Source: Anaerobaca lacustris (lineage in GTDB: Bacteria; Planctomycetota; Phycisphaerae; Sedimentisphaerales; Anaerobacaceae). Taken from it: 64,000 bases of DNA. Shown here one piece after another: positions 1 to 64,000 of the stretch. A program made the translations under genes and the position numbers. The number at the start of each line of letters is the position of its first letter. Positions within the stretch are counted from its first letter, which is position 1. The notes under the pieces were generated by a model. The model did no database searches, was not told the origin of the DNA, and was given only the letters and a program-made list of their open reading frames with translations. Where the stretch lies: contig NZ_JASCXX010000025.1 of NCBI RefSeq assembly GCF_030012215.1, positions 1-64,000 of the forward strand. Reading direction: 5' to 3'.

Positions 1-580
1 GGTCCTGGTGTTGCGACCACAATCGCTCGAGGAATGCGCGTGCTTCTGACGATTGTGAGTTTTCAAGCAGGTTCTTCGCATGGTCAATCTCAGCCGTGAT
101 CTCAACTGTGGGGCCTATGGCCATACCTATGATCTGCTCGACCTCACTCTGCGAAAACGTACTACACATTTTCTCGCAGATAGTCCTATGGGCCCATATT
201 TCGATAGTGAGTTGCGGATATGTCGGCCGTAACTCCTCGTCGACGTATCTTTCGACATCACCTGCCAGAATGTCATTCGTCAGAAACACCCATTTTGCTA
301 CCTCCCTGTGGTTGGTCAAACACCCCTCGAGATCGGACTTGATCTTGTCCTTGGTCTTGCTTTGCGGTTCCCCTCTTGTAGCGTGCGCTGCAAAGAAGAT
401 CCTCGCCTTGGGACAGTAACCATCATTCTTGCGGTCTCCTCTTGGTCCAGCCGCGCGCACGGGGGTATAGTCGTCGGGGAACAGTTTCAAGCAGAATCTG
501 TCGCACAGCTCCTGAAATGCATTGCCCGCCAGGTTTGCGATTCGGTTTTCAACGATTTCTCTGAGTGTCGCGGGATTCAT
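1..580 (-). CDS. PD-(D/E)xK/ABC-3C-like nuclease-domain protein, C-terminus off the window
   Basis: The frame opens at an ATG (580-578) and runs without a stop through the left edge, giving at least 193 codons; the C-terminal part lies outside the window. Residues 45-55 read GPRGDRKNDGY, followed by TKDKIKSDLEG (76-86) and KWVFLTND (96-103). This order (GxxGDrknDGy, Lys-rich helix, WVFxTN) is what I recall from restriction-endonuclease-like N-terminal domains of bacterial defence ATPases and ABC-three-component proteins; D49 and D53 would be candidate metal ligands. That assignment is by recalled pattern, not by a search. The ATG overlaps the stop of the truncated TIR frame upstream (ATGA), so the two were or are translationally coupled. 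It could also be an uncharacterised protein with only chance similarity; the missing C-terminus would decide. Confidence 0.5.
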   Translation of the reverse strand, partial: MNPATLREIVENRIANLAGNAFQELCDRFCLKLFPDDYTPVRAAGPRGDRKNDGYCPKARIFFAAHATRGEPQSKTKDKIKSDLEGCLTNHREVAKWVFLTNDILAGDVERYVDEELRPTYPQLTIEIWAHRTICEKMCSTFSQSEVEQIIGMAIGPTVEITAEIDHAKNLLENSQSSEARAFLERLWSQHQD

Positions 581-762
581 ATATGTTCCTCAATCCTGGC
601 AGGGATGCTGTCGCCGAGCCTGGTCTCCCTTTCCTCGACCCAGACCTTCAGGCCGTCGGTTTTGAGATGCTTGCCGGGTTCTCGGACGATGGGTTTGTCT
701 TTCCTGCTGTGGCTCAGGAAGACATCGTATTGGAACGCTGCGGCCATTTCTCCCGCTTTCAC
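577..762 (-). pseudogene. Truncated TIR-domain gene (N-terminal remnant)
   Basis: The 61-codon frame begins GTG at 762, with an ATG five codons in (747) preceded by GGGAG. It encodes YDVFLSHSRKDK, then DGLKVWVEE and GDSIPARIEE, the standard start of a bacterial TIR domain (betaA-FLSHxxKD, alphaA, W-x-D/E-E, GDSI). A complete TIR domain is about 130 residues; this frame stops at 577-579 right after IEEHI, before the catalytic Glu region and the rest of the fold. The stop overlaps the next gene's ATG. I read it as a truncated TIR gene, probably left after deletion or replacement of its C-terminal half by the nuclease-like gene. TIR domains act as NADases or signalling modules in antiphage systems, but this fragment alone should not be catalytic. 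Confidence 0.6.
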
Positions 763-869
763 ACGAGATCGTCAGAACCCGTCGACACGGCTCGCGTCGT
801 GTACGAGGTCACGCTTCAATCCGTACCATTATGCCGGGATATCGGCCGGACCGCAAGGACAAACGCGGT

Positions 870-1042
870 CCGGCCGTCAAAACACGAAGCACGAAACCCG
901 AAACTCGAAACAAATCCACGTGACCGAAATCCCAATGTCCAGAACCGCTGACCTTCAGCCCGCGAGATACGAGATACCAGATACGAGCAACGAATCCCGA
1001 GCGACCAGCGACGAGCGACGAGATACGAGATACGAGCGACAT
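870..1042. repeat. Degenerate low-complexity intergenic repeat (ACGAGATA-like units)
   Basis: The stretch is built of short near-repeats such as CGAGATACGAGATACGAG, AGCGACGAGCGACGAGAT and ACGAAGCACGAAACCCGAAA. On the minus strand it reads as runs of TCGTATC / TCGCTCG / TTTCGGGTTTCG. One frame stays open across it, but the translation (SRISSLVAGRS..., LFRVSGFVLRV...) is just the repeat read as codons and is not a protein. Similar wording is familiar from intergenic spacers of environmental genomes. It fills the gap between the TIR remnant and the HNH/AP2 gene, and no other gene is seen in 763-1042. Confidence 0.6.
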
Positions 1043-1825
1043 CTAAACTTCCTCCGGGAAGTTCAGATGGGCGAATTCGCCGAAGAGTTGGCGGGCGGCT
1101 CGGTCGTAGGCTCGGGCGGCTTCGATTTCGGTGGGGAAGGTGCCGAGGTTGATGTTTTTGCCGTTGTGGCAGATGCGGGCGTACCAGGTGTGGCGTCGCT
1201 TGTCGTAGTAGACGCCCTTGTAGATGGAGGCGCCGGAGCGGCGTTTGTGGATGTTCTGCATGTTCTGTTGGTTCGTGCAGTTGCGCATGTTGGCCCGGCG
1301 GTTATGCAGGCCGTTGCCGTCGATGTGGTCGACCATCATGCCGGGAGGCGGCTGCATGATCTCGCGGTGCATGTAGATGGTCTTTCCGCCTTCTTTGCGG
1401 CCGGCGTACAGCTTGCCGGGGGCGACGAGGTGCCATTTGTACTGGCTGAGCCACTCGTAGTCGGCGGCGTCGACGATGGCGAACTTGCCCTGGGTCAGGG
1501 CGATGTAGCGGATCTCGTCGCTGGGCGGGGCGGGCTCTTCGAGCCGGACCGGGGGCTTGCGGCGGGCGCGGAAGTTCGTGCATGTCGAGGCGGGCCAGAC
1601 CTCGCACATCTCGCCGGGCGATCTGTCGCAGTTGACGCACATCAGGCGGCTCATCCAGCCGTTGGGGAACAGGGCCGAGACGCCGGGTTGGACCCAGTGT
1701 GCGAAGACGCAGTGGAAGCAGGTTCGCTTGGGCGGCTCGGAGGGCGGAGCCGGGCAGGCGTCGGTTGGGGTGTCTTTGGTTTGGACGCGTTCGGGGGACT
1801 TCTTCTTGGCGGGCTTGCTCATCAT
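1043..1825 (-). CDS. HNH endonuclease with C-terminal AP2 DNA-binding domain
   Basis: 260 residues. The start is taken at the ATG of the ATGATG pair (1825) because CTCCTTT at 1828-1834 gives AAAGGAG on the coding strand, three bases away; a longer frame upstream lacks such a site. N-terminal residues carry a Cys cluster (CFHC, then CVNC, later two further Cys) that looks like a zinc ribbon. The centre has an HNH_3-type motif (YMHREIM, VDHIDGNGLHNRRANMR), and the end has an AP2 domain (YKGVYYDKRRHTWYARI, NLGTFPTEIEAARAYDRAA). HNH plus AP2 is typical of free-standing homing-type or phage-associated nucleases that cut and bind DNA. It is probably a selfish or accessory gene, consistent with its repeat-rich surroundings. 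A strong sigma70-like promoter lies about 330 bases upstream. Function is inferred from domains. Confidence 0.85.
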   Translation of the reverse strand: MMSKPAKKKSPERVQTKDTPTDACPAPPSEPPKRTCFHCVFAHWVQPGVSALFPNGWMSRLMCVNCDRSPGEMCEVWPASTCTNFRARRKPPVRLEEPAPPSDEIRYIALTQGKFAIVDAADYEWLSQYKWHLVAPGKLYAGRKEGGKTIYMHREIMQPPPGMMVDHIDGNGLHNRRANMRNCTNQQNMQNIHKRRSGASIYKGVYYDKRRHTWYARICHNGKNINLGTFPTEIEAARAYDRAARQLFGEFAHLNFPEEV

Positions 1826-1842
1826 CGCTCCTTTCGTGGGGT

Positions 1843-1946
1843 TGTAAGTCGTGTGCTTCACATGACATAGGCGGCGAGCGGGGACGCTCGTCCTGCGCTG
1901 TAAGTCGTGTGTCTCGCATGACATAGGAGGCGAGCGGGGATGCTCG
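1843..1946. repeat. Tandem direct repeat, two 48-bp copies at 56-bp period
   Basis: Copy 1 (1843-1890) and copy 2 (1899-1946) both begin TGTAAGTCGTGTG, continue through CATGACATAGG and GGCGAGCGGGGA, and end GCTCG, with a handful of substitutions. They sit in the presumed 5' leader of the HNH/AP2 gene. They could be duplicated leader sequence or protein-binding sites, or a replication-slippage product. Confidence 0.75.
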
Positions 1947-2157
1947 GCGTGTGTTGCCGGGTGAATGCCACAGGCAGATGCGAGCAGACGGGTAGACGGG
2001 TAGACGGGGGACCCGACCGGCAGGGCTTTTGCGTGCGCCATCGGCGGCACGACCCTGGGTCGGCGCTCCGCACGGCGGAGCGGTTCGCTCTACCCGGTTG
2101 TCAATCGGCCGGTCCGCCACGGGCCGGCGTCGCGTCTCGCGGCGGCGAGACAGGGTC

Positions 2158-2186
2158 AATATAAACCATGGATCAAGTTATGTCAA
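2158..2186 (-). promoter_or_regulatory. Sigma70-like promoter, minus strand
   Basis: On the minus strand TTGACA (2186-2181) and TATATT (2163-2158) are separated by exactly 17 bases, in an AT-rich island of an otherwise GC-rich window. Transcription would start near 2150 and run into the direct repeats and the HNH/AP2 gene, giving a leader of about 325 nt. No closer gene on that strand is convincing. Confidence 0.6.
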
Positions 2187-2312
2187 TAAAAAAACACATA
2201 ACATTGCAATTTACGTAAAGCATTTCAGGCCAAGGACTCGCCCGTTTCGGCGGTGTCGTTGTATCGACCGGGGGGGCCGCGAGGGCGGCCTTTGGAGGGT
2301 TGAGATGGAGGG

Positions 2313-2341
2313 TTGACAGGGGCGGATCGGGTCTCTACGAT
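2313..2341 (+). promoter_or_regulatory. Sigma70-like promoter of the FHA gene
   Basis: TTGACA (2313-2318), a 17-base spacer, and TACGAT (2336-2341). The predicted start of transcription, near 2348, rules out translation starts upstream of it and supports the downstream ATGs at 2367 or 2394. Confidence 0.55.
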
Positions 2342-2393
2342 TCTCGCATTGGGACAGGCCGATTTTATGGACAGAAGGTCGGGAGCCGTAGCT

Positions 2394-2825
2394 ATGGCAT
2401 CGCTTATCGTCACATCGGGCAGGCAGGAGGGCGATTACTATCCACTCGGGCGGCGGACCAACGTGGTCGGGCGGGATGAGGCGCTGCTGATCCAGGTTCT
2501 GGACAACATGGTCTCGCGCAAGCACCTGCAGATCCGGTTCGACGAGAAGACGGGCAAGTACTACGCCTACGACATGAAGAGCCGCAACGGGGTGTATGTC
2601 AACAACCAGCGGATCTCCGGCGAGACGCCCCTGGCTGACGGCGACGTCATCCTGGTGGGCCTGACGAGCCTGCTGTTTCTCGACAAGGATTTCAAGGACA
2701 AAGACAGCGCGCTGCTGCACTACCGGAAGGTGGGCGAGCGGATGCGCGTCACGGTGTACGGGCCGCAGGAGATCGACGAGGTCGATCGCGGCCAGGGGGA
2801 GACCGGGCACCCGATCAAGTGGTGA
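2394..2825 (+). CDS. FHA-domain protein
   Basis: 143 residues from the ATG at 2394, which has GGGAG about nine bases upstream; the in-frame ATG at 2367 is an alternative. The protein is nearly all one forkhead-associated domain: LGRRTNVVGRDEA (the GR core of strand 3), MVSRKHLQIRFD (S-x-x-H phosphothreonine-binding motif), SRNGVYVNNQRI (NG-x-xxN loop) and a final hydrophobic strand. FHA domains bind phosphothreonine peptides, so the protein probably reads Ser/Thr kinase signals in the cytoplasm. There is no fused effector, and no kinase is nearby. The following gene begins 35 bases downstream and may be cotranscribed, but the products have no obvious link. Confidence 0.9.
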   Translation: MASLIVTSGRQEGDYYPLGRRTNVVGRDEALLIQVLDNMVSRKHLQIRFDEKTGKYYAYDMKSRNGVYVNNQRISGETPLADGDVILVGLTSLLFLDKDFKDKDSALLHYRKVGERMRVTVYGPQEIDEVDRGQGETGHPIKW

Positions 2826-2860
2826 CGATCGAATAGGCAAATCGGAACAAGGAGGTGCGC

Positions 2861-4192
2861 ATGGATCGACGCGAGATGCTGGGGGCTATCGGATTCGGTG
2901 CAGCGGGGCTGCTCGGATGGGCGGGCCGGCAGGAGGATGCCTCGGCGGCGCAGTACGCCCAGGCGACGAAGGGTCTGCCTGCTCTGAAGATCACCGATGT
3001 CAAAGCGATCGTCACTGCCCCGCAGGGCATCCGTCTGTGCGTGGTGAAGGTCGAGACGAGCGAGCCCGGGCTGTACGGGCTCGGCTGCGCGACGTTCAAT
3101 CAGAGGACATTGCCCGTGGTCTCGGCCGTCGATGACTATCTCAGGCCGTTCGCGAAGGGCCGTGACGCCGACAACATCGAGGACATGTGGCAGAACGCCT
3201 ACACGAGTTCTTATTGGCGAAACGGCCCGGTGCTCAACAACGCCTTGAGCGGGCTGGACCAGGCCCTGTGGGACATCAAGGGCAAGCGGGCGAACATGCC
3301 CGTGTACCAGTTGCTCGGCGGCAAGTGCCGATTCGCGGTCGATTGCTATACGCACTGCGGCGGCGGCACGCTGGCGCAGATCGAGCAGAGCGTTCGGCAG
3401 GCAATGGAGCGCGGGTTTCGGCACATCCGCATCCAGCGGGGCGGCTACGGCTCGCCGCACCTCTCGAAGCAAGCCGACTTCAAGGAGGCCGGCTTCGGGG
3501 CATCGGTCGATTCGAACATGGCGATCCGGCCGTATGTCAAGGGCACGATCGAGATGTTCGAGCACATCCGCAGCACCTGCGGCGACGACGTCGAGCTGCT
3601 GCACGACATTCACGAGCGCATCCCGCCGATCGAGGCGATCAACCTGGTCAAGCGGCTGGAGGTCTGTCGCCCGTACTTCATCGAGGACCCATTCTCGCCC
3701 GAAGACATCGGCTATTTCAAGCTGCTCCGCCAGCAGACCTGCGTGCCGATTGCCATGGGGGAGCTGTTCAACAACCCGCACGAATGGGTCGGCCTGATGA
3801 GCGAGCGGCTGATCGACTTCATCCGCGTGCACATCTCGCAGATCGGCGGGCTCAGCGTGGCCCGCAAGATCGCGGCGCTGGGCGAGTGGTTCAACGTCCG
3901 CAGCGCCTGGCACGGGCCGGGCGACGTCTCCCCGGTCGGGCACGCGGCCAACGCGCATCTCGATCTGGCGATCTGGAACTTCGGCATCCAGGAGGCGGTG
4001 CACTTCAACGAGCGGACGCGCGAGGTCTTCCCGGGCGCGCCGACGGTCGAAAACGGCTACATGCACATCAACGAAGCGCCCGGCTGGGGCGTGGACATCG
4101 ATGAGACTCTGGCGGCCAAGTTTCCGCTGCCCGAGCATCCGGGGTACTGGAACCCGGTCCGCCGGCCCGACGGGACCGCCGTCCGGCCATAA
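2861..4192 (+). CDS. Tat-exported enolase-superfamily protein, D-mannonate dehydratase (ManD/RspA)-like
   Basis: 443 residues. The ATG at 2861 is chosen over an in-frame GTG at 2855 because GGAGG (2851-2855) sits five bases upstream. The N-terminus (DRREML followed by a Gly/Ala/Leu-rich stretch to about residue 25) looks like a Tat signal. The rest is a mandelate-racemase/enolase fold: D249 in LLHDIHERI, E275 in FIEDPF, E301 in AMGELF, with H251 and H351. The spacings D-26-E-26-E-50-H match those I recall for D-mannonate dehydratase (D210, E236, E262, H312, with H212). The family normally works in the cytoplasm on mannonate or gluconate; an export signal is unusual. It may be a periplasmic acid-sugar dehydratase with another substrate. 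Confidence 0.85.
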   Translation: MDRREMLGAIGFGAAGLLGWAGRQEDASAAQYAQATKGLPALKITDVKAIVTAPQGIRLCVVKVETSEPGLYGLGCATFNQRTLPVVSAVDDYLRPFAKGRDADNIEDMWQNAYTSSYWRNGPVLNNALSGLDQALWDIKGKRANMPVYQLLGGKCRFAVDCYTHCGGGTLAQIEQSVRQAMERGFRHIRIQRGGYGSPHLSKQADFKEAGFGASVDSNMAIRPYVKGTIEMFEHIRSTCGDDVELLHDIHERIPPIEAINLVKRLEVCRPYFIEDPFSPEDIGYFKLLRQQTCVPIAMGELFNNPHEWVGLMSERLIDFIRVHISQIGGLSVARKIAALGEWFNVRSAWHGPGDVSPVGHAANAHLDLAIWNFGIQEAVHFNERTREVFPGAPTVENGYMHINEAPGWGVDIDETLAAKFPLPEHPGYWNPVRRPDGTAVRP

Positions 4193-4198
4193 TCGGCG

Positions 4199-5197
4199 TC
4201 ATCGGCCGGCGTACTTGTCGCGGTCGCAGGTGATCCTGCCGTCGCGGTATTCGAGCTCGGCCGCCTGCAAGACCGTGCGGTTGGTGCCGAAGAGCGGGTG
4301 CGCCGGCGGATAGTGCACGTGATAGAGGATGATGGCTCGATCATCGAGCAGGATGATGCCGGGATGGCCTCCCTGGGCGTCGTCCTTGTCGCGTTTGCCC
4401 GGCTCGCGGAGCAGGCTGTCGGCGTACTGCCAGTCGGTCAGGCCGTCCTGCGACCGATAGACCCGTATCCCGCGCTGCCATGAGTCCACGACGAGCCAGT
4501 AGGCGCCGTGCCACTGCCAGACGAACGGCGCCTCGTGGTTGACGTCGGTGACGGCCGGCCCGACCACCTTCCAGCGATAGAGGTCGTCGCTCTGCGCCAG
4601 ATAGGAGCGCGACCCGTGGACCTCGTCCTTGTAGAGCATGCACCACGTGCCGCCCGCGCGATAGATGCCGGCGTCGATGCACCGGTCCGAGGACAGATCG
4701 AGCGTGGATTGATAGGTCCAGGTCTTACCGTCTGTGCTGGTGAAGTGCTTGATGAATCGCTTGCCGATCCACTCGGTGTAGATGCCGTCCACCCACGAGA
4801 CGTACATGTGATACAGACCCTCGTGGTACAGCACGCCCGGCGCCCACCAGCTACAGTTGCCCACGATGGGGTCGCCGAGTCCTCGATCGCCCTGGCAGAT
4901 GCCGAGGTAGCGCCACTGCCGACCGTCCTTGGAAGCGGCGATGCCGATGGCCGAGCCGTGACAGAACTCGACGCCCTTGTTGGGCTGGAGGGTCGCGCGC
5001 CTCTGGGTGTAGTAGATCCACCATTCGTTCGCCTGATGGTTCCAGACCGGGGCGGGATCGGCGGCCCCGTCCCAGATCGGATCGCTGAACAATGGGGCCG
5101 GGGCATTGGCCAGGTCGAACATTCGCTCGTCAGCGGCACGGCACAGGCCGCACACGAGAGCCACGAGACACAGACACACGATGATTCTGCTTTTCAT
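4199..5197 (-). CDS. Secreted GH43/GH32-like five-bladed beta-propeller protein
   Basis: 332 residues with a clear Sec signal peptide (MKSR, a Leu/Val/Cys-rich core, cut near 22 after CRA). The mature part has repeated beta-propeller blades typical of glycoside hydrolase clan F/J-like proteins: ADPAPVWNHQANEWWIYYT near residue 46 with D47 as candidate general base, WWAPGVLYHEGLYHMYVSW, KHFTSTDGKTW, IDAGIYRAGGTWCMLYK, HEAPFVWQWHGAYWLVVDS, and HPGIILLDDRAIILYHVHY. It probably hydrolyses or binds an oligosaccharide in the periplasm or outside the cell. Its stop lies only six bases from the stop of the convergent mannonate-dehydratase-like gene. Substrate cannot be read from sequence, and it could be a non-catalytic propeller. 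Confidence 0.75.
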   Translation of the reverse strand: MKSRIIVCLCLVALVCGLCRAADERMFDLANAPAPLFSDPIWDGAADPAPVWNHQANEWWIYYTQRRATLQPNKGVEFCHGSAIGIAASKDGRQWRYLGICQGDRGLGDPIVGNCSWWAPGVLYHEGLYHMYVSWVDGIYTEWIGKRFIKHFTSTDGKTWTYQSTLDLSSDRCIDAGIYRAGGTWCMLYKDEVHGSRSYLAQSDDLYRWKVVGPAVTDVNHEAPFVWQWHGAYWLVVDSWQRGIRVYRSQDGLTDWQYADSLLREPGKRDKDDAQGGHPGIILLDDRAIILYHVHYPPAHPLFGTNRTVLQAAELEYRDGRITCDRDKYAGR

Positions 5198-5209
5198 GCG
5201 ATTGTCCCT

Positions 5210-6124
5210 TCATCGATGATGGCGCTGCCGGACGGCCCATTGGGCCGCGAGGAAGCCCCAGGCGATCCCGACGACGGCGCCGACGCCGTGGGCGGTGTTG
5301 GCGATGTTGCCGACCATGCCCGACAGGCCCAGAAAGAACCATCCGATCATGAGCGCGACGGTTTGCGGGTGCAGTTCCAGGCCGGAGGCGGGGTCGAACT
5401 TGCCCTGCATCCAGATATAGCCGAGCAGGCCGAAGACCACGCCCGACATGCCTCCGAAGGTCGGCCCGCTCACGAGGTACTGGCCGAGATTGGAGACGGC
5501 CGAAATCACCAGCGCCAGCGCCAGCAGTTGCCATGTTCCTTTACGGGTCTCGATCATACTGCCCAGGTCCCTCAGCCACATCATGTTGAAGAAGATGTGC
5601 AGCAGGCCGAAATGCACGAACATGGGCGTGAACAGCCGCCAGAGCTGGCCGCGCCGGATCTCGGGCAGGCCCGAGTCCCATTCGACGTACTGCCCGTCGA
5701 AGGAGTAGTGCGTAATCGACAGATAGGGGACGATGCGGTCGTTCTCGCCGAGGCCGGTGGCAAGCGTCACAAGCACGCTGATCGCCAGCAACGCCATCGT
5801 CAAGACCCCATAGCCGATCGGGGGCCTGTAGAACGCGGTGCGGCCATCCACGATGCGGGCCCGCTTCGGAACGCTCACTTGCACGTCGCGCTGTCGCTGC
5901 CGGGCGCCTTTCTCGGCCCCCCCGGCAAACGTCGGATCGTCGGGCCGTGCAGCAAACCGCTCGAACAGCGACGCGGCCTCTTCGAGTCGCGATTCATCGA
6001 GGACCCAGATGTCCCAACCACCGCCGGAGGCCGGGTCTACCTGGTTCTCGATCCGGCGACCGTAGAGGAAGTCTCCGAATCGTCTGGCCTGGTTCTCGTC
6101 CTGCAATCGACCGATCTGTCGCAT
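5210..6124 (-). CDS. Rhomboid-family intramembrane serine protease, GlpG-like
   Basis: 304 residues from an ATG at 6124 (GGGG about seven bases upstream); longer in-frame starts are poor. The first 60 residues resemble the GlpG cytoplasmic domain (LQDENQARRFGDFLYGRRI, then SRLEEAASLFERF). The membrane core begins near residue 100 with about six segments. The catalytic pair is visible: S227 in GGMSGVVFG and H279 in NTAHGVG, with N180 and H176 in HIFFNMMW forming the oxyanion site. Rhomboids cut single-pass membrane proteins within the bilayer. It lies 12 bases upstream of the GH43-like gene on the same strand and may be cotranscribed with it. Substrates are unknown. Confidence 0.92.
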   Translation of the reverse strand: MRQIGRLQDENQARRFGDFLYGRRIENQVDPASGGGWDIWVLDESRLEEAASLFERFAARPDDPTFAGGAEKGARQRQRDVQVSVPKRARIVDGRTAFYRPPIGYGVLTMALLAISVLVTLATGLGENDRIVPYLSITHYSFDGQYVEWDSGLPEIRRGQLWRLFTPMFVHFGLLHIFFNMMWLRDLGSMIETRKGTWQLLALALVISAVSNLGQYLVSGPTFGGMSGVVFGLLGYIWMQGKFDPASGLELHPQTVALMIGWFFLGLSGMVGNIANTAHGVGAVVGIAWGFLAAQWAVRQRHHR

Positions 6125-6492
6125 GCGATATCCCCGACCCTGGTGACATACAAGCCGGGTGGATGACCGTCTGCGAAGCCACCCGGCGCACCGCGCTGCG
6201 TCGACGCGTGGCAACAATGGTACCATGTCGGCTCGCACGATGCGACCCTCAACAAGGGACGCCTGGGCGATTGGCGGTTACTCTGGTCGTTCCTTGCCGC
6301 AGTAAGGGCCGCTCGCCAGGAGAGTCGTGCGAGGACGCATGACCTACGGTATGCCAGAGAATCTGAACACGTCCGTAAGCACGCGGCGCCGGCGGGGAGA
6401 GGGCAATCCTTTGGACGGCGTTCTGGACGCGGTCCGTTCGGTCGGGTACATTCAGGGGGCTCTCGCACCTGTGGAGCAGAAAGGCAGGACGC
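6125..6492. other. Intergenic region between divergent rhomboid and sulfatase genes
   Basis: 368 bases with no convincing gene; open frames here are continuations of other frames. It presumably carries divergent promoters. The only candidate I can point to is TGGACG-N17-TACATT on the plus strand (6424-6452), ahead of the sulfatase. Confidence 0.5.
6424..6452 (+). promoter_or_regulatory. Candidate promoter of the sulfatase gene
   Basis: TGGACG (6424-6429), 17-base spacer, TACATT (6447-6452), about 40 bases before the sulfatase ATG. The -35 box is a partial match, so this is a modest candidate. Confidence 0.35.
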
Positions 6493-7971
6493 ATGGAGAC
6501 GATGAACCGTCGGGATTTCGTCAAGGCGGCCGGTGTCGCGGGGATCGCCGCCTTGATGGCGCGATTGGCCGGGGCCCGGACCGCGTCGCCGGCCGCAGGC
6601 AGGCCCAACATCGTTCTGGTCATCACCGACGACCAGGGGTATGGCGAACTATCCTGTCACGGCAATCCGATCCTCAAGACGCCCCATCTGGACCGGCTGC
6701 ACGCGCAGAGCGTTCGCTTCACCGATTTTCACGTGAGCCCGACGTGCGCTCCGACGCGGGCGGCGCTGATGACCGGGCGGCACGAGTTTCGCTCGGGCGT
6801 TACGCACACGATCTACGAGCGCGAGCGGCTCGGCCTGGGCGCGACCACGATCGTCGAGGTGCTCAAGGACGCCGGCTACGCCACGGGGATCTTTGGCAAA
6901 TGGCACCTTGGCGACGAGGAGGCGTACCAGCCGGAGAAGCGCGGCTTCGACGAGGTCTTCATCCACGGGGCCGGCGGGATCGGCCAGACCTATCCGGGCA
7001 GTTGCGGCGATGCGCCGGGCAACAGCTATTTCGACCCCGCCATCCTGCACAACGGAACGTTCGTCAAGACCACTGGTTTCTGTACCGATGTCTTCTTCGA
7101 TCGGGCGCTCGATTGGATCGGCGCCGAATCGCGGAAGGACGGGCCGTTCTTCGCCTATATCTCGACGAACGCCCCGCACAGCCCCTACGTTTGCCCGGAG
7201 GCCTACCAGAGGCCCTATCTCGATGCGGGCATGGCGGCGGCCGATGCGGCGTATTACGGGATGATCGCCAACATCGACGACAACGTCGGCCGTCTGCTGG
7301 CCAAGCTCGACGAGTGGCGACTGAGCGAGCGCACGCTGCTGCTCTTCATGACCGACAACGGCCACTGTCGCGGCCACCTGTACAACGCGGGCATGCGGGC
7401 TGCGAAGGGCAGTCCTTACCAGGGCGGCACACGTGTCCCGGCGTTCTTCCGCCGGCCCGGCACGCTCGGCAGGGGAGTCGATGTGGACGCCCTGGCGGCA
7501 CATATCGATCTGTTTCCCACGCTGGCCGAGATCGCCGGGGCCAAGATCCCGGAGTCTGTGGAACTGGACGGGCGCAGCCTCGTTCCGTTGCTGCTGGACG
7601 CGAAGGCGGATTGGCCCGACCGCTATCTCTTCGTTCACAAGGGCCGCTGGGCCCGTGGCAAGGCCGCCGAGAGCAAATACACCGACTGTGCGGTGCGAAA
7701 CACCCGGTTTCGGCTGGTCAACAACACCGAACTCTACGACATCGCCGACGATCCGGGCGAAACGAAGAACGTCATCGACCGGCACCCCGAGGTCGTCGCG
7801 AAGATGCGGGCCGCTTACGACCGATGGTGGGACGAGGTTCTGCCGTGTATGGTCAACGAGGACGCCGTCGGCCCGACGGTCAATCCGTTCAAAGAACGCT
7901 ACTGGCGGCAGTTCGGCGGCGGTCCCGACGAGGCCCTGCTCAAACGGATGGACCCGATGCGCACGATATAG
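6493..7971 (+). CDS. Tat-exported sulfatase (formylglycine-dependent)
   Basis: 492 residues. The N-terminus MNRRDFVKAAG plus a hydrophobic stretch is a textbook Tat signal. The sulfatase core follows: PNIVLVITDDQG (metal-binding Asp pair near 46), then C85-A-P-T-R, the C-x-P-x-R site where Cys is converted to formylglycine, followed by AALMTGRH. Later come GIFGKWHLG, FFAYISTNAPHSPY, LLFMTDNG and KGSPYQGGTRVP. Formylglycine sulfatases hydrolyse sulfate esters, here probably from sulfated polysaccharide outside the cytoplasm. The C-terminal 60 residues (NPFKERYWRQFGG) are as in planctomycete arylsulfatases. Substrate class cannot be told. No sulfatase-maturating enzyme is encoded in this window; the radical SAM gene at 9115 is a different family. 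Confidence 0.95.
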   Translation: METMNRRDFVKAAGVAGIAALMARLAGARTASPAAGRPNIVLVITDDQGYGELSCHGNPILKTPHLDRLHAQSVRFTDFHVSPTCAPTRAALMTGRHEFRSGVTHTIYERERLGLGATTIVEVLKDAGYATGIFGKWHLGDEEAYQPEKRGFDEVFIHGAGGIGQTYPGSCGDAPGNSYFDPAILHNGTFVKTTGFCTDVFFDRALDWIGAESRKDGPFFAYISTNAPHSPYVCPEAYQRPYLDAGMAAADAAYYGMIANIDDNVGRLLAKLDEWRLSERTLLLFMTDNGHCRGHLYNAGMRAAKGSPYQGGTRVPAFFRRPGTLGRGVDVDALAAHIDLFPTLAEIAGAKIPESVELDGRSLVPLLLDAKADWPDRYLFVHKGRWARGKAAESKYTDCAVRNTRFRLVNNTELYDIADDPGETKNVIDRHPEVVAKMRAAYDRWWDEVLPCMVNEDAVGPTVNPFKERYWRQFGGGPDEALLKRMDPMRTI

Positions 7972-8034
7972 CCTGCGCACACCGATGCCGCAGACGGCGG
8001 TATGGTCCGACCGGAGGAGAGAGCGGCTCTCGGA

Positions 8035-8970
8035 CTACTTGAATTCGACGAGGGGCTTGATCGTCTGGCCGAAGAGCTTGGAGGCCCGTTCGACGAACGG
8101 CCCGACACCCTGCTTGAACCAGGCGGGCTTCTGGGCCTGGATCTTGCCGATCACGTAGTAGCCGATGGCCATGATCGCCGGGTAGCTGCAATTCTCGGGC
8201 AGCGGGATGTTCAGGCGGTCGGTGCCGAACGAATCGTTCTCGCGGCCGAAGGCGATGAACAATTCGCTGGGGGCATCGACCACGGTGGTAGCGTGTTTGG
8301 ACTGTTCCCAGGTGAACACATCGCGGGCCACGCGCCGGCCGAACAGCTCGACGAACTTCGTGGCGAACATGATTCGGATCAGCTCGAACTGCTCGGGCAC
8401 GAGCAGGTAGTATGCCTCGAAGTCGCCGGGTTTCTTGTCGTAAGCGGCGAGCGTCGGATCGATGACGTCCTTGATGTACGCGCGGATCTTTGCGGCCTCG
8501 GCCTTCGGGTCGTCCAGGAGGCCGGCCATCATCATGCCCATGTACGTGGAGGTGTTGTAGGTGTACGGCTCCGGCAGACTGGGGAACACGTAGGCCTCGT
8601 CGACGTAGTCCTTGGCCATGCTGGACGGATTGGACGTGAACAGCACGACGGGCAGGCCCTTGGGCTTGACCGCTTCGGCGATGATCGGGGCGTGTTTGCC
8701 GCCGGAGGCCGAGAACAGAGCCACGCCGTCGATGTCGCCGACGGCGTCCAGCTTGTTCTGGAACGTGCCCTCATCGGCCAGCACGGCGTCCTTGTCGTCG
8801 AAGATGATCTTGCCGGTCGCGATGGCATTGCCGCTGCCGACGACCAGGGGCCGCTTGAACCGGGCCAGGTTCGGACGGGGGAAGACCGTCCTGGGGTCGG
8901 CGAAGAGGTCCAACGCATTGAGTACGCACACATCGAGATCGATCAGAGAGTTCAGGTCGAAGTCGCTCAT
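8035..8970 (-). CDS. SIS-domain sugar isomerase-like protein
   Basis: 311 residues from an ATG at 8970 with AGGAGC six bases upstream. The open frame continues far beyond this start (antisense to the next three genes), but codon sense and the ribosome-binding site place the start here. PLVVGSGNAIATGKIIF and VALFSASGGKHAPII look like the phosphosugar-binding loops of a SIS fold, and EQSKHATTVVDAPSELFIAFG resembles the second half-domain with its conserved E-x-K-H-x. SIS proteins isomerise or bind phosphosugars in the cytoplasm. It converges on the sulfatase gene. Specific substrate and partner are not evident; the closest type is a glucose- or fructosamine-phosphate isomerase-like protein of unknown role. 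Confidence 0.65.
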   Translation of the reverse strand: MSDFDLNSLIDLDVCVLNALDLFADPRTVFPRPNLARFKRPLVVGSGNAIATGKIIFDDKDAVLADEGTFQNKLDAVGDIDGVALFSASGGKHAPIIAEAVKPKGLPVVLFTSNPSSMAKDYVDEAYVFPSLPEPYTYNTSTYMGMMMAGLLDDPKAEAAKIRAYIKDVIDPTLAAYDKKPGDFEAYYLLVPEQFELIRIMFATKFVELFGRRVARDVFTWEQSKHATTVVDAPSELFIAFGRENDSFGTDRLNIPLPENCSYPAIMAIGYYVIGKIQAQKPAWFKQGVGPFVERASKLFGQTIKPLVEFK

Positions 8971-9045
8971 TCGTGCTCCTTGTTGCTTCGGTCCGTGTTT
9001 TCGTAGTCCGTAGGATGGGCTTTGGCCCATGCGGTTCTGCGGCCG

Positions 9046-9074
9046 TTGATTTCGGCCGTGGCATTCTATATAGT
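9046..9074 (+). promoter_or_regulatory. Sigma70-like promoter of the amrS-pdxB-folP run
   Basis: TTGATT (9046-9051), 17-base spacer, TATAGT (9069-9074). The predicted transcript starts near 9081, which excludes the earlier in-frame ATG at 9022 and supports translation from 9115. Confidence 0.6.
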
Positions 9075-9114
9075 GGTTCGGCTGGTGGCAAACGCAATTT
9101 CTCCGGATTCGGCG

Positions 9115-10149
9115 ATGGCAAACGAAGGCAAACTGAAGGAGGCGGTGCTGTGGGAGCCTGCGGAGGGCAAGCGGGTCCGCTGCGTGCTGTGCGGCTTTCG
9201 CTGCCGGATCGACGACGGCAAGCTGGGGCATTGCTGCGTGCGGCAGAACGTGGGCGGCACGCTGTATTCGCTCAACTACGACAAGGTCTGCGCCGCCAAT
9301 CCGGACCCGATCGAGAAGAAGCCGCTGTTCCATTTCCAGCCGGGCACGAGGAGCTTCTCGGTCGCTGCGATCGGGTGCAACTTCCGCTGCGAGTTCTGCC
9401 AGAACTGGCAGATCAGCCAGGTGGCCGTCGACGGCGGACAGATCGACGGGCAGGCGGTGAAACCCGAGCAGATCGTGGCGGCGGCCCTCCGCAGCGACTG
9501 CCGGAGCATCGCCTATACCTACACCGAGCCGACCGTGTTCATGGAGCTGTGCGCCGATTGCGGCCGGCTGGCGAAGGAAAAGGGCCTGGCAAACGTCTTC
9601 GTCAGCAACGGGTACATGACGCGCGAGGCCATCGACTTCGCGGCCGATTGGCTCGATGGGATCAACGTCGATCTCAAGGCGTTCACCGACGACTACTACC
9701 GGCGGCTGTGCAAGGCCCGATTGCAGCCGGTGCTGGATACGATCGCGACCATCGCCCGGCAGACCGATATCTGGATCGAGGTCACGACGCTGCTGGTTCC
9801 GGGCGAGAACGACTCGGAGGACGAGCTGAAGCACCTTGCCGATTTCCTCGTCCGGCAGGCCGGCCCGGACGTTCCCTGGCACATCAGCCGGTTCCAGCCC
9901 CAGTACCGGTATGCCGACGGGCGTCCGACGCCGATGGAGAGCCTTCAACGGGCCGAACGGATCGGCAGGGAGGCGGGGCTTCGCTACGTCTACCTGGGCA
10001 ACGTGCCCGGCGCCCGGTCGGAGAGCACGTTCTGTCACGGATGCGGACGCATGCTGATCGAACGCGTCGGCTTTCGCATCGTCGCCAATGAGATTCAGGA
10101 CTCCAGGTGCCCGCAGTGCGGCACGGAGATTGCAGGTTTCGAGCTTTGA
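9115..10149 (+). CDS. amrS: AmmeMemoRadiSam-system radical SAM enzyme (AmrS)
   Basis: 344 residues from the ATG at 9115, downstream of the promoter; the Shine-Dalgarno site is weak. The N-terminus has a Cys cluster (CVLCGFRC, then GHCCVR). The radical SAM motif is C88-N-F-R-C92-E-F-C95, with the following QNWQIS typical of pyruvate-formate-lyase-activating-like enzymes. YTYTEPTVF, VSNGYMT and GINVDLKAF are AmrS-family signatures, and a C-terminal zinc ribbon (CHGCGR ... CPQCG) closes the protein. AmrS occurs with the Memo and AMMECR1 proteins; neither partner is in this window. Chemistry is not settled for the family. It sits seven bases ahead of pdxB, so the two are cotranscribed. Confidence 0.9.
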   Translation: MANEGKLKEAVLWEPAEGKRVRCVLCGFRCRIDDGKLGHCCVRQNVGGTLYSLNYDKVCAANPDPIEKKPLFHFQPGTRSFSVAAIGCNFRCEFCQNWQISQVAVDGGQIDGQAVKPEQIVAAALRSDCRSIAYTYTEPTVFMELCADCGRLAKEKGLANVFVSNGYMTREAIDFAADWLDGINVDLKAFTDDYYRRLCKARLQPVLDTIATIARQTDIWIEVTTLLVPGENDSEDELKHLADFLVRQAGPDVPWHISRFQPQYRYADGRPTPMESLQRAERIGREAGLRYVYLGNVPGARSESTFCHGCGRMLIERVGFRIVANEIQDSRCPQCGTEIAGFEL

Positions 10150-10155
10150 GGTCCT

Positions 10156-11325
10156 ATGAAGATTTTCGCAGATGGGAATATCCCTTTCGTTCGCGAGTGC
10201 TTTTCGTCGGTCGGAGATGTGGAGATCATGGGCGGGCGCGAGATGACGCCGGAGGCGGTTGCCAACGCCGATGCGCTGCTCGTGCGGAGCATCACCCGCG
10301 TCGACGAGCGTCTCCTTTCGGGCAGCGCGGTGAAGTTCGTCGCCACCGCCACGATCGGCTTCGACCACATCGATCTCGACTGCCTCGATGCGCGCCACAT
10401 CGGCTTCGCCTCGGCGCCGGGCTCCAACGCCACTTCGGCGGCCGAGTACGTGATCGCGGCATTGCTGGAGATCGGGCAACGCCACGGCATCCGCCTCGAC
10501 GGCCGGTCCATCGGCGTGATCGGGGTCGGCAACGTCGGCGGGCGCGTCGCGGCCAGGTGCGAGGCGCTGGGGATGCACGTGCGACGCAACGATCCGCCCC
10601 TCCAGCGGCGGACCGGCGATCCGAAATACGTGCCCATCGAGGCGGTGTTCGACTGCGACTTCATCACGATGCACACGCCGCTGACGCGGGAAGGGGCCGA
10701 CAATACGTATCATCTGGCGGACGAGAGGTTCTTCTCGTCGCTCAAGCAGGGGGCGGTCTTCGTCAACGCCTCGCGCGGCGCCGTCGTGGATTCGCAGGCC
10801 CTCAAAGCCGCCATTGCGGTCAAGCGTCTGAAGGCCGTGGCTCTGGACGTCTGGGAGAACGAGCCGAACATCGACGTCGATCTGCTCGATGCGGTCGATC
10901 TGGGCTCGCCGCACATTGCCGGCTACTCGCTGGACGGCAAGATCGCCGGCCTGATTATGATCTACCAGGCCCTTTGCGAGCACTTCGGCCTGCCGGCGAA
11001 GTTCGACGTGGGCGATTTCCTGCCCGCTCCCGACGTGGCGACGATCGAGTTGCCCGACGAGGTGGGCGACGAGCAGGACGCCATCGCATCGGCCGTGGAG
11101 AAGGTCTATTCCATCGTCCGGGACGACCGGGACCTGAGGCGGATCGTCGGCGAGCCGCCCGAGGCGAGGGGGCGGTTCTTCGATGCCCTGCGAAAGAACT
11201 ACCCGGTGCGACGGGAGTTCCACAACACGACGGTCGTCGTGCCTGAGCCGGGAGGGGCCCTGGTGCGCAAGCTTCTGGGGATCGGTTTCAAGGTGAAAGG
11301 GCGGCGACGTGAAGACGACGTCTGA
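10156..11325 (+). CDS. pdxB: Erythronate-4-phosphate dehydrogenase (PdxB-like 2-hydroxyacid dehydrogenase)
   Basis: 389 residues. It is a D-2-hydroxyacid dehydrogenase: N-terminal MKIFADGNIPF and VRSITRVDERLL, ATIGFDHID, PGSNATSAAEYVIA, the NAD-binding GVGNVGGRVA, then VNASRGAVVD, ALDVWENEP and the catalytic His in SPHIAGYSLDGK. The HIAGYS-x-DGK wording and the extra C-terminal domain are specific to PdxB, which oxidises 4-phosphoerythronate in the DXP-dependent pyridoxal-phosphate pathway. Start ATG 10156 directly follows amrS (GAGGTCCT upstream). The 3' end overlaps folP by 17 bases. The grouping pairs vitamin B6 and folate steps in one transcript. An alternative, a generic hydroxyacid dehydrogenase, is less likely given the motif. 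Confidence 0.88.
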   Translation: MKIFADGNIPFVRECFSSVGDVEIMGGREMTPEAVANADALLVRSITRVDERLLSGSAVKFVATATIGFDHIDLDCLDARHIGFASAPGSNATSAAEYVIAALLEIGQRHGIRLDGRSIGVIGVGNVGGRVAARCEALGMHVRRNDPPLQRRTGDPKYVPIEAVFDCDFITMHTPLTREGADNTYHLADERFFSSLKQGAVFVNASRGAVVDSQALKAAIAVKRLKAVALDVWENEPNIDVDLLDAVDLGSPHIAGYSLDGKIAGLIMIYQALCEHFGLPAKFDVGDFLPAPDVATIELPDEVGDEQDAIASAVEKVYSIVRDDRDLRRIVGEPPEARGRFFDALRKNYPVRREFHNTTVVVPEPGGALVRKLLGIGFKVKGRRREDDV

Positions 11326-12160
11326 CGATGTGCTTCAGTGGCCGGGCGGCTCTCTGGATTTCTCGTCGGGCACTCGGATCATGGGCGTGCTGAATGTCAC
11401 GCCCGACTCGTTCAGTGACGGCGGGCAGTTCCTGGATGCCGACAGGGCGGTCGCGCACGGTCTGGAGATGGCCTCGCAAGGGGCGGCCATTCTCGACGTC
11501 GGCGGCGAGTCCACGCGGCCCGGCGCCGCCTCCGTCCCGCCGGCCGAGCAGATTCGCCGCGTGGTCCCGGTGATCGAGGCGTTGACAGATCAGGTCGATG
11601 TCCCGATCAGCATCGACGCATGCGATGTCGAGGTGGTGCGGGCGGCTTTGGAAGCGGGCGCGTCGATCCTCAACGACATCACCGCTTTGGCTGACGACAG
11701 CATGGCGGCATTGGCGGCGGAGCGGCAGGTCCCCGTCGTGCTGATGCACATGCAGGGAACGCCCGAGACGATGCAGGCCGAGCCGCACTACGACGACGCG
11801 GTCGCGGACGTCCTGCACTTTTTGCTCGAGCGCGCCAGGCGGGCCGAGTCGTTCGGCATCGCCGGCGAGCGGGTCTGGATCGATCCGGGGATCGGGTTCG
11901 GCAAGACGGCCGAGCACAATCTGCTGCTGCTCAAACACATCGGACGATTCGTCGCGACGGGCTACCGCGTGTTGGTGGGCACGAGCCGCAAGCGATTCAT
12001 CGGGACGATCACGGGTCGCGAGAGGCCCGCCGATCGTGTGTTCGGCACGGCGGCGACGGTGGCGCTGTGTGCGGCGGCGGGGGTGTCCATCGTGCGAGTC
12101 CACGACGTGGCGGCGATGCAGGATGTGCTGAAGGTCGTTCGCGCGGTTCGGGAGCGTTGA
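11309..12160 (+). CDS. folP: Dihydropteroate synthase
   Basis: 283 residues from GTG at 11309 (GAAAGG about eight bases upstream), starting inside the end of pdxB. All family signatures are present: GVLNVTPDSFSDGG, DVGGESTRPGA, SIDACDVEVV, NDITAL, VLMHMQGTP, WIDPGIGFGKT and VGTSRKRF, with the C-terminal RVHDV. The enzyme joins p-aminobenzoate to dihydropterin pyrophosphate in folate synthesis and is the sulfonamide target. No other folate gene is adjacent. Length is normal for the family. Nothing is odd apart from the GTG start and translational coupling to pdxB. Confidence 0.96.
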   Translation: MKTTSDDVLQWPGGSLDFSSGTRIMGVLNVTPDSFSDGGQFLDADRAVAHGLEMASQGAAILDVGGESTRPGAASVPPAEQIRRVVPVIEALTDQVDVPISIDACDVEVVRAALEAGASILNDITALADDSMAALAAERQVPVVLMHMQGTPETMQAEPHYDDAVADVLHFLLERARRAESFGIAGERVWIDPGIGFGKTAEHNLLLLKHIGRFVATGYRVLVGTSRKRFIGTITGRERPADRVFGTAATVALCAAAGVSIVRVHDVAAMQDVLKVVRAVRER

Positions 12161-12208
12161 ATCGACAATGCCGACGTCCGGTGTATCGGCCGGCGGAAGG
12201 AAGCGGGT

Positions 12209-12304
12209 TCAGCAGAGAGCGAGATAGCTGGCGATGGCCAGGACGAGGATGCGTCTCTTGCTGATGACAAACGGAAGCCAGGTTTCGTAATAAAAACTTC
12301 TCAT
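12209..12304 (-). CDS. Possible 31-residue hydrophobic small protein
   Basis: The frame starts at ATG 12304 and ends TGA at 12209. It reads MRSFYYETWLPF, then a basic SKRRI, then LVLAIASYLALC, the last part long enough for a short membrane helix with a positive-inside flank. A minus-strand promoter (TTGCCA-N18-TATAAT) lies 45 bases upstream. There is no convincing Shine-Dalgarno site (GGGGGG is about 13 bases away). I do not recognise it. It may be a real small membrane peptide or simply a leader transcript; the promoter is the better-supported part. Confidence 0.3.
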   Translation of the reverse strand: MRSFYYETWLPFVISKRRILVLAIASYLALC

Positions 12305-12348
12305 CGTTCGTTTCTGCCCCCCAAGTTTCCATCAATGTCAACGTGTGT

Positions 12349-12378
12349 ATTATAGCCGAAACGCCGGCGGCATGGCAA
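12349..12378 (-). promoter_or_regulatory. Sigma70-like promoter, minus strand
   Basis: TTGCCA (12378-12373) and a perfect TATAAT (12354-12349) with an 18-base spacer on the minus strand. No annotated large gene follows on that strand within 3 kb; the transcript would cover the 31-codon frame and then run antisense to folP. Confidence 0.5.
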
Positions 12379-12595
12379 GAGAAAAAAGCGACAGGTATCC
12401 ATAAGTGATTTCTAAAAAAAGAGTTGCAGTCTGGTTGTGTCGTGCAGACGACGCGCCGCACGGGACCGGCGCAGCATTGCGGGAAGGTCCGATATGGCCG
12501 ATGGGGCGTGATGATCGCTCTTGCGGCGGCAACGTCGCGCGGCGCGGCCATAGCGACCGGCAGAACCCATCGCGGACAGGTCGCGTAGAATTTCA

Positions 12596-12624
12596 TTGAC
12601 GGCGTCTCGGCAGGCCGGTAGAGT
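12596..12624 (+). promoter_or_regulatory. Sigma70-like promoter of tatA-tatC
   Basis: TTGACG (12596-12601), 17-base spacer, TAGAGT (12619-12624). Transcription would begin near 12631, giving a leader of about 130 nt that includes a small hairpin and a 22-codon frame. Confidence 0.5.
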
Positions 12625-12686
12625 ACGACTCGGCGTTGTCGCCTCCCCTAGGTACGCGAAGTACCGAAACTGCTGCGGAGGGCAAA

Positions 12687-12755
12687 ATGAACTCAAGAAC
12701 AATCATTAGGATGCTATGCCCCATTTGGCGCGGGCGCACGCAGCAAGGCAGTTAG
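12687..12755 (+). CDS. Possible 22-residue leader peptide upstream of tatA
   Basis: ATG 12687 is preceded by GGAGGG four to nine bases upstream and the frame ends at TAG 12753-12755. The stop overlaps the AGGAG ribosome-binding site of tatA. The peptide (MNSRTIIRMLCPIWRGRTQQGS) has no recognised motif. The arrangement would couple translation of tatA to that of the leader. Supported only by the start context; it could be chance. Confidence 0.3.
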   Translation: MNSRTIIRMLCPIWRGRTQQGS

Positions 12756-12764
12756 GAGATGACC

Positions 12765-13034
12765 ATGATTGACTCGACGCAACACGTCCTGGCGTGGATG
12801 CCCGGCCACTGGGAGTGGCTGGTGATTCTCATCGTTGCACTTCTGATCTTCGGCAGGCGCCTGCCCGAGATCGCCCGCAGTGTCGGCAAGAGCCTCACCG
12901 AATTCAAGAAGGGGATCAACGAAGCGAAGGAGTCCTCCGACGAACTGGTCGACGACGTCCGCAAGGTCAAAGACGACGTCGTGAAGGACGCGAAAGACGC
13001 TTCGGGCATTGACGACCCCGATCTGAAAAGCTGA
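12765..13034 (+). CDS. tatA: Twin-arginine translocase subunit TatA
   Basis: 89 residues. The ATG at 12765 is preferred to the one at 12759 because AGGAG (12754-12758) is six bases away from it. The protein has a short N-terminal stretch, one membrane helix ([13 protein letters not shown]), the [22 protein letters not shown] amphipathic helix that defines the TatA/E family, and a charged tail. TatA forms the pore of the Tat pathway, exporting folded proteins; several proteins encoded here (sulfatase, mannonate-dehydratase-like, TIM-barrel pair, one oxidoreductase) carry Tat-like signals. It is followed by tatC. No TatB is evident, so this may be a minimal TatA-TatC system. Confidence 0.93.
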
Positions 13035-13072
13035 CCACCGTCGGACCGGGAACCCCTCCGCTGTCGACCGAG

Positions 13073-14071
13073 ATGGGCGATACCATGAAGAAGCAGGATC
13101 CCCTAAGCTGCACGATGAGTTTAGGCGATCATCTCGAAGAGCTGCGCGCGCGACTGATCCTGGCGATCCTGGGTCTGGCGATCGGTTCCATCGTGGCCCT
13201 GATCTTCGGCACCTTCGTTCTGCGGTTCATCGAGCGGCCCTACAAAACTGCGATGCGTGAGCGGATTGAGAAGACGGAACTGCCGCGCGTGCAATCGGAG
13301 ACCCTCGCCTTCCTCAATTTGTTCTTCGCCGACCTGACGGAACGCCTGGCGTCCGACCCGAATGCGCCGGAGATCGATCCGGACCGCGTCCGGTTCATCC
13401 AGGAGGTTTCGGTCAATGCCGTCGAGACCTGGACGGAGCGGATGTATGGCGCCGCCGGGAACAAAGACCTCCCGCGCGACGCGCGTCTGAAGGTGCTGGG
13501 CATCCCGGAGGCCTTCACGGCGTACATGAAGATCGCGTTGATCTCCGGCCTGATCCTGACCTGCCCGTGGGTGTTCTACCAGCTCTGGATGTTCGTCGCC
13601 GCCGGGCTCTACGAGCACGAACAACGTTACGTGCGTCAGGCAATCCCGTTCTCCGCTGCCCTCTTCATCGCCGGGGCCCTGTTCTTCCTGTTCGTTGTTG
13701 CGCCGCTGTCGCTGAAGTTCTTCCTGGTGTTCGGCGATATCATTGGGGTGGCGGCCAACTGGACGCTGGAGAAATATATCTCCTTCGTGACGGTGCTGAT
13801 GCTGGTGTTCGGGCTGGCCTTCCAGACGCCGATTGCGATCTTCGTTCTGGTGCGGACGGGCTTGGTGGCGTTGGAGACCCTGCGCGGCATCCGCAAGTAC
13901 GTCATTCTTGGAATGGTCGTCGTCTCGGCGATCGTCACGCCGCCGGACGTGATTTCGCAGGTCACGCTGGCGGTCCCGCTGTATGGCCTCTACGAACTGG
14001 GGATGTTGCTGGCCCGCTTGTCGATCAAGAAGGCCGAGAAGAAGAGCCGGGACGCCGAGGGCGGCGCCTGA
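13073..14071 (+). CDS. tatC: Twin-arginine translocase subunit TatC with enlarged first periplasmic loop
   Basis: 332 residues; an alternative ATG lies at 13085. Signature TatC features: SLGDHLEELRARL at the N-terminus, six membrane helices, CPWVFYQLWMFVAAGLYEHEQR after helix 2, the ISFVTVLMLVFGLAFQTPI region and IVTPPDVISQ near the end. TatC binds the twin-arginine signal. Unusual: between helix 1 (about 28-50) and helix 2 (about 153-175) there are about 100 residues, with DPNAPEIDPDRVRF and an amphipathic stretch, where E. coli TatC has fewer than half that. The total length is therefore well above the usual 240-260. Same strand as tatA, 38 bases downstream. Confidence 0.95.
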   Translation: MGDTMKKQDPLSCTMSLGDHLEELRARLILAILGLAIGSIVALIFGTFVLRFIERPYKTAMRERIEKTELPRVQSETLAFLNLFFADLTERLASDPNAPEIDPDRVRFIQEVSVNAVETWTERMYGAAGNKDLPRDARLKVLGIPEAFTAYMKIALISGLILTCPWVFYQLWMFVAAGLYEHEQRYVRQAIPFSAALFIAGALFFLFVVAPLSLKFFLVFGDIIGVAANWTLEKYISFVTVLMLVFGLAFQTPIAIFVLVRTGLVALETLRGIRKYVILGMVVVSAIVTPPDVISQVTLAVPLYGLYELGMLLARLSIKKAEKKSRDAEGGA

Positions 14072-14142
14072 CCGGGCGCAGGCCGGCCCGGCGACCGATC
14101 CCGCGTCGCGATTCCGGGGGTGTTTCGTCCACATGCGTTCTT

Positions 14143-14160
14143 CGGGCGTCCGGACGCCCG
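14143..14160. other. 18-bp perfect palindrome after tatC
   Basis: CGGGCGTCCGGACGCCCG is self-complementary with no loop. It lies 70 bases after tatC and before the ppdK promoter. It has no T-run, so it is at best a weak terminator or a binding site. Confidence 0.4.
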
Positions 14161-14193
14161 GAGAATCCGAAGGGGAAAATCCACTTTTCCTCG

Positions 14194-14222
14194 TTGACAG
14201 CCTCGGACAGGTGCGATAGACT
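14194..14222 (+). promoter_or_regulatory. Sigma70-like promoter of ppdK
   Basis: TTGACA (14194-14199), 17-base spacer, TAGACT (14217-14222). Predicted start near 14229, about 115 nt before the ppdK ATG. Confidence 0.6.
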
Positions 14223-14344
14223 CAGCGGCCTTTGTCTGCGCGGCACGGAACGATGTGCCGCCGCAAGGGGGAAATGGGCGGAGCCAATCCGATAACGACA
14301 GTGCTCTCGAACAAGATGACATGAGCAAGAAGGAGACAGGCAGT

Positions 14345-17056
14345 ATGGCAGAAAAACGAGTGTATTTCTTCGGCAACGGAAAGGCTGAAGGCAATGCCAA
14401 GATGAAAGAACTCTTGGGGGGCAAAGGGGCCAATCTTGCCGAAATGACCAATCTGGGCGTGCCGGTGCCTCCGGGCTTCACGATCGCCACGAAGGTCTGC
14501 GGCGAGTACTACAAGTCGGGCGGCAAGTGGCCGAAGGGGCTGGCCGAGGAAGTGGCGGCGAACCTGGCCAAGCTCGAGAAGGCGATGGGGATGCGTCTGG
14601 GCGACCCGGAGCGTCCGCTGCTGGTCAGCGTCCGCAGCGGGGCGGCGTCCTCGATGCCCGGCATGATGGACACGGTCCTGAACCTGGGTCTCAACGACGA
14701 CGTGATCGAGGGAATCATCCGCAAGACCGGCAACCCGCGGTTCGCCTGGGACATTTATCGTCGGTTTATCGACATGTTCGGCGACGTCGTGATGGGCTGC
14801 GACCATGAATACTTCGAAGAGAAGATTCACGCGGCCAAGAAGAAGGCCGGCGTCGAGGTGGACAGCGAGCTCAGCGCCGAGCAGTTGCACGCCGTGGTGG
14901 AGGAGTACAAGAAGGTCTACAAGCAGCACGTCGGCAAGATGTTCCCGCAGGACGGGATGGATCAGCTCAAGCACGCGATCGACGCGGTGTTCGGCTCGTG
15001 GAACGGCGCCCGCGCCGTTCGCTATCGCGAGCTGAACAAGATCACCGGGCTGCTGGGCACCGCCGTCAACGTCCAGGCGATGGTCTTCGGCAACATGGGC
15101 GAGGATTGTGGCACGGGCGTCTGCTTCACGCGCAACCCCAGCACGGGCCAGAAGGAGTTCTACGGCGAATTCCTGATGAACGCCCAGGGCGAGGACGTCG
15201 TGGCCGGCATTCGCACGCCGATCGAGCTGAGCAAGCTCAACAAGGTGATGCCGAAGGCCTACAAAGAGCTGACCCGGCTGATGACGCGCCTGGAGAAGCA
15301 CTACAAGGACATGCAGGATATGGAGTTCACCATCCAGGAGAAGAAGCTCTATATCCTTCAGACGCGCACCGGCAAGCGCACCGCGCCGGCGGCCGTCCGG
15401 ATCGCCGTGGATATGGTCAACGAGCGGCTGATCCCGAAGAAGGACGCCGTGATGCGCGTGACGCCCGACCAGTTGGACCAGTTGCTGCACCCGCATTTCG
15501 ACGCCAAGGCCAAACGCGACGTCATCGCCAGCGGTCTTCCCGCTTCGCCCGGCGCCGCCGTCGGCCAGGTGGTCTTCACGGCCGACACCGCCGAAGAATG
15601 GAGAGACAAGGGCAAGAAGGTCATCCTGGTCCGCAAAGAGACCAGCCCGGAAGACATCGGCGGGATGGACGCGGCCGAGGGTATCCTGACGGCGTTCGGC
15701 GGGATGACCAGCCACGCCGCTGTGGTCGCTCGCGGCATGGGCAAGTGCTGCGTCGCCGGTGTGGCCGGCCTCAATATCGACTATGTCACCAAGAAGTTCA
15801 CGACCGGCAAGGTTACGGTCAAGGAAGGCGACTGGATCAGCCTTGACGGCTCCAAGGGCGAGGTGATCAAGGGGCAGGTCCCGACGGTCGAGCCGGAACT
15901 CAGCGGCGAATTCGGCAAGTTCATGAAGATTTGCGATCAGATTCGGACCCTGGGCATCCGCACCAACGCCGATACCCCGGCCGATTCGAAACGGGCCCGT
16001 GATTTCGGCGCCGAGGGCATCGGCCTGACGCGGACCGAGCATATGTTCTTCGAGGGCGATCGCATCTGGCCGGTGCGTCAGATGATTCTGGCCGCCGATG
16101 ACTACGCCGCGATGTTGACGAACCTCGATATGGCCGAGAACGATAAGGCCAGGAAGGCCGTCGAGAAGGAATACAGCGTCGCCAAGAAGCAGTTCGAAGG
16201 CGCTCTCAAGCAGCTTCTGCCGCTGCAACGGGGCGATTTCGAGGGGATCTTCACCGCGATGGCGGGGCTGCCCGTGACGGTTCGGCTGCTGGACCCGCCG
16301 CTGCACGAGTTCCTGCCCCAGGATGCCGCCAGCCAGGCCGAGATGGCCCGCCGGCTGGGCGTCAAGCCGAAGGTCGTCCAGGAGAAGGTCGCGTCCCTGC
16401 ACGAGTTCAACCCGATGCTGGGCCATCGTGGCTGCCGTCTGTCGATCACCTACCCGGCCATCGCCCGGATGCAGGGCCGTGCCATCATCGAAGCGGCCCT
16501 GAACGTGAAAAAGAAGGGCAAGAAGGTGTTGCCCGAGATCATGATCCCGCTGGTCGGCACCGTGGCCGAGCTGAAGATCGTCAAGGACGATATCGTCGAT
16601 GAGATCAACGCGGTCTTCAAAGAGCGTAAGGCGAAGATCCCCTACATGGTCGGGACGATGATCGAGGTGCCCAGGGCCGCTCTGACGGCCGATGAGATCG
16701 CCACGGAGGCCCAGTTCTTCAGCTTCGGGACCAACGACCTGACGCAGATGACGATGGGCTTCTCCCGCGACGACGCCGGCAAGTTCCTCGGCGAGTACGT
16801 CCGCAAGGGCATCTACAAGGACGATCCCTTCCAGAAGCTGGATCAGACGGGCGTCGGCAAGCTCGTCGAGATGGGCACGAAGCTCGGCCGCAAGGTCCGC
16901 AAGAACCTGAAGGTCGGGATCTGCGGCGAGCACGGCGGCGAGCCCAGCAGCATCGAGTTTTGCCACCGCGTCGGCATGAATTACGTGTCCTGCTCGCCGT
17001 TCCGCGTACCGATCGCCCGGCTGGCGGCGGCCCAGGCGGCGGTCAGAAACAAGTAA
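14345..17056 (+). CDS. ppdK: Pyruvate, phosphate dikinase
   Basis: 903 residues from ATG 14345, nine bases after GAAGGAG; upstream in-frame starts lack such a site. N-terminal ATP-grasp domain: LLGGKGANLAEM, VSVRSGAASSMPGMMDTVLN. The central swivelling domain has the phospho-His loop GGMTSHAAVVARGMGKCC with H457. The C-terminal PEP-binding barrel has LTRTEHMF, HEFNPMLGHRGCRL, FSFGTNDLTQMTMG and GICGEHGGEPSS with catalytic C860. The enzyme interconverts pyruvate, ATP and phosphate with PEP, AMP and pyrophosphate, supporting gluconeogenesis or PPi-dependent glycolysis. It is slightly longer than the usual 875-880 residues. It has its own promoter and terminator, so it is monocistronic. Confidence 0.97.
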   Translation: MAEKRVYFFGNGKAEGNAKMKELLGGKGANLAEMTNLGVPVPPGFTIATKVCGEYYKSGGKWPKGLAEEVAANLAKLEKAMGMRLGDPERPLLVSVRSGAASSMPGMMDTVLNLGLNDDVIEGIIRKTGNPRFAWDIYRRFIDMFGDVVMGCDHEYFEEKIHAAKKKAGVEVDSELSAEQLHAVVEEYKKVYKQHVGKMFPQDGMDQLKHAIDAVFGSWNGARAVRYRELNKITGLLGTAVNVQAMVFGNMGEDCGTGVCFTRNPSTGQKEFYGEFLMNAQGEDVVAGIRTPIELSKLNKVMPKAYKELTRLMTRLEKHYKDMQDMEFTIQEKKLYILQTRTGKRTAPAAVRIAVDMVNERLIPKKDAVMRVTPDQLDQLLHPHFDAKAKRDVIASGLPASPGAAVGQVVFTADTAEEWRDKGKKVILVRKETSPEDIGGMDAAEGILTAFGGMTSHAAVVARGMGKCCVAGVAGLNIDYVTKKFTTGKVTVKEGDWISLDGSKGEVIKGQVPTVEPELSGEFGKFMKICDQIRTLGIRTNADTPADSKRARDFGAEGIGLTRTEHMFFEGDRIWPVRQMILAADDYAAMLTNLDMAENDKARKAVEKEYSVAKKQFEGALKQLLPLQRGDFEGIFTAMAGLPVTVRLLDPPLHEFLPQDAASQAEMARRLGVKPKVVQEKVASLHEFNPMLGHRGCRLSITYPAIARMQGRAIIEAALNVKKKGKKVLPEIMIPLVGTVAELKIVKDDIVDEINAVFKERKAKIPYMVGTMIEVPRAALTADEIATEAQFFSFGTNDLTQMTMGFSRDDAGKFLGEYVRKGIYKDDPFQKLDQTGVGKLVEMGTKLGRKVRKNLKVGICGEHGGEPSSIEFCHRVGMNYVSCSPFRVPIARLAAAQAAVRNK

Positions 17057-17063
17057 GACGGTA

Positions 17064-17091
17064 TTGACAGACACCGTCTCGGCGGTACAAT
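17064..17091 (+). promoter_or_regulatory. Sigma70-like promoter of tRNA-His
   Basis: TTGACA (17064-17069), 16-base spacer, TACAAT (17086-17091). The predicted start (17097-17099) falls inside the 5' arm of the terminator hairpin at 17093-17124, so transcripts from this promoter would lack part of that stem. Confidence 0.6.
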
Positions 17092-17092
17092 G

Positions 17093-17129
17093 CAAGGTGT
17101 GCCGGGGTTCCTCGGCGCACCTTGTTTTT
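17093..17129 (+). terminator. Rho-independent terminator after ppdK
   Basis: A 12-bp stem (CAAGGTGTGCCG with CGGCGCACCTTG, one G-U pair) around an 8-base loop, followed at once by TTTTT (17125-17129). It is well placed to end ppdK transcription 37 bases after its stop. It lies between the tRNA promoter and the tRNA. Confidence 0.8.
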
Positions 17130-17131
17130 GT

Positions 17132-17206
17132 GGTGAGAGTAGCTCAGCTGGTTAGAGCACCAGATTGTGGATCTGGGGGTCGCGGGTTCGAATCCCGTCT
17201 TTCACC
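17132..17206 (+). tRNA. tRNA-His (anticodon GTG)
   Basis: The cloverleaf folds cleanly: extra G(-1) at 17132 opposite C73, acceptor GTGAGAG with CTTTCAC, D-arm GCTC..GAGC, anticodon stem CCAGA/TCTGG with loop TTGTGGA and anticodon GTG at 17167-17169, and T-arm GCGGG-TTCGAAT-CCCGT. The encoded G(-1) paired with C73 is the identity feature of tRNA-His. CCA is not encoded. It has its own promoter just upstream. Confidence 0.96.
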
Positions 17207-17497
17207 CTTGACTGATTCTGTCTCCCCATCGCCTCGCGCAGGGGCGATGCTCTGCGCCGGTTCGAGCGGTGGAATCACGCCACAATGTCGCGTTATCGGC
17301 CGGTATCTGCGGTTTTCTGCAATATCGTTCTGTCCGAAAGCGTCGATACGCACGGAAAACGTTTTGTGGTCGTGGTGGCTCCGCGTACAATGGGTACGGC
17401 GGACCCCATTCGGCTGGAGCGTTGCTGCCGGTGCGCTGCACGGCGCGGCGTGCCTTGACTGAGAAAGAGAGAGAGTCCATTCGATGGAGACGATTCT
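17207..17497. other. Intergenic region between tRNA-His and the efflux operon
   Basis: No gene seen. It holds a candidate promoter for the downstream operon (17364-17391) and otherwise nothing I can identify. Confidence 0.5.
17364..17391 (+). promoter_or_regulatory. Candidate promoter of the TolC/MFP/ABC operon
   Basis: TTGTGG (17364-17369), 16-base spacer, TACAAT (17386-17391). The -10 is good and the -35 partial; about 107 bases upstream of the first gene. Confidence 0.4.
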
Positions 17498-19135
17498 GTG
17501 ACGACTGAATGGCGAAGGTGCTTCACGTTGTGCGGGGCGGGGCACGCCATCCTGTTGGCCTGGGGGCTTTGCGTCCTCGTCCTGGGCATGGCCGGGGGAT
17601 GCAGTCGCGAGCACTACAAGGCGAAGGCCGACGAGGAGGTCTACAAGATTATCGAAAACAAGTGGCAGGATGACTTCGGTCAGGTGGCCAACTACCGGAT
17701 TCAGGACGCCGATCCGAACGAGGTGGCGGTCCTGGAGGTGGTCCCGCCCGGCGGCGTGCTGAGTCTGGCCGAGGCGGTGGAGATCGCCACGCGGTACAGC
17801 CGGGAGTATCAATCGCAGAAGGAGTCGCTGTACCTGGCGGCACTCGATCTGACGTTGACGCGGCACCGGTATGCACCGCAGTGGTTCGGAACGTTCGACG
17901 CAACCTATGCCCGCAACGCAGCGGGGGAAGACATCACGGCGGGGGCCTCCGGCGGCGTCAATCAGACGTTTCTCTTCGCCAACGGCCTGCAGATGACAAG
18001 CGGTTTGGCGGTGGACTGGGCACGGTTTCTGACCGGCGACCCGCAGACGACGCTGGGGTCGGTGCTCACCAGCACCCTGGCGTTTCCCTTGTTGGGTTCG
18101 GGGGCCGGCCTGTCGGCGTGGGAGAACCTGACGCAGGCCGAGCGGAATGTGCTGTATCGCATCCGCACGTTCAATCGCTATCGCCAGACCTTTGTCGTCT
18201 CGATCATCAGCGACTATTACCGGGTCCTGCAACAGAGAGAGACCGTTTCGATCCAGGAGGCGAGCTATCGTCGGCTGGTGGAGTCAACGAACCAGTTGCG
18301 GATGGAGGTGGAGGTGGGCCAGCGGCCCGCGTACGATCTGGGCGAGGCCGAGCAGCGGCTGCTTTCGGCCGAACAGAGCCTGGTTTCGGCCCGCCAGCGC
18401 TACGAGCAGACGCTGGACCGCTTCAAGATTCGCCTGGCCCTGCCGAGCGACGCCCACGTCTCGCTGGACCCGAACGAGCTGACGATGCTGGCCGATCTCG
18501 GGATCAGCCAGCCGGAGTATACCGAGGCAGACGCCACGGAGTTGGCCTTGACACGGCGTCTGGATCTGGCCAACACGCGAGATGGACTCTACGACGCCGA
18601 GCGGAAGCTGGAATTGGCCGCCAAGGGCCTGGGGGTCCAGTTGAACCTGATCGGCAGCGCCAACGTCGCCTCGGAGCCGGAGACAAAGTTCGCGTCGCTC
18701 CAGTTCGACGAAGGACGCTATCAGCTCGGGCTGGAGGCGGATCTGCCGCTCGATCGCAAGGCCGAGCGGAACGCCTATCGCGAGTCCCTGATCACGGTTC
18801 AACAGCGCTATCGCAACTACGACGAGCAGGTCGATGAGATCAAGCTCGGCGTGCGCCAGGCGTATCGCGACCTGGCGGAGACCGCCGAGAGCTATCGTAT
18901 TCAACAGATCGGTCTGAATCTGGCGCAGCGGCGCGTGGAGGTCGAGAAGCTGTCGCTTCAGTACGGGCGGGGCACCGTGCGACTGCTGCTCGATTCCGAA
19001 GACGCGCTCGTTCGGGCGCAGAACGACGTCCTGGGCGCCCTGGTCGATCACATGATTGCGAAGCTGAGCTTCTTTCGGGATATCGGGGTGCTACAAGTCA
19101 GACCGGACGGCATGTGGGAGCAGACGGCACAATGA
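17498..19135 (+). CDS. TolC-family outer-membrane efflux lipoprotein
   Basis: 545 residues from a GTG at 17498 with GGAG nine bases upstream. A signal peptide ends in the lipobox GMAGGC (Cys near 35). The body has the OEP (TolC) fold: long amphipathic coiled-coil helices such as LSLAEAVEIATRYSREYQ, RQTFVVSIISDYYRVLQ, YDLGEAEQRLLSAEQSL and, in the second repeat, TRRLDLANTRDGLYDAER and VRQAYRDLAETAESYRIQQ, with beta stretches between. It should form the outer-membrane channel of a tripartite exporter with the periplasmic adaptor and MacB-like pump encoded next. Its TGA overlaps the ATG of the adaptor gene (ATGA), implying coupling. Cargo is unknown. Confidence 0.9.
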   Translation: MTTEWRRCFTLCGAGHAILLAWGLCVLVLGMAGGCSREHYKAKADEEVYKIIENKWQDDFGQVANYRIQDADPNEVAVLEVVPPGGVLSLAEAVEIATRYSREYQSQKESLYLAALDLTLTRHRYAPQWFGTFDATYARNAAGEDITAGASGGVNQTFLFANGLQMTSGLAVDWARFLTGDPQTTLGSVLTSTLAFPLLGSGAGLSAWENLTQAERNVLYRIRTFNRYRQTFVVSIISDYYRVLQQRETVSIQEASYRRLVESTNQLRMEVEVGQRPAYDLGEAEQRLLSAEQSLVSARQRYEQTLDRFKIRLALPSDAHVSLDPNELTMLADLGISQPEYTEADATELALTRRLDLANTRDGLYDAERKLELAAKGLGVQLNLIGSANVASEPETKFASLQFDEGRYQLGLEADLPLDRKAERNAYRESLITVQQRYRNYDEQVDEIKLGVRQAYRDLAETAESYRIQQIGLNLAQRRVEVEKLSLQYGRGTVRLLLDSEDALVRAQNDVLGALVDHMIAKLSFFRDIGVLQVRPDGMWEQTAQ

Positions 19136-21327
19136 AACATGAAAAAGGCAACCAAGCGAAACCAAGTTCGCCGAGTCAACCTCATCAATCGAAGGGGGCC
19201 CGACGGCCCCGGAAGCGGCGCTGGGTGATCCCGCTGGTCTTCCTCGTTGTCGTGGCCGGTGTCTCGGCGCTCGTCGCTTCGATCAAACTGGACGCCAGCG
19301 CCGCCGGGACGTCGGGCAACACGTTCACGGCGCGTCGCGACGACCTGATCATTACGGTGACCGAAGGCGGCAGCATTCGCGCGCACAAGTCGATTGAATA
19401 CCGCTGCGAAGTCGAATCGCGCGGCGCGCAGGTCACGATCCTCGACATCGTCCCTCCCGGAACATATGTCACTGAGGAGGATGTGAGGAACGGCATGGCT
19501 TTGGTCAAGCTGGATTCCTCGGCTTTGGAAGAACAGCTTGAGCGCGAGAAGATGGAGCTTTCCGGCGACCAGGAGAATGTGACCAGCGCCAGGGAGGCCT
19601 ACGACATCCAGGTGATTCAGAATGAGAGCGATATCGCCGAGGGGCGGCTGCGGGTTCGGTTCGCCCTGATGGATCTCCAGAAATACCTGGGGGCCGAGTT
19701 GGCAGAGAGGCTGACGCGAGACGCTAATGAGGCGACGGATCTGACCCGACACGTTTCGCCGTTTCTTGCCGAGGTGCGTGACGACCCGAATCTGCTGGAC
19801 GGGTCGGCGGCCGGGCAGGAGCTCAAACGGTTCAACGATGACATCGTTCTGGCGGCGGGCAACCTGAAGAACGCCCAGTCGCGGCTGGCCGGCACGGAGA
19901 AGCTTTATGACGCCAACTACGTTTCCCGGCTCGATCTGGACGGGGACCGGCTGACGGTCACCAACCGTGAGTTTTCCGCACAGAACGCCGTGGTCAATCT
20001 CGACCTGTTTCTCCGCTACGATTTCCCCAAGAACGCCGAGCAAAACCTGAGCGACTACATCGAAGCCGGGCGGCGGCTGGAACGGACATACGCCCAGTGC
20101 CGTTCGCGTCTGGCGCAGGCCCAAGCCCGGCTGGCCAACGCGCAGGAGCGCTTCCGGGCGCAGCAGACGCGGGTCAACGACCTCGAGCAGCAGATCGCCA
20201 ACTGCACGATTCGCGCCAAGGCGCCGGGCCTGGTCATCTACGGCACCGGTGGCAGCGGCGATGCCTTTCGGGCGATGCGAGGCCGGGGGGGCGGCGGCAG
20301 TGGCATTATTGCCGAGGGTGAAGTGGTCTTCCAGGGCCAGACGCTGATCTCGATGCCGAACACCGCGGCGATGGTGGCCGAGATCGGCGTCCACGAGACG
20401 GAGGTGGACAAGGTCTCTCCGGGCCAGCCGGCCACGATCGTGATGGACGCCTTTCCCGACCGGGTGCTGCACGGCGAGGTGCTCGAAGTGGCGCCGCTGC
20501 CGGACCAGCAGCGAGGTTGGATGAACCCCGACCTGAAGATCTACACGACCCTCGTGCGGATCGACGGAAGGCATGATTTTCTGCGGACGAGGATGTCCTG
20601 CAAGGTCGAGATCCTCGTGCGCGAGCTGCACGACGTTGTCATCGTGCCCATTCAGGTGGTGGCCAACCGCCAGGGGCGGAAGATCTGCTATGTTGCGACG
20701 CCGCAGGGGCCGCAGGAGCGTGAGGTCGAGACCGGCGCGTTCAACGATACCTTCGTTCAGATCGTCAGCGGTCTGGAGGCCGGGGAAGAGGTTCTGATGA
20801 ATCCCCCGTCGATCACGGAGTCCGGCGCCGCTTCGTCGTTCCGTGAACGCGCGCAGAGGCCGGTGCCCGGCGCCGGCGGTGGAACAGACGCCCCGTCGCC
20901 CGGAACGCCGGGTGGGGATGCCGTCGAACGGGCCCCGGATCGTCCTGGATTGCCGGGCGCAGGAGAGGGCCCCGGCGAGACGACGCCGAGGCGCCCGCGA
21001 GGCGGCGCCGATCTTCCGGGCGCCGCCGAGATGACGCCGGAGCAGCGCCAGCAAATGATGGAACGCCCGCCGCGTCAGGGCGGCGGCCCTGGAATGCCGG
21101 GCGGTGCGGAGATGACACCCGAACAAAGGCAGCAGATGATGGAACGAATGCGTCGCGAAGTAGGCGAGATGACGCCGGAGCAGCGGCAGCAGATGATGGA
21201 GCGATTCCAGCGTCAAGGCGGTGGGCGCGGTCCTCGCGGCGACGGTGCGTCGGGACAGGCGGCGCCGCCGAGCGGCGGGGGAGATGCGACGCCGGCAACA
21301 CCTGCGCCGACGCCGCCGACGAATTAA
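19132..21327 (+). CDS. Periplasmic adaptor (HlyD/MacA-like membrane fusion protein) with repetitive C-terminal tail
   Basis: 731 residues from ATG 19132, which overlaps the TolC-like stop. A basic cytoplasmic stretch (ARRPRKRRW) precedes one membrane helix (VIPLVFLVVVAGVSALVA). Then come a beta-barrel/lipoyl part (TEGGSIRAHKSIEYRCEVES), a long coiled coil (about 130-360, e.g. CRSRLAQAQARLANAQERFRA cut here to its pattern of Leu/Ala heptads) and a return strand ending IVPIQVVANRQGRKICYV. The last 170 residues are Pro/Gly/Gln/Met-rich and contain EMTPEQRQQMMER three times. This tail is far longer than in MacA (about 370 residues in all). It links the outer-membrane channel and the MacB-like pump. 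Confidence 0.88.
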   Translation: MKHEKGNQAKPSSPSQPHQSKGARRPRKRRWVIPLVFLVVVAGVSALVASIKLDASAAGTSGNTFTARRDDLIITVTEGGSIRAHKSIEYRCEVESRGAQVTILDIVPPGTYVTEEDVRNGMALVKLDSSALEEQLEREKMELSGDQENVTSAREAYDIQVIQNESDIAEGRLRVRFALMDLQKYLGAELAERLTRDANEATDLTRHVSPFLAEVRDDPNLLDGSAAGQELKRFNDDIVLAAGNLKNAQSRLAGTEKLYDANYVSRLDLDGDRLTVTNREFSAQNAVVNLDLFLRYDFPKNAEQNLSDYIEAGRRLERTYAQCRSRLAQAQARLANAQERFRAQQTRVNDLEQQIANCTIRAKAPGLVIYGTGGSGDAFRAMRGRGGGGSGIIAEGEVVFQGQTLISMPNTAAMVAEIGVHETEVDKVSPGQPATIVMDAFPDRVLHGEVLEVAPLPDQQRGWMNPDLKIYTTLVRIDGRHDFLRTRMSCKVEILVRELHDVVIVPIQVVANRQGRKICYVATPQGPQEREVETGAFNDTFVQIVSGLEAGEEVLMNPPSITESGAASSFRERAQRPVPGAGGGTDAPSPGTPGGDAVERAPDRPGLPGAGEGPGETTPRRPRGGADLPGAAEMTPEQRQQMMERPPRQGGGPGMPGGAEMTPEQRQQMMERMRREVGEMTPEQRQQMMERFQRQGGGRGPRGDGASGQAAPPSGGGDATPATPAPTPPTN
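21028..21204 (+). repeat. Three copies of a 13-codon unit encoding EMTPEQRQQMMER
   Basis: Copies at 21028-21066, 21109-21147 and 21166-21204 encode the same 13 residues, yet with different codons (ACG/ACA, CGC/AGG/CGG, CAA/CAG). That points to selection on the peptide rather than recent DNA duplication. Confidence 0.85.
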
Positions 21328-21365
21328 GACTCCGAACCGGATAAGGCCGAAGGAACCAAGAGGCG

Positions 21366-22091
21366 ATGATCGACTTTCGTCAAGAGTTTGCATTCGATGA
21401 GGACGGTCCCATTCTCGTGATGGAAGACCTGTGCAAGAGCTATCAGCTTGGAAGCACCGAGCTGCGGGTGTTGCGCGAGATCAATCTGGCCATCGAGAGC
21501 GGCGAGTACGTGGCCATCATGGGACCGAGCGGCTCGGGCAAGTCGACGCTGCTGAACATGATCGGCTGCCTCGATCGACCGACCAGCGGCGACTACCGTC
21601 TCGGCGGTCAGAGCGTTTCGGATCTGGACGATGACGAGCTGTCCAAGATTCGCGGCGCCCGCATCGGGTTCGTGTTCCAGTCGTTCAATCTGATCGCCCA
21701 GTTGAACGTCGTCGAGAACATCGAAATCCCGATGTACTACCAGGGCTACACCGAGCACGAGAGCGACGAGCGGGCGCGGGAACTGGCCACCATGGTCGGC
21801 CTGGGCGATCGGCTCGACCACCGTCCTTCCGAACTGAGCGGCGGCCAGCAACAGCGTGTGGCGATCGCGCGCGCCCTGTCCAACGATCCCCTGATCATCC
21901 TGGCCGACGAGCCGACGGGCAATCTGGATTCGTCGAGCGGGGCCGATATCCTGACGATTCTCGATCGTCTTCACAACGAGGGTAAGACGCTGATCGTCGT
22001 GACGCACGACGAGCAGATCGCGACGCGGGCCGAGCGTGTGATCCGGCTCTTCGACGGCTACGTCGATAAGGAAGAGTTCAATAAACGGTAG
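21366..22091 (+). CDS. ABC transporter ATP-binding protein, MacB/LolD type
   Basis: 241 residues; AAGAGGC lies just before the ATG at 21366. Walker [11 protein letters not shown]-loop VFQSFNLI, signature [15 protein letters not shown], Walker [14 protein letters not shown] and H-loop VVTHD are all intact. GCLDRPTSG and the DEPTGNLDS wording mark the LolD/MacB/SalX subfamily that pairs with MacB_PCD permeases. It hydrolyses ATP in the cytoplasm to drive the permease encoded six bases downstream. Start: a slightly extended N-terminus ([15 protein letters not shown]) precedes the canonical strand. Part of the TolC/MFP/ABC/MacB operon. Confidence 0.95.
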
Positions 22092-22097
22092 GACGCT

Positions 22098-23405
22098 ATG
22101 TTCTTCTTTCGCCTGAAACGTACGGTCAAGCTCGGGTTCAAGAGCCTTTGGATGCACCGTCTGCGTTCGACGCTGACAACGCTGGGGATCATCTTCGGCG
22201 TCTCTTCGGTGATCGCCATGCTGGCCATCGGCGAGGGGGCCAGCCGGGATGCACAGGAAAAGATCGCCCAACTCGGCAGCCGCAACATCATCATCAAAAC
22301 CGTCAAACCGCCGGAAGACCAAGCCGCCGGCGGTCAGCAGCAGACCTTGATGGAATACGGCCTGACCTACAAGGATGCCGAGCGATTTCAAGACGCCATT
22401 CCCAACGTGCAGGTGATCGTGCCGAATCGGCGGATCTCCCAGCAGGCCCTCTACCGCAACCGCCGCACGTCTCTCGAGGTGGTCGGGACCGTGCCCTGGT
22501 ATCCTGATATCTCTCCAACGCGTGTTCGGTTCGGTCGGTTTCTCAGCAGCACGGACATGCACTACAGGCAGGGCGTCTGCGTCCTCGATGAGCGCGTGGT
22601 CAAAGAGTTGTTCGCGATCGACGACCCGATCGGCCAGGACGTCAAGATCGGTGGAGATTACTATCGCGTGGTGGGCGTCGCCGCCGAACAGAGCCAGACG
22701 CCCGAGTCGGCGGATGCGGAGACCAGAGACGCGACGGGGGCCAAGAGAGCGGCCGGAGCCAATGTCGGCGCCATGTACGTTCCCTTGACAACGGTGCGCG
22801 AACGCTTCGGCGAGATGACGATGCAGATGTCGTCCGGCGGCGGCGGGACGCTGGAGCGGATCGAGCTTCAGGAGATCATCGTCCAGGTGCAGGACGTCGA
22901 TATGGTCATGGGAACGCGCCAGAGCGTGCAGACCCTTCTGACCCGCTTTCACAGGAAGAACGACTACGAGATCATCGTTCCGCTGGAACTGATGCGGCAG
23001 GCGAAGGATTTCCAGCGGATCTTCACCATCGTTCTCGGTTCCATCGCCGCGATCTCTCTGCTGGTGGGCGGGATCGGCATCATGAACATCATGATGGCCA
23101 CGGTCAGCGAGCGGACGCGGGAGATCGGCATCCGTCGGGCTCTCGGCGCCAAGAAGAAGGATATCGTGATCCAGTTCCTCTCGGAGACGCTGATCCTGAC
23201 GCTGTCCGGCGGCATTCTCGGCATGGCTCTCGGCGCGTTGATCCCGTTCTTCGTGACGCACTTTGGCCAGATGCGGACGGTCATCACAGGCAGCTCGCTG
23301 GTCCTGGCCTTCGGGATCAGCGGGGCCGTCGGGATCGCCTTCGGCCTGTATCCGGCCTATCGCGCCGCCAATATGGACCCCATCGAGTCGCTGCGGCACG
23401 AATGA
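22098..23405 (+). CDS. MacB-like ABC transporter permease
   Basis: 435 residues. One N-terminal membrane helix after LGFKSLWMHRLRSTLTTLGIIFGVSSVIAM (typical MacB/FtsX start, shortened here), a periplasmic MacB_PCD domain (about 50-310) and three C-terminal helices beginning IFTIVLGSIAAISLLVGGIGIMN, followed by TREIGIRRALGAKKKDI and the conserved ending PAYRAANMDPIESLRHE. Such pumps act mechanically, pushing substrates from the periplasm through a TolC channel. With its ATPase, adaptor and TolC-like partner, all four genes form one operon. The periplasmic domain contains an Ala/Glu-rich insertion near residue 195-220. Cargo (peptide, siderophore or lipoprotein) is not evident. Confidence 0.95.
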   Translation: MFFFRLKRTVKLGFKSLWMHRLRSTLTTLGIIFGVSSVIAMLAIGEGASRDAQEKIAQLGSRNIIIKTVKPPEDQAAGGQQQTLMEYGLTYKDAERFQDAIPNVQVIVPNRRISQQALYRNRRTSLEVVGTVPWYPDISPTRVRFGRFLSSTDMHYRQGVCVLDERVVKELFAIDDPIGQDVKIGGDYYRVVGVAAEQSQTPESADAETRDATGAKRAAGANVGAMYVPLTTVRERFGEMTMQMSSGGGGTLERIELQEIIVQVQDVDMVMGTRQSVQTLLTRFHRKNDYEIIVPLELMRQAKDFQRIFTIVLGSIAAISLLVGGIGIMNIMMATVSERTREIGIRRALGAKKKDIVIQFLSETLILTLSGGILGMALGALIPFFVTHFGQMRTVITGSSLVLAFGISGAVGIAFGLYPAYRAANMDPIESLRHE

Positions 23406-23410
23406 GCGCG

Positions 23411-23429
23411 CGTCGCCCGTTCGGCGACG
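23411..23429. terminator. Hairpin between convergent MacB-like and LOG genes
   Basis: CGTCGCC and GGCGACG form a 7-bp stem with a 5-base loop in the 39-base gap. There is no T-run, so a terminator role is uncertain. Confidence 0.35.
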
Positions 23430-23444
23430 GTGCGGTCCCGTGGA

Positions 23445-24176
23445 TCAGCCGGTGAACGGGCTGGCATCGTGTCGCGTCTCGGCGCCGGGTTCTTTCTTCA
23501 TGCCGGGCGGCATCACCAGGCCGCTCTGGCCCTGCTGGTCGCGGAAATCGGTGACGATCTTGACTGCGGCGGACGGGTCGTCCGTGACGGTGAACACGTC
23601 GAGGTCTTCCGGTGAGATGTATTCGTACTTCCCCAGCATCGTGTTCTTGATCCAGTCGATCAGACCATCCCAGAAATCGCGACACATCAGGACGACCGGA
23701 AACTGGATCTGCTTGAGCGTCTGGATCAGAACCAGGGCCTCGAAGAGTTCGTCCATTGTCCCGTAGCCGCCCGGGAAGACGATGAACCCATGCGCGTACT
23801 TGAGGAACATGACCTTGCGCACGAAGAAGTATCGAAAGTGTAGGGAGAGGTTCTGGTAGTCGTTGGGGACCTGTTCCATCGGCAGTTCGATGTTCAGGCC
23901 GATGCTGGTCCCTCCGGCCTCGGCGGCGCCCTTGTTGGCGGCTTCCATGATGCCGCCTCCGCCTCCGGTGATGACGGTGAACCCCGCCTGGGCGATCTGG
24001 GCGGCGGTCTGTTGCGCCATGGTGTAGTAGCGGTGGTCGGACGGCGTTCGCGCCGAGCCGAAGATCGAGACGGCCGGTCCGACGGAGGCCAGCTCCTCGA
24101 AGCCCTCGGTGAACTCGGCCATGATCCGGAACATCCGCCACAGGTCCTGCACGGGTTTGTCGGGGGTGTTAATCAT
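23445..24176 (-). CDS. LOG-family nucleoside monophosphate phosphoribohydrolase-like protein
   Basis: 243 residues. SIFGSART near the start, VITGGGGGIMEAANKGA, then PGGYGTMDELFE, the PGGxGTxxE motif that defines LOG/YgdH proteins. These enzymes release the base from nucleoside 5'-monophosphates; some activate cytokinins. The C-terminal tail beyond 215 is low-complexity. It begins 39 bases after nth on the same strand, so it may be the last gene of the long minus-strand run. A specific substrate is not predictable. Confidence 0.88.
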   Translation of the reverse strand: MINTPDKPVQDLWRMFRIMAEFTEGFEELASVGPAVSIFGSARTPSDHRYYTMAQQTAAQIAQAGFTVITGGGGGIMEAANKGAAEAGGTSIGLNIELPMEQVPNDYQNLSLHFRYFFVRKVMFLKYAHGFIVFPGGYGTMDELFEALVLIQTLKQIQFPVVLMCRDFWDGLIDWIKNTMLGKYEYISPEDLDVFTVTDDPSAAVKIVTDFRDQQGQSGLVMPPGMKKEPGAETRHDASPFTG

Positions 24177-24215
24177 CTCAGTCGTTTCCGGCGATTCGGG
24201 TTGTCATTCGTTTCG

Positions 24216-24926
24216 TTACCATCGGTCGGGTCGGTTCGCGGCCGGACAGCAGGCCGCGATTGGACATTCCGGGCAATTGGGCTTTCGGGCTTTGCAGACG
24301 TTGCGGCCGTGAAAGACCAACAGGTGGCTGAAGAGCGTCCAATCCTTCTTGGGGACGATATCGGCCAGATCGAACTCGAGCTTTACCGGGTCCGAGTTAT
24401 CGGACAAGGCGAGACGGCGCGAGAGCCGGATCACATGCGTATCGCACACGATCCCGGGAATGCCGAAGGCGTTGCCGAGCACGACGTTGGCGGTCTTGCG
24501 ACCGACCCCGGGAAGGGCGGTCAGCTCGTCCATCGTCTGGGGAACCCGTCCGTGGTGTTCAGCGGCGAGCCGGGTGCAGGCGCCTTTGATGTTCTGCGCC
24601 TTGTTGCGGAAGAACCCCGTGGTCCGAATGTCCTCTTCGATCTGGCGGACGTCGGCGTCGACCCAATCGGAGACCGACGTGTATTTCTTGAAGAGATCCT
24701 GGGTCACGATGTTGACGCGCACGTCGGTGCACTGGGCGGACAGGATCGTGGCGATCAGCAACTCCAGCGGATTCGTGAAGTTCAGCGCCACCTTCGCATT
24801 CGGATAGGTCTTTCGCAGAATGGGAACGATCTCTTTGACGCGCTGCTTCGCCGCCGCCTTGTCGAACTGACGGGCCTTGGTTTTCGATGTCGTCTTCGTC
24901 GGCTCAGGGGCCTTCCGTTTCGCCAT
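24216..24926 (-). CDS. nth: Endonuclease III
   Basis: 236 residues. A basic N-terminal extension of about 25 residues (KRKAPEPTKTTSKTKAR) precedes the core. Signatures: LLIATILSAQCTD, the helix-hairpin-helix LPGVGRKTANVV with the catalytic Lys, CDTHVIRLSRRL with the catalytic Asp, and the 4Fe-4S cluster ligands C-x6-C-x2-C-x5-C (CKARKPNCPECPIAAC). It is a DNA glycosylase/AP lyase for oxidised pyrimidines. The ATG follows the dsbD stop with no gap, indicating coupling. Confidence 0.96.
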   Translation of the reverse strand: MAKRKAPEPTKTTSKTKARQFDKAAAKQRVKEIVPILRKTYPNAKVALNFTNPLELLIATILSAQCTDVRVNIVTQDLFKKYTSVSDWVDADVRQIEEDIRTTGFFRNKAQNIKGACTRLAAEHHGRVPQTMDELTALPGVGRKTANVVLGNAFGIPGIVCDTHVIRLSRRLALSDNSDPVKLEFDLADIVPKKDWTLFSHLLVFHGRNVCKARKPNCPECPIAACCPAANRPDRW

Positions 24927-26771
24927 CTACTTCGGTCCCTCCGGCAGCTCGTCGAGCAGATCGATCAGCTCCTGTTTGTCGAAGATGCCGCGCAACTTGC
25001 GGACCTCTGCATTCGGCAGCACGACGATCGTCACCGGGACATTGCCGGCCTCCCCGTAGATCTGCTGAAAGTCCCGGGTCGCCGGGTAGTCGATCAGTGT
25101 CGTGTCGGCCATGATCGGCAGGACGTTCTTGCGCTCGATTCGCTCGATGACGTCGGGATCGTGGTAGACCCTTCGCTCGACGATTTTGCAGTTGGTGCAC
25201 CAGTCGGCGGTGAACTTCAGCAGGACGGGTTGCCCTTGCGACGTCGCACGGCTGACGGCCTGGCGGTCGTAGGATTGCCAGTCGATGGACGCTCCCTCCG
25301 GCGGTCCCCCGGCCGGGAGCAGCCAGACGGCGGCGCCGACGGCGATCAGAAGGGCGACAGAGCGGACGAGCCGCCTCTTGCCGACGGGTGTGGCGAACCC
25401 GACCCACGCCCCCCACATCCAGGCGCAGAAGCTGAAGACGATGCCGTAGCTCAGCACGTTCAGGAGGCGATCCTTGGGCAGGGCCGCCAACGTGAGCTTG
25501 GCCGCAATGAAGAACAGCAGGAAGCCCGTCGATTTCTTGAAGATCTCCATCCACGTCCCCGGCTTCGGGACGCGTTCCAGCAGCGACGGAACCGAGACGA
25601 TCACGGCATAGGGCAGCGCCATGCCCACCCCCATCAGGATGATGGCGGTGCTGCTGACCGCCAGGGGCTGCGTCTGGGCCCAGACCAGGACGAAGCCGAG
25701 CAGGGCCCCGCTGCACGGCGTGCTGAGAACGCCCGCGAAGAACCCCATGCCCCCTGTGCCCAGCAGGCCGGAGCCCGAACCCTGTTGGCTCACCAGCGCC
25801 GACGGCAGCGAGATCGTGACCACGTCCAGCATGGCCAGGCCGAACAACACGATGGCCAGGAACAGAACGATGACCGCGCTGGGGTAGCGGAACAGGCTGT
25901 TGAGGTCGAGGACCGCCCCGGTCGAGAGGTTGATGACCGCTGAGACCAGGGCGAACGCGGCGAAGAACAGGACCACACCAACGCAAAACGCCAGGCCGGT
26001 TGCAAGACGGCTGCCATCGGATCGCTTGGATTGGTCGATCAGACGCATCAGAATCAGCGGGATGACCGGAAGCACGCAGGGCATGAGATTGATCGAGATG
26101 CCTGCGACGATCGCCAGCAGATAGTAGACCGTGGTGCTGTAGGGCAGGACCGCCTGCCGCTCGGCTGTCTGTTCGGCCGCCGGCAGGTCGGCGACCGGCT
26201 CGGGTGCGGGGAAGACCGTCTGTGCGGGTTGTGGACCTTCGGATGGTCTGCCTTCCGTCAGTTGCTGCACCGTCGCGGCGGAGAAATCGACGAGGGCGGT
26301 CAGCGTCTTGTCGAACGGAGGCAGGCACAGTTGGCTGGTGCAGGCCATGCCGGTGATCTGGACGTGGACTCGCACGGGGCCATCGGGAACGGACGTCAGG
26401 GGGATGAGGACCTGGAAATCACCGACGAAAACCTCCACCTGCTTTTCGAGGCCGACGTCGTAGAACATCTTCCACGCCGGGAAGATCGGCTCGCCGAATG
26501 CGGCGTCTTCGGCCGACGGGCGGACCCTCAGGTTGAACTGGGGAGCCGGGGCCGTCTCAGATCTGGCATAGTAGTGCAGATCGTCGGTGCCCGCGAACGC
26601 CACCGCCAGGTGTGGCCGTCCGTCGACCGGGTCGACCTGAAGGACCACACGCGAATGCTCATCATCGACTCGGGCCAGTTCGATGGCCGTCTGCCCCTCC
26701 GCGCCGAAGACGGCGGCGCCGAACAACGCGATCCATATCGCACCCGTGAGAATCTGCCTGTTCGCATTCAC
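24927..26771 (-). CDS. dsbD: Thiol:disulfide interchange protein DsbD-like
   Basis: 614 residues from GTG 26771 (AGGG nine bases upstream), which yields a clean signal peptide (NANRQILTGAIWIALFGAA); an earlier GTG at 26810 overlaps the ftsH stop and is an alternative. The N-terminal periplasmic domain has a Cys pair, C144 and C149 (GMACTSQLC). The central eight-helix domain has NLMPCVLPV and LSTPCSGALL. The C-terminal thioredoxin-like domain has WCTNCK (C525, C528). Thus all three redox Cys pairs of DsbD are present, and it should carry electrons from cytoplasmic thioredoxin to exported thiols. It sits in a run after ftsH and directly before nth. Confidence 0.93.
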   Translation of the reverse strand: MNANRQILTGAIWIALFGAAVFGAEGQTAIELARVDDEHSRVVLQVDPVDGRPHLAVAFAGTDDLHYYARSETAPAPQFNLRVRPSAEDAAFGEPIFPAWKMFYDVGLEKQVEVFVGDFQVLIPLTSVPDGPVRVHVQITGMACTSQLCLPPFDKTLTALVDFSAATVQQLTEGRPSEGPQPAQTVFPAPEPVADLPAAEQTAERQAVLPYSTTVYYLLAIVAGISINLMPCVLPVIPLILMRLIDQSKRSDGSRLATGLAFCVGVVLFFAAFALVSAVINLSTGAVLDLNSLFRYPSAVIVLFLAIVLFGLAMLDVVTISLPSALVSQQGSGSGLLGTGGMGFFAGVLSTPCSGALLGFVLVWAQTQPLAVSSTAIILMGVGMALPYAVIVSVPSLLERVPKPGTWMEIFKKSTGFLLFFIAAKLTLAALPKDRLLNVLSYGIVFSFCAWMWGAWVGFATPVGKRRLVRSVALLIAVGAAVWLLPAGGPPEGASIDWQSYDRQAVSRATSQGQPVLLKFTADWCTNCKIVERRVYHDPDVIERIERKNVLPIMADTTLIDYPATRDFQQIYGEAGNVPVTIVVLPNAEVRKLRGIFDKQELIDLLDELPEGPK

Positions 26772-26806
26772 CTTGGTATCCCTGCCAACGCAAAGGGGCG
26801 AGCGTG

Positions 26807-28831
<2,025 letters not shown>

Positions 28832-28904
28832 ATCGTAACGTTCGGTTCCGTTCCTGGGGCGAGCCTGCGGAACGCCTGCCCGGCAAGCGCCCATATTGCG
28901 CAGA

Positions 28905-29444
28905 TTACCACCTGGTTTCCATTAGCTCTACGATCTTCTGAGCCAGCTTGTTTGCGGCCAAGGCGGAGGCGTAGGTGAAGTCCTGATTCTGGAAGTCAGA
29001 GTAGCTGGCCGCCGCAGTGACCGTTCGGCTGTTGATCATCAGTTGGCCCGTGTTGAGGTTCTTCCAGTTGACCACGGCGGTCAGCACCACCTCTCTTTCG
29101 AGCGGTCGGGCCAGTTCGCGTTCGGTGGTCAGAGACGATTCCGAGATGGACAGCAACTGGCCGCTCATGACGCTGTCGGCGCGATCCTGGCTGGAGACGA
29201 TTTTGTAGGGCGTCATCGCCTCGATCCGCTTGGCCAACGCGTCGGTCAGCGTGTATTCGACCCCTCGGCGGAAGCTGCGGTTGTCGAACATCTCCAGGCA
29301 CACGCTGCGGATATCCTCGGGATACAGGGTCCGGCTCGAATAGCCGCCGACCCCGGCGCAACCCGTCAGTCCGATCCCGGTCATCACGCCGCTCACCAGC
29401 AGGAGCCATGTGCACCGTTGGATTGTGTGCGGTCTATTCTCCAC
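28905..29444 (-). CDS. LptE-like LPS-assembly lipoprotein
   Basis: 179 residues from GTG 29444, which lies inside the end of the upstream TPR gene (11-base overlap) with AGGGAA upstream; a longer frame has no codon-usage support. Signal peptide with lipobox GLTGC, Cys near 32. The mature part has the LptE-type layout: GYSSRTLYPEDIRSVCLEMFDN, then RRGVEYTLTDALAKRIEA, PYKIVSSQDRADSVMSGQLLS, and a C-terminal amphipathic helix LAANKLAQKIVELME. LptE plugs the LptD barrel that inserts LPS into the outer membrane. Its presence supports a Gram-negative-style envelope. Similarity is by pattern; sequence conservation in this family is low. Confidence 0.7.
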   Translation of the reverse strand: MENRPHTIQRCTWLLLVSGVMTGIGLTGCAGVGGYSSRTLYPEDIRSVCLEMFDNRSFRRGVEYTLTDALAKRIEAMTPYKIVSSQDRADSVMSGQLLSISESSLTTERELARPLEREVVLTAVVNWKNLNTGQLMINSRTVTAAASYSDFQNQDFTYASALAANKLAQKIVELMETRW

Positions 29445-30429
29445 GGTCGCGTTCCCTGTCGGCGAGTTCCTGCCGGGCTTGTCCGGCCATCCTGGCCGCT
29501 TCGGTTTCGGGCCAGTTCTCGATGACCATGTCGTAGTACAGATTGGCCGCTTCGATCTTCCGGACGCGCTGGTAGTATCGGCCGACCGTGTACTGTTTGT
29601 AGGCCATCTGCTCGTCGATGCGTTTGAGTTTGGCCGGGATATCGTGTTGGGCGGCCTCCTGCGGATAACGCAGGGCGAACCGCTCGTAGTAGGTCTTGGC
29701 GGTGGCCAGCTTGGAGGCGTCGAGCAGTGGCTGCCGTTTCTCACGCGGTTTGTTGTAGGCGGCGAAGTTGTTCTCGGCCATGCGCAGGGTGGCCCGCTTG
29801 CCGATCGGGCCCATCTCCCAATACGACGCGATCTCCGACCATTTCAGATAGGCCTCGATGTACTTCTCCCTCGCTTCGAAGTGCTCGGCCACGGCCACCG
29901 CAGCTTTGAGCCCGACGCTGTTGGGCTCGTCCAGGCCGGCCCGGTCGCTGATCCTCTCCATGATCTCCACGCCCTCGGCATAGCCGCGGATGCGAAACAC
30001 GCCCAGAACGGTCTTCCTGCGACCGGCCAGATAGGCGCCGGCGATCTCGAATTGCCGATCCATGGTGGGCCCGGCGAACTCGCTGCCCGGATAGTCCTTC
30101 AGCAGCTTCTCGTACTTCACCATCGCTTTGGCGTAGCGGTCTTTCCAGTACTCCCGCTCCCCCAGGGCGAACAGTTCGAGGTCGGGTCCGACCCGCTGAG
30201 GGAAGTCGTCCTTGATCTGGGCCAAAGCATCCTTGACCTCCCTGACGCTGGCGGAACGGACGAGGTCTTTGAGCTCGGAAATGGCCAACAGGTATCGCTC
30301 CTGCGGATCGGCGGCGACCGATTGCCAATCCTCGCCGTCCTGGAGTCTCCAGGTTTCGGCGGCCGTCGCGCCAAGGCACAGCAGCGCCATGCACACGGCC
30401 AGACTCGTATTTCGCACCCTGTCGTTCAT
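29434..30429 (-). CDS. Secreted TPR-repeat protein, BamD-like
   Basis: 331 residues from ATG 30429, giving a good signal peptide (NDRVRNTSLAVCMALLCLGATAA); 30447 is an alternative start. The mature part is all helical TPR-like repeats: YAKAMVKYEKLLKDYPGSEFA, YIEAYLKWSEIASYWE, TAKTYYERFALRYPQEAA, VRKIEAANLYYDMVIENWPETEAA. The spacing and YPxSxxA-type turns are as in BamD/YfiO outer-membrane assembly lipoproteins, but there is no lipobox Cys, so it may be periplasmic rather than anchored. It starts the minus-strand run ahead of the LptE-like and ftsH genes and overlaps the former, so both probably serve outer-membrane assembly. Confidence 0.7.
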   Translation of the reverse strand: MNDRVRNTSLAVCMALLCLGATAAETWRLQDGEDWQSVAADPQERYLLAISELKDLVRSASVREVKDALAQIKDDFPQRVGPDLELFALGEREYWKDRYAKAMVKYEKLLKDYPGSEFAGPTMDRQFEIAGAYLAGRRKTVLGVFRIRGYAEGVEIMERISDRAGLDEPNSVGLKAAVAVAEHFEAREKYIEAYLKWSEIASYWEMGPIGKRATLRMAENNFAAYNKPREKRQPLLDASKLATAKTYYERFALRYPQEAAQHDIPAKLKRIDEQMAYKQYTVGRYYQRVRKIEAANLYYDMVIENWPETEAARMAGQARQELADRERDRGE

Positions 30430-30491
30430 GTCAACTCGGTCCATCATCCGTAGCAGAGAAAGGCATTTTCCATCGCCTCAAACAAGGGGTC

Positions 30492-30520
30492 ATTATACCG
30501 GCCGGTCCGGTCAATGCAAC
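30492..30520 (-). promoter_or_regulatory. Sigma70-like promoter of the TPR-lptE-ftsH-dsbD-nth run
   Basis: A perfect TATAAT (30497-30492) with GTTGCA/TTGCAT 16-17 bases upstream on the minus strand. The start of transcription would be near 30485, about 55 nt before the TPR gene ATG. Confidence 0.55.
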
Positions 30521-30590
30521 GCACACTTTCAAATATACGGCGACCGGGACATGCCTGCGTCGCTCGGATGATGGACCGGCCCGATTTGCC

Positions 30591-30620
30591 TTTACCGCTG
30601 CCCCGTCCGTGCGATATAAG
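30591..30620 (+). promoter_or_regulatory. Candidate promoter of the ADP-ribosylglycohydrolase-like gene
   Basis: TTTACC (30591-30596), 18-base spacer, TATAAG (30615-30620). Start of transcription near 30627, about 100 nt before the ATG. Confidence 0.45.
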
Positions 30621-30727
30621 TGCCTCGTGGGCATGGTTCCGGGGCCCGACCGTTCTGCGGATCGGCCTCACTGCCGCCCGAGTGTGAATGGCTGGTTTGA
30701 GAAGGCACGGAATGAAGGAGGTACACC

Positions 30728-32440
30728 ATGAAGCGATGTTGGGTGCTGCCCGTTGTTGTTCTGACAATTGCCGGTGGGTTGGGTTGCGGTCGTGCGCGTT
30801 TGTCGAAACTGACGCCCGGAAAGCAGGACGTACGTCAGATTCCCGTTGCCGAGTACGTCGACAAGATGAAGGCCGGCTGGATCGGCCAGATGGCGGGCGT
30901 CGGCTGGGGTGGGCCGACGGAATTCCGCTACAACGGGGTCATCATTCCCGAAGACGAGATGCCCGAGTGGACGCCCGGGCTGATCAACCAGTTCCACCAG
31001 GACGATCTCTACGTCGAGATGACGTTTCTGCGAACGCTGGAACTGCACGGGTTCGACGTGTCGATCCGTCAGGCGGGCATCGATTTCGCCAACAGCGGCT
31101 ACCAGCTCTGGCACGCCAACAAGGCCGGACGGGACAATCTGCGCAGCGGCATCGCGCCGCCGGACTCGGGTCATCCCAAGTTCAACAAGCACGCCGACGA
31201 CATCGACTATCAGATCGAGGCGGACTTCGCGGGCCTGATTGCCCCCGGCATGCCCAACGTGGCGATCCAACTGGGCGAGAAGTTCGGCAGGCTGATGAAC
31301 TACGGCGACGGTCTCTATGGCGGGCAGTTCGTCTCCGGCATGTATGCCGAGGCCTTCTTCGAGACGGACATCATCAAGATCATCGAGGCCGGGCTGCGCT
31401 GCATTCCGAAGGAGAGCCAGTATCACGAGTGCATCACCGACGTGCTCCGCTGGTACGCCCAGCACCCGGACGACTGGACCAAGACGTGGCAACTGGTCAA
31501 CGAGAAGTACCATCTGAATCCGGCGTATCGTCGCTTCTCGTGCACCGGGCCGGAATCCGATTTCAACATCGACGCCAAGATCAACGGGGCGTACATCGTG
31601 ATGGGTCTGCTCTACGGGCAGGGCGATCCCGACCAGACGATCATCATCTCGACGCGCTGCGGCCAGGACTCCGACTGCAATCCGTCGAACGCGGCCGGCA
31701 TCCTGTTCACCACCATCGGGTTCCGTGACCTGCCGGAGAAGTACAAGATCGCGCTCGATCCGTGGGGCAAGTTCAGTCACACGCCGTACAACTTCCCCAC
31801 GCTCATCCGTGTTTGTGAAGACCTGGCCCGCGACGCCGTGGTCAACTCCGGCGGGAAGATCCAGACCAGCGACCAGGGCGAGGAGTGTTTCGTGATTCCC
31901 GTCCAGAGCCCTCGGCCGAGCCGCCTGGAACGGTCGTGGGCCCCCGGCCCGGCCGACGAAACACGATATTCCAAGGAGGAAATGGCCAAGATCACGGCCC
32001 TGCTCGGCAAGGACCTGTCCGAGGCGATTGGGGCCTTTGCCCCCGGCTGGAAGGTGGTTCGGTGCGGCGAGGAGATGGCCCCCGGTCTGCGGGCGGAGCT
32101 GCGCGGGCGGCGGAACGTGCTGGTGACGCATCCGCTGAACCCGGAGATCGGCTGTGTCATCAGCCGGACCGTCGAGTTGCCCGCCAACAGAGACACGGTG
32201 CTCGAACTCGTTGTGGGCCACGACCCGCGGGGCGACTGGGACTTGATCGTCAACGTCGATGGCAAGGAACTGCGGCGCAAGACGATCGGTCCGGAGACGA
32301 CGACGGTGGGCTGGACCGATGTGGCCGTCGATCTGTCGCCGTATGCCGGCCGGGCCGTCAAGATCGAACTGGTCAACGAACCGACCGGTTGGCGCTATGA
32401 AGCCGCCTTTTGGGCTGAGATCAGCCTGGCGAGTCGGTAG
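30728..32440 (+). CDS. ADP-ribosylglycohydrolase-family lipoprotein
   Basis: 570 residues; AAGGAGG lies just upstream. A signal peptide ends in GGLGC (lipobox, Cys near 20), so the protein is exported and lipid-anchored. The core (about 40-390) has ARH-fold motifs: MKAGWIGQMAGVGWGGPTEFRY, QFHQDDLYVEMTFLRTL (metal-binding DD), FAGLIAPGMPN, and GQDSDCNPSNAAGIL, matching the ARH DxD metal motif. The C-terminal 170 residues end in a jelly-roll-like beta domain (VLELVVGHDPRGDWDLIV, VAVDLSPYAGRAVKIELV) that resembles a carbohydrate-binding module. ARH enzymes normally act on ADP-ribose in the cytoplasm; an exported one more likely cleaves a glycan or modified surface molecule. This is inference. 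Confidence 0.82.
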   Translation: MKRCWVLPVVVLTIAGGLGCGRARLSKLTPGKQDVRQIPVAEYVDKMKAGWIGQMAGVGWGGPTEFRYNGVIIPEDEMPEWTPGLINQFHQDDLYVEMTFLRTLELHGFDVSIRQAGIDFANSGYQLWHANKAGRDNLRSGIAPPDSGHPKFNKHADDIDYQIEADFAGLIAPGMPNVAIQLGEKFGRLMNYGDGLYGGQFVSGMYAEAFFETDIIKIIEAGLRCIPKESQYHECITDVLRWYAQHPDDWTKTWQLVNEKYHLNPAYRRFSCTGPESDFNIDAKINGAYIVMGLLYGQGDPDQTIIISTRCGQDSDCNPSNAAGILFTTIGFRDLPEKYKIALDPWGKFSHTPYNFPTLIRVCEDLARDAVVNSGGKIQTSDQGEECFVIPVQSPRPSRLERSWAPGPADETRYSKEEMAKITALLGKDLSEAIGAFAPGWKVVRCGEEMAPGLRAELRGRRNVLVTHPLNPEIGCVISRTVELPANRDTVLELVVGHDPRGDWDLIVNVDGKELRRKTIGPETTTVGWTDVAVDLSPYAGRAVKIELVNEPTGWRYEAAFWAEISLASR

Positions 32441-32547
32441 ACGCCGCGTCTGGGCCGCCATCCCCAAACGCTACCGCGTTTGAGGCTGTTACCCCTCGCG
32501 CCAGGAGGTCTTAACACACGGAGGCGGCCGGCGTATGAAGGCGGCTA

Positions 32548-32576
32548 TTGGACGCGACGGCCGTTTCTGGTAGGAT
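32548..32576 (+). promoter_or_regulatory. Candidate promoter of the TIM-barrel pair
   Basis: TTGGAC (32548-32553), 17-base spacer, TAGGAT (32571-32576), about 66 bases before the first gene's ATG. Confidence 0.45.
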
Positions 32577-32642
32577 AGACAGCAAGGTATGGAGTACGCT
32601 GTATTGGGTGGTTTGAGTAGGCCTGCGTCGGAAGGGGATCGG

Positions 32643-33620
32643 ATGTCCAAGAATCTGGATCGTCGTACGTTTCTCAAGGGTTCTCTGGCCGGATCGGCCG
32701 CGTTGGCGTCGACGATGAGCCTCGAAGAGCGGGCTCTGCTGGCGGCGATGAAGGAGGGTCCGCCTCAGTCGCAGGGGCCCGCCGTCGAGGGGATGCCAAC
32801 CGGTAAGATCGGCGATGTGACGCTCAGTCGGATCCTCTGCGGAGGCAATCTCATCGGCGGATGGGCCCACAGCCGCGATCTGATCTACGTTTCGTCGCTC
32901 TTGAAGCACTATTTCACCGACGAGAAGATCTTTGAGACGCTGCAGCTCTGCGAGGACAGCGGGGTCAATACGATCAACGCCGGCACCAGTTCGCTCGGCG
33001 TCCTCAAGAGGTACTGGGACGAGCGGGGCGGCGAGATCCAGTGGCTGGCCCAGTGCGTTCCCTCCGTGGACGACCTGACCGGAGACGTGCAGAAGGCCAT
33101 CGATGCCGGCGCGACGGGGGCCTATGTGATCGGCAACGTCGGCGATCAATGGGCGCGGGCCGGCCGGGTCGATCTGATCGGCAAGGTGGTGGAGTTCATC
33201 AAGCAGAACGGGATCATCGCCGGCGTCGGCGGCCACGAACTTGAGACGATCCAGGCGTGCGAGGAGGCCGCTCTGCCGGTGGACTTCTACATGAAGACCC
33301 ACCACGGCACGAATTACTGGTCCACCCGGCGGCCCGACCAGCACAAGGACGTGATCGACAACTATGCCATCGACAACTACTGGGACAAGCACCCCGAGCA
33401 GACGGCCCGGTATATGCAGAAGGTCGGCAAGCCCTGGATCGCTTACAAGGTTCTGGCGGCCGGGGCGGTCCATCCCAGAGATGGTTTCCGATTTGCCTTC
33501 GAGAACGGCGCGGACATTCTGTGCGTCGGAATGTTCGATTTTCAGGTGCGTGAGAACGCGATCATCGCCAGGAACGTATTGACGGGTTCGTTGAACCGGT
33601 CCCGCCCGTGGCGGGCTTAG
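32643..33620 (+). CDS. Tat-exported TIM-barrel (aldo/keto reductase-like) protein, copy 1
   Basis: 325 residues from ATG 32643 with AAGGGG upstream. Tat signal: LDRRTFLKGSLAGSAALAS. The rest is an alpha/beta barrel: LSRILCGGNLIGGWAHSRD, TLQLCEDSGVNTINAGTS, AIDAGATGAYVIGNVGDQWA, GIIAGVGGHELETIQACEE, VDFYMKTHHG, WIAYKVLAAGAVHPRDGF, GADILCVGMFDFQV. It resembles aldo/keto reductases in layout but lacks an obvious Tyr/Lys/His catalytic set and cofactor site. The next gene is a close paralogue. I do not recognise an assigned function. It follows the ADP-ribosylglycohydrolase-like lipoprotein gene by 200 bases and probably acts in the same exported pathway. Confidence 0.7.
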   Translation: MSKNLDRRTFLKGSLAGSAALASTMSLEERALLAAMKEGPPQSQGPAVEGMPTGKIGDVTLSRILCGGNLIGGWAHSRDLIYVSSLLKHYFTDEKIFETLQLCEDSGVNTINAGTSSLGVLKRYWDERGGEIQWLAQCVPSVDDLTGDVQKAIDAGATGAYVIGNVGDQWARAGRVDLIGKVVEFIKQNGIIAGVGGHELETIQACEEAALPVDFYMKTHHGTNYWSTRRPDQHKDVIDNYAIDNYWDKHPEQTARYMQKVGKPWIAYKVLAAGAVHPRDGFRFAFENGADILCVGMFDFQVRENAIIARNVLTGSLNRSRPWRA

Positions 33621-33634
33621 ATTGGAGTGACGGT

Positions 33635-34648
33635 ATGGCAGACAAGCAAGTCGATCGACGTCGGTTTATCCAGAAGTCGGTGGCGGCCTCGGCCGGGATG
33701 GCCCTGGGGCTGCGAAGCTTCGAGGAGCAGAACCTCCGTGCCCAGATGGCCGAGGGCGGCGGGCCGGCCCGGAATCGGGCGCAATCGAGCGCCGCGCCGA
33801 CGCCCACCGGGAAGATCAAGGACCTGACGATCAGCCGGATGTTCTGTGGCGGCAACCTCATTGGTGGATGGGCCCACAGCCGGGACCTGATCTACGTTTC
33901 GAGCCTGGTCAAGGCCTATCACAGCGACGAGAAGGTCTTCGAGACGCTGGCACTGGCCGAGGAGATGGGCATCAACACGATCCTGGGCAATCCCAGCGCC
34001 GACCGCGTGCTCAATCGCTATTGGAACGAGCGGGGCGGCCACATCCAGTTCATCTCCGACTGCGCCGCCGGGGCCAGCATCAAGGAGGGGGTCAAGCGTT
34101 CCGTAGACAGCGGGGCGCATGCCGTGTACGTGCAGGGCGGGTTGGCGGACATGGCCGTGCGCGACGGCAAGACCGATCTGGTCGGCGAGGCCCTGGAGTA
34201 CATGCGGCAGTTCGGCGTCCCCAGCGGGCTCGGCGCCCACGATCTGGAGACGATCAAGGCCTTCGTCGAGGCGGGGTTCAAGCCGGACTTCTGGGTCAAG
34301 ACCCTGCACCCGGACAACTACTGGTCGGCCACGGCGCAGGAGAATCGCAAGCCGTTCGACGCGGTGGGGCCCTACGGGCAGAAGCACGGTGAGCACCACG
34401 ACAACATGTGGTGCCGCAACCCCGCTGAGACGATCGCGTATATGAACGGTCTCAAGGAGCCGTGGATCGCCTTCAAGGTCCTGGCCGCCGGGGCCCTGCA
34501 TCCGCGCGACGGGTTCAAGTTCGCCTTCGAGGGCGGCGCGGACTTCATCTGCGTGGGCATGTTCGACTTCCAGCTTCGCGAGAACGTCATCCTCGCCCAG
34601 CAGACGCTCTCCGGCGACCTGCGTCGATCTCGCCCCTGGTGCGCCTGA
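33635..34648 (+). CDS. Tat-exported TIM-barrel (aldo/keto reductase-like) protein, copy 2
   Basis: 337 residues, starting 14 bases after copy 1. Tat signal: VDRRRFIQKSVAASAGMALG. The barrel follows copy 1 closely: ISRMFCGGNLIGGWAHSRD, LALAEEMGINTILGNPS, GAHAVYVQGGLADMAV, VPSGLGAHDLETIKAFVEA, WIAFKVLAAGALHPRDGF, GADFICVGMFDFQLREN, and the same final RSRPW-x-A. Copy 2 has an extra segment (GPYGQKHGEHHDNMWCRNP, around residue 245-263) rich in His and Cys that could bind metal. Tandem duplication followed by divergence is the simplest reading. The two may form a heterodimer or act on related substrates. Confidence 0.7.
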   Translation: MADKQVDRRRFIQKSVAASAGMALGLRSFEEQNLRAQMAEGGGPARNRAQSSAAPTPTGKIKDLTISRMFCGGNLIGGWAHSRDLIYVSSLVKAYHSDEKVFETLALAEEMGINTILGNPSADRVLNRYWNERGGHIQFISDCAAGASIKEGVKRSVDSGAHAVYVQGGLADMAVRDGKTDLVGEALEYMRQFGVPSGLGAHDLETIKAFVEAGFKPDFWVKTLHPDNYWSATAQENRKPFDAVGPYGQKHGEHHDNMWCRNPAETIAYMNGLKEPWIAFKVLAAGALHPRDGFKFAFEGGADFICVGMFDFQLRENVILAQQTLSGDLRRSRPWCA

Positions 34649-34710
34649 GAGGCATTTCACAGATCGGTTCAGCCGTAGCGCTCAGGCGTCGTGCCGCACG
34701 AGAAAGCAAA

Positions 34711-34750
34711 AGGGCCGGGCAACTTGGAAGCTGCCCGGCCCTCTTCTCTT
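34711..34750. terminator. Bidirectional terminator between convergent genes
   Basis: An 11-bp perfect stem (AGGGCCGGGCA with TGCCCGGCCCT) and 10-base loop. On the plus strand it is followed by CTTCTCTTT; on the minus strand by TTTTGCTTTCT. It lies between the second TIM-barrel gene and the LamG gene, which converge. Confidence 0.75.
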
Positions 34751-34775
34751 TGCAGAATGCTGCGGTGTCAGACCC

Positions 34776-37721
34776 TTAGAAGGGTTTATGCAGCGGCATG
34801 GTTCTTCCAGCCAGCCATGCGATTTCTCCATCGGACAGCGCTTCGTTGTAGACGCGCACCTCATCGACGGCGCCGGGGAAGAAGACTTCATTGTCCTGGC
34901 GCTTGCCCACGTGGAACGGGCCCGGCGTGTTGACGTTGTCCACGTCGTCGCTGCCGACCAGCGCCCCGTCGCCATACCACTTCACGGTCGTGCCGTCAAA
35001 CGAGGCCGCCAGGTGGTGCCATTCCAGATCGATCGGGAGGATATTGAACTCCCAGCCGTGACGGTGCAGGCCGTAATAACCCAAGGTCGCGCTGGTGCCG
35101 CTGGTACCGACGGCTTCGATGTCGAAGTGTTGCCCGTTCGTACCCGGTCCGGTAAAGCCGAAGACGTTGGCCCAAGCTGTGATCGTGGTCGTGTCGGCCT
35201 TGGCCCAGCCGGAGATCGTCCTCGGCGCAGCGCCGCTGATTCCGACGCTGCTGACGGTGACATACGTTCGGACGCCGTCCAGCGCGATGGCCTGGCCGTC
35301 CACACCAGCGACATACGTCGGGTTGCCCTGTACCGTTCCGTGGAAGGCGTTGCCCGAGCTGTCGTTTGCGTTGCCGTCAAAGGCGTAGCGAGCGACCAGA
35401 CTGGCCGTGCCCGGCTCGGTCGGCGTAGTGAACTCGGGCGCCTGCGGATAGAGCCGGATATCATCGATGTAGATGACTCCCGATGCACCGGCGCCCTCGA
35501 CGCCGATCGTCAACTTTGTGACGCCGCTCACGCTACCGCCGACCGCTGACAGATCGATGTTCCACGGCTGCCATGCCCCTCTCTTGATGTCGGAGGCATC
35601 GCCGTCATAGGCGACCTTGGTGTTGTTGATCTTCAGGTACAACTGCCCGGTGTTGTCCGGATCGCCGTAGAAGTACAGCGACAGGGTCCGGATGCCGCTG
35701 GCGGTCCAGTTCTGAGCCGCGAAGGTCCGCTCGGCCTCCGCAACGGCCGTCCCACCGGTGTTCTCATAGAACAGCGGCATCGACTGGCGACCGCTGCGGA
35801 CGATCGTTTGCTCGGCAAACGGTGCAGTCATGTTGCCGACCGTCGAACCGGTTCCGTTGACCCAGCCATCGATCCACGTGTCGAAGATGGCTTCGCCGGC
35901 CTCGATGTCGTCGCCGTAGCTCTCGAAGTCCTCGACCACCACGAACGCGCGGGTCGCGAAGCTCCAGAGCGTCCCTTCCCATGTGGTGATGGCCTCGACC
36001 TCATTGACCTCGGCCACCTTCCAGTAGTAGGTGGTCGCCAGGTCGAGCGCGCCCGGTGCGATGCTGGCCTGTGCGACCGTGCCCAGCAGGTCCAGTGCCT
36101 CGGCGTCGGTGCCGAAGTACACCTCATGCGAACCCGCTTCGCGTCCGGCGCGCCAGCTCAGGACGGCGTCGGTATTGACGTTGGTGGCCCCATCGGCCGG
36201 CTGCGGCTCTCGTGCCTGGACGGGGATGTAGGTGAAGCGGACTTCGCTGAGCCCGTACTGGCCCATCATGCCGAAGGCGCTGTTGACGGTGAGCTTGACG
36301 GCTTTGACCGCAAGCCCGTCGAAATCGATGGTCGAGTTGTAGACGTAGCCCGCTCTGGCCGTGGCCTGTTCCAGGTCGAAATCGCCCAAGGCGGTCCACG
36401 TTTCGCCGTCGGCGGAGTACTCGACGGTGACGTTCTTCAGTCCGAAGCCGAGCAGCTTTTCGAACTGGACGTTGTAGTTCCAGACATGGAGTTGATAGAG
36501 CTTGTAGGCCGCGTCGAACTCGTACTGGATGTACAGGGCCGATCCGTCCGCCGGAGGCCGGGCCGTCCACATGTCGAACGCCTCGACGGAGTGCCCGTCG
36601 GCGGCGTCAAGACCGGAACCGTTGACCGTGTTCTCCGGGCCGGACATCGCGTCCGAATCGCCATTGCTCGTAGCGATGACGTTCGCGACGGCATAGGCGA
36701 ACGGTTCGACCTCGAAGCTCCAGATCAGGCCCTTGAAGATCGTTCCGCCTGCCTCGACCTCATCGACGCGCCAGTAATAGGTCTGGCTGAATTCAAGACG
36801 TCCCGGATTGTATGTCAGGGCCGCCTGGCCCTGGCTGGCCAGCACGCCCATCGGATTGGCGCGGGTGGCCGCATTGACGTCCTCGAAACTCGTCCCGAAG
36901 TAGACGTCGTGCGTTGCGGCCGATTCACCCGCCGCCCAGCTCAAGATCGTGTCGCGCGGCACGTCGGTCGCGTCTTCGGCCGGCACAGGGTTGCTGGCCA
37001 GCGCCGGATCGAACAGGCCGCCCATGATCGCCAGGATCTCGGCTTCGGTCAGGGCCCGGCTGAAGAAGCAGACGTCGTCCAGCGAACCGCCGCTCATCCG
37101 ACGCGCTACCCAGTCGGCATTGCCGTCGCCGCCGAGATACGTCAATCCGTCCCAGGCAATGGTTCCGTGGGCGACATTGTTGACAGCAGACGCCTCGCCG
37201 TTGAGATAGAACGTTGCCTTGTCGGGCTCGACCGTCACCGCGCAGTGGGCCCACTCATTGAGCGGATGCAGGACGTTGCCGCGGAAGCTCCAGGTGTTGG
37301 AGGCGTCGGCCCAGTGATAGGCCAACTGCCGGTCGGCCAGCAGGTTGAAGCCGGAGGCGGGACCGGGATTGCGGTGCATGATGATCGACGCCCATTCGGG
37401 CTGTGCCGCGGGGGCAAACAGCCAGCCGGCCATGGTGGCCTGACTCAGCGACAGGCCCATCGGCTGGATCTCGACCAGCGTCGGCCCGACCAGCGTAATG
37501 GCGTTGCCGTAGACGCCCGTCGTCCAGGCCGGACTGCCGTTGACGAACTCGCCGTCGTTGCCGTTGGGCGACGAATCGGCCACGATGCTGCCGGCGCCCT
37601 CGTCACAGGTCCACCAGCCGATGATGGCCGGGTCGCTGAGGGGGTTGAACGCTCCGGCGGTGCCCTGCATCAGGGCCAACAGTACGATCAGGAATGCGAA
37701 ACAAGTGCATCGCTTCCACAT
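34776..37721 (-). CDS. Large secreted LamG/discoidin/fibronectin-like surface protein
   Basis: 981 residues; AAGGAG precedes the ATG at 37721. Signal peptide MWKRCTCFAFLIVLLALM, cut near AGA-F. Domains in order: LamG/concanavalin-like lectin (about 30-235; WTCDEGAGSIVADSSPNGND, SGGSLDDVCFFSRALTEAE), a fibronectin-III-like unit (about 243-345; NPVPAEDATDVPRDTILSW, THDVYFGTS, YYWRVDEV), a discoidin (F5/8 C-like) domain (about 350-505), a second Fn3-like unit (PQPADGATNVNTDAVLSW, HEVYFGTD), a jelly-roll module beginning FVVVEDFESYGDDI, and a C-terminal LamG domain (YAFDGNANDSSGNAFHG, GAVDEVRVYNEALSDGEI). The arrangement binds carbohydrate, probably at the cell surface. No PEP-CTERM or anchor signal is seen. 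Convergent with the TIM-barrel pair. Confidence 0.88.
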   Translation of the reverse strand: MWKRCTCFAFLIVLLALMQGTAGAFNPLSDPAIIGWWTCDEGAGSIVADSSPNGNDGEFVNGSPAWTTGVYGNAITLVGPTLVEIQPMGLSLSQATMAGWLFAPAAQPEWASIIMHRNPGPASGFNLLADRQLAYHWADASNTWSFRGNVLHPLNEWAHCAVTVEPDKATFYLNGEASAVNNVAHGTIAWDGLTYLGGDGNADWVARRMSGGSLDDVCFFSRALTEAEILAIMGGLFDPALASNPVPAEDATDVPRDTILSWAAGESAATHDVYFGTSFEDVNAATRANPMGVLASQGQAALTYNPGRLEFSQTYYWRVDEVEAGGTIFKGLIWSFEVEPFAYAVANVIATSNGDSDAMSGPENTVNGSGLDAADGHSVEAFDMWTARPPADGSALYIQYEFDAAYKLYQLHVWNYNVQFEKLLGFGLKNVTVEYSADGETWTALGDFDLEQATARAGYVYNSTIDFDGLAVKAVKLTVNSAFGMMGQYGLSEVRFTYIPVQAREPQPADGATNVNTDAVLSWRAGREAGSHEVYFGTDAEALDLLGTVAQASIAPGALDLATTYYWKVAEVNEVEAITTWEGTLWSFATRAFVVVEDFESYGDDIEAGEAIFDTWIDGWVNGTGSTVGNMTAPFAEQTIVRSGRQSMPLFYENTGGTAVAEAERTFAAQNWTASGIRTLSLYFYGDPDNTGQLYLKINNTKVAYDGDASDIKRGAWQPWNIDLSAVGGSVSGVTKLTIGVEGAGASGVIYIDDIRLYPQAPEFTTPTEPGTASLVARYAFDGNANDSSGNAFHGTVQGNPTYVAGVDGQAIALDGVRTYVTVSSVGISGAAPRTISGWAKADTTTITAWANVFGFTGPGTNGQHFDIEAVGTSGTSATLGYYGLHRHGWEFNILPIDLEWHHLAASFDGTTVKWYGDGALVGSDDVDNVNTPGPFHVGKRQDNEVFFPGAVDEVRVYNEALSDGEIAWLAGRTMPLHKPF

Positions 37722-37885
37722 AGGGATTCTCCTTCACAAAAGACCACTCAAACCGCGCTCTGACCACACATCAGGGCTCTGGATCTCCCCCGTTTCATTA
37801 CAGCTACTCGATTTTTCTACCCGCGCAGCCCCAAGGGGCCACGGCCCGTTTCCCCCTCCACGGATTACAAGAGATGGTATCGGCC

Positions 37886-37898
37886 GGATCACCTCCTT
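37886..37898 (-). promoter_or_regulatory. Extended Shine-Dalgarno-like sequence without a start codon
   Basis: On the minus strand AAGGAGGTGATCC is complementary over 13 bases to the conserved 3' end of bacterial 16S rRNA. No ATG, GTG or TTG follows at the usual distance (next bases GGCCGATACC). It lies in the LamG leader about 165 bases before the LamG ATG. Confidence 0.5.
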
Positions 37899-38131
37899 CC
37901 TGTAGAAGATTGGCGACGCTTGGCGTGGGCAGACCGGGTCCGGCATGTGCGGAAACCATGCGTTCTGCGTCCCCCTCTGTCTTCTGCGTGCCAAGAACAC
38001 ACTGCGCCAGGTCCTCCGACACTGACTCTATGTGCGATTCCGAGTTTGCCGAGGTGTCTGCGGCGTCCGATCCCCCGACCCGATCACCGGATCGAACGGC
38101 GCAGAAAGACTACTCCTCACGAACACAATTA

Positions 38132-38160
38132 TTTATACCAGATAGCGACGCGGCCTGCAA
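38132..38160 (-). promoter_or_regulatory. Sigma70-like promoter of the LamG gene
   Basis: On the minus strand TTGCAG (38160-38155), 17-base spacer, TATAAA (38137-38132), in a locally AT-rich stretch. It lies downstream of the membrane/TPR gene, so LamG has independent transcription. Confidence 0.55.
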
Positions 38161-38214
38161 GTGCATTTTCTCGGACGCTGCGCCGCCCACAGCCGCCTTG
38201 GTTGCGGGCGAAGC

Positions 38215-40146
38215 CTACACCAGGCCCACCGACCCGAAGGCGAAATAGAAGAAGTAGCTGGTGCCGAACTCGCGGATCAGCAGGTTGAATGTCGCCTGCT
38301 GGGTCTGGGGCTGCATCGAACCTCGGATTTGCACGAACCGTTGGTATCTCTGGATGGTTCCAGGGCTTATCTTGATGCGTCCCAGGTCGGGCTTCTGCCT
38401 CTGGGCCCCGTAGTGGATCAGGACGGCCTCTTCATACAGGGTGGGGGTTGTGTGGTAGCCCAACTCGTCGAGGCGGTGCAGATTCTCGACGATCTTGTCG
38501 ACTTTGCCGGTCAGCAGATAGCACGCCATGAGGTACTCGAAGGCCATCTTATTGCGCGGGTTCCGCTCCAGCAGCCTGGCCAGGGTCCGTTCGAGGGGCT
38601 CGGCGGCGGCCACCGCCAGCGGGTCGTCCGGCATGCAGGAGCGGATTCGCTCGATGTAGGCGGCCCGATCGGGCGACAGGCCGTGGTCCAGATCGTGCAA
38701 CCATGATTGAGCGGTCTCCTGGCGGATCGGGTCCCGCTTTAGTGCGTTCAGATAGATCCGCGCCGTGTCGGGCTGGCCCTTGACGAGGCTGACCTGCCCC
38801 AACGTCTCCAGGGCGACGCCGAGATGGTCCTTGGTTGCCAGCAGCTCCGAGGCCAGCTTCTGGGCCAGGTTGGCGTGGCCGAGCTCCAGAAAGGCGTTGC
38901 TGAGCTTGTACAGGGCCAGATCGGACTCCCGTTGCTCGTGCGTAATCAGAAGAGCGTGTGGGTTCAGGGGGAACGTGAACATGTCGTAGGGGAGCCGGCC
39001 GGTGTGATAGAGGGCCCGAAGGATATCGTGATTGACGAAGACGTTGATCCTGCCTTTGGGCAGCCGGCGGCCGAGCGCCAGGACGTCGTCCCATCGCTTC
39101 TCGCACGCGTAGTAGTTCGACAGGACATAGGGCTTGCGCAGCTCGTCACGGTCGAAATACAGCCCGAGGGCCATCAAGACGATCGGTGCGGCGGCCAGGG
39201 CCGGCTTGAAGAGGGCTGCCGGGAACGACCTCTTGTGTCGTGAAGCACCGTGCTTGTCGCGTCTCTTGGTCTTCTTCGAACGGCCGGCGGACTTCTGCCT
39301 TCTCCAGGCGACCAGGCGGCTGCCGACAAAGGTCAGCAGCACGGCCAGAGGCGCCAGCCCGTACAGACAGTAGATCAGGACCCTCAGGAATGGTCCGGCA
39401 CCGGTGACGACCGATGGGACGAATGGCGTCAGGATTGAGAACGCCCGGCGCGGGGCGATCAGGAACACGTACTGGGCGGGGACCCAGACCACTGCGACGC
39501 TCGTGGGCGGGATGAGAATGGCCAGCGTCCAATTCCTGCGAAGGAAGATTGCATGGACCGCAGCCGTTGTCGCGAACACCAGCAACGCCCCCGACCCGCC
39601 CATCCAGAAGGCGAAGGCAGCCATCGGAACACAGGTCGCGATGCGAACCCAGGTGCGGCGAAATGCGAGTTTCTCGAAGGCAAGGGCCAGGACGAGTCCC
39701 AGCCAGACGGCCAGGGCGGCCGGCAGGGGATGTTTGTAGTGGCTGTAGATCAGGAAGAAGGCAACCGCCGGCAGGGCGGTCAGCGAGCCGGTGTTTGCGG
39801 CACCGGCAAGGGCCAGATGCCGCCGGAGCGATTCGCCGATCCCCAAGGCCACCAGTATGATGATCAGGGCCCCCAGGCATGCGTGGTAGTATCCCTGCGA
39901 CAGCAGCCCGGCCACATAAAGAACACCGCCGCCCGGCACAGCCAGGCGGTTCAGCAGAAAGGCCCGGCCCGTGGCGAACAGCGGGGCATCCGGGAGGATC
40001 GTTCCGAAGCAGTGGTAGATCAGGTGGGGCTCGACAACCAGCCATAGGTACAGGAAGCACAGCACGAAGAACAGCAGGTTCTGCGGCAGCCATTGGGCTC
40101 TGAGCGTCATGCCCTTGCTTGTCCGGGCTTGTGTGGTTTCCGCCAT
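38215..40146 (-). CDS. Polytopic membrane protein with C-terminal TPR-like helices (DUF6057-like)
   Basis: 643 residues. About ten membrane helices occupy residues 20-330 (e.g. LLFFVLCFLYLWLVV, LGALIIILVALGIG, LPAVAFFLIYSHY, GLAPLAVLLTFVG, APIVLMALGLYF), broken by a basic loop (RRQKSAGRSKKTKRRDKHGASRHKR). From about 345 the protein is soluble and helical with TPR-like repeats: YACEKRWDDVLALGRRL, DLALYKLSNAFLELGHANLAQKLA, LGQVSLVKGQPDTARIYL, NKMAFEYLMACYLLTGKVDKIV. The layout recalls the DUF6057 family of Bacteroidetes; I am not certain of that label. It begins six bases after the CxxCH beta-propeller gene, so they form a two-gene operon and probably one envelope complex. Function unknown. Confidence 0.65.
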   Translation of the reverse strand: MAETTQARTSKGMTLRAQWLPQNLLFFVLCFLYLWLVVEPHLIYHCFGTILPDAPLFATGRAFLLNRLAVPGGGVLYVAGLLSQGYYHACLGALIIILVALGIGESLRRHLALAGAANTGSLTALPAVAFFLIYSHYKHPLPAALAVWLGLVLALAFEKLAFRRTWVRIATCVPMAAFAFWMGGSGALLVFATTAAVHAIFLRRNWTLAILIPPTSVAVVWVPAQYVFLIAPRRAFSILTPFVPSVVTGAGPFLRVLIYCLYGLAPLAVLLTFVGSRLVAWRRQKSAGRSKKTKRRDKHGASRHKRSFPAALFKPALAAAPIVLMALGLYFDRDELRKPYVLSNYYACEKRWDDVLALGRRLPKGRINVFVNHDILRALYHTGRLPYDMFTFPLNPHALLITHEQRESDLALYKLSNAFLELGHANLAQKLASELLATKDHLGVALETLGQVSLVKGQPDTARIYLNALKRDPIRQETAQSWLHDLDHGLSPDRAAYIERIRSCMPDDPLAVAAAEPLERTLARLLERNPRNKMAFEYLMACYLLTGKVDKIVENLHRLDELGYHTTPTLYEEAVLIHYGAQRQKPDLGRIKISPGTIQRYQRFVQIRGSMQPQTQQATFNLLIREFGTSYFFYFAFGSVGLV

Positions 40147-40152
40147 CGCGGG

Positions 40153-41706
40153 CTACTCCCGTTCCTGCCAGGGATCGGACGGCACTGTCTTCGGGCTGGC
40201 CCCTGTGATGGGGATGTCGGTCGCGATGGACGGCCCGGCGCGGGCCGCCTGGGCGAGCCGCCACTTCCTTACGTTGACCGGTCCGGTGACCAGTTCCGGG
40301 GTACTGTACGTCTCAAGGAGCGAATCGTAGGTGGTCGGGTCTTTCTGAGGCACGACGAAGGGTTTGTGCGCCGTCCCGGCCTCGTCGATGTAGCTCAGAT
40401 ACGTCCGGGTGAACAGGCCGCCCTGACGCTTGCTGCTGAAGGCGATCCAGCGGCTGTTGCTCGACCAACTGTGCCACGATTCCGAGAACTCGCTGTTGAT
40501 CGCCAGCCTGCGGTACTGTCGGGTGGCCAAGTCCATGATGTAGAGGTCGCTGCTGGGCTGATAGACGGGGAAGCAGCCGTAGTCGCACATGCAGAACAGC
40601 AGGAACCGCCCGTCCGGCGAGACCCTGGGCAACAGGATGCTCAGGCCCGTCTCCTGGGCCGATAGGATGGTCTCCGCCTGGCCCCATTGGCCCGTCTCGA
40701 TGTCGTAGCCGATACGCAGCAGATCGTATTTGAGATCCTCGTAGTTGTCGGGCGGCACCTTGTTGCGGTCCTCCCACAGGATCGGGGCGCTGCAATAGTA
40801 GAGGAACTTGCCGTCGGGTGACCACGCGGGATAGGTTTCGAGCCGGTCTTTGTCGGCCAGTTCGGGCGGAGAGGTCGCCGTGCGGCTTTCAACGTCGTAA
40901 CAGACCAGCGCCGAGTCCAGATCGGCCACATCCCGCACCTCCATCGCCCCGGCGCGGAAAAACTGGATGACCTTGTTGATCGAATACACGGCGACACGAC
41001 CGCTGGGGTGCCACGCCGTGTAGCCCCATTTGGCGCCGACCTTCTCGACCTGCCCGTCCTGGGCCAGCAGCGTGTGGCTGCCGTATGTGGCGCTGCGCAG
41101 GCTGATGGACAGGGTCTCGGGGTCGTTGCCGGCGAAGCTGTGACAGTTCAGGCACCCTTCGCCGAACGATCGGCCATGCAGGACGACCGAGGTATCGAAG
41201 CCGGCGAGGTTCCGCTGGTAGATGCCGATGTCCTTCCACCAGTTGTAGAGTGGCTTCATGAGCCGGAATACCAGGGTCCCGTCGATGTCTTCCTTGGCGA
41301 TGGTGTTGGTGACGGTCTGAAAACGCCGCCATTGGCGGTCCTGGCCCTGGACGTAAATGTCGAAATGCAGGTCACGACCCCGGTTGGCGTCCAGCAGCTT
41401 GCGCCATGGACGAGCAGAGAGGCGCATCTGCCCCGTCTTGCCGAATGCGGTGACCGGTACGCCGTGTTGCGAGTGGACCTTGAGGAAATACGCGCGGCCT
41501 TCCTCCCGGATCTGGAGATTCAGAGGGGCGATGTTGGCCGGGATGACGGTTCCCGAGTAGTCCGGGCTGATGTCGGGCTCGCGCGCGACCTCGCTGTATT
41601 GGTCCACGGCGCTGGGAGAGCAGGACGCCGGCCAGAGGGCTGTCGCGACGACGATGCAGCCAACGAAGGCCGTGACGACGAATCGTTTTCTCAACTGACT
41701 TGCCAC
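40153..41706 (-). CDS. Exported beta-propeller (PD40/TolB-like) protein with one CxxCH haem-binding motif
   Basis: 517 residues from GTG 41706 with AGTAGGA eight bases upstream. A signal sequence (FVVTAFVGCIVVATALWPA) may end at a lipidated Cys (ASC). An N-terminal beta domain of about 150 residues is followed by C185-L-N-C188-H189 in FGEGCLNCHSFAG, a single cytochrome-c haem site, and then TolB/PD40-type propeller blades: YTAWHPSGRVAVYSI, TYPAWSPDGKFLYYCS, LPRVSPDGRFLLFCM, SSDLYIMDLATRQYRRL, SWSSNSRWIAFSSKR. Proteins that fuse haem-c sites to such propellers sense or transfer electrons in the periplasm. It is cotranscribed with the polytopic membrane/TPR gene. The true partner reaction is unknown. 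Confidence 0.75.
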   Translation of the reverse strand: MASQLRKRFVVTAFVGCIVVATALWPASCSPSAVDQYSEVAREPDISPDYSGTVIPANIAPLNLQIREEGRAYFLKVHSQHGVPVTAFGKTGQMRLSARPWRKLLDANRGRDLHFDIYVQGQDRQWRRFQTVTNTIAKEDIDGTLVFRLMKPLYNWWKDIGIYQRNLAGFDTSVVLHGRSFGEGCLNCHSFAGNDPETLSISLRSATYGSHTLLAQDGQVEKVGAKWGYTAWHPSGRVAVYSINKVIQFFRAGAMEVRDVADLDSALVCYDVESRTATSPPELADKDRLETYPAWSPDGKFLYYCSAPILWEDRNKVPPDNYEDLKYDLLRIGYDIETGQWGQAETILSAQETGLSILLPRVSPDGRFLLFCMCDYGCFPVYQPSSDLYIMDLATRQYRRLAINSEFSESWHSWSSNSRWIAFSSKRQGGLFTRTYLSYIDEAGTAHKPFVVPQKDPTTYDSLLETYSTPELVTGPVNVRKWRLAQAARAGPSIATDIPITGASPKTVPSDPWQERE

Positions 41707-41825
41707 GCAGGACGTCCTACTTCGACCTGTTCGACTGTGGTCTGAACTCTCTACCGCGACAGTCTGTCAGGTGCGGGCGGAGAATTCAAGCCCCGAAGGG
41801 GATCGGGCGCAACGAAATCGCCGAA

Positions 41826-41883
41826 CGCACAGAAAGAAGCCCCCGCGTTTGATGAGGGAGAGGAAGCGAGACGTTGCGGGGGC
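41826..41883 (-). terminator. Possible attenuator hairpin in the leader of the CxxCH/membrane operon
   Basis: GCCCCCGC (41883-41876) and GCGGGGGC (41846-41839) on the minus strand form a perfect 8-bp stem with a 29-base loop, followed by TTCTTTCT. It lies between the promoter and the first codon, where a terminator would stop the operon unless an alternative fold or protein intervenes. The large loop makes this tentative. Confidence 0.4.
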
Positions 41884-41907
41884 CTGTGGACTGCCTTCAC
41901 ATCGTTC

Positions 41908-41936
41908 ATGGTATCCGAGGGGACCGGTCGGGTCAA
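41908..41936 (-). promoter_or_regulatory. Sigma70-like promoter of the CxxCH/membrane operon
   Basis: On the minus strand TTGACC (41936-41931), 17-base spacer, TACCAT (41913-41908). Leader length about 195 nt. Confidence 0.5.
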
Positions 41937-42031
41937 GACGTCAGACGTGATTTTTCCGGAAATCCCGGCGGCGTCGGCCGGCCGCAGACCGTCGGGTCGG
42001 GCAAACGACCGGTTCGATCCCATCGCTTTTC

Positions 42032-42060
42032 TTGACGGGGCGGCTTCGACGCCTTATATA
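42032..42060 (+). promoter_or_regulatory. Sigma70-like promoter of ykgJ-hisS
   Basis: TTGACG (42032-42037), 17-base spacer, TATATA (42055-42060). Predicted start near 42067, about 45 nt before the ATG. Confidence 0.65.
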
Positions 42061-42111
42061 GTGAGACTTTGAAGGGATGCTTCATTGGTATGGAACCTAA
42101 GGGGATGCTGA

Positions 42112-42519
42112 ATGGCCCAAAAGAGTCAATGCGACAAGTGTACGGGATTGTGTTGTCGGTATTTCGCACTGCCGATCGAGACGCCGGAGACCAAGGAGGA
42201 CTTCGACGACGTTCGATGGTACCTGTGCCACAAGGACGTGACGGTGTTCGTCGAGGACGGCGACTGGTACGTGAACATCAAGAACAAGTGCCGCCATCTT
42301 TCGGAGACGGACTACCGCTGTGGGATCTACGAGAAGCGGCCGCACATCTGCCGTAAGTACAAGCACTCGGATTGCGATTTCGTCGATGGCGAATACGACT
42401 ACGAGCTGCACTTCACCAACGACAAGGAGATGGAAGAGTACATCCGGATCAAGTTCGAGAACAACGTGACCGAGAAGCAGCGCGCCGTGAAGCACAAAGG
42501 GAAGACCAGGAAGGCATGA
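42112..42519 (+). CDS. YkgJ-family cysteine-cluster protein
   Basis: 135 residues; AAGGGG seven bases upstream. Cys cluster near the start CDKCTGLCCRYF, then CRHLSETDYRCGIYEKRPHICRKY (pattern shortened), and SDCDF. The C-x2-C-x3-CC ... C ... C-x-IY-x-RP-x-x-C pattern defines the YkgJ/UPF0153 family, thought to chelate zinc or an iron-sulfur cluster. Function is not established. Its stop overlaps the hisS ATG (ATGA), so the two are coupled. Confidence 0.85.
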   Translation: MAQKSQCDKCTGLCCRYFALPIETPETKEDFDDVRWYLCHKDVTVFVEDGDWYVNIKNKCRHLSETDYRCGIYEKRPHICRKYKHSDCDFVDGEYDYELHFTNDKEMEEYIRIKFENNVTEKQRAVKHKGKTRKA

Positions 42520-43811
42520 AGATACCACCGGTCAAAGGAACGCGGGATTTCTATCCGCCCGAGATGGCCCGGCGGAACTGGATCATCGACGGATGGAAGA
42601 GCGTCTCGATTCGCAACGGGTTCGAGGAATACGACGGTCCGATCTTCGAATACCTCAAGATGTACCAGGTCAAGAGCGGCGACGAGATCGTCGAGCAGCT
42701 CTTTTCGCTCCAGGACCGCGGCGGTCGCGATCTGGCGATCCGCCCGGAGATCACCCCGACGCTGGCGCGGATGGTCAATCAACAGATCAACGCGTTGCCC
42801 CGGCCGATCAAGTGGTTCTCCGTGCCCAGACTGTGCCGGGCCGAGCGTCCGCAGAAAGGGCGGCTGCGCGAGTTCTTTCAGTGGAACATCGACATCATCG
42901 GCATCGACAGTCCGGAGGCGGACGCCGAGGTGATCTTCACGTCGCTGGATTACCTGCGCAGGGTCGGCCTGACCGCTGCCGACGTCCGCGCGAAGATCTC
43001 CAGCCGGCGGCTTCTGGCGTCGGTGTTGCGAGGGCTCGGCATCGACGAAGGCGGGCTCGACGCGATGTACGCCCTGCTGGACAAGAAGGCCAAGCTGCCC
43101 GCCGATACGTTCGATGCGCTGCTGGCCGAGCAGGTCCCGGACAAGGGGCAGGCCGCTCGGATATCCGATTTCATGGCGTTGGATTCCATCGATGAAATCC
43201 AACGCGTGGTGGCCCTCGATGACGAGATTCGTGCGGCCATCGAGCAGATGCAGAACGTCTTCGCGACGCTGGAACTGATGGGTGTGGCCGACTACTGCGT
43301 CTTCGATCCGACCATCGTGCGCGGTTTGGCCTACTACACGGGCGTGGTGTTCGAGATCCACGATATCGTGGGCGAATTGCGGGCCATCTGCGGCGGGGGG
43401 CGGTACGACAACCTTCTTCGCGATTTCGGCGGTCCGGCGATCCCCGCCACGGGGATGGGGATGGGCGACTGCGTGTTGGAGATCCTGCTGCATCAGAAGG
43501 GCCTTCTGGACAGTCAGGTGCCGCCCCGACGACTGGAGTTTTTCGTCGCCTGTGCGGACGGCGCCCTGGCCAAAGCGATGTACGCGGTTGCGGCCAGGCT
43601 GCGCGCCTGTGGGCGGTCGGCCAATTTCAGCTACAAGCTGGGCGGGCTCTCGAAGCAACTGAAGGAGGCCTCCGCCCAGAACGCCGGGCGGTGTATTATC
43701 ATCGGCCAGGAGTACCTCGACAAACAGGAGCTGATCGTCAAGGATATGGCCAGCGGCGAGCAAACGCAGATTCATGTGGATCGGTTCCTGTCGGAACTGG
43801 GCACGACATAA
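42516..43811 (+). CDS. hisS: Histidyl-tRNA synthetase
   Basis: 431 residues from ATG 42516, with AGGAAGG upstream. Class II motifs: PVKGTRDFYPPEM, motif 2 RLCRAERPQKGRLREFFQWN, the His-specific IVRGLAYYTGVVFEI, and motif 3 GGGRYDNLLRDFGG with GMGMGDCVLEILL. C-terminal anticodon-binding domain from about 335 (RLEFFVACADGALAK to the end). It charges tRNA-His; its tRNA is encoded 25 kb away in this window. A short insertion (RVGLTAADVRAKI to about 215) belongs to the HisRS insertion region. HisZ, the paralogue lacking motif HisB, is excluded by the GLAYYTG motif. Confidence 0.96.
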   Translation: MKIPPVKGTRDFYPPEMARRNWIIDGWKSVSIRNGFEEYDGPIFEYLKMYQVKSGDEIVEQLFSLQDRGGRDLAIRPEITPTLARMVNQQINALPRPIKWFSVPRLCRAERPQKGRLREFFQWNIDIIGIDSPEADAEVIFTSLDYLRRVGLTAADVRAKISSRRLLASVLRGLGIDEGGLDAMYALLDKKAKLPADTFDALLAEQVPDKGQAARISDFMALDSIDEIQRVVALDDEIRAAIEQMQNVFATLELMGVADYCVFDPTIVRGLAYYTGVVFEIHDIVGELRAICGGGRYDNLLRDFGGPAIPATGMGMGDCVLEILLHQKGLLDSQVPPRRLEFFVACADGALAKAMYAVAARLRACGRSANFSYKLGGLSKQLKEASAQNAGRCIIIGQEYLDKQELIVKDMASGEQTQIHVDRFLSELGTT

Positions 43812-43860
43812 GTTTGGCGGGGCATCGGTCACAGGCCCCGGAGAGTGTGGGGAGATCGCA

Positions 43861-44979
43861 ATGAGCGGGTTTGGTCTGTGTCGATTCATCGTGTCGGTGG
43901 CCTTGCTGTTGAGTGTGGCTGGTCTGCCGGCCGCGGCCCAGCAGGGAGGCGCGGAATTCTGGCCTCAGGTGCATTCGAATCGCAGGGTGACGTTCTACCT
44001 TCGCGCTCCGGCTGCTCAGCATGCGACGCTTGAGGCGAGCTTCCTCTCGGAGCCCGCGCCGATGACGAAGGACGCCGAGGGGCTGTGGTCGGTCACCGCC
44101 GGGCCACTCGATCCGGAAATCTACGAGTACAACTTCAAGGTGGACGGCCTGGCGATCCCCGATCCGATGAATCCGTTCGTCAAGGTCTGGCGGCGCAGCG
44201 CGCGGAGCATGGTCCTGGTTCCCGGCGATCCTCCGATGTTCTATGAGGAGCAGGACGTTCCTCATGGGACCGTGCACGTCCACCGTTATCGTTCGAAGTC
44301 GCTCGATGTCACGCGGGGCCTGTACGTTTATACGCCGCCCGGCTACGAAACGTCTGGGCCACTGAAGTACCCCGTGCTCTATCTGCTGCATGGCAGCGGA
44401 GACACGGAAGACGCCTGGACCGTCGTTGGACGGGCCAACCTGATCGCAGACAACGCCCTGGCCGCCGGGCGGGCCCGGCCGATGATTGTCGTGATGCCGT
44501 ACGGACATACGCCGAGCATCGCGTCCGACCGAGCGCGGCCTCGCAACTGGAAGAGCTTCGAGAGCGACCTGATCGGCGACGTCATTCCCTTCGTGGAGAA
44601 AAACTACCGCGCGCACCGCGGCTCGGAGCATCGGGCGATTGTCGGGTTGTCGATGGGAGGGGGCCAATCGCTGCGGATCGGGCTCGGACGTCCGGAGATG
44701 TTCGGCTGGGTCGGGGCATTCAGCTCGAGCGCACCGTCCGGCGAAGAACTCGACGCGCTGCTGGCCAGGCCGGAGCGGCTCAATGAGACGCTGAGGCTTC
44801 TTTGGATCGGCTGCGGCAGGAAGGATTTCCTGTTCGAGGCCAACCAGAAGTTCCTGGCGGCGCTCGATGCGAAGGCGATCCGGCACACGGCTCATATCAC
44901 GGACGGGGGCCATGAGTGGCCCCTTTGGAGGCACTACCTCAACGAAGTGCTGCCGCTTCTGTTCGACGCGGGCAGGTAG
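43861..44979 (+). CDS. Secreted esterase (CE1/feruloyl-esterase-like) with N-terminal early-set domain
   Basis: 372 residues from ATG 43861 (GGGGAG six bases upstream); an earlier in-frame start is not needed. Signal peptide cut near AAAQQ. Residues 30-125 form a CBM48-like early-set domain (RRVTFYLRAPAAQHATLEA, YEYNFKVDGLAIPDPMNP). The esterase domain follows: GLYVYTPPGYETSG, YPVLYLLHGSGDTEDAW, MIVVMPYGH, and the nucleophile elbow GLSMGGG with Ser, later GGHEWPLWRHYLNEVLP with the His. It probably cleaves acyl or feruloyl esters on polysaccharide outside the cell. It lies 49 bases after hisS but its own promoter is not obvious. Confidence 0.88.
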   Translation: MSGFGLCRFIVSVALLLSVAGLPAAAQQGGAEFWPQVHSNRRVTFYLRAPAAQHATLEASFLSEPAPMTKDAEGLWSVTAGPLDPEIYEYNFKVDGLAIPDPMNPFVKVWRRSARSMVLVPGDPPMFYEEQDVPHGTVHVHRYRSKSLDVTRGLYVYTPPGYETSGPLKYPVLYLLHGSGDTEDAWTVVGRANLIADNALAAGRARPMIVVMPYGHTPSIASDRARPRNWKSFESDLIGDVIPFVEKNYRAHRGSEHRAIVGLSMGGGQSLRIGLGRPEMFGWVGAFSSSAPSGEELDALLARPERLNETLRLLWIGCGRKDFLFEANQKFLAALDAKAIRHTAHITDGGHEWPLWRHYLNEVLPLLFDAGR

Positions 44980-45044
44980 CCGTATCGCCACAGAGCGAAC
45001 CGGCGGCGCCGACAGTCCGGCCTGCGAGAGAAGGGGCCAGTGGA

Positions 45045-45560
45045 ATGCGGGACTCTTCGGCCAATCATTACGAACGCGCGTTCGAAGGCTGGCTGATCGA
45101 CCAGCAGGTGCCGTACGTTCGCGCCGACGAGCACAAGCGGATCGGCACGATGCGCCAGTCCGTCAAGAATTTCGACTTCCTCCTCTACGCCCCTCTCGGA
45201 CGACGCATCATCGTCGAGGTCAAGGGCCGCACGTTCAGAGGGACCACGCTGGCCGGGCTCAAAGGGCTGGAATGCTGGGTCACGCGGGACGACGTCCGGG
45301 GCCTGCGGGCGTGGCAGAAGGCCCTCGGACCCGGCCATGAGGCGGCGTTCGTCTTCGCCTACCGTGCCGCCCGCGTCGATGTGGACTTCGACGGCCGCGA
45401 TGTCCTCCGCCTGGATCGGGACTGCTACGTCTTTCTGGGCATTCGCATCGAGGACTATCAGCGGCACATGAGAGTCCGCAGCCGTCGATGGCAGACGGTG
45501 ACGCTGGCGGCCGACCGGTTCCGCGCCCATGCGATCGACCTGTCGGCGCTGCTGGCGTAG
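45045..45560 (+). CDS. HYExAFE-family protein, possible PD-(D/E)xK nuclease
   Basis: 171 residues from ATG 45045 with AAGGGG upstream. NHYERAFEGWL near residue 7 is the motif that names the HYExAFE family of planctomycetes. FDFLLY followed by RRIIVEVKGR has the D ... E-x-K spacing of PD-(D/E)xK nucleases, with K in VKG, so a DNA-cleaving or DNA-binding role is possible. Function is not known. It follows the esterase gene on the same strand. Confidence 0.75.
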   Translation: MRDSSANHYERAFEGWLIDQQVPYVRADEHKRIGTMRQSVKNFDFLLYAPLGRRIIVEVKGRTFRGTTLAGLKGLECWVTRDDVRGLRAWQKALGPGHEAAFVFAYRAARVDVDFDGRDVLRLDRDCYVFLGIRIEDYQRHMRVRSRRWQTVTLAADRFRAHAIDLSALLA

Positions 45561-45636
45561 CCCTCCACATCGTGTCCCCACCTCTATGGCGCCTCCAAGC
45601 CCCGCTGCGTGCGGGGCGGGTTCTTCGGGCGGCGAC

Positions 45637-45665
45637 TTGACCGAAACGTGCAAAGTGGATATACT
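45637..45665 (+). promoter_or_regulatory. Sigma70-like promoter of the SpeE/MFS/TPR gene
   Basis: TTGACC (45637-45642), 17-base spacer, TATACT (45660-45665). Start near 45672, about 50 nt before the ATG at 45721, which has GGAAGG upstream. Confidence 0.6.
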
Positions 45666-45720
45666 GTGTACCTATCTGTCTGTGTGTTGTGGTTTCGGGT
45701 TCTCCTGGGAAGGTGTGGAC

Positions 45721-48700
45721 ATGAAAGCGACAGCGCAAGGCCGCCCGGTTCGGGCCGTTCACCGAAGATGGATCCTCCCCTTGTTTCTGGTTTCCGGCGC
45801 CACCGGTCTGATCTACGAAGTGACGTGGATGCGGTCCCTCGGCACGGTGTTCGGCAATACGGTCTACGCGGCCAGCACGGTCCTGACGGCCTTCATGCTG
45901 GGCCTGGCGATCGGAAGCTGGCGGATCGGCCGCCGGGCCGACCGCGTGACGCGACCGGTGCGGCTCTACGCCGTCCTGGAACTGGGCATCGGCGCGTACG
46001 GCTTCGCCTTCCCGACCATCCTCGGTCTCGTGGATCGATTTTATCTCTGGTTCTTCCAGACATACGAGCCGGGCGTCTACACGCTGAATCTGGTTCGTTT
46101 CATCGTCTCGGTCCTCATCCTTCTGCTTCCCACCGCCCTGATGGGCGGGACCTTGCCGATCCTGAGCGGGTTCTGGGCGGCTTCGGCGAGCGAGAAGAAA
46201 TCCACGCAGCGGACCGGGCAGGGCGTCGGCTATCTCTACGCGGCCAATACGTTCGGCGCCGTCCTTGGCACCTTCCTGGCCGGCTACTATCTGATCCGCC
46301 TGCTCGGCGTCAACGCCTCGATCTACGCGACCGCAACCACCAACCTCGCGATCGCCTCTGTGGCGTGGCTGATCTCTCTGGGCATCGGGCCGCGAGCGGT
46401 GATCGCCGGTTCCGCCAAACGCAAGCAGAAGGGCCTCGCCTCGCTCAAGGAGCGGATCGCCCGCGCGCAGGAATCGCCCGCCGTATACTCCGAACGCGTC
46501 CGGACGATTGTCCTGGGCGGCGTCCTTGTCGCAGGGTTCTGCGGAATGGCGATGGAGGTGCTGTGGACCCGGGTGCTCGTGTTCGTTCTGGAAACGTCCG
46601 CCTACGCCTTCGCCTGCATGCTGACGTGCTTCATCCTCGGCATCGCCCTGGGGAGTCTGCTGTCGAGTGTCCTGTTGGTGCCCCGTCTGAAGGACCCGAT
46701 CTTCGGGTTCGCCGCGATTGAGTTTGCGCTGGCGCTGTCTCTGCTGGGGTCCATCGGGATGCTCGGCTGGCTCTGGCACGTCGATGCCCTGGTCCTCAAG
46801 CACGTGGTGGACTGGAAGATCTCGTTCGCGGGCGATACCGTGGTCCATTTCATCGACACGCTGCTCGTGATGTTCGTACCGACGGTGCTGATGGGGATGG
46901 TCTTTCCCCTTGCGGTGCGGATCTGCGCACCGGCGTGGGAGACGGTGGGTCGGCGCGTGGGACAGGTGTACGCGGCCGACACGGTGGGCAGCGTCCTGGG
47001 GGCCTCCGCCGCCGGCTTCCTGATGGTGCCGTGGCTCGGCCTGCGCAACAGCTTCCTCGTGGTCGTGGCGGTCCTCTTTGTGCTGGCGACTGTACTGGTC
47101 GCCCTCTCGGACAAACGACGCCTTGCGCTGGCCGCCGGAGGGGCGGTGGTCTCGACGGTGCTGATCGCCGTGTCGGTGCTGGCGATCCCGCACGACGTGT
47201 TCCTGCAAACGATGAACACCTATCACCATCCCAGCGATATCGTGTTCATCCACGACGACGCCACCGGGACGGTGACGGTTCACGATCTGCCGGACGGCGA
47301 CCGGCTGATCGCCGTCGACGGTGTCAACGTCGCGGGCGTGGACCTGATGCTGCGGACGACCCAGAAGCTCCAGGCCTACGCGCCGCTGTTCGTTCACGAG
47401 GACCCGCAGGACGTGGTCCAGATCGGTTACGGCAGCGGCGAGACCTGCGGTATCGGACTGGACTTTGGAATCGCCCGGTATACGATCGTGGACGTCTGTC
47501 CGGGCGTTTTCGAGGCGGGCGCGTTCTTCGAGGAAATCAACCGCCGCTCGTACGCCAATCCCAACCTCCGCAAAATCATCATGGACGGCAAGAATTTCGT
47601 CAAGATGACCGAGGAGAAGTTCGACGTCATCATGAACGATTCGACTTATCCGGGCACCACGGGCAGCTCGGCCCTCTATACGTACGATCACTTCAAAGCC
47701 TGTCGCGAGCGGCTCAAACCCAACGGCGTCGTCTCCTGCTGGCTTCCGCTGGACCTTCGTCCGGAGGACTTCCGGCTCATCCTGCGCAGCTTCCAGGCGG
47801 CGATGCCGCACAGCTCGCTGTGGTTCGTCAACAACTGCGTGAACAAGCACGCCGTGCTCCTGGCGACGCTGGAGCCGATGCAACTGGACTTCCGGCGGAT
47901 CAAGGCCATCGCCGAGCGCCCCGACATCGCCAAAGACCTCGAAGAGATCAACGTGTACTCGGTCTACGACTTCCTGGACTGTCTGATCGTGGGCGAGGAG
48001 GACCTGCGAACGCTCGCCGGGCAGGGGCCTCTGCACACCGACGACAAGCCCTATCTGGAGTTCGGCGCCGCCATCAAGCGGGACGTGGAAGGCTCGTGGC
48101 TGGAGATCATGCGGGCCATCAGCGCGCATTGCACGCCCTTGCTGACCCACGTGACCAACGTCGGCCCGTTGCCGGACGAGCGGGAGGACCCGAGGGTCGT
48201 CCTCCAGCAATACAGTCAGGCGACCACCCACGTGTTGCAGGGTGTCGTGGGCGCCCTGCTCGGCGATCCGGACATCATGAACGAACAGTTCGCCGCCGCC
48301 AAGCGGGTCAATCCCCACGACCGGGACGTGGACAGCATTCTCGAAGAGTTGCGCATGGAGATCCAGGCCCTGGAAGAGGCGGTGGAACGAACGCCGGGGG
48401 TTGCCGAGTTGCGGGGCCGCCTGGCGAAACGCTACATGCTGTCGCAGGACTACGGTCGCGCCGTCGAGCAGTACGAGTATTTCGTCCGCCTGGCGCCCCG
48501 CGACGCGGCGGGCTGGAACAACCTGGGGATCTGTTACCGGCGCGTCAACTCGTTCGACCAGGCGGCTGCCGCCTTCGAGCACGCCCTGCAACGAGACCCC
48601 GGCCTGCTCGGTGCGTACACGAATCTCGCCGAAACCCGCGACGCCCAGGGCGACCTGCCCGGAGCGATGGTGGTTCTGGAACGCATGCTGCCCCTGTTGC

Positions 48701-48888
48701 CTCGTGACGGGCAGGCTCGCACGCACGATGTGCTCGCTCAGTTGAGCTTCCGCCGACAGGACCACGCCCTGGCGGTGCGGCACCTCGACCGCGCGATCGA
48801 ACTGGCCGCCGGCGACCGCGCCATGCAGCAGGTCCTCATCGCCCGACGGCAGAAGATCCAGCAGTTGATCGACGGACAGGCGCGCTGA
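45721..48888 (+). CDS. MFS-like membrane / spermidine-synthase-like / TPR fusion protein
   Basis: 1055 residues from ATG 45721; the frame is open further upstream, but the promoter and GGAAGG set the start. Residues about 15-500 contain many membrane helices in two MFS-like halves (LFLVSGATGLIYEVTWMRSL, LLPTALMGGTLPIL, FCGMAMEVLWTRVLVFVLETSA, AADTVGSVLGASAAGFLM). Then a SpeE-like Rossmann domain: DPQDVVQIGYGSGETCGIGLD, TIVDVCPGVFEAGAFF, FDVIMNDSTYPGTTGSSALYT. Finally TPR repeats: AVEQYEYFVRLAPRDAAGWNNL, AAAAFEHALQRDPGLLGAYTNL, ALAVRHLDRAIELA. Such fused SpeE-like proteins occur in planctomycetes and related bacteria; polyamine synthesis is not shown for them. Role probably in transport or modification of a membrane substrate. 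Confidence 0.85.
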   Translation: MKATAQGRPVRAVHRRWILPLFLVSGATGLIYEVTWMRSLGTVFGNTVYAASTVLTAFMLGLAIGSWRIGRRADRVTRPVRLYAVLELGIGAYGFAFPTILGLVDRFYLWFFQTYEPGVYTLNLVRFIVSVLILLLPTALMGGTLPILSGFWAASASEKKSTQRTGQGVGYLYAANTFGAVLGTFLAGYYLIRLLGVNASIYATATTNLAIASVAWLISLGIGPRAVIAGSAKRKQKGLASLKERIARAQESPAVYSERVRTIVLGGVLVAGFCGMAMEVLWTRVLVFVLETSAYAFACMLTCFILGIALGSLLSSVLLVPRLKDPIFGFAAIEFALALSLLGSIGMLGWLWHVDALVLKHVVDWKISFAGDTVVHFIDTLLVMFVPTVLMGMVFPLAVRICAPAWETVGRRVGQVYAADTVGSVLGASAAGFLMVPWLGLRNSFLVVVAVLFVLATVLVALSDKRRLALAAGGAVVSTVLIAVSVLAIPHDVFLQTMNTYHHPSDIVFIHDDATGTVTVHDLPDGDRLIAVDGVNVAGVDLMLRTTQKLQAYAPLFVHEDPQDVVQIGYGSGETCGIGLDFGIARYTIVDVCPGVFEAGAFFEEINRRSYANPNLRKIIMDGKNFVKMTEEKFDVIMNDSTYPGTTGSSALYTYDHFKACRERLKPNGVVSCWLPLDLRPEDFRLILRSFQAAMPHSSLWFVNNCVNKHAVLLATLEPMQLDFRRIKAIAERPDIAKDLEEINVYSVYDFLDCLIVGEEDLRTLAGQGPLHTDDKPYLEFGAAIKRDVEGSWLEIMRAISAHCTPLLTHVTNVGPLPDEREDPRVVLQQYSQATTHVLQGVVGALLGDPDIMNEQFAAAKRVNPHDRDVDSILEELRMEIQALEEAVERTPGVAELRGRLAKRYMLSQDYGRAVEQYEYFVRLAPRDAAGWNNLGICYRRVNSFDQAAAAFEHALQRDPGLLGAYTNLAETRDAQGDLPGAMVVLERMLPLLPRDGQARTHDVLAQLSFRRQDHALAVRHLDRAIELAAGDRAMQQVLIARRQKIQQLIDGQAR

Positions 48889-48918
48889 CCGCCACCCGCA
48901 TTCGACGACAACGAATAA

Positions 48919-48942
48919 GGGCCGGGTCCGAAGACCCGGCCC
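48919..48942. terminator. Stable hairpin between convergent genes
   Basis: A 10-bp perfect stem (GGGCCGGGTC with GACCCGGCCC) and a CGAA loop (UUCG when read on the minus strand). No T-run on either side beyond CTTATTC on the minus strand. It separates the convergent SpeE/MFS/TPR and LolA-like genes. Confidence 0.55.
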
Positions 48943-48966
48943 ATTGTGAGCTGACGCAACAGCACG

Positions 48967-50283
48967 CTATGGACGAGGCAGCGCCTTTTCGAGTTCCGCC
49001 AGCACCTCGGCGCTGACGGTCTCGACGTGCAGACTGCCGAAGATCACCCGGTATTCCGTCTCGGAAACCTGCCATCGCATCAGGACCTGATCGGCGTCCT
49101 GAGGTGTTACGACGGCACCGTAGTAGGCAGGATGCTTCTGGTCTTGCGAGAGCGACATGTAGAACGAGCCGATCCCCATGACGGGCGCCAGGGTCTTCGT
49201 GAGTTCCTTGATACGCTCATCCATGTCCTCTTTCTCCGGCTGATGACCGTCGGCGACGCTTCGTTTGGCGAGGTCCTTCATCACCGACATGAGGGTCACC
49301 ATATCCAGTTTCTCCGGGTAGCGACCGCCCAACTCGGCAAACAGCCGCAGCCCCTGGATGGCGGTCTGTTCATTCATCGCCGGCATCTGAAGCGGTCCTC
49401 CGCCCAGAGTGGTATAATCATCCGGGATGACCGGCTCGAACTCGGAGGCATCCACGACCACGTCCCACCGGAAATCGTGAATAACGGTGTGCGAGAGTAT
49501 TTCAGCCGTCTGCGCGTCCATCTCAAAAAGGACCGGAAGCTGGGTCTTGACGTCGACCCAAATCTTGACGTCGACCTCGCCCATCATGCCCCCAAGATAG
49601 TTGGGATCGGTCGTCTGAAAGCCTTCGACCTCGACGCCATTGATGGTGGATCGGCCCAGGCCCGTATACTGACAATCGAGAATCTGGCGGACCATGGTCC
49701 TCGGGTCACGGTTCTCTTTCAGTCGCTCTTCGAACGCCGCGTCGTCGAGGTCGATCTGCATGTACTTCTTCTGTCCCGGCATGAGGGTGACCGCCTTCTT
49801 CTGCCGGGGCAGCATGTACGTTTCCTGCAGCATCGGCTCGGCGCCGTCGGGACCGGGGACTCTCGTGTCCATCTCCATCGTCATTTTCATCCCCAGTTCC
49901 TGCGATATCAAGGCCGTGGCTCGTGCCTCATGCTCCACGGGTGTGTCGCCAACGCTCGGGCCCGTCGTCAGGATGCTCATCTGGTACATATATGCGTTGA
50001 CCTGCTGGAGGCGGGTCAGGACGTCGGCTAAGGCGACGCTGGATTGCGTGCCCGTCCACAGGAGCAGGCCCATGACGCTCGCGATGACAACGGCGGCTGC
50101 GATAGCGAGTTTGGCGAATGGACTCTTCATGATCGATCTCCCTTTTACAGTTACAGTCTCTGGTTTCTTTGCGTGTTCCTGCTGGGCCCCGAGCATGTCC
50201 CGAAAGACCCGCTCATCGGCCTGCGGCTGGATACCCAGCCTGGCTTCTCGAAACAACTTCCTTATGTGGTCTGCGGATCGCAT
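48967..50283 (-). CDS. Membrane-anchored LolA/RseB-like protein, probable anti-sigma partner
   Basis: 438 residues; GAGG eight bases upstream, start inside the end of the sigma gene (22-base overlap). A cytoplasmic N-terminus of about 55 residues (MRSADHIRKLFREAR) is followed by one membrane helix (about 58-77) and a large exported part with strands like LolA/RseB lipid-binding domains: LTRLQQVNAYMYQM, MKMTMEMDTRVPGP, GLGRSTINGVEVEGFQTT, VDVKIWVDVKTQLPVLFEMD, HDFRWDVVVDASEFEPVIPDDY. The position right after an ECF sigma gene and the single membrane segment suggest an anti-sigma factor that senses the envelope. No ASD zinc motif is visible in the short N-terminus, so this is inference. Confidence 0.65.
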   Translation of the reverse strand: MRSADHIRKLFREARLGIQPQADERVFRDMLGAQQEHAKKPETVTVKGRSIMKSPFAKLAIAAAVVIASVMGLLLWTGTQSSVALADVLTRLQQVNAYMYQMSILTTGPSVGDTPVEHEARATALISQELGMKMTMEMDTRVPGPDGAEPMLQETYMLPRQKKAVTLMPGQKKYMQIDLDDAAFEERLKENRDPRTMVRQILDCQYTGLGRSTINGVEVEGFQTTDPNYLGGMMGEVDVKIWVDVKTQLPVLFEMDAQTAEILSHTVIHDFRWDVVVDASEFEPVIPDDYTTLGGGPLQMPAMNEQTAIQGLRLFAELGGRYPEKLDMVTLMSVMKDLAKRSVADGHQPEKEDMDERIKELTKTLAPVMGIGSFYMSLSQDQKHPAYYGAVVTPQDADQVLMRWQVSETEYRVIFGSLHVETVSAEVLAELEKALPRP

Positions 50284-50825
50284 CGTTGTACCTCACTCTC
50301 AAGCAGAGACCGCAGTCGTTCCATGGCGTAGCGATATCGGCCCTTGGCGGTGTTCAGCGGCACGCGCTGCACCGCCGCGATCTGGCGAAAGCTCATGTCC
50401 ATCTCCATGCGAAGGCTGACCGCTTCGCGTTGCTCGTAAGGCAACTGCTGCATCGCCTCGGCCAGCAGGGCGAGTTGTTCGCTGAGAATGGCCCACTGCG
50501 CGGGCCCCGGGCCACCCGACGCAGGCAGCGATGCCCCTTCCAGGCTGATCCCCCCATGTCGGCGGTTGTTTCGCCTGTGGTTGCGGACGCGATTGACCAC
50601 GCTCGTCGTCAGATAGCTGCGGAGGCTGCCGGTCAGCCTGATCCGCTCGGCCGAGCCGGCGAACGACACGAAGACGTCGTGCACGATGTCCTCGGCGGCG
50701 TTGCCGTCGCCCAGCAGCACGGTGGCCAGCTTGAGCATCTGGACCTTGTACTTGTCATAGATCCGGCGCAGGGCCTGCGGCGAGCCTCTCTTGAACCGGA
50801 GAATCAACAGTCTTTCCTCGACCAT
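50262..50825 (-). CDS. ECF-type RNA polymerase sigma factor
   Basis: 187 residues from ATG 50825; GTG 50834 is an alternative. Region 2: LRRIYDKYKVQMLKLATVLLG, AEDIVHDVFVSFAG, LRSYLTTSVVNRVRNHRR. Region 4: QLPYEQREAVSLRMEMDMSFRQIAAVQ (shortened) then PLNTAKGRYRYAMERLRSLL, a helix-turn-helix that reads the -35 box. It should direct RNA polymerase to envelope- or stress-response promoters under control of the overlapping LolA-like membrane protein. Target promoters cannot be identified here. Confidence 0.9.
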   Translation of the reverse strand: MVEERLLILRFKRGSPQALRRIYDKYKVQMLKLATVLLGDGNAAEDIVHDVFVSFAGSAERIRLTGSLRSYLTTSVVNRVRNHRRNNRRHGGISLEGASLPASGGPGPAQWAILSEQLALLAEAMQQLPYEQREAVSLRMEMDMSFRQIAAVQRVPLNTAKGRYRYAMERLRSLLESEVQRCDPQTT

Positions 50826-50987
50826 CCTGCGCACCTGACTGAAACGCGATCGCTGTTCGGCCTATTACACACCAACGCACTGTGATTGGGTATGGCGATC
50901 TTCCGGCGAACTGTCCTTTTCTCACAGGCGGTCACTGGAAGATTGGGCGGCGGATGTTACAATCGCCGACTCTGGAGCCCAATAGAG

Positions 50988-52229
50988 ATGACACGAGAAC
51001 GACAGACAATGGATTCGGCCGGGACCGGTCGGAGTTGGCCCCTATACGGTGCGGCCTTTGCCACGGCGCTGAGCCTGGGAATCTGCTGGACGGCCATGCC
51101 GTTTGTTCTGACGGCCATCGGCGGCACAGAGACGCATGTCGGCTATGCGCTGGCGGCCAACAGCCTGGCGTATATGGTCGCCTTGATCTTCACCGGCTCG
51201 CTCCTGGGGCATTTGGATGTCCGATGGGCCACGCGCCTGGCGACGGTTGTGGCCTTGGTCGCGGCGACGGTGATGGTGGCGGCGGTGTTCGGTGCAGGAC
51301 GCAGGGACGCCGACGCCCTGGCGTGGATCTGGATGATCATCGTCGCCGGAGGGCTCGGGGGGGCCTCCATGACGCTGTACTGGCCGTTCCTGATGAGCTG
51401 GGTCTCCGCGCGCTACGAGGGGGTTGAGCTGAATCGACGGTTCGGACGCTACAACGGGTCCTGGTCCAGCGGCGGGCTGATCGGACCGCTCATTGGAGCG
51501 TGGCTGGTCGAGTGGAACACGCTCGCGCCGATGGTTGCGGCGGCCGTGTGCTTCGCGGTGTCTTTGGCGATGCTGAGTTTTGCGAAGAACGGCGCCGGAC
51601 ATGTGAGCGAGACGGGGCCCTCCAATCCGGCGGCCGAGCCGATCCCCGATGCCCGTTCGCTTGCGGCCTATCGCTGGATCTCGCGAATCGCGCTGTTCTG
51701 CGCCTGGGCGTCGCAGGCGATCGTGCGATCGCAATTTGCCCTGCTCTTCGTCGCACTGGGGTATTCCGAGGCCCAGTACGGTGGCTACTATGCGGTCTTC
51801 GCGTTGTGCAACTTCCTGACGCTTCTGGCCGCAGGCCGTTGGGCGTTCTGGCATTTCAAGCTGGGACCGCTCCTGGCGAGCCAGGTGATGCTCATGCTCG
51901 CTCTGCTCATAATGATCTACGGGCGGACGCTTGGCGTCTTCGCCGTCTCGGCGATCGTGCTCGGTCTGCCGTTCGGGTTCGCCTACAGCAGCCACCTCTA
52001 CTACGGCGCTTCGACCAGCCGCAATCGCTCCACGCGTATGACCATCCACGAAATGGTGATATCGATCGGCATTACCGTCGGCGCCGGGACCGGCGGCCAT
52101 CTGGCCCGGCATGTCGGGCCGTATGCGCCGTACTGGTTTGCCGTCGCCCTGGTCGGCCTCGGCCTGGTCGCCCAACTGGCGATCGGCTTGGCCTCCGCCG
52201 TGCCGGGTGGTCGGCACGACGTGGACTGA
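50988..52229 (+). CDS. Major facilitator superfamily transporter
   Basis: 413 residues from ATG 50988 (GGAG eleven bases upstream); the frame is open before it but the alternative starts are poor, and 51009 is another option. Twelve membrane segments can be traced: LYGAAFATALSLGICW, VGYALAANSLAYMVALIF, ATRLATVVALVAATVMVAAV, MTLYWPFLMSWVSARY, GLIGPLIGAWLVEW, and so on to WFAVALVGLGLVAQLAIG. R-x-F-G-R-Y-N-G and SGGLIGP resemble MFS loops. Substrate unknown. It diverges from the sigma factor gene. Confidence 0.85.
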   Translation: MTRERQTMDSAGTGRSWPLYGAAFATALSLGICWTAMPFVLTAIGGTETHVGYALAANSLAYMVALIFTGSLLGHLDVRWATRLATVVALVAATVMVAAVFGAGRRDADALAWIWMIIVAGGLGGASMTLYWPFLMSWVSARYEGVELNRRFGRYNGSWSSGGLIGPLIGAWLVEWNTLAPMVAAAVCFAVSLAMLSFAKNGAGHVSETGPSNPAAEPIPDARSLAAYRWISRIALFCAWASQAIVRSQFALLFVALGYSEAQYGGYYAVFALCNFLTLLAAGRWAFWHFKLGPLLASQVMLMLALLIMIYGRTLGVFAVSAIVLGLPFGFAYSSHLYYGASTSRNRSTRMTIHEMVISIGITVGAGTGGHLARHVGPYAPYWFAVALVGLGLVAQLAIGLASAVPGGRHDVD

Positions 52230-52291
52230 AAACAGTCTCGCGAAGAAGGACCTGCCACGTGTGCGTGAGGATTCCCTGGCATATGGGGTGG

Positions 52292-52319
52292 TTGCCGTCT
52301 GCACGCAAGATGCTACAAT
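52292..52319 (+). promoter_or_regulatory. Sigma70-like promoter of the PmoA-like gene
   Basis: TTGCCG (52292-52297), 16-base spacer, TACAAT (52314-52319). Start near 52326, about 62 nt before the ATG. Confidence 0.5.
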
Positions 52320-52387
52320 AACGACCGATCAGATGCACGTGCCCGACCCTCAGGTTCGTTGCCAAGACTAACGAAAAGGGAATTGAC

Positions 52388-53344
52388 ATGCACATACGGT
52401 TGTCTGTCGGACGAGCGGTTGCCGCGGCGATTTTCCTGGGGGGTTTCGGCATTGCGGCGGTGGGGCAGGAGGTGGCGGAGCCGAAGGCGGTGCCTCGGTT
52501 GCAGGTGGTTCCGCAGCCGTACAGTCAGGCGTCGTTTCAGCGGGATGGGGCCGAGATCGCGCGATACCATTTCGGCGCGGGTTTGGAGCGTCCGTTTCTC
52601 TATCCGATCGTGGGGCCTTCCGGCCGCAGCCTCACGCGGATGGGCCATCCGCACGATCCGGAATCGCACAGCCACCACAACTCCATCTGGATTTCGCATG
52701 TCGATGTGGGCGGCGTGGATTTCTGGAGCGATCGGCGGCTTGGCGCAATTCGGCACAAACGCATCGTCGAATATGTCGACGAGGGCGAGACCTCGGCGAT
52801 TGTCAGCGAGAACGAATGGGTGGCCGCTGACGGGGCCGTCCTGCTTGCCGAGACGCGGCGGATCACGGTGACGCTTCTCGACAGCAACGAGTGGCTGCTG
52901 GTTCTCGATCTGACGTTGAACGCCAAGGACAAGGCGGTGACGCTGGGCAAGACGCCGTTCGGCATGATCGGCGTGCGCATGGCCAAGACGCTCGGCGTCC
53001 ACGACGGCGGCGGGCGCATCCGCAATTCCGAGGGCGGCGTCAACGAGAAAGAGGTTCTCTGGAAGCAGGCCCGATGGGTCGATTATTCCGGCGCGATCGC
53101 CGAGGGGGTACTCGAGGGCGTCACGCTCCTGGACCACCCGGACAATCCGAACCATCCGTCCTATTTCCACGTCCGCAACGACGGCTGGATGGGTGCCTCA
53201 CTGACCTTCGACGGCCCGCGTCAGATCGAGCCGAACGTTCCATTGCGCCTTCGCTACGGCTTGTATGTCCACGCCGGCATGAAGCCTCCGGCCGAGATCG
53301 ACGCGTGCTGGAAACGGTTCGTCCAGATGCCGCCCGTCCGGTAG
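52388..53344 (+). CDS. Secreted PmoA-like (DUF6807) protein
   Basis: 318 residues; AAAGGG upstream. Signal peptide (HIRLSVGRAVAAAIFLGGFG) cut near GQE. PYSQASFQRDGAEIARYHFG, RPFLYPIVGPSGRSLTRMGHPHD, SHHNSIWISHVDVGGVDFW, VSENEWVAADGAVLLAETRRITV, TPFGMIGVRMAKTLGVHDGGGRIRNSEG, DYSGAI. These are the features of DUF6807/PmoA-family proteins in Planctomycetes and Bacteroidetes, with a beta-sandwich fold and a conserved HPHD...HH cluster. The name PmoA is historical; methane oxidation is not implied. It is next to sugar oxidoreductase genes, so it likely acts on a carbohydrate outside the cytoplasm. Confidence 0.85.
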   Translation: MHIRLSVGRAVAAAIFLGGFGIAAVGQEVAEPKAVPRLQVVPQPYSQASFQRDGAEIARYHFGAGLERPFLYPIVGPSGRSLTRMGHPHDPESHSHHNSIWISHVDVGGVDFWSDRRLGAIRHKRIVEYVDEGETSAIVSENEWVAADGAVLLAETRRITVTLLDSNEWLLVLDLTLNAKDKAVTLGKTPFGMIGVRMAKTLGVHDGGGRIRNSEGGVNEKEVLWKQARWVDYSGAIAEGVLEGVTLLDHPDNPNHPSYFHVRNDGWMGASLTFDGPRQIEPNVPLRLRYGLYVHAGMKPPAEIDACWKRFVQMPPVR

Positions 53345-53373
53345 CCGGCCATCCGTGCGGGAGGCAATTCGTC

Positions 53374-53402
53374 TTGGGTTCCCGGCTTCGTTGTGGTAAA
53401 CT
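53374..53402 (+). promoter_or_regulatory. Candidate promoter of the Tat-exported oxidoreductase gene
   Basis: TTGGGT (53374-53379), 17-base spacer, TAAACT (53397-53402), about 65 bases before the ATG. Confidence 0.4.
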
Positions 53403-53467
53403 CGCCCGTATGAAATCGCGTCATTCAACAGGACCCGGCGTACCAATCCAATGATTGAGGTGTGAAC

Positions 53468-54814
53468 ATGGGTGACCGCAGCAAGACGACATCGAGACGG
53501 CAGTTCGTCAAATCCGCCACCGGCGCCATCGCCGCCTTCACCATCGTGCCTCGTCACGTGCTGGGCCAGGGCCAGACGCCGCCCAGCGAGAAGCTCAACG
53601 TCGCCTGCATCGGGGTCGGCGGCCGGGGCGGCGCCGGCGTCGACGGGACAAAGAATGAGAACATCGTCGCGATGTGCGACGTCGACAGCCAACGGGCGGC
53701 TGACGCCTTCGCGAGATTCCCCAGGGCGAAGAAGTACCGCGACTACCGCAAGCTGCTCGACGAGATGGACAACCAGATCGACGCCGTGACCATCGCCACG
53801 CCCGATCATACACATACGGTCATTGCCCTGGACGCCATCCGCCGGGGCAAGCACGTCTATTGCGAGAAGCCCCTGGCCCATTCGATTCACGAAGTCCGCA
53901 CCCTGATGAAGACCGCACGCGAGCACAAGGTGGTGACGCAGCTCGGCAACCAGGGCCATTCGTTCGACACGATTCGGATGTTCTGCGAGTGGATCTGGGA
54001 CGGGGCCATCGGCAACGTCACCGAGGTCCACGCGGCGTGCGGGTCGGTCTACAGCGCGATCGACAACCTGTCGAGACTTCAGGAGACGCACGAGGTCCCC
54101 GAAGGGCTGGACTGGGATCTGTGGCTGGGGCCGGCGCCGTTTCGGCCGTATCACCCGATGTACGTACCGGGCACGTGGCGCCGCTGGATGCCGTTTGGCT
54201 GCGGCGTCATCGGCGACTGGGTCTGCCACGTGGTCGATCCGGTCTTCTGGGCCCTCGACCTCGGCGCGCCGAAGACCGTTCAGGCCCAGGCCAAAGGCTA
54301 CGACCCCAAGGCGCACGGCGACACATTCCCCAAGGGCAGCGTCGTCACGTACGAATTCGAGGCCAAGGGCGACCGTGGACCGGTCAAACTCGTCTGGCAC
54401 GATGGCGTCGAGACGATCCCCCGGCCGGACGACCTGGAGCCCGGACGCAACGTGCCCGGCACCGGCGCGATCGTCATCGGTGACAAGGGCAAGATCATGT
54501 ACGGTTCGCACGGGGCCGGCGGTCTGCGGATCTTCCCCGAGGAGAAGATGAAGGCCTACACCCAGCCGGCCAGGACGCTGCCGCGCGTGAAGGACCATTT
54601 CGTCGACTGGCTCGATGCGATCAAGAAGGGCACAAAGGCCGGCTCTGACTTCGACTACGGCGGGCCGCTGACGGAGATTGCGCTGCTGGGCATCATCGCC
54701 ACGAAGAGACTGGGCGAGAAGCTCGAATGGGATGGGCCCAATGCGCGATTCGCCAATTCCGCCGAGGCCAATCAGTGCCTCAATCCGCCATACCGCGAAG
54801 GCTGGACGCTGTGA
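53468..54814 (+). CDS. Tat-exported Gfo/Idh/MocA-family oxidoreductase
   Basis: 448 residues from ATG 53468 (GAGGTG seven bases upstream). Tat signal: TSRRQFVKSATGAIAAFTI. NAD-binding Rossmann: LNVACIGVGGRGGAGVDG, VAMCDVD, TIATPDHTHTVIALDAI, and the family's Glu-Lys-Pro: VYCEKPLAHSI. The C-terminal substrate domain has NQGHSFDTIRMFCEWIWDGAIGNV (shortened here), CGVIGDWVCHVVDPVFW, and the ending EANQCLNPPYREGWTL typical of planctomycete exported members. It oxidises or reduces a sugar hydroxyl, here outside the cytoplasm with a bound cofactor. Neighbours are a PmoA-like protein and a second, cytoplasmic-type oxidoreductase. Confidence 0.93.
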   Translation: MGDRSKTTSRRQFVKSATGAIAAFTIVPRHVLGQGQTPPSEKLNVACIGVGGRGGAGVDGTKNENIVAMCDVDSQRAADAFARFPRAKKYRDYRKLLDEMDNQIDAVTIATPDHTHTVIALDAIRRGKHVYCEKPLAHSIHEVRTLMKTAREHKVVTQLGNQGHSFDTIRMFCEWIWDGAIGNVTEVHAACGSVYSAIDNLSRLQETHEVPEGLDWDLWLGPAPFRPYHPMYVPGTWRRWMPFGCGVIGDWVCHVVDPVFWALDLGAPKTVQAQAKGYDPKAHGDTFPKGSVVTYEFEAKGDRGPVKLVWHDGVETIPRPDDLEPGRNVPGTGAIVIGDKGKIMYGSHGAGGLRIFPEEKMKAYTQPARTLPRVKDHFVDWLDAIKKGTKAGSDFDYGGPLTEIALLGIIATKRLGEKLEWDGPNARFANSAEANQCLNPPYREGWTL

Positions 54815-54821
54815 CCCGTTT

Positions 54822-54881
54822 GTAGTGTGCTCGCAAGAGCATACTTTCCGTCGAGCGCGTAACGCCTTACGGCGTCACTAC
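54822..54881. repeat. REP-like palindromic element, 60 bp
   Basis: The element is bounded by GTAGTG (54822) and CACTAC (54876-54881) and holds two hairpins: TGCTC-GCAA-GAGCA and ACGCC-TTAC-GGCGT. The CACTAC end supplies the TAG stop of the methyltransferase-like gene on the minus strand. A related half element occurs at 63483-63504 in this window. Such structure is as in REP/BIME intergenic elements; it also may act as a terminator between these convergent genes. Confidence 0.6.
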
Positions 54882-55918
54882 GAACAGCGGCGCAGATCGT
54901 CGGCGATCAGGCAGCCTTCGCAGGGGCAGAAGGCGCGCAAGTTGGCTTCGGGCGTGCCGGGAGGGACCTCGCAGCCGGGCTGGAGGATGAACTTGGCGCC
55001 GGCGGTGGTGATACACGTTCGGGCCGCTTCGGCGACGTCCTGCGGCGTACCCTGCAACAGCACGGCGGTGGGATCGAAATTGCCCGCCAGCGTGACGTCG
55101 AGGCCGACGGCCTCGCGCGCGGCGGCCAACGAGACCATCCAATCGACGTCGATGATGTCGGCGCCCGTCCGGGCCATCAGCGCGATGTTGTTGGCGATGT
55201 TGCCGCAGATGTGCAGCTTGACCGTCGCGCCGGCCTCGTGAATCGCATCGATCAACGTCGTCTCGAACGGCAGCACGAACTGCTCGTACATCGCGGGGTT
55301 GATCAGGCTGGCGACCGCGTCACCGATGCCGATCATGTCGGCGCCGGCGTCGATCTGGGCCCGCGCGAAGCGAATCGCGTTGTCCACGATGACCTTGGCC
55401 GTCTGGAGGTACATCTCGGGCTTGTCGATCAGGTCCATGAAGGTGTTCTCGACGCCCCGCAAGTCGGCATATTCGGCGATGGGGCCCTCGACCCAGCCGA
55501 GAACGCTGTGGGTCTGTCCGACGGCCGCCGCCATTTTTGCGACGCTCTCGACGCGCTGCCTGGGACGCTCGGCCTTCTCGATCTCGAACGACGTGACGCG
55601 TGCGACGTCATCCGGGTTGCGAATCAGCGACTCCTTGGGCTTGCCGACCCCTTCGGGTGGGTACTCAAACTCCATGCCGTAGGCGGACGCCTCGCGCCAG
55701 GGGTCGCTGATCGCACTGATCTGGTCCAGATGGAACGCCCCTGTCACGGCCTGCTGCGACTCGGCGAGCACGTCGGCGTCGAGGTAATAGTCGCGATAGG
55801 TGCGTGCGATGAAGTGGGCGGACCAGGCCATGAAGATCGGCGTCACGGCCAGGCGGTCGATTGGTTCGCCTCGCAGCGTCGCGTAGATTCGCTCTTTCGG
55901 TGTCATCGTGCTTGCCAT
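54878..55918 (-). CDS. UroD/MtaA-like (corrinoid methyltransferase-type) protein
   Basis: 346 residues from ATG 55918, with AGGAG seven bases upstream. It has the uroporphyrinogen-decarboxylase barrel: TPKERIYATLRGEPIDRL, GWVEGPIAEYADLRG, AGADMIGIGDAVASLINP, VKLHICGNI, VDWMVSLAAAREAVG, LAGNFDPTAVLLQGTP and a Cys-rich tail. H236-x-C238 and C316 make the zinc site of MtaA/MtbA/CmuA methyltransferases, which true UroD lacks. So it more likely moves a methyl group between a corrinoid and a thiol or demethylates a substrate. No corrinoid protein is nearby. The stop codon lies within the REP-like element. Confidence 0.82.
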   Translation of the reverse strand: MASTMTPKERIYATLRGEPIDRLAVTPIFMAWSAHFIARTYRDYYLDADVLAESQQAVTGAFHLDQISAISDPWREASAYGMEFEYPPEGVGKPKESLIRNPDDVARVTSFEIEKAERPRQRVESVAKMAAAVGQTHSVLGWVEGPIAEYADLRGVENTFMDLIDKPEMYLQTAKVIVDNAIRFARAQIDAGADMIGIGDAVASLINPAMYEQFVLPFETTLIDAIHEAGATVKLHICGNIANNIALMARTGADIIDVDWMVSLAAAREAVGLDVTLAGNFDPTAVLLQGTPQDVAEAARTCITTAGAKFILQPGCEVPPGTPEANLRAFCPCEGCLIADDLRRCS

Positions 55919-55985
55919 CAGTCGCTCCTGTCGCCGGATCGGCTCGGTTCGCCGGCTTCGCCACCCGGAAGCCCGTGCACCACGC

Positions 55986-56013
55986 ATGATAGCGATCCGA
56001 CAGACAATGTCCA
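55986..56013 (-). promoter_or_regulatory. Candidate promoter of the UroD/MtaA-like gene
   Basis: On the minus strand TGGACA (56013-56008), 16-base spacer, TATCAT (55991-55986). Confidence 0.45.
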
Positions 56014-56060
56014 TCCTGTTTCGGACCGCCTGGATTTGTCGGGCGATTGTGAGAAATCGC

Positions 56061-56090
56061 TTGGCGGGGATCGAGCCGGTCTGATAGAAT
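56061..56090 (+). promoter_or_regulatory. Candidate promoter of the cytoplasmic oxidoreductase operon
   Basis: TTGGCG (56061-56066), 18-base spacer, TAGAAT (56085-56090), about 140 bases before the ATG at 56231. Confidence 0.45.
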
Positions 56091-56230
56091 CCGTCGTCTT
56101 GATAAGGCGCATTGGAGAATCGTCTCGCGATGAGATGCACGATCGAGCCAAGGGAAGAAGAATCACTTCAAACCCCGTCCGACCGAAGGTTCAGCGGCGC
56201 GGGGCCCGCACGATAGGGAGGTTTGTCGCG

Positions 56231-57250
56231 ATGGTGAGAATAGGAATCGTCGGGTTCGGATTCATGGGACGCATGCACTTTCGCTGCTGGAGCGCACGAA
56301 ACGATGCCCGGGTCGTTGCGGTCTGCGATGCGAATCCGAACATCAAAGAGGACACGCAGAGGGCGGTGGGCAACATTGACGGGGCGGCCGGGGACATCGA
56401 TTTCACCGGGATCGAGGTGTTTGCCGATTTCGACCAGATGATCGCAACGGCGGGGCTGGATGCTATCTCGCTGACCCTGCCCACCTATCTTCACGCCGAA
56501 TTCTCCGAGCGGGCCCTGTCGCGCGGCGTCCACGTGCTGTGCGAGAAGCCGATGGCGCTGACCGTGGGCGACTGCGATCGCATGATCGCGGCGGCGCGGG
56601 AGAGTGGGAAGGTCCTTCAGATCGGTCACTGTCTGCGATTCTGGCCCGAGTACGTCAAGGCCAAGGAGCTGGTCGACAGCGGCCAATACGGCAAGGTGGT
56701 CGCGGCGATGTTCCAGCGGTTGGGGTCGCCTCCCGGCTGGAGCCTGGACAACTGGTTCGTCGATGAGAGCCGCAGCGGCGGCGTCGCGCTGGACCTGCAC
56801 ATTCACGACACCGATTTCGTTCAGTATCTCTTCGGCATGCCCAAGGCGGTTTGCAGCCACGCCGCGGCCGGTCCGCAGGGGTCGTTGATTCACATCGTGA
56901 CGCAATACATCTACGGGGACGACCAGGTCGTCACCGCCGAGGGCGGCTGGGGGATGACGCCCGGCTTCGGCTTCGAGATGAGCTTCAATCTGATCATGGA
57001 GAAGGCCACGATTGTGTACGACCTGACGCGGCAGCCGGCCTTGCGTGTGTGTCCGGCCGCAGGCGATGTGTTCACGCCGGAGGTGGCGTCGCAGGACGGC
57101 TACGTCCGACAGGTCGAGCATTTCGCCAAAGCCATTCAGGGCCAGGCGGTGCCGCCGATCATCACGTTGGAACAGTCCAGGGATTCGGTCAAGATCGTGG
57201 AGGCGGAGAAGGAATCCATCCGCAAGCGAGAGCGAGTCGCAGTTCGGTAA
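56231..57250 (+). CDS. Gfo/Idh/MocA-family oxidoreductase (cytoplasmic type)
   Basis: 339 residues from ATG 56231 with GGGAGG upstream; longer in-frame sequence is antisense to the neighbour and is rejected. No signal sequence. VRIGIVGFGFMGRMHFRCW is the Rossmann start, then VAVCDANP, ISLTLPTYLHAEFSERAL, VHVLCEKPMALTV with the Glu-Lys-Pro motif, and IGHCLRFWPEYVKAKELVD. The substrate domain has DESRSGGVALDLHIHDTDFVQYLFG with the catalytic-type D-x-x-x-H. It oxidises a sugar or polyol with NAD(P). It is followed by a sugar isomerase and an MFS importer on the same strand with short gaps, so the three form one catabolic operon. Confidence 0.93.
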   Translation: MVRIGIVGFGFMGRMHFRCWSARNDARVVAVCDANPNIKEDTQRAVGNIDGAAGDIDFTGIEVFADFDQMIATAGLDAISLTLPTYLHAEFSERALSRGVHVLCEKPMALTVGDCDRMIAAARESGKVLQIGHCLRFWPEYVKAKELVDSGQYGKVVAAMFQRLGSPPGWSLDNWFVDESRSGGVALDLHIHDTDFVQYLFGMPKAVCSHAAAGPQGSLIHIVTQYIYGDDQVVTAEGGWGMTPGFGFEMSFNLIMEKATIVYDLTRQPALRVCPAAGDVFTPEVASQDGYVRQVEHFAKAIQGQAVPPIITLEQSRDSVKIVEAEKESIRKRERVAVR

Positions 57251-57275
57251 TCGAGGGACAGAATAGGAGACGGAT

Positions 57276-58091
<816 letters not shown>

Positions 58092-58129
58092 CCTGACAAA
58101 CGGCGGCGTGGCGATTCAAGGAGAATGAC

Positions 58130-59470
58130 ATGACTTTCGGAATGGATTCGGCCCTCTACTGGAAACTCAGTGCGTTGATGTTTCTGGAGTTTGCGGTGTG
58201 GGGGGCTTGGTATCCGGTCCTGGCGGCCCGGCTGCTGGGTCCGCTGAAGTTCAGCGGCAAACAGACGGGGTGGATCTATGCGGCCCTGCCTCTGGCGTGC
58301 ATCTTCATGCCGCTGCTGGCCGGACAGATGGCGGACAGATACGTCAATACCGAGTATATCCTGGCCGCGGCCCATCTGATTGGCGTTCTGCTGCTGTTCA
58401 TCGCGGCCTGGAGAAGGACCTTCAAGTCGCTGTTCACGGTGATCCTGCTCTATTCGCTCTGCTACGCCGCGACGCTGCCTCTGGTCAATTCCCTGATGTT
58501 CCATCATCTGGCCAAGAACGGCGTCGATATCGGTAGCAAGTCACCGTACATCTTCATGTGGGCGCCGATCGCCTGGGCCTTGGCCGGATACTTCCTGACG
58601 GGCTGGCGATGGATCTTCAAGACGGGCGAGCAGGGACGCGATTGCCTGGTGCTGGCGGCGGCGCTGTCCGTGGCGATGGCGGTGGTCTGCGGCGGTCTCA
58701 TGCCGGAGACGCCGCCGGCCGGCGAGGGCGGCAATCCGATGCGCGATGCCCTTGGTATGCTTGCACGGCCCAATTTCCTGGTCTTCTTCCTCGTTTCGAT
58801 GGCTGCGGCGGGGATGATGCAGTTCTACTTCCTGGGCACGGCCCAATTCATGCAGAACAATGGGATTGCGGCCAAGAACGTGCCGGCTTCCATGGCCATC
58901 GCGCAGGCCGTGCAGGCGGCTGCGACGCTATTCCTCCTGGGGTGGCTTGTGACGAACATCGGACACAAATGGACCCTTACCGTGGGTACCGTCTGTTGGT
59001 TGATTTTGTTTCTGCTCTATGTCATTCCCAGGCCTCCGGCCGTGATTGTGGCATCCCAGGCTTTTCACGGTCTGGCATACGTGTTCTTCATCATTGCCGG
59101 CCAGATGTTCGTGGAAGCCATTGCCCCGGAAGGGACTCTCGGATCGATGCAGGCGCTGGTCTTTACGGCCCAAAGCGGCCTGGGACTGTTCCTGGGAACG
59201 CAACTGGCCGGCGTGGTAATGGACAAGCACAACGTGGACGGCAAATTCCGATGGAACAAGATCTTCCCTGTTCCACTGGCGATCATGGCCGCTTGTGCGT
59301 TGGTGCTGGGCGTGATCTTCTGGCCGGCGTCCTTGTTGAAGGCCAGGGCTGAGGTGGAATTTCCGGTGGTTCCTCAGGAAATCGTGGAGCCTGCCAAGCA
59401 GCCGACGGAGCCGAATGTCGTGGGGCAGGCGGACGTGCAGAGGTCGGTCGCGATATGGGTGAACACCTAA
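58130..59470 (+). CDS. MFS transporter, nucleoside:H+ symporter (NupG/XapB)-like
   Basis: 446 residues; AAGGAG six bases upstream. Twelve membrane helices: LSALMFLEFAVWGAWYPVLAA at the start, IYAALPLACIFMPLLAGQMADRY with the family's G-x-x-ADR, LIGVLLLFIAAW, and GLGLFLGTQLAGVVMDKH. FAVWGAWYP and the ADRY loop are typical of the NHS family of nucleoside and related sugar importers. The C-terminal 45 residues are hydrophilic. In context it probably imports the sugar handled by the preceding oxidoreductase and isomerase. A hairpin at 59528-59559 ends the operon. Confidence 0.88.
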   Translation: MTFGMDSALYWKLSALMFLEFAVWGAWYPVLAARLLGPLKFSGKQTGWIYAALPLACIFMPLLAGQMADRYVNTEYILAAAHLIGVLLLFIAAWRRTFKSLFTVILLYSLCYAATLPLVNSLMFHHLAKNGVDIGSKSPYIFMWAPIAWALAGYFLTGWRWIFKTGEQGRDCLVLAAALSVAMAVVCGGLMPETPPAGEGGNPMRDALGMLARPNFLVFFLVSMAAAGMMQFYFLGTAQFMQNNGIAAKNVPASMAIAQAVQAAATLFLLGWLVTNIGHKWTLTVGTVCWLILFLLYVIPRPPAVIVASQAFHGLAYVFFIIAGQMFVEAIAPEGTLGSMQALVFTAQSGLGLFLGTQLAGVVMDKHNVDGKFRWNKIFPVPLAIMAACALVLGVIFWPASLLKARAEVEFPVVPQEIVEPAKQPTEPNVVGQADVQRSVAIWVNT

Positions 59471-59527
59471 GGGGCAGTTCGACCGCTTTCCCTACGGAGC
59501 GCGCGCCGCTCTGACGAAGGGCTCTAC

Positions 59528-59559
59528 CGGGCCGGGATGCTGAATGGTGTCCCGGCCCG
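59528..59559. terminator. Terminator-like hairpin between convergent genes
   Basis: A 10-bp stem (CGGGCCGGGA with TCCCGGCCCG) and 12-base loop, followed on the plus strand by CTTTC. It separates the MFS and aminotransferase genes, which converge. Confidence 0.6.
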
Positions 59560-59562
59560 CTT

Positions 59563-60411
59563 TCATGCGCTCAGGTGGCTACAAGTGGACTTGCGAAATT
59601 CGGCGATCAGGGCGGCGGTCTGGGGGCCGGGTTTGCCGTTGCCGATGACCGCGTCGTCGAACTTGACCACCGGGACGATGTCCTTGGTGGTCACCACGAT
59701 GAACAGTTCATCGGCCGCAGCGGCTTGCTGCGGCGTAAGGCACTGCTCCACCACCTCCATGCCCAAGTTCCGAGCCGCCTGGATCACGAACTTCCGCGTG
59801 ATCGACGGCAAGATGTTTGCCGAGAGGGGGGCGGTATGGAGGTTCCGGCCCAGGATGGCGAAGAAGCCCGATCCGGCGCCCTCGGTGATCAGGCCCGCCT
59901 CATCGACCAGAATCGCCTCTCCACAGCCCTTCTCGGCCGCATCTTGACGGGCCAGGACGTTGGCCAGCAGGTTCAGCGACTTGATGTCGCAGCGTTTCCA
60001 CCGCCAGTCGGGGTGGGTCGAGACGGTGATCCCCTCGGCCTTGTCGCGGCTGTCGTCGGGCACCTCGCTGACGGTCAGGAAGAAATTCGGCTCCAGATCG
60101 GCGTTCCAGACGTGATTCCGGGGGGCTGAGCCGCGGGTCACGTGGAAATAGATCTTGGCGTCGGTCAGGCCGCTGGTGGCAAAGGCCCGCTCCACGCGGC
60201 TGCGAACCTGGTCGATATCCACGCTCGTGATCCGGACCTCCGCCAAGCTCCGGGCGAACCGAGCCAGGTGGTCGTCCAGGGCGAAAAGCCGCCCGTGGTA
60301 GCTGCGCAGGACCTCATAGACCCCGTCGCCGAAGTAGATTCCCCGATCGAAGTAGATCGGATCGAGAGACTCGACAGGAACGATCCTGTCGTTGAGCATG
60401 GCCAGTTTCAT
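59563..60411 (-). CDS. Class IV aminotransferase (branched-chain or D-amino-acid type)
   Basis: 282 residues from ATG 60411, with GGAG seven bases upstream. FDRGIYFGDGVYEVLRSYHGR is the class IV start; K144 in CDIKSLNLLANVLAR is the PLP-binding lysine; then EAILVDEAGLITEGAGSGFFAI and LPSITRKFV with the final ELFIVVTTKDIVPVV. The fold is shared by D-alanine aminotransferase, branched-chain aminotransferase and aminodeoxychorismate lyase. A fixed choice cannot be made by eye; the short loops favour D-amino-acid aminotransferase. It diverges from rplU. Confidence 0.9.
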   Translation of the reverse strand: MKLAMLNDRIVPVESLDPIYFDRGIYFGDGVYEVLRSYHGRLFALDDHLARFARSLAEVRITSVDIDQVRSRVERAFATSGLTDAKIYFHVTRGSAPRNHVWNADLEPNFFLTVSEVPDDSRDKAEGITVSTHPDWRWKRCDIKSLNLLANVLARQDAAEKGCGEAILVDEAGLITEGAGSGFFAILGRNLHTAPLSANILPSITRKFVIQAARNLGMEVVEQCLTPQQAAAADELFIVVTTKDIVPVVKFDDAVIGNGKPGPQTAALIAEFRKSTCSHLSA

Positions 60412-60491
60412 CAAGGCACTCCGAAAAGGCATCCGTTCAGGTCCGGGCACCGACTGCGGCCGACAGAATACGAAAAACCCGCAGAAATGTC

Positions 60492-60520
60492 TTTACAAAA
60501 ACGCCAGTGGGGCGTAAGAT
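60492..60520 (+). promoter_or_regulatory. Sigma70-like promoter of rplU
   Basis: TTTACA (60492-60497), 17-base spacer, TAAGAT (60515-60520). Start near 60527, about 38 nt before the ATG. Confidence 0.6.
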
Positions 60521-60564
60521 GCCCATTTTCCCAAGATTGCAGTCCTTGACCTGGAGCTATTGAG

Positions 60565-60894
60565 ATGTACGCAGTGATCGAACAGGGCGGAAAACAGCAC
60601 AAGGTGGCCGAGGGTGATCGCCTGAATATCGAGTTGGTGGATATCGACCCGCAGGCCACGCAGATCGAGATGGACAAGGTCCTGTTCGTCGGCGACGGCG
60701 CCAACAGCCGGCTCGGAACGCCCTATGTGGACGGCGCCAAGGTCCTCGCGTCGTTCAACGGTTCGGCCGAGGAGGCCGTGGTCAAGGGCGAGAAGCTCTA
60801 CATCACCTATTTCCGTCGGCGCAAGAACAGCAAGTGCCGCATCGGCCATCGCCAGAAGTACCTCCAGGTCACCATCGATAAGATCGAAGCCTGA
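60565..60894 (+). CDS. rplU: 50S ribosomal protein L21
   Basis: 109 residues; GGAG upstream. MYAVIEQGGKQHKV, LNIELVD, VLFVGDG, GTPYVDGAKV, and KLYITYFRRRKNSKCRIGHRQKYLQVTI are L21 throughout (the last given in part). It binds 23S rRNA in the large subunit. Unusually the partner genes rpmA and obgE, which normally follow, are absent; an ECF sigma factor gene comes next, 364 bases on. It has its own promoter and a hairpin terminator. Confidence 0.97.
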   Translation: MYAVIEQGGKQHKVAEGDRLNIELVDIDPQATQIEMDKVLFVGDGANSRLGTPYVDGAKVLASFNGSAEEAVVKGEKLYITYFRRRKNSKCRIGHRQKYLQVTIDKIEA

Positions 60895-60925
60895 CGTAGG
60901 CTTCTCCGTCTCTCTCGCAGTTCAT

Positions 60926-60957
60926 CGGCTCGGCTGCTTCACGTGGTCGAGCCGTTT
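60926..60957 (+). terminator. Terminator-like hairpin after rplU
   Basis: CGGCTCG and CGAGCCG form a 7-bp stem with a 15-base loop, followed by TTTCTC. It is 32 bases after the rplU stop. Confidence 0.5.
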
Positions 60958-61155
60958 CTCTGCCTGCACGGCGCAGGTCCTTTCCGCGTCGAATGAAAGT
61001 GAAGTGACAGGGCGGGCGAGCGGCCGTCCATCGACGGTTGTCCTCTTCGGAAACGTCCGGAAACATGGTGGCCCTTCCGTCTCTCTGCATCCGTCCGATA
61101 CCTCGCGCGGCGCCGGCCGGAGTGCCGCACTTGGGCGTCCTGTCGCTGAATTCGA

Positions 61156-61184
61156 TTGACCCCAAATGCGCAATCTGCGATGAT
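61156..61184 (+). promoter_or_regulatory. Candidate promoter of the second sigma/anti-sigma pair
   Basis: TTGACC (61156-61161), 17-base spacer, GATGAT (61179-61184), about 75 bases before the GTG start. Confidence 0.4.
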
Positions 61185-61258
61185 GACTGTCCCTTGAACG
61201 GCAGATTGTGTGGGGCAGGGCGGCCGACCCGCCAAACCCTTCGAATGAGAGGAAAACG

Positions 61259-61867
61259 GTGCCTTTGAGCGCAGCAAGCATCAACATCGATGACTCCGTA
61301 CTGGTCCAGCGGTCGCAGGCCGGCGATCTTGAGGCGATGGAGAGGCTGATCCTCAAGTACCAGGGCCGCATCTACAACGTGATCCTGAAAATCTCCGGCA
61401 ACGCGGACGATACGGCGGAACTTACCCAGGAGACGTTTGTCAAAGTCATTGAGAGCATCGAAAAGTTCAAAGGCAGGAGTAGCTTTTACACCTGGGTATT
61501 TCGCATCGCCGTCAACCTGACGCTGAACTACTGCCAGAGAAACGCCAGGATGGCGACTCGTTCTCTCGATGCCGAGGACAACGAGTCGGACAGCCAGGCG
61601 CGGCAGGGGCTCAAGGAGTTCTTGAGCGATGACAGCGCCGCCGATCCGGCGGTCCTGGCGCAGCGGCGGGAGTTGTGCGAACTGGCGAAACAGGCCCTGT
61701 TGCGGCTCGAAGAGCCCCAGCGGGCGGTGATGGTGCTCCGTGATATCGAAGGCATGAACTACGCCGAGATTGCGGACGTTCTGAACATTGAGCTCGGGAC
61801 CGTCCGGAGCCGGCTCAGTCGTGCCAGGAGCCATCTGAGAGAGATTTTGGAGGCCATGCAGAAATGA
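61259..61867 (+). CDS. ECF-type RNA polymerase sigma factor
   Basis: 202 residues from GTG 61259 with GAGAGG six bases upstream. Region 2: LEAMERLILKYQGRIYNVIL, AELTQETFVKVIESIEKFKG, FYTWVFRIAVNLTLNYCQR. A spacer follows (about 100-135; SLDAEDNESDSQAR), then region 4: LLRLEEPQRAVMVLRDIEG, NYAEIADVLNIELGTVRSRLS. These are RpoE-type sigma factors of the ECF group. Its stop overlaps the ATG of the anti-sigma gene (ATGA). Confidence 0.93.
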   Translation: MPLSAASINIDDSVLVQRSQAGDLEAMERLILKYQGRIYNVILKISGNADDTAELTQETFVKVIESIEKFKGRSSFYTWVFRIAVNLTLNYCQRNARMATRSLDAEDNESDSQARQGLKEFLSDDSAADPAVLAQRRELCELAKQALLRLEEPQRAVMVLRDIEGMNYAEIADVLNIELGTVRSRLSRARSHLREILEAMQK

Positions 61868-62874
61868 AGGCGAACCCACAGATCGATGAGCTGCTCAGCA
61901 GTTTCATTGACGGCGAACTGCCGCTCCGACAGCAGACGGAGGTGCAGCGCCTGGTGGCCCGCGACGCGGAGGTGGCGCGACGTCTGCGGCAGCTTCAGAA
62001 CTGCAAGAACCTGGTCAACGCGTTGCCGGCCGAGCCGGCGCCGATCGATATGTTCGAACAAATCAAGCGGTCGCTGGAACGACGGACGCTGCTGGGCGAC
62101 CATGCGGCGCCCAGCGTGTCGCGAGCCGGAGCGCGGCACCTGAAGATCCGCCGGTTCGTCGCGGCCGCTGCGATGATCGCCCTGATGGGGGGGCTCGGGG
62201 CGGTCGTCTATCAGATCGTCGCGCCGGTCTCGCCGGGTGTGCCGGGCTATCCGGTCGCCGATGCGTCCCGTCCGATGCAAGTCAGTGACAACCTCGCCGA
62301 GGTTGCTCCGGCGCCTGTTGTTGTGGCCGGGCAAGGGTTCAGCGGACAACTGGAACTGCGGACGGCGTCTCTGGCCCAGGCCGACGCGTTCATCAAAGCG
62401 GCCATCGAAGACAACGGCCTGATCGGATTCACCCAGGGCCAGACCCTGGCCGACAGACGGGTCTACCGGATCGAGTGCAGCCGCGAAGGGCTCGATCGCC
62501 TCGTGGCCGATCTGGGTACGATCTGGAAGAATTTCGACTCGGCCGCCCTGGTGGTGCACACGGACCGCTTCGCCGACCCCGTCGTTGTCGAGCCGGTGAC
62601 CGTTCGTCAGATCATACAGGTGGTCAACCAGGACAGCGCCGAGGCCAGCGTCCAGGTGGCGCGCCGTTCGGCGGTCCTGAATCGTTTCGCTCAGACCATG
62701 CCGGGACGGGATATCCTTTCGGCGTCCGAAAGTGACCCGACCGTTATGATCGCCACGCCCGAGATCCCCAGGCCGCGACTGGCCTCGAACGATCCGGCGA
62801 CCAAGGCGATCCCTGCCCCGCCGCAGGGCGGAGTGCAGACAAGCATGACAATCGTCCTCCTCAACACGCAGTGA
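61864..62874 (+). CDS. Membrane anti-sigma factor (RseA-like)
   Basis: 336 residues, start overlapping the sigma stop. The N-terminal domain (IDELLSSFIDGELPLRQQTE, then VARRLRQLQNCKNLV) is the RseA-type sigma-binding unit, without the HxxxCxxC zinc motif. One membrane helix (FVAAAAMIALMGGLGAVVY, about 99-117). The exported part (about 120-336) includes LELRTASLAQADAFIKAAI and DPVVVEPVTVRQIIQVV with a ferredoxin-like look, and ends in a low-complexity Pro/Ala tail. It should hold the sigma factor at the membrane and release it by proteolysis under envelope stress. A rhomboid protease gene is also in the window, but no site-1 protease was identified. Confidence 0.85.
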   Translation: MKANPQIDELLSSFIDGELPLRQQTEVQRLVARDAEVARRLRQLQNCKNLVNALPAEPAPIDMFEQIKRSLERRTLLGDHAAPSVSRAGARHLKIRRFVAAAAMIALMGGLGAVVYQIVAPVSPGVPGYPVADASRPMQVSDNLAEVAPAPVVVAGQGFSGQLELRTASLAQADAFIKAAIEDNGLIGFTQGQTLADRRVYRIECSREGLDRLVADLGTIWKNFDSAALVVHTDRFADPVVVEPVTVRQIIQVVNQDSAEASVQVARRSAVLNRFAQTMPGRDILSASESDPTVMIATPEIPRPRLASNDPATKAIPAPPQGGVQTSMTIVLLNTQ

Positions 62875-62933
62875 CCGGCGGGTGGCGCACGGAGGCGCTT
62901 TCTTCCGGCCGCGCGACAGCGTAAGGCAATGGA

Positions 62934-63473
62934 ATGCTCGAAATCGATCGGTGCTGCCTCGTCGTCGTCGACATCCAGGGCAAGCTCGCCCAGTTGATGG
63001 CCGACAAAGAGACCCTCTTCCAGAACGCCCGCATCCTCATCCAGGCGGCCAATATCCTGGAGATCCCCATCCTCTGGTGCCAGCAGGCGCCGCAGGCCCT
63101 GGGGCCCACCGTGCCCCAGATCGCCGAATTGCTGAGCGGCGTCGAGCCGATCGACAAGGCCAGCTTCAGTTGCGCCGGCCACGAGCCATTCAACATCAAG
63201 CTCGAATCGTTGGCGCGGAAGCAGGTCCTGCTCTGCGGCATCGAGACCCACGTCTGCATCTACCAGACGGTCATGGACCTGCTGCGCCGGGATTTCGACG
63301 TGACCGTCGTGGCCGACGCGGTCTCGTCCCGAACCGCCGAGAACAAGCAGATTGCCCTGGCCCGCCTGGCCGCCGAGGGCGCCGCCGTCGCCTGCACGGA
63401 AATGATCCTCTTCGAGCTGCTCAAGACCGCCGAGCACCCCCAGTTCAAGCCCATCGCCCGCCTGGTCAAATAG
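62934..63473 (+). CDS. Isochorismatase-family hydrolase
   Basis: 179 residues. D13 in CCLVVVDIQGKL, K75 in EPIDKASFSC, and C108 in LLCGIETHVCIYQT are the catalytic triad of cysteine hydrolases such as nicotinamidase, isochorismatase and carbamoylsarcosine hydrolase. VTVVADAVSSRTAENKQIALARL follows. The cysteine triad and short length fit YcaC/nicotinamidase-like members. Substrate unknown. It starts 60 bases after the anti-sigma gene. Confidence 0.9.
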   Translation: MLEIDRCCLVVVDIQGKLAQLMADKETLFQNARILIQAANILEIPILWCQQAPQALGPTVPQIAELLSGVEPIDKASFSCAGHEPFNIKLESLARKQVLLCGIETHVCIYQTVMDLLRRDFDVTVVADAVSSRTAENKQIALARLAAEGAAVACTEMILFELLKTAEHPQFKPIARLVK

Positions 63474-63482
63474 TCGCAGCTC

Positions 63483-63504
63483 GTAGTGTGCCCGTAAGGG
63501 CATA
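63483..63504. repeat. Half REP-like element
   Basis: GTAGTG followed by TGCCC-GTAA-GGGCA and TAG, matching the left half of the 60-bp element at 54822 (GTAGTG, TGCTC-GCAA-GAGCA, TA). It abuts the 9-bp tandem array. Confidence 0.5.
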
Positions 63505-63567
63505 GGTCCTATGGGTCCTATCCGTCCCATCGGCCCCATAGGACCAATAAGACCGATAGGACCTATG
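63505..63567. repeat. Tandem array of seven 9-bp units
   Basis: Units GGTCCTATG, GGTCCTATC, CGTCCCATC, GGCCCCATA, GGACCAATA, AGACCGATA, GGACCTATG at exactly 9-bp period. On the reverse strand they read as Gly-Pro-Ile/Met repeats, but no gene runs through them. Intergenic between the isochorismatase-like and blaI genes. Confidence 0.8.
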
Positions 63568-63619
63568 GGCAGAGCACGGGGCACCCGCGAAAAAATCCTT
63601 GCAGAATTCCATTTTGTGC

Positions 63620-63648
63620 TTGCCGATTCTATTTCTGTCGAATAGTAT
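63620..63648 (+). promoter_or_regulatory. Sigma70-like promoter of blaI
   Basis: TTGCCG (63620-63625), 17-base spacer, TAGTAT (63643-63648). Start near 63655, about 22 nt before the ATG. A palindrome covers both boxes. Confidence 0.55.
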
Positions 63649-63651
63649 CGG
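63623..63651. promoter_or_regulatory. Probable BlaI-type operator (imperfect palindrome)
   Basis: CCGATTCTATT and AATAGTATCGG are inverted repeats (10 of 11 positions) around a 7-base centre. They overlap the -35 and -10 boxes, so a dimeric repressor bound there would block the promoter. GTCGAATA also occurs twice, 20 bp apart (63637, 63657). Confidence 0.5.
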
Positions 63652-63676
63652 TCTGTGTCGAATAAGGAGTAGCGAA

Positions 63677-64000
63677 ATGACCGAGGCATCGAAGCGGCGG
63701 AAAGGCCGAAGGGCCAAGACGCCGGAGGAACTCACCGAGGCCGAGTGGACGATCATGAAGGTGGTCTGGGAGCAGGAGCCTTGCACCGCAGGCACGGTGC
63801 AGGAGGCCCTGGCCGACACCAAGGACTGGGCCTACAGCACCGTCAAGACCACGATGGACCGCATGGCCGAGAAGGGCTACCTCGTCGTCGAGCGGATCCG
63901 CAACCTGCAACTGTTCCGCTCGAACCTCAGCGACGTCGAAGCCAAGCGGGCCGAGTTTCGCAAGATGCTCCAGCGGGCCTTCGACGGGGCGATGACGCCC
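63677..64000 (+). CDS. blaI: BlaI/MecI/CopY-family transcriptional regulator, C-terminus off the window
   Basis: 108 codons are present from ATG 63677 (AAGGAG seven bases upstream) to the right edge, still open. TPEELTEAEWTIMKVVWEQ and AGTVQEALADT, then STVKTTMDRMAEKGYLVVER, form the winged helix-turn-helix of BlaI/MecI repressors; the start of the dimerisation domain (EFRKMLQRAFDG) follows. The family represses beta-lactamase or copper genes and is usually paired with a BlaR/M56-type membrane sensor protease, which may lie beyond the edge. The palindrome over its promoter suggests self-repression. Confidence 0.9.
   Translation, partial: MTEASKRRKGRRAKTPEELTEAEWTIMKVVWEQEPCTAGTVQEALADTKDWAYSTVKTTMDRMAEKGYLVVERIRNLQLFRSNLSDVEAKRAEFRKMLQRAFDGAMTP

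Follow-up and report, generated by a model that had tools for sequence, protein, structure and literature searches.

A predicted exported propeller with a single CxxCH motif and a membrane protein of the DUF6057 family are encoded by a gene pair that, on the evidence of sequence comparison, is a real but uncharacterised module of the bacterial envelope, and probably a redox one. The pair was detected in a 64,000-nucleotide stretch of Anaerobaca lacustris DNA (hereafter the window), where both genes lie on the reverse strand. The propeller ORF spans 40153–41706(–) (517 aa, GTG start) and the DUF6057 ORF 38215–40146(–) (643 aa), with an intergenic gap of 6 bases (40147–40152); the ORFs, strand and spacing given in an initial annotation made from the sequence alone were reproduced when the ORF coordinates were rechecked. 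A hisS-type housekeeping gene neighbours the pair.

The propeller chain begins with a predicted helix (residues 2–28), in agreement with the export initially proposed, and continues through an N-terminal beta domain (residues ~46–150) into a six-bladed propeller. Some relatives have a lipobox-like Cys and others do not, and the protein may thus be either a lipoprotein or signal-anchored. The TolB-like character of the propeller was borne out by a PD40 match (Pfam profile, E 3.5e-17) and by fold comparison, in which the predicted model matched TolB with Z 26.0 over 273 residues (rmsd 3.4); a PDB sequence search returned weak TolB-type matches only. The haem-c-type motif annotated at C185, C188 and H189 is the sole CxxCH of the chain, CLNCH at residues 185–189, with codons at 41140..41154(–) as counted from the ORF start at 41706. 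In the model, made without cofactor, the motif starts a predicted strand (residues 185–192); the CxxCH of cytochromes c usually sits on a helix. Loss of the motif in close homologues, named in the initial annotation as counterevidence, was not seen: CxxCH is kept in 79 of the 81 representative propellers and missing only from two fragments (178 aa and 98 aa), and it recurs in 6/6 further, more divergent propellers. C185, C188 and H189 are each 100% conserved in a 65-sequence set. Among the other histidines, conservation reaches 97% for H233 and 95% for H412, and H412 is retained together with CxxCH in all five longer, TPR-type propellers and in 7/7 Bacteroidota copies.

The partner belongs clearly and over its full length to DUF6057 (PF19529), scoring 267 bits against a cut-off of 29.8 (E 5.7e-79) and covering profile positions 10–568 of 569. 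Hydropathy averaged over 37 relatives, together with the predicted model, gives about nine membrane helices rather than the ten or so initially counted; the polytopic assignment itself stands, and a TPR-like tail is probable. This C-terminal tail (residues 337–643) is predicted from positive loops to lie in the periplasm. A fold search, which took in the tail only, suggests a TPR-like helical repeat (best match VIA, Z 12.6 over 79 residues, a value borderline for helical repeats), and the Pfam TPR matches seen in single members are weak. In a PDB sequence search the DUF6057 protein matched a designed protein (E 0.003) and two more entries (E 0.7–0.75), all taken as chance. The membrane half is poorly conserved, and may therefore be a mere scaffold.

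We found the two genes together across genomes of three phylum-level groups, namely Planctomycetota, Lentisphaerae/Kiritimatiellales (Verrucomicrobiota relatives) and gut Bacteroidota. Recurrence in distant phyla had been put forward as the mark of a real uncharacterised module, and this distribution argues for one. Conserved pairing, whose absence would have spoken against the idea, is widespread: a same-strand propeller lies no more than 400 bp away from 46 of the 58 DUF6057 copies or pieces, and the same holds for 15/20 in foreign genomes that were not picked for a propeller. The genome of the window alone carries four DUF6057 proteins and four propellers. Eight of the 58 copies, two of them in the genome G298, have no propeller in the stretch examined; five genomes with an unlinked DUF6057 each hold one nearly full-length propeller match elsewhere. 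Conversely, no DUF6057 was found in the stretches around the propellers of loci L031 and L041. Distances between paired proteins correlate (r 0.84, with 0 of 2000 permutations as high), a value in which shared ancestry is still included. Five propellers of the longer CxxCH type come after the pair in three loci, with TPRs present in all three tested; viral contigs yielded no relative.

Upstream of the propeller gene, the promoter initially assigned to the pair was recovered as one sigma-70-like site at 41936–41908(–), against 0.2 expected in shuffles. The window and five relatives share its hexamers, making six of the seven syntenic genomes; in the sixth relative (L043) the hexamers are weak. 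Between promoter and gene lies a hairpin at 41837..41885(–) with a 10-bp stem, a 28–30-base loop and a T-rich tail; stem and 25-base loop core are invariant in all seven syntenic genomes. It would fit the possible attenuator of the initial annotation. The automatic terminator scan, restricted to loops of 3–8 bases, did not flag the hairpin, and the 294-base leader taken whole is no more stably folded than shuffled sequence (z –1.1). No Rfam match was found at the hairpin at E up to 1; the one match that the Rfam search gave, to a human lncRNA at E 0.18, was taken as chance. The hairpin could be a terminator-like attenuator or the end of a small RNA.

The best clue to the function of the pair is cytochrome c maturation. 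Pooled without double counting, a CcsA match was present in 25 of 26 genomes with DUF6057 vs 13 of 25 others (Fisher p 3e-4, for controls not matched for relatedness); on the Verrucomicrobiota side the counts were 8/8 vs 13/20. Matches to both CcsA (PF01578) and ResB, the latter partial, occur in 16/16 pair genomes, the window's own and 15 others. Within one family, CcsA was detected in three of four pair-bearing genomes and in none of five that lack the pair; the pair-bearing genome lacking a CcsA match, G359, is 67% complete. In two genera of this family (G284 and G353), the sole CcsA match of each genome lies directly upstream of DUF6057-propeller, and in G284 a ResB gene precedes the CcsA-DUF6057-propeller series. 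Motif invariance and the co-occurrence and linkage of maturation genes make a covalent haem on the propeller CxxCH likely, the binding of haem itself being a prediction.

Taken together, a working model for the module emerges, to which we give moderate credence: a mono-haem propeller, tethered to the membrane, would dock on the solenoid of DUF6057 and serve periplasmic electron transfer or haem-based sensing. From the comparisons above we infer the attachment and place of the haem, its second ligand, the contact between propeller and tail, and the role in electron transfer or sensing. The two proteins would form a redox module at the periplasmic face of the inner membrane, with the exported propeller held there by its N-terminal helix or by lipid. 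One c-type haem would be placed covalently on the CxxCH by the CcsBA (System II) machinery. Its site would be close to the channel mouth of the propeller, where an inner strand of the first blade ends. For the second haem ligand our best guess is H412, since both the Bacteroidota copies and the distant propeller-TPR proteins keep it. The complex would be anchored by DUF6057, whose periplasmic TPR-like tail would hold the propeller, by analogy with single-chain relatives in which TPRs and a propeller of this type form one polypeptide. Through its haem, the module might pass electrons across the envelope, or signal the redox state or a ligand across it. The findings fit the initial suggestion of a redox-linked sensor or assembly complex, and accommodate sensing, electron transfer and assembly alike.

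Given the strand placement of the motif, the CxxCH could instead bind a metal (zinc or copper, for example) or form a disulphide within the channel of a propeller that acts as an enzyme or binding protein; the two proteins would then make up a substrate-binding or catalytic envelope complex. The predicted position of CxxCH on a strand and the other (nearly) invariant polar residues, E290, R361, H412 and C305, are consistent with such a site. Two propellers with metal sites, thiocyanate dehydrogenase and oligogalacturonate lyase, appear in the Foldseek results, far below TolB. The co-occurrence with CcsA and its direct linkage to the pair, joined by ResB in G284, would be unexpected for a site of this kind, and we regard this explanation as unlikely.

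The gene neighbourhoods bear on a further alternative, that the module handles glycans or envelope polymers, with DUF6057 supplying the active part in the membrane and the propeller recognising the substrate, as happens in polysaccharide utilisation loci. In three of the six Bacteroidota records the copies lie behind SusC/SusD-type genes, which are immediate neighbours in L097 and L098 and separated by two genes in L096, and glycoside hydrolase, sulfatase or sulfotransferase genes are close to several copies; but these genomes are rich in glycan-type genes, the neighbouring LamG family alone giving at least 100 matches in the genome of the window, and other copies adjoin housekeeping genes (hisS-type in the window, hisA-type in L030, trmD-type in L104, pfkA in L094). 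GT-C enzymes keep a catalytic acid in the first outer loop, directly behind the first helix, and DUF6057 proteins have an acidic residue at that place, position 39, in 46 of 63 sequences (31/36 in set A2). The position is non-acidic in the remaining 17, including at least six Bacteroidota copies; because of these copies, the acid did not alter our estimate. With no convincing transporter or glycosyltransferase family match for DUF6057 among Pfam profiles, we hold this alternative to be quite improbable. Neighbourhoods otherwise vary: neighbour clustering and maps of 30 stretches showed no constant third gene beside the pair, nor any constantly adjoining electron donor or acceptor. A LamG/discoidin protein near several copies was ruled out as a partner because its family is so numerous in the window's genome (at least 100 matches, of which one gene may account for several). 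An HZS_alpha protein lies 8 bases before the orphan propeller ORF of L031 and another 2.3 kb from the orphan DUF6057 of L115, adjacencies that are a weak hint only, since one genome can encode up to 38 such proteins. That the propeller is the TolB orthologue of a Tol-Pal-like system is highly improbable: TolB is the nearest fold (Z 26), but the score of 34.8 bits against the TolB equivalog model (TIGR02800, cut-off 343.15) already disfavours orthology at the sequence level, as do the CxxCH, the recurrent DUF6057 partner and the four propellers in one genome.

Comparison with known systems places the mono-haem propeller model in context. TolB of Tol-Pal shares with the window propeller an N-terminal domain and a six-bladed PD40 propeller, and differs in its partner; to our knowledge, TolB has no CxxCH. 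Cytochrome cd1 nitrite reductase, on the Foldseek list of the window propeller (1hzu, E 2e-7), combines haem c and a propeller in one chain. Its propeller is eight-bladed and its haem c resides in a separate helical domain, for which the window propeller has no match. Outside TolB, the best match is the N-terminal six-bladed propeller of hydrazine synthase alpha (5C2V; Z 22.7, 279 residues), also a c-type haem protein, whose haems are placed in separate middle and C-terminal domains (PMC12758564). The HZS_alpha profile (PF18582) had no match in the window propeller (E up to 1), and none was listed for the 41 relatives searched at the looser limit of E up to 5. If the haem is confirmed, anaerobes such as Parabacteroides would possess an unsuspected mono-haem envelope component, and a propeller fold would bear haem c without a cytochrome domain. 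More tentatively, and with some doubt on our part, the module may represent a new architectural class of c-type cytochrome, common to PVC bacteria and gut Bacteroidota, in which the haem sits on an inner blade strand at the channel mouth of a TolB-type propeller, without a helical cytochrome c domain, and the nine-helix DUF6057 protein with its periplasmic solenoid is a dedicated and regular partner in electron transfer or haem maturation. The open literature searched held no paper naming DUF6057 or PF19529, and among the matches listed none was recognised as describing the pair. The initial remark that no named system of this kind is known can be qualified in that the partner belongs to a named family, DUF6057, whose Pfam entry gives no function. 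For this family, found in gut Bacteroidota and PVC bacteria and often in several copies per genome, we propose a recurrent partner, a probable cofactor system and testable residues.

The DUF6057 gene and its propeller neighbour constitute a real and widespread two-gene envelope module, for which we found no description in the open literature searched. In the window, both genes reside on the minus strand and are separated by six bases (propeller, 40153–41706; DUF6057 partner, 38215–40146), as the initial annotation had placed them, and the 517-residue propeller possesses the single haem-type motif ascribed to it, a CLNCH at residues 185–189, along with PD40 repeats (E 3.5e-17). The assertion that the pair matches no named system holds in part; the partner does carry a family name in Pfam, being a full-length member of the uncharacterised family DUF6057 (PF19529, E 5.7e-79).

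Recurrence of the pair in distant phyla, which the initial annotation raised as a condition, is seen in Bacteroidota (Parabacteroides, Phocaeicola and Bacteroides), with propeller identities of 33–38%. Among 44 loci reached by the propeller alone, 38 carried a DUF6057 match; four of the other six are interrupted by a contig end (L008, L012, L018, L040), and two, L031 and L041, have no DUF6057 within the stretch. To count from the DUF6057 side, we used the wider stretches, excluding from the outset the propeller-found loci L001–L044, the short stretches L045–L093 and L134–L170, and L103, which is the same place as L178. A same-strand propeller was present within 400 bp of 46 of the 58 DUF6057 copies or pieces, many of which belong to genomes or records originally reached via the propeller; in genomes reached via DUF6057 alone (L104–L106 and L171–L185, own genome excluded), 15 of 20 were paired. 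For four of the 58, an opposite-strand propeller faces DUF6057, two nearby and two across three arylsulfotransferase-domain genes; these three tandem proteins lie between the propeller and a divergent DUF6057 at L102:1801–8679 (Pfam) and in L128 (by likeness). Eight copies have no propeller within the stretch; for five of these, the genome holds a lone, almost full-length propeller match at another site, which in one of them, G385, has an in-frame TGA. G300, a genome with an unpaired DUF6057, also has a propeller match elsewhere.

The distribution is sparse: DUF6057 scored above cut-off in 5/294 Planctomycetota genomes, the window's own counted, and in 8/288 genomes from the phylum to which a Kiritimatiellales record belongs, that record's genome counted. 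The window's genome possesses four copies of each gene. The propeller comes first in the window's subfamily, while elsewhere DUF6057 precedes it, often with overlapping ends. Distances between paired proteins correlate (r 0.84, 68 pairs, with tandem neighbours counted and shared ancestry not removed). The pair locus at L043:6001–7351 retains only the first 169 propeller residues and pieces of DUF6057, and is a decayed copy or an assembly error.

Loss of the CxxCH motif in homologues was looked for among 131 propeller matches, reduced to 81 representatives once duplicates were removed. The motif was present in 79, the two exceptions being fragments of 178 and 98 residues. Later-added propellers carry it as well, save two contig-edge pieces (L134, 338 residues; L142, 130 residues) in which the site falls outside the match range. 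It is likewise present in six of six additional propellers, a set that includes the five most divergent encountered. In a 65-sequence alignment, Cys185, Cys188 and His189 are invariant (100%), with His233 and His412 conserved at 97% and 95%, respectively; all seven Bacteroidota propellers retain both the CxxCH and the His412 equivalent. Mean column identity is higher for the propeller (56%, 41 sequences) than for DUF6057 (37%, 37 sequences).

The best reason for reading the CxxCH as a haem site is its co-occurrence and linkage with CcsA and ResB, the components of System II cytochrome c maturation. Both were matched in 16/16 pair genomes, the ResB matches being partial. A nine-genome Planctomycetota family divides into four members with both DUF6057 and the propeller and five that lack both; CcsA was detected in three of the former, the miss being a 67% complete genome, and in none of the latter. 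For two genera of this family (genomes G284 and G353), the sole CcsA match is directly upstream of the pair, preceded in G284, for which ResB was searched, by a ResB gene. In a Verrucomicrobiota-side sample, CcsA was found in 8/8 DUF6057-bearing versus 13/20 other genomes. Pooled without double counting, the comparison is 25/26 versus 13/25 (Fisher p 3e-4), with controls unmatched for relatedness. The propeller itself is best taken as a probable c-type cytochrome, with an unusual architecture in which His412 may furnish the second haem ligand.

Upstream of the window propeller, a promoter-like site (41936–41908, minus strand) is followed by a terminator-like hairpin with a T-rich tail (41885–41837, minus strand). 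Both elements, which correspond to the proposed promoter and possible attenuator, are conserved in the seven genomes sharing the hisS-side synteny (the window, L001, L002, L006, L007, L018 and L043), with weak promoter hexamers in L043. The 10-bp stem is invariant while its flanks vary; because the stem never varies, covariation is invisible in the alignment. The loop is pyrimidine-rich (C/U-rich), with an invariant 25-base core that was absent elsewhere in the 1.8 Mb of loci searched, and Rfam returned no match at 41837–41936 (minus strand). A small RNA is possible; an attenuator is favoured because the T tract is only a few tens of bases from the propeller ORF in L006, L007 and L018.

Neighbour comparison across loci identified no constant third gene. 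SusC/SusD-type genes lie ahead of Bacteroidota copies in three of six records (two directly, one across two genes), and housekeeping genes adjoin other copies. A RidA/FkbO-type chorismatase-like gene is downstream of the pair in five loci (L107:6136–7245, L036:7774–8886, L103:3666–4835, L171 and L175; Pfam-tested in L107 and L103). HZS_alpha proteins are close to two orphan copies, yet are common in their genomes, with 38 matches in that of L031. The L031 protein (3077–5986) combines HZS_alpha and discoidin domains with a pair of CxxCH motifs, and ends 8 bases ahead of the orphan propeller ORF. Within the window, a LamG/discoidin-like protein (34776–37721, minus strand) belongs to a family that shows a very large expansion of paralogues, with at least 100 matches in the window's 5.7 Mb genome. 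Separately, at 48967–50834 (minus strand), a sigma-70-type factor gene (Pfam) is followed by a 438-residue ORF lacking a Pfam match, perhaps an anti-sigma factor.

The partner is polytopic as described, with approximately nine rather than ten membrane helices, as derived from mean hydropathy over 37 sequences and positive-charge placement; Lys/Arg average 7.2 versus 1.0 acidic residues in the last inner loop. The predicted topology would place the N terminus inside and the tail in the periplasm. In a fold search with the tail of the DUF6057 model (37-sequence alignment, pLDDT 85.5), its resemblance to the proposed TPR repeats was borderline, at Z scores of up to 12.6. In three loci (L027, L032, L033), the pair is followed by five longer, more distant CxxCH-propeller proteins; all five possess the CxxCH and the ‘SWHS’ histidine, and in each of the three that were scanned a single chain also contains TPR repeats at its C terminus. 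This arrangement hints at an association of propeller with solenoid and at an importance of His412. Electron transfer or sensing would be the likeliest role of the pair. An AlphaFold2 model of the propeller (41-sequence alignment, mean pLDDT 88.5) positions the CxxCH at the beginning of a predicted strand, 185–192. The top fold match of this model is TolB (Z 26.0, 273 residues); a putative TolB (Z 20.8) and a series of other propellers from 19.7 downward also match, and among non-TolB structures the highest score goes to hydrazine synthase alpha, through its N-terminal propeller (5C2V, Z 22.7, 279 residues).
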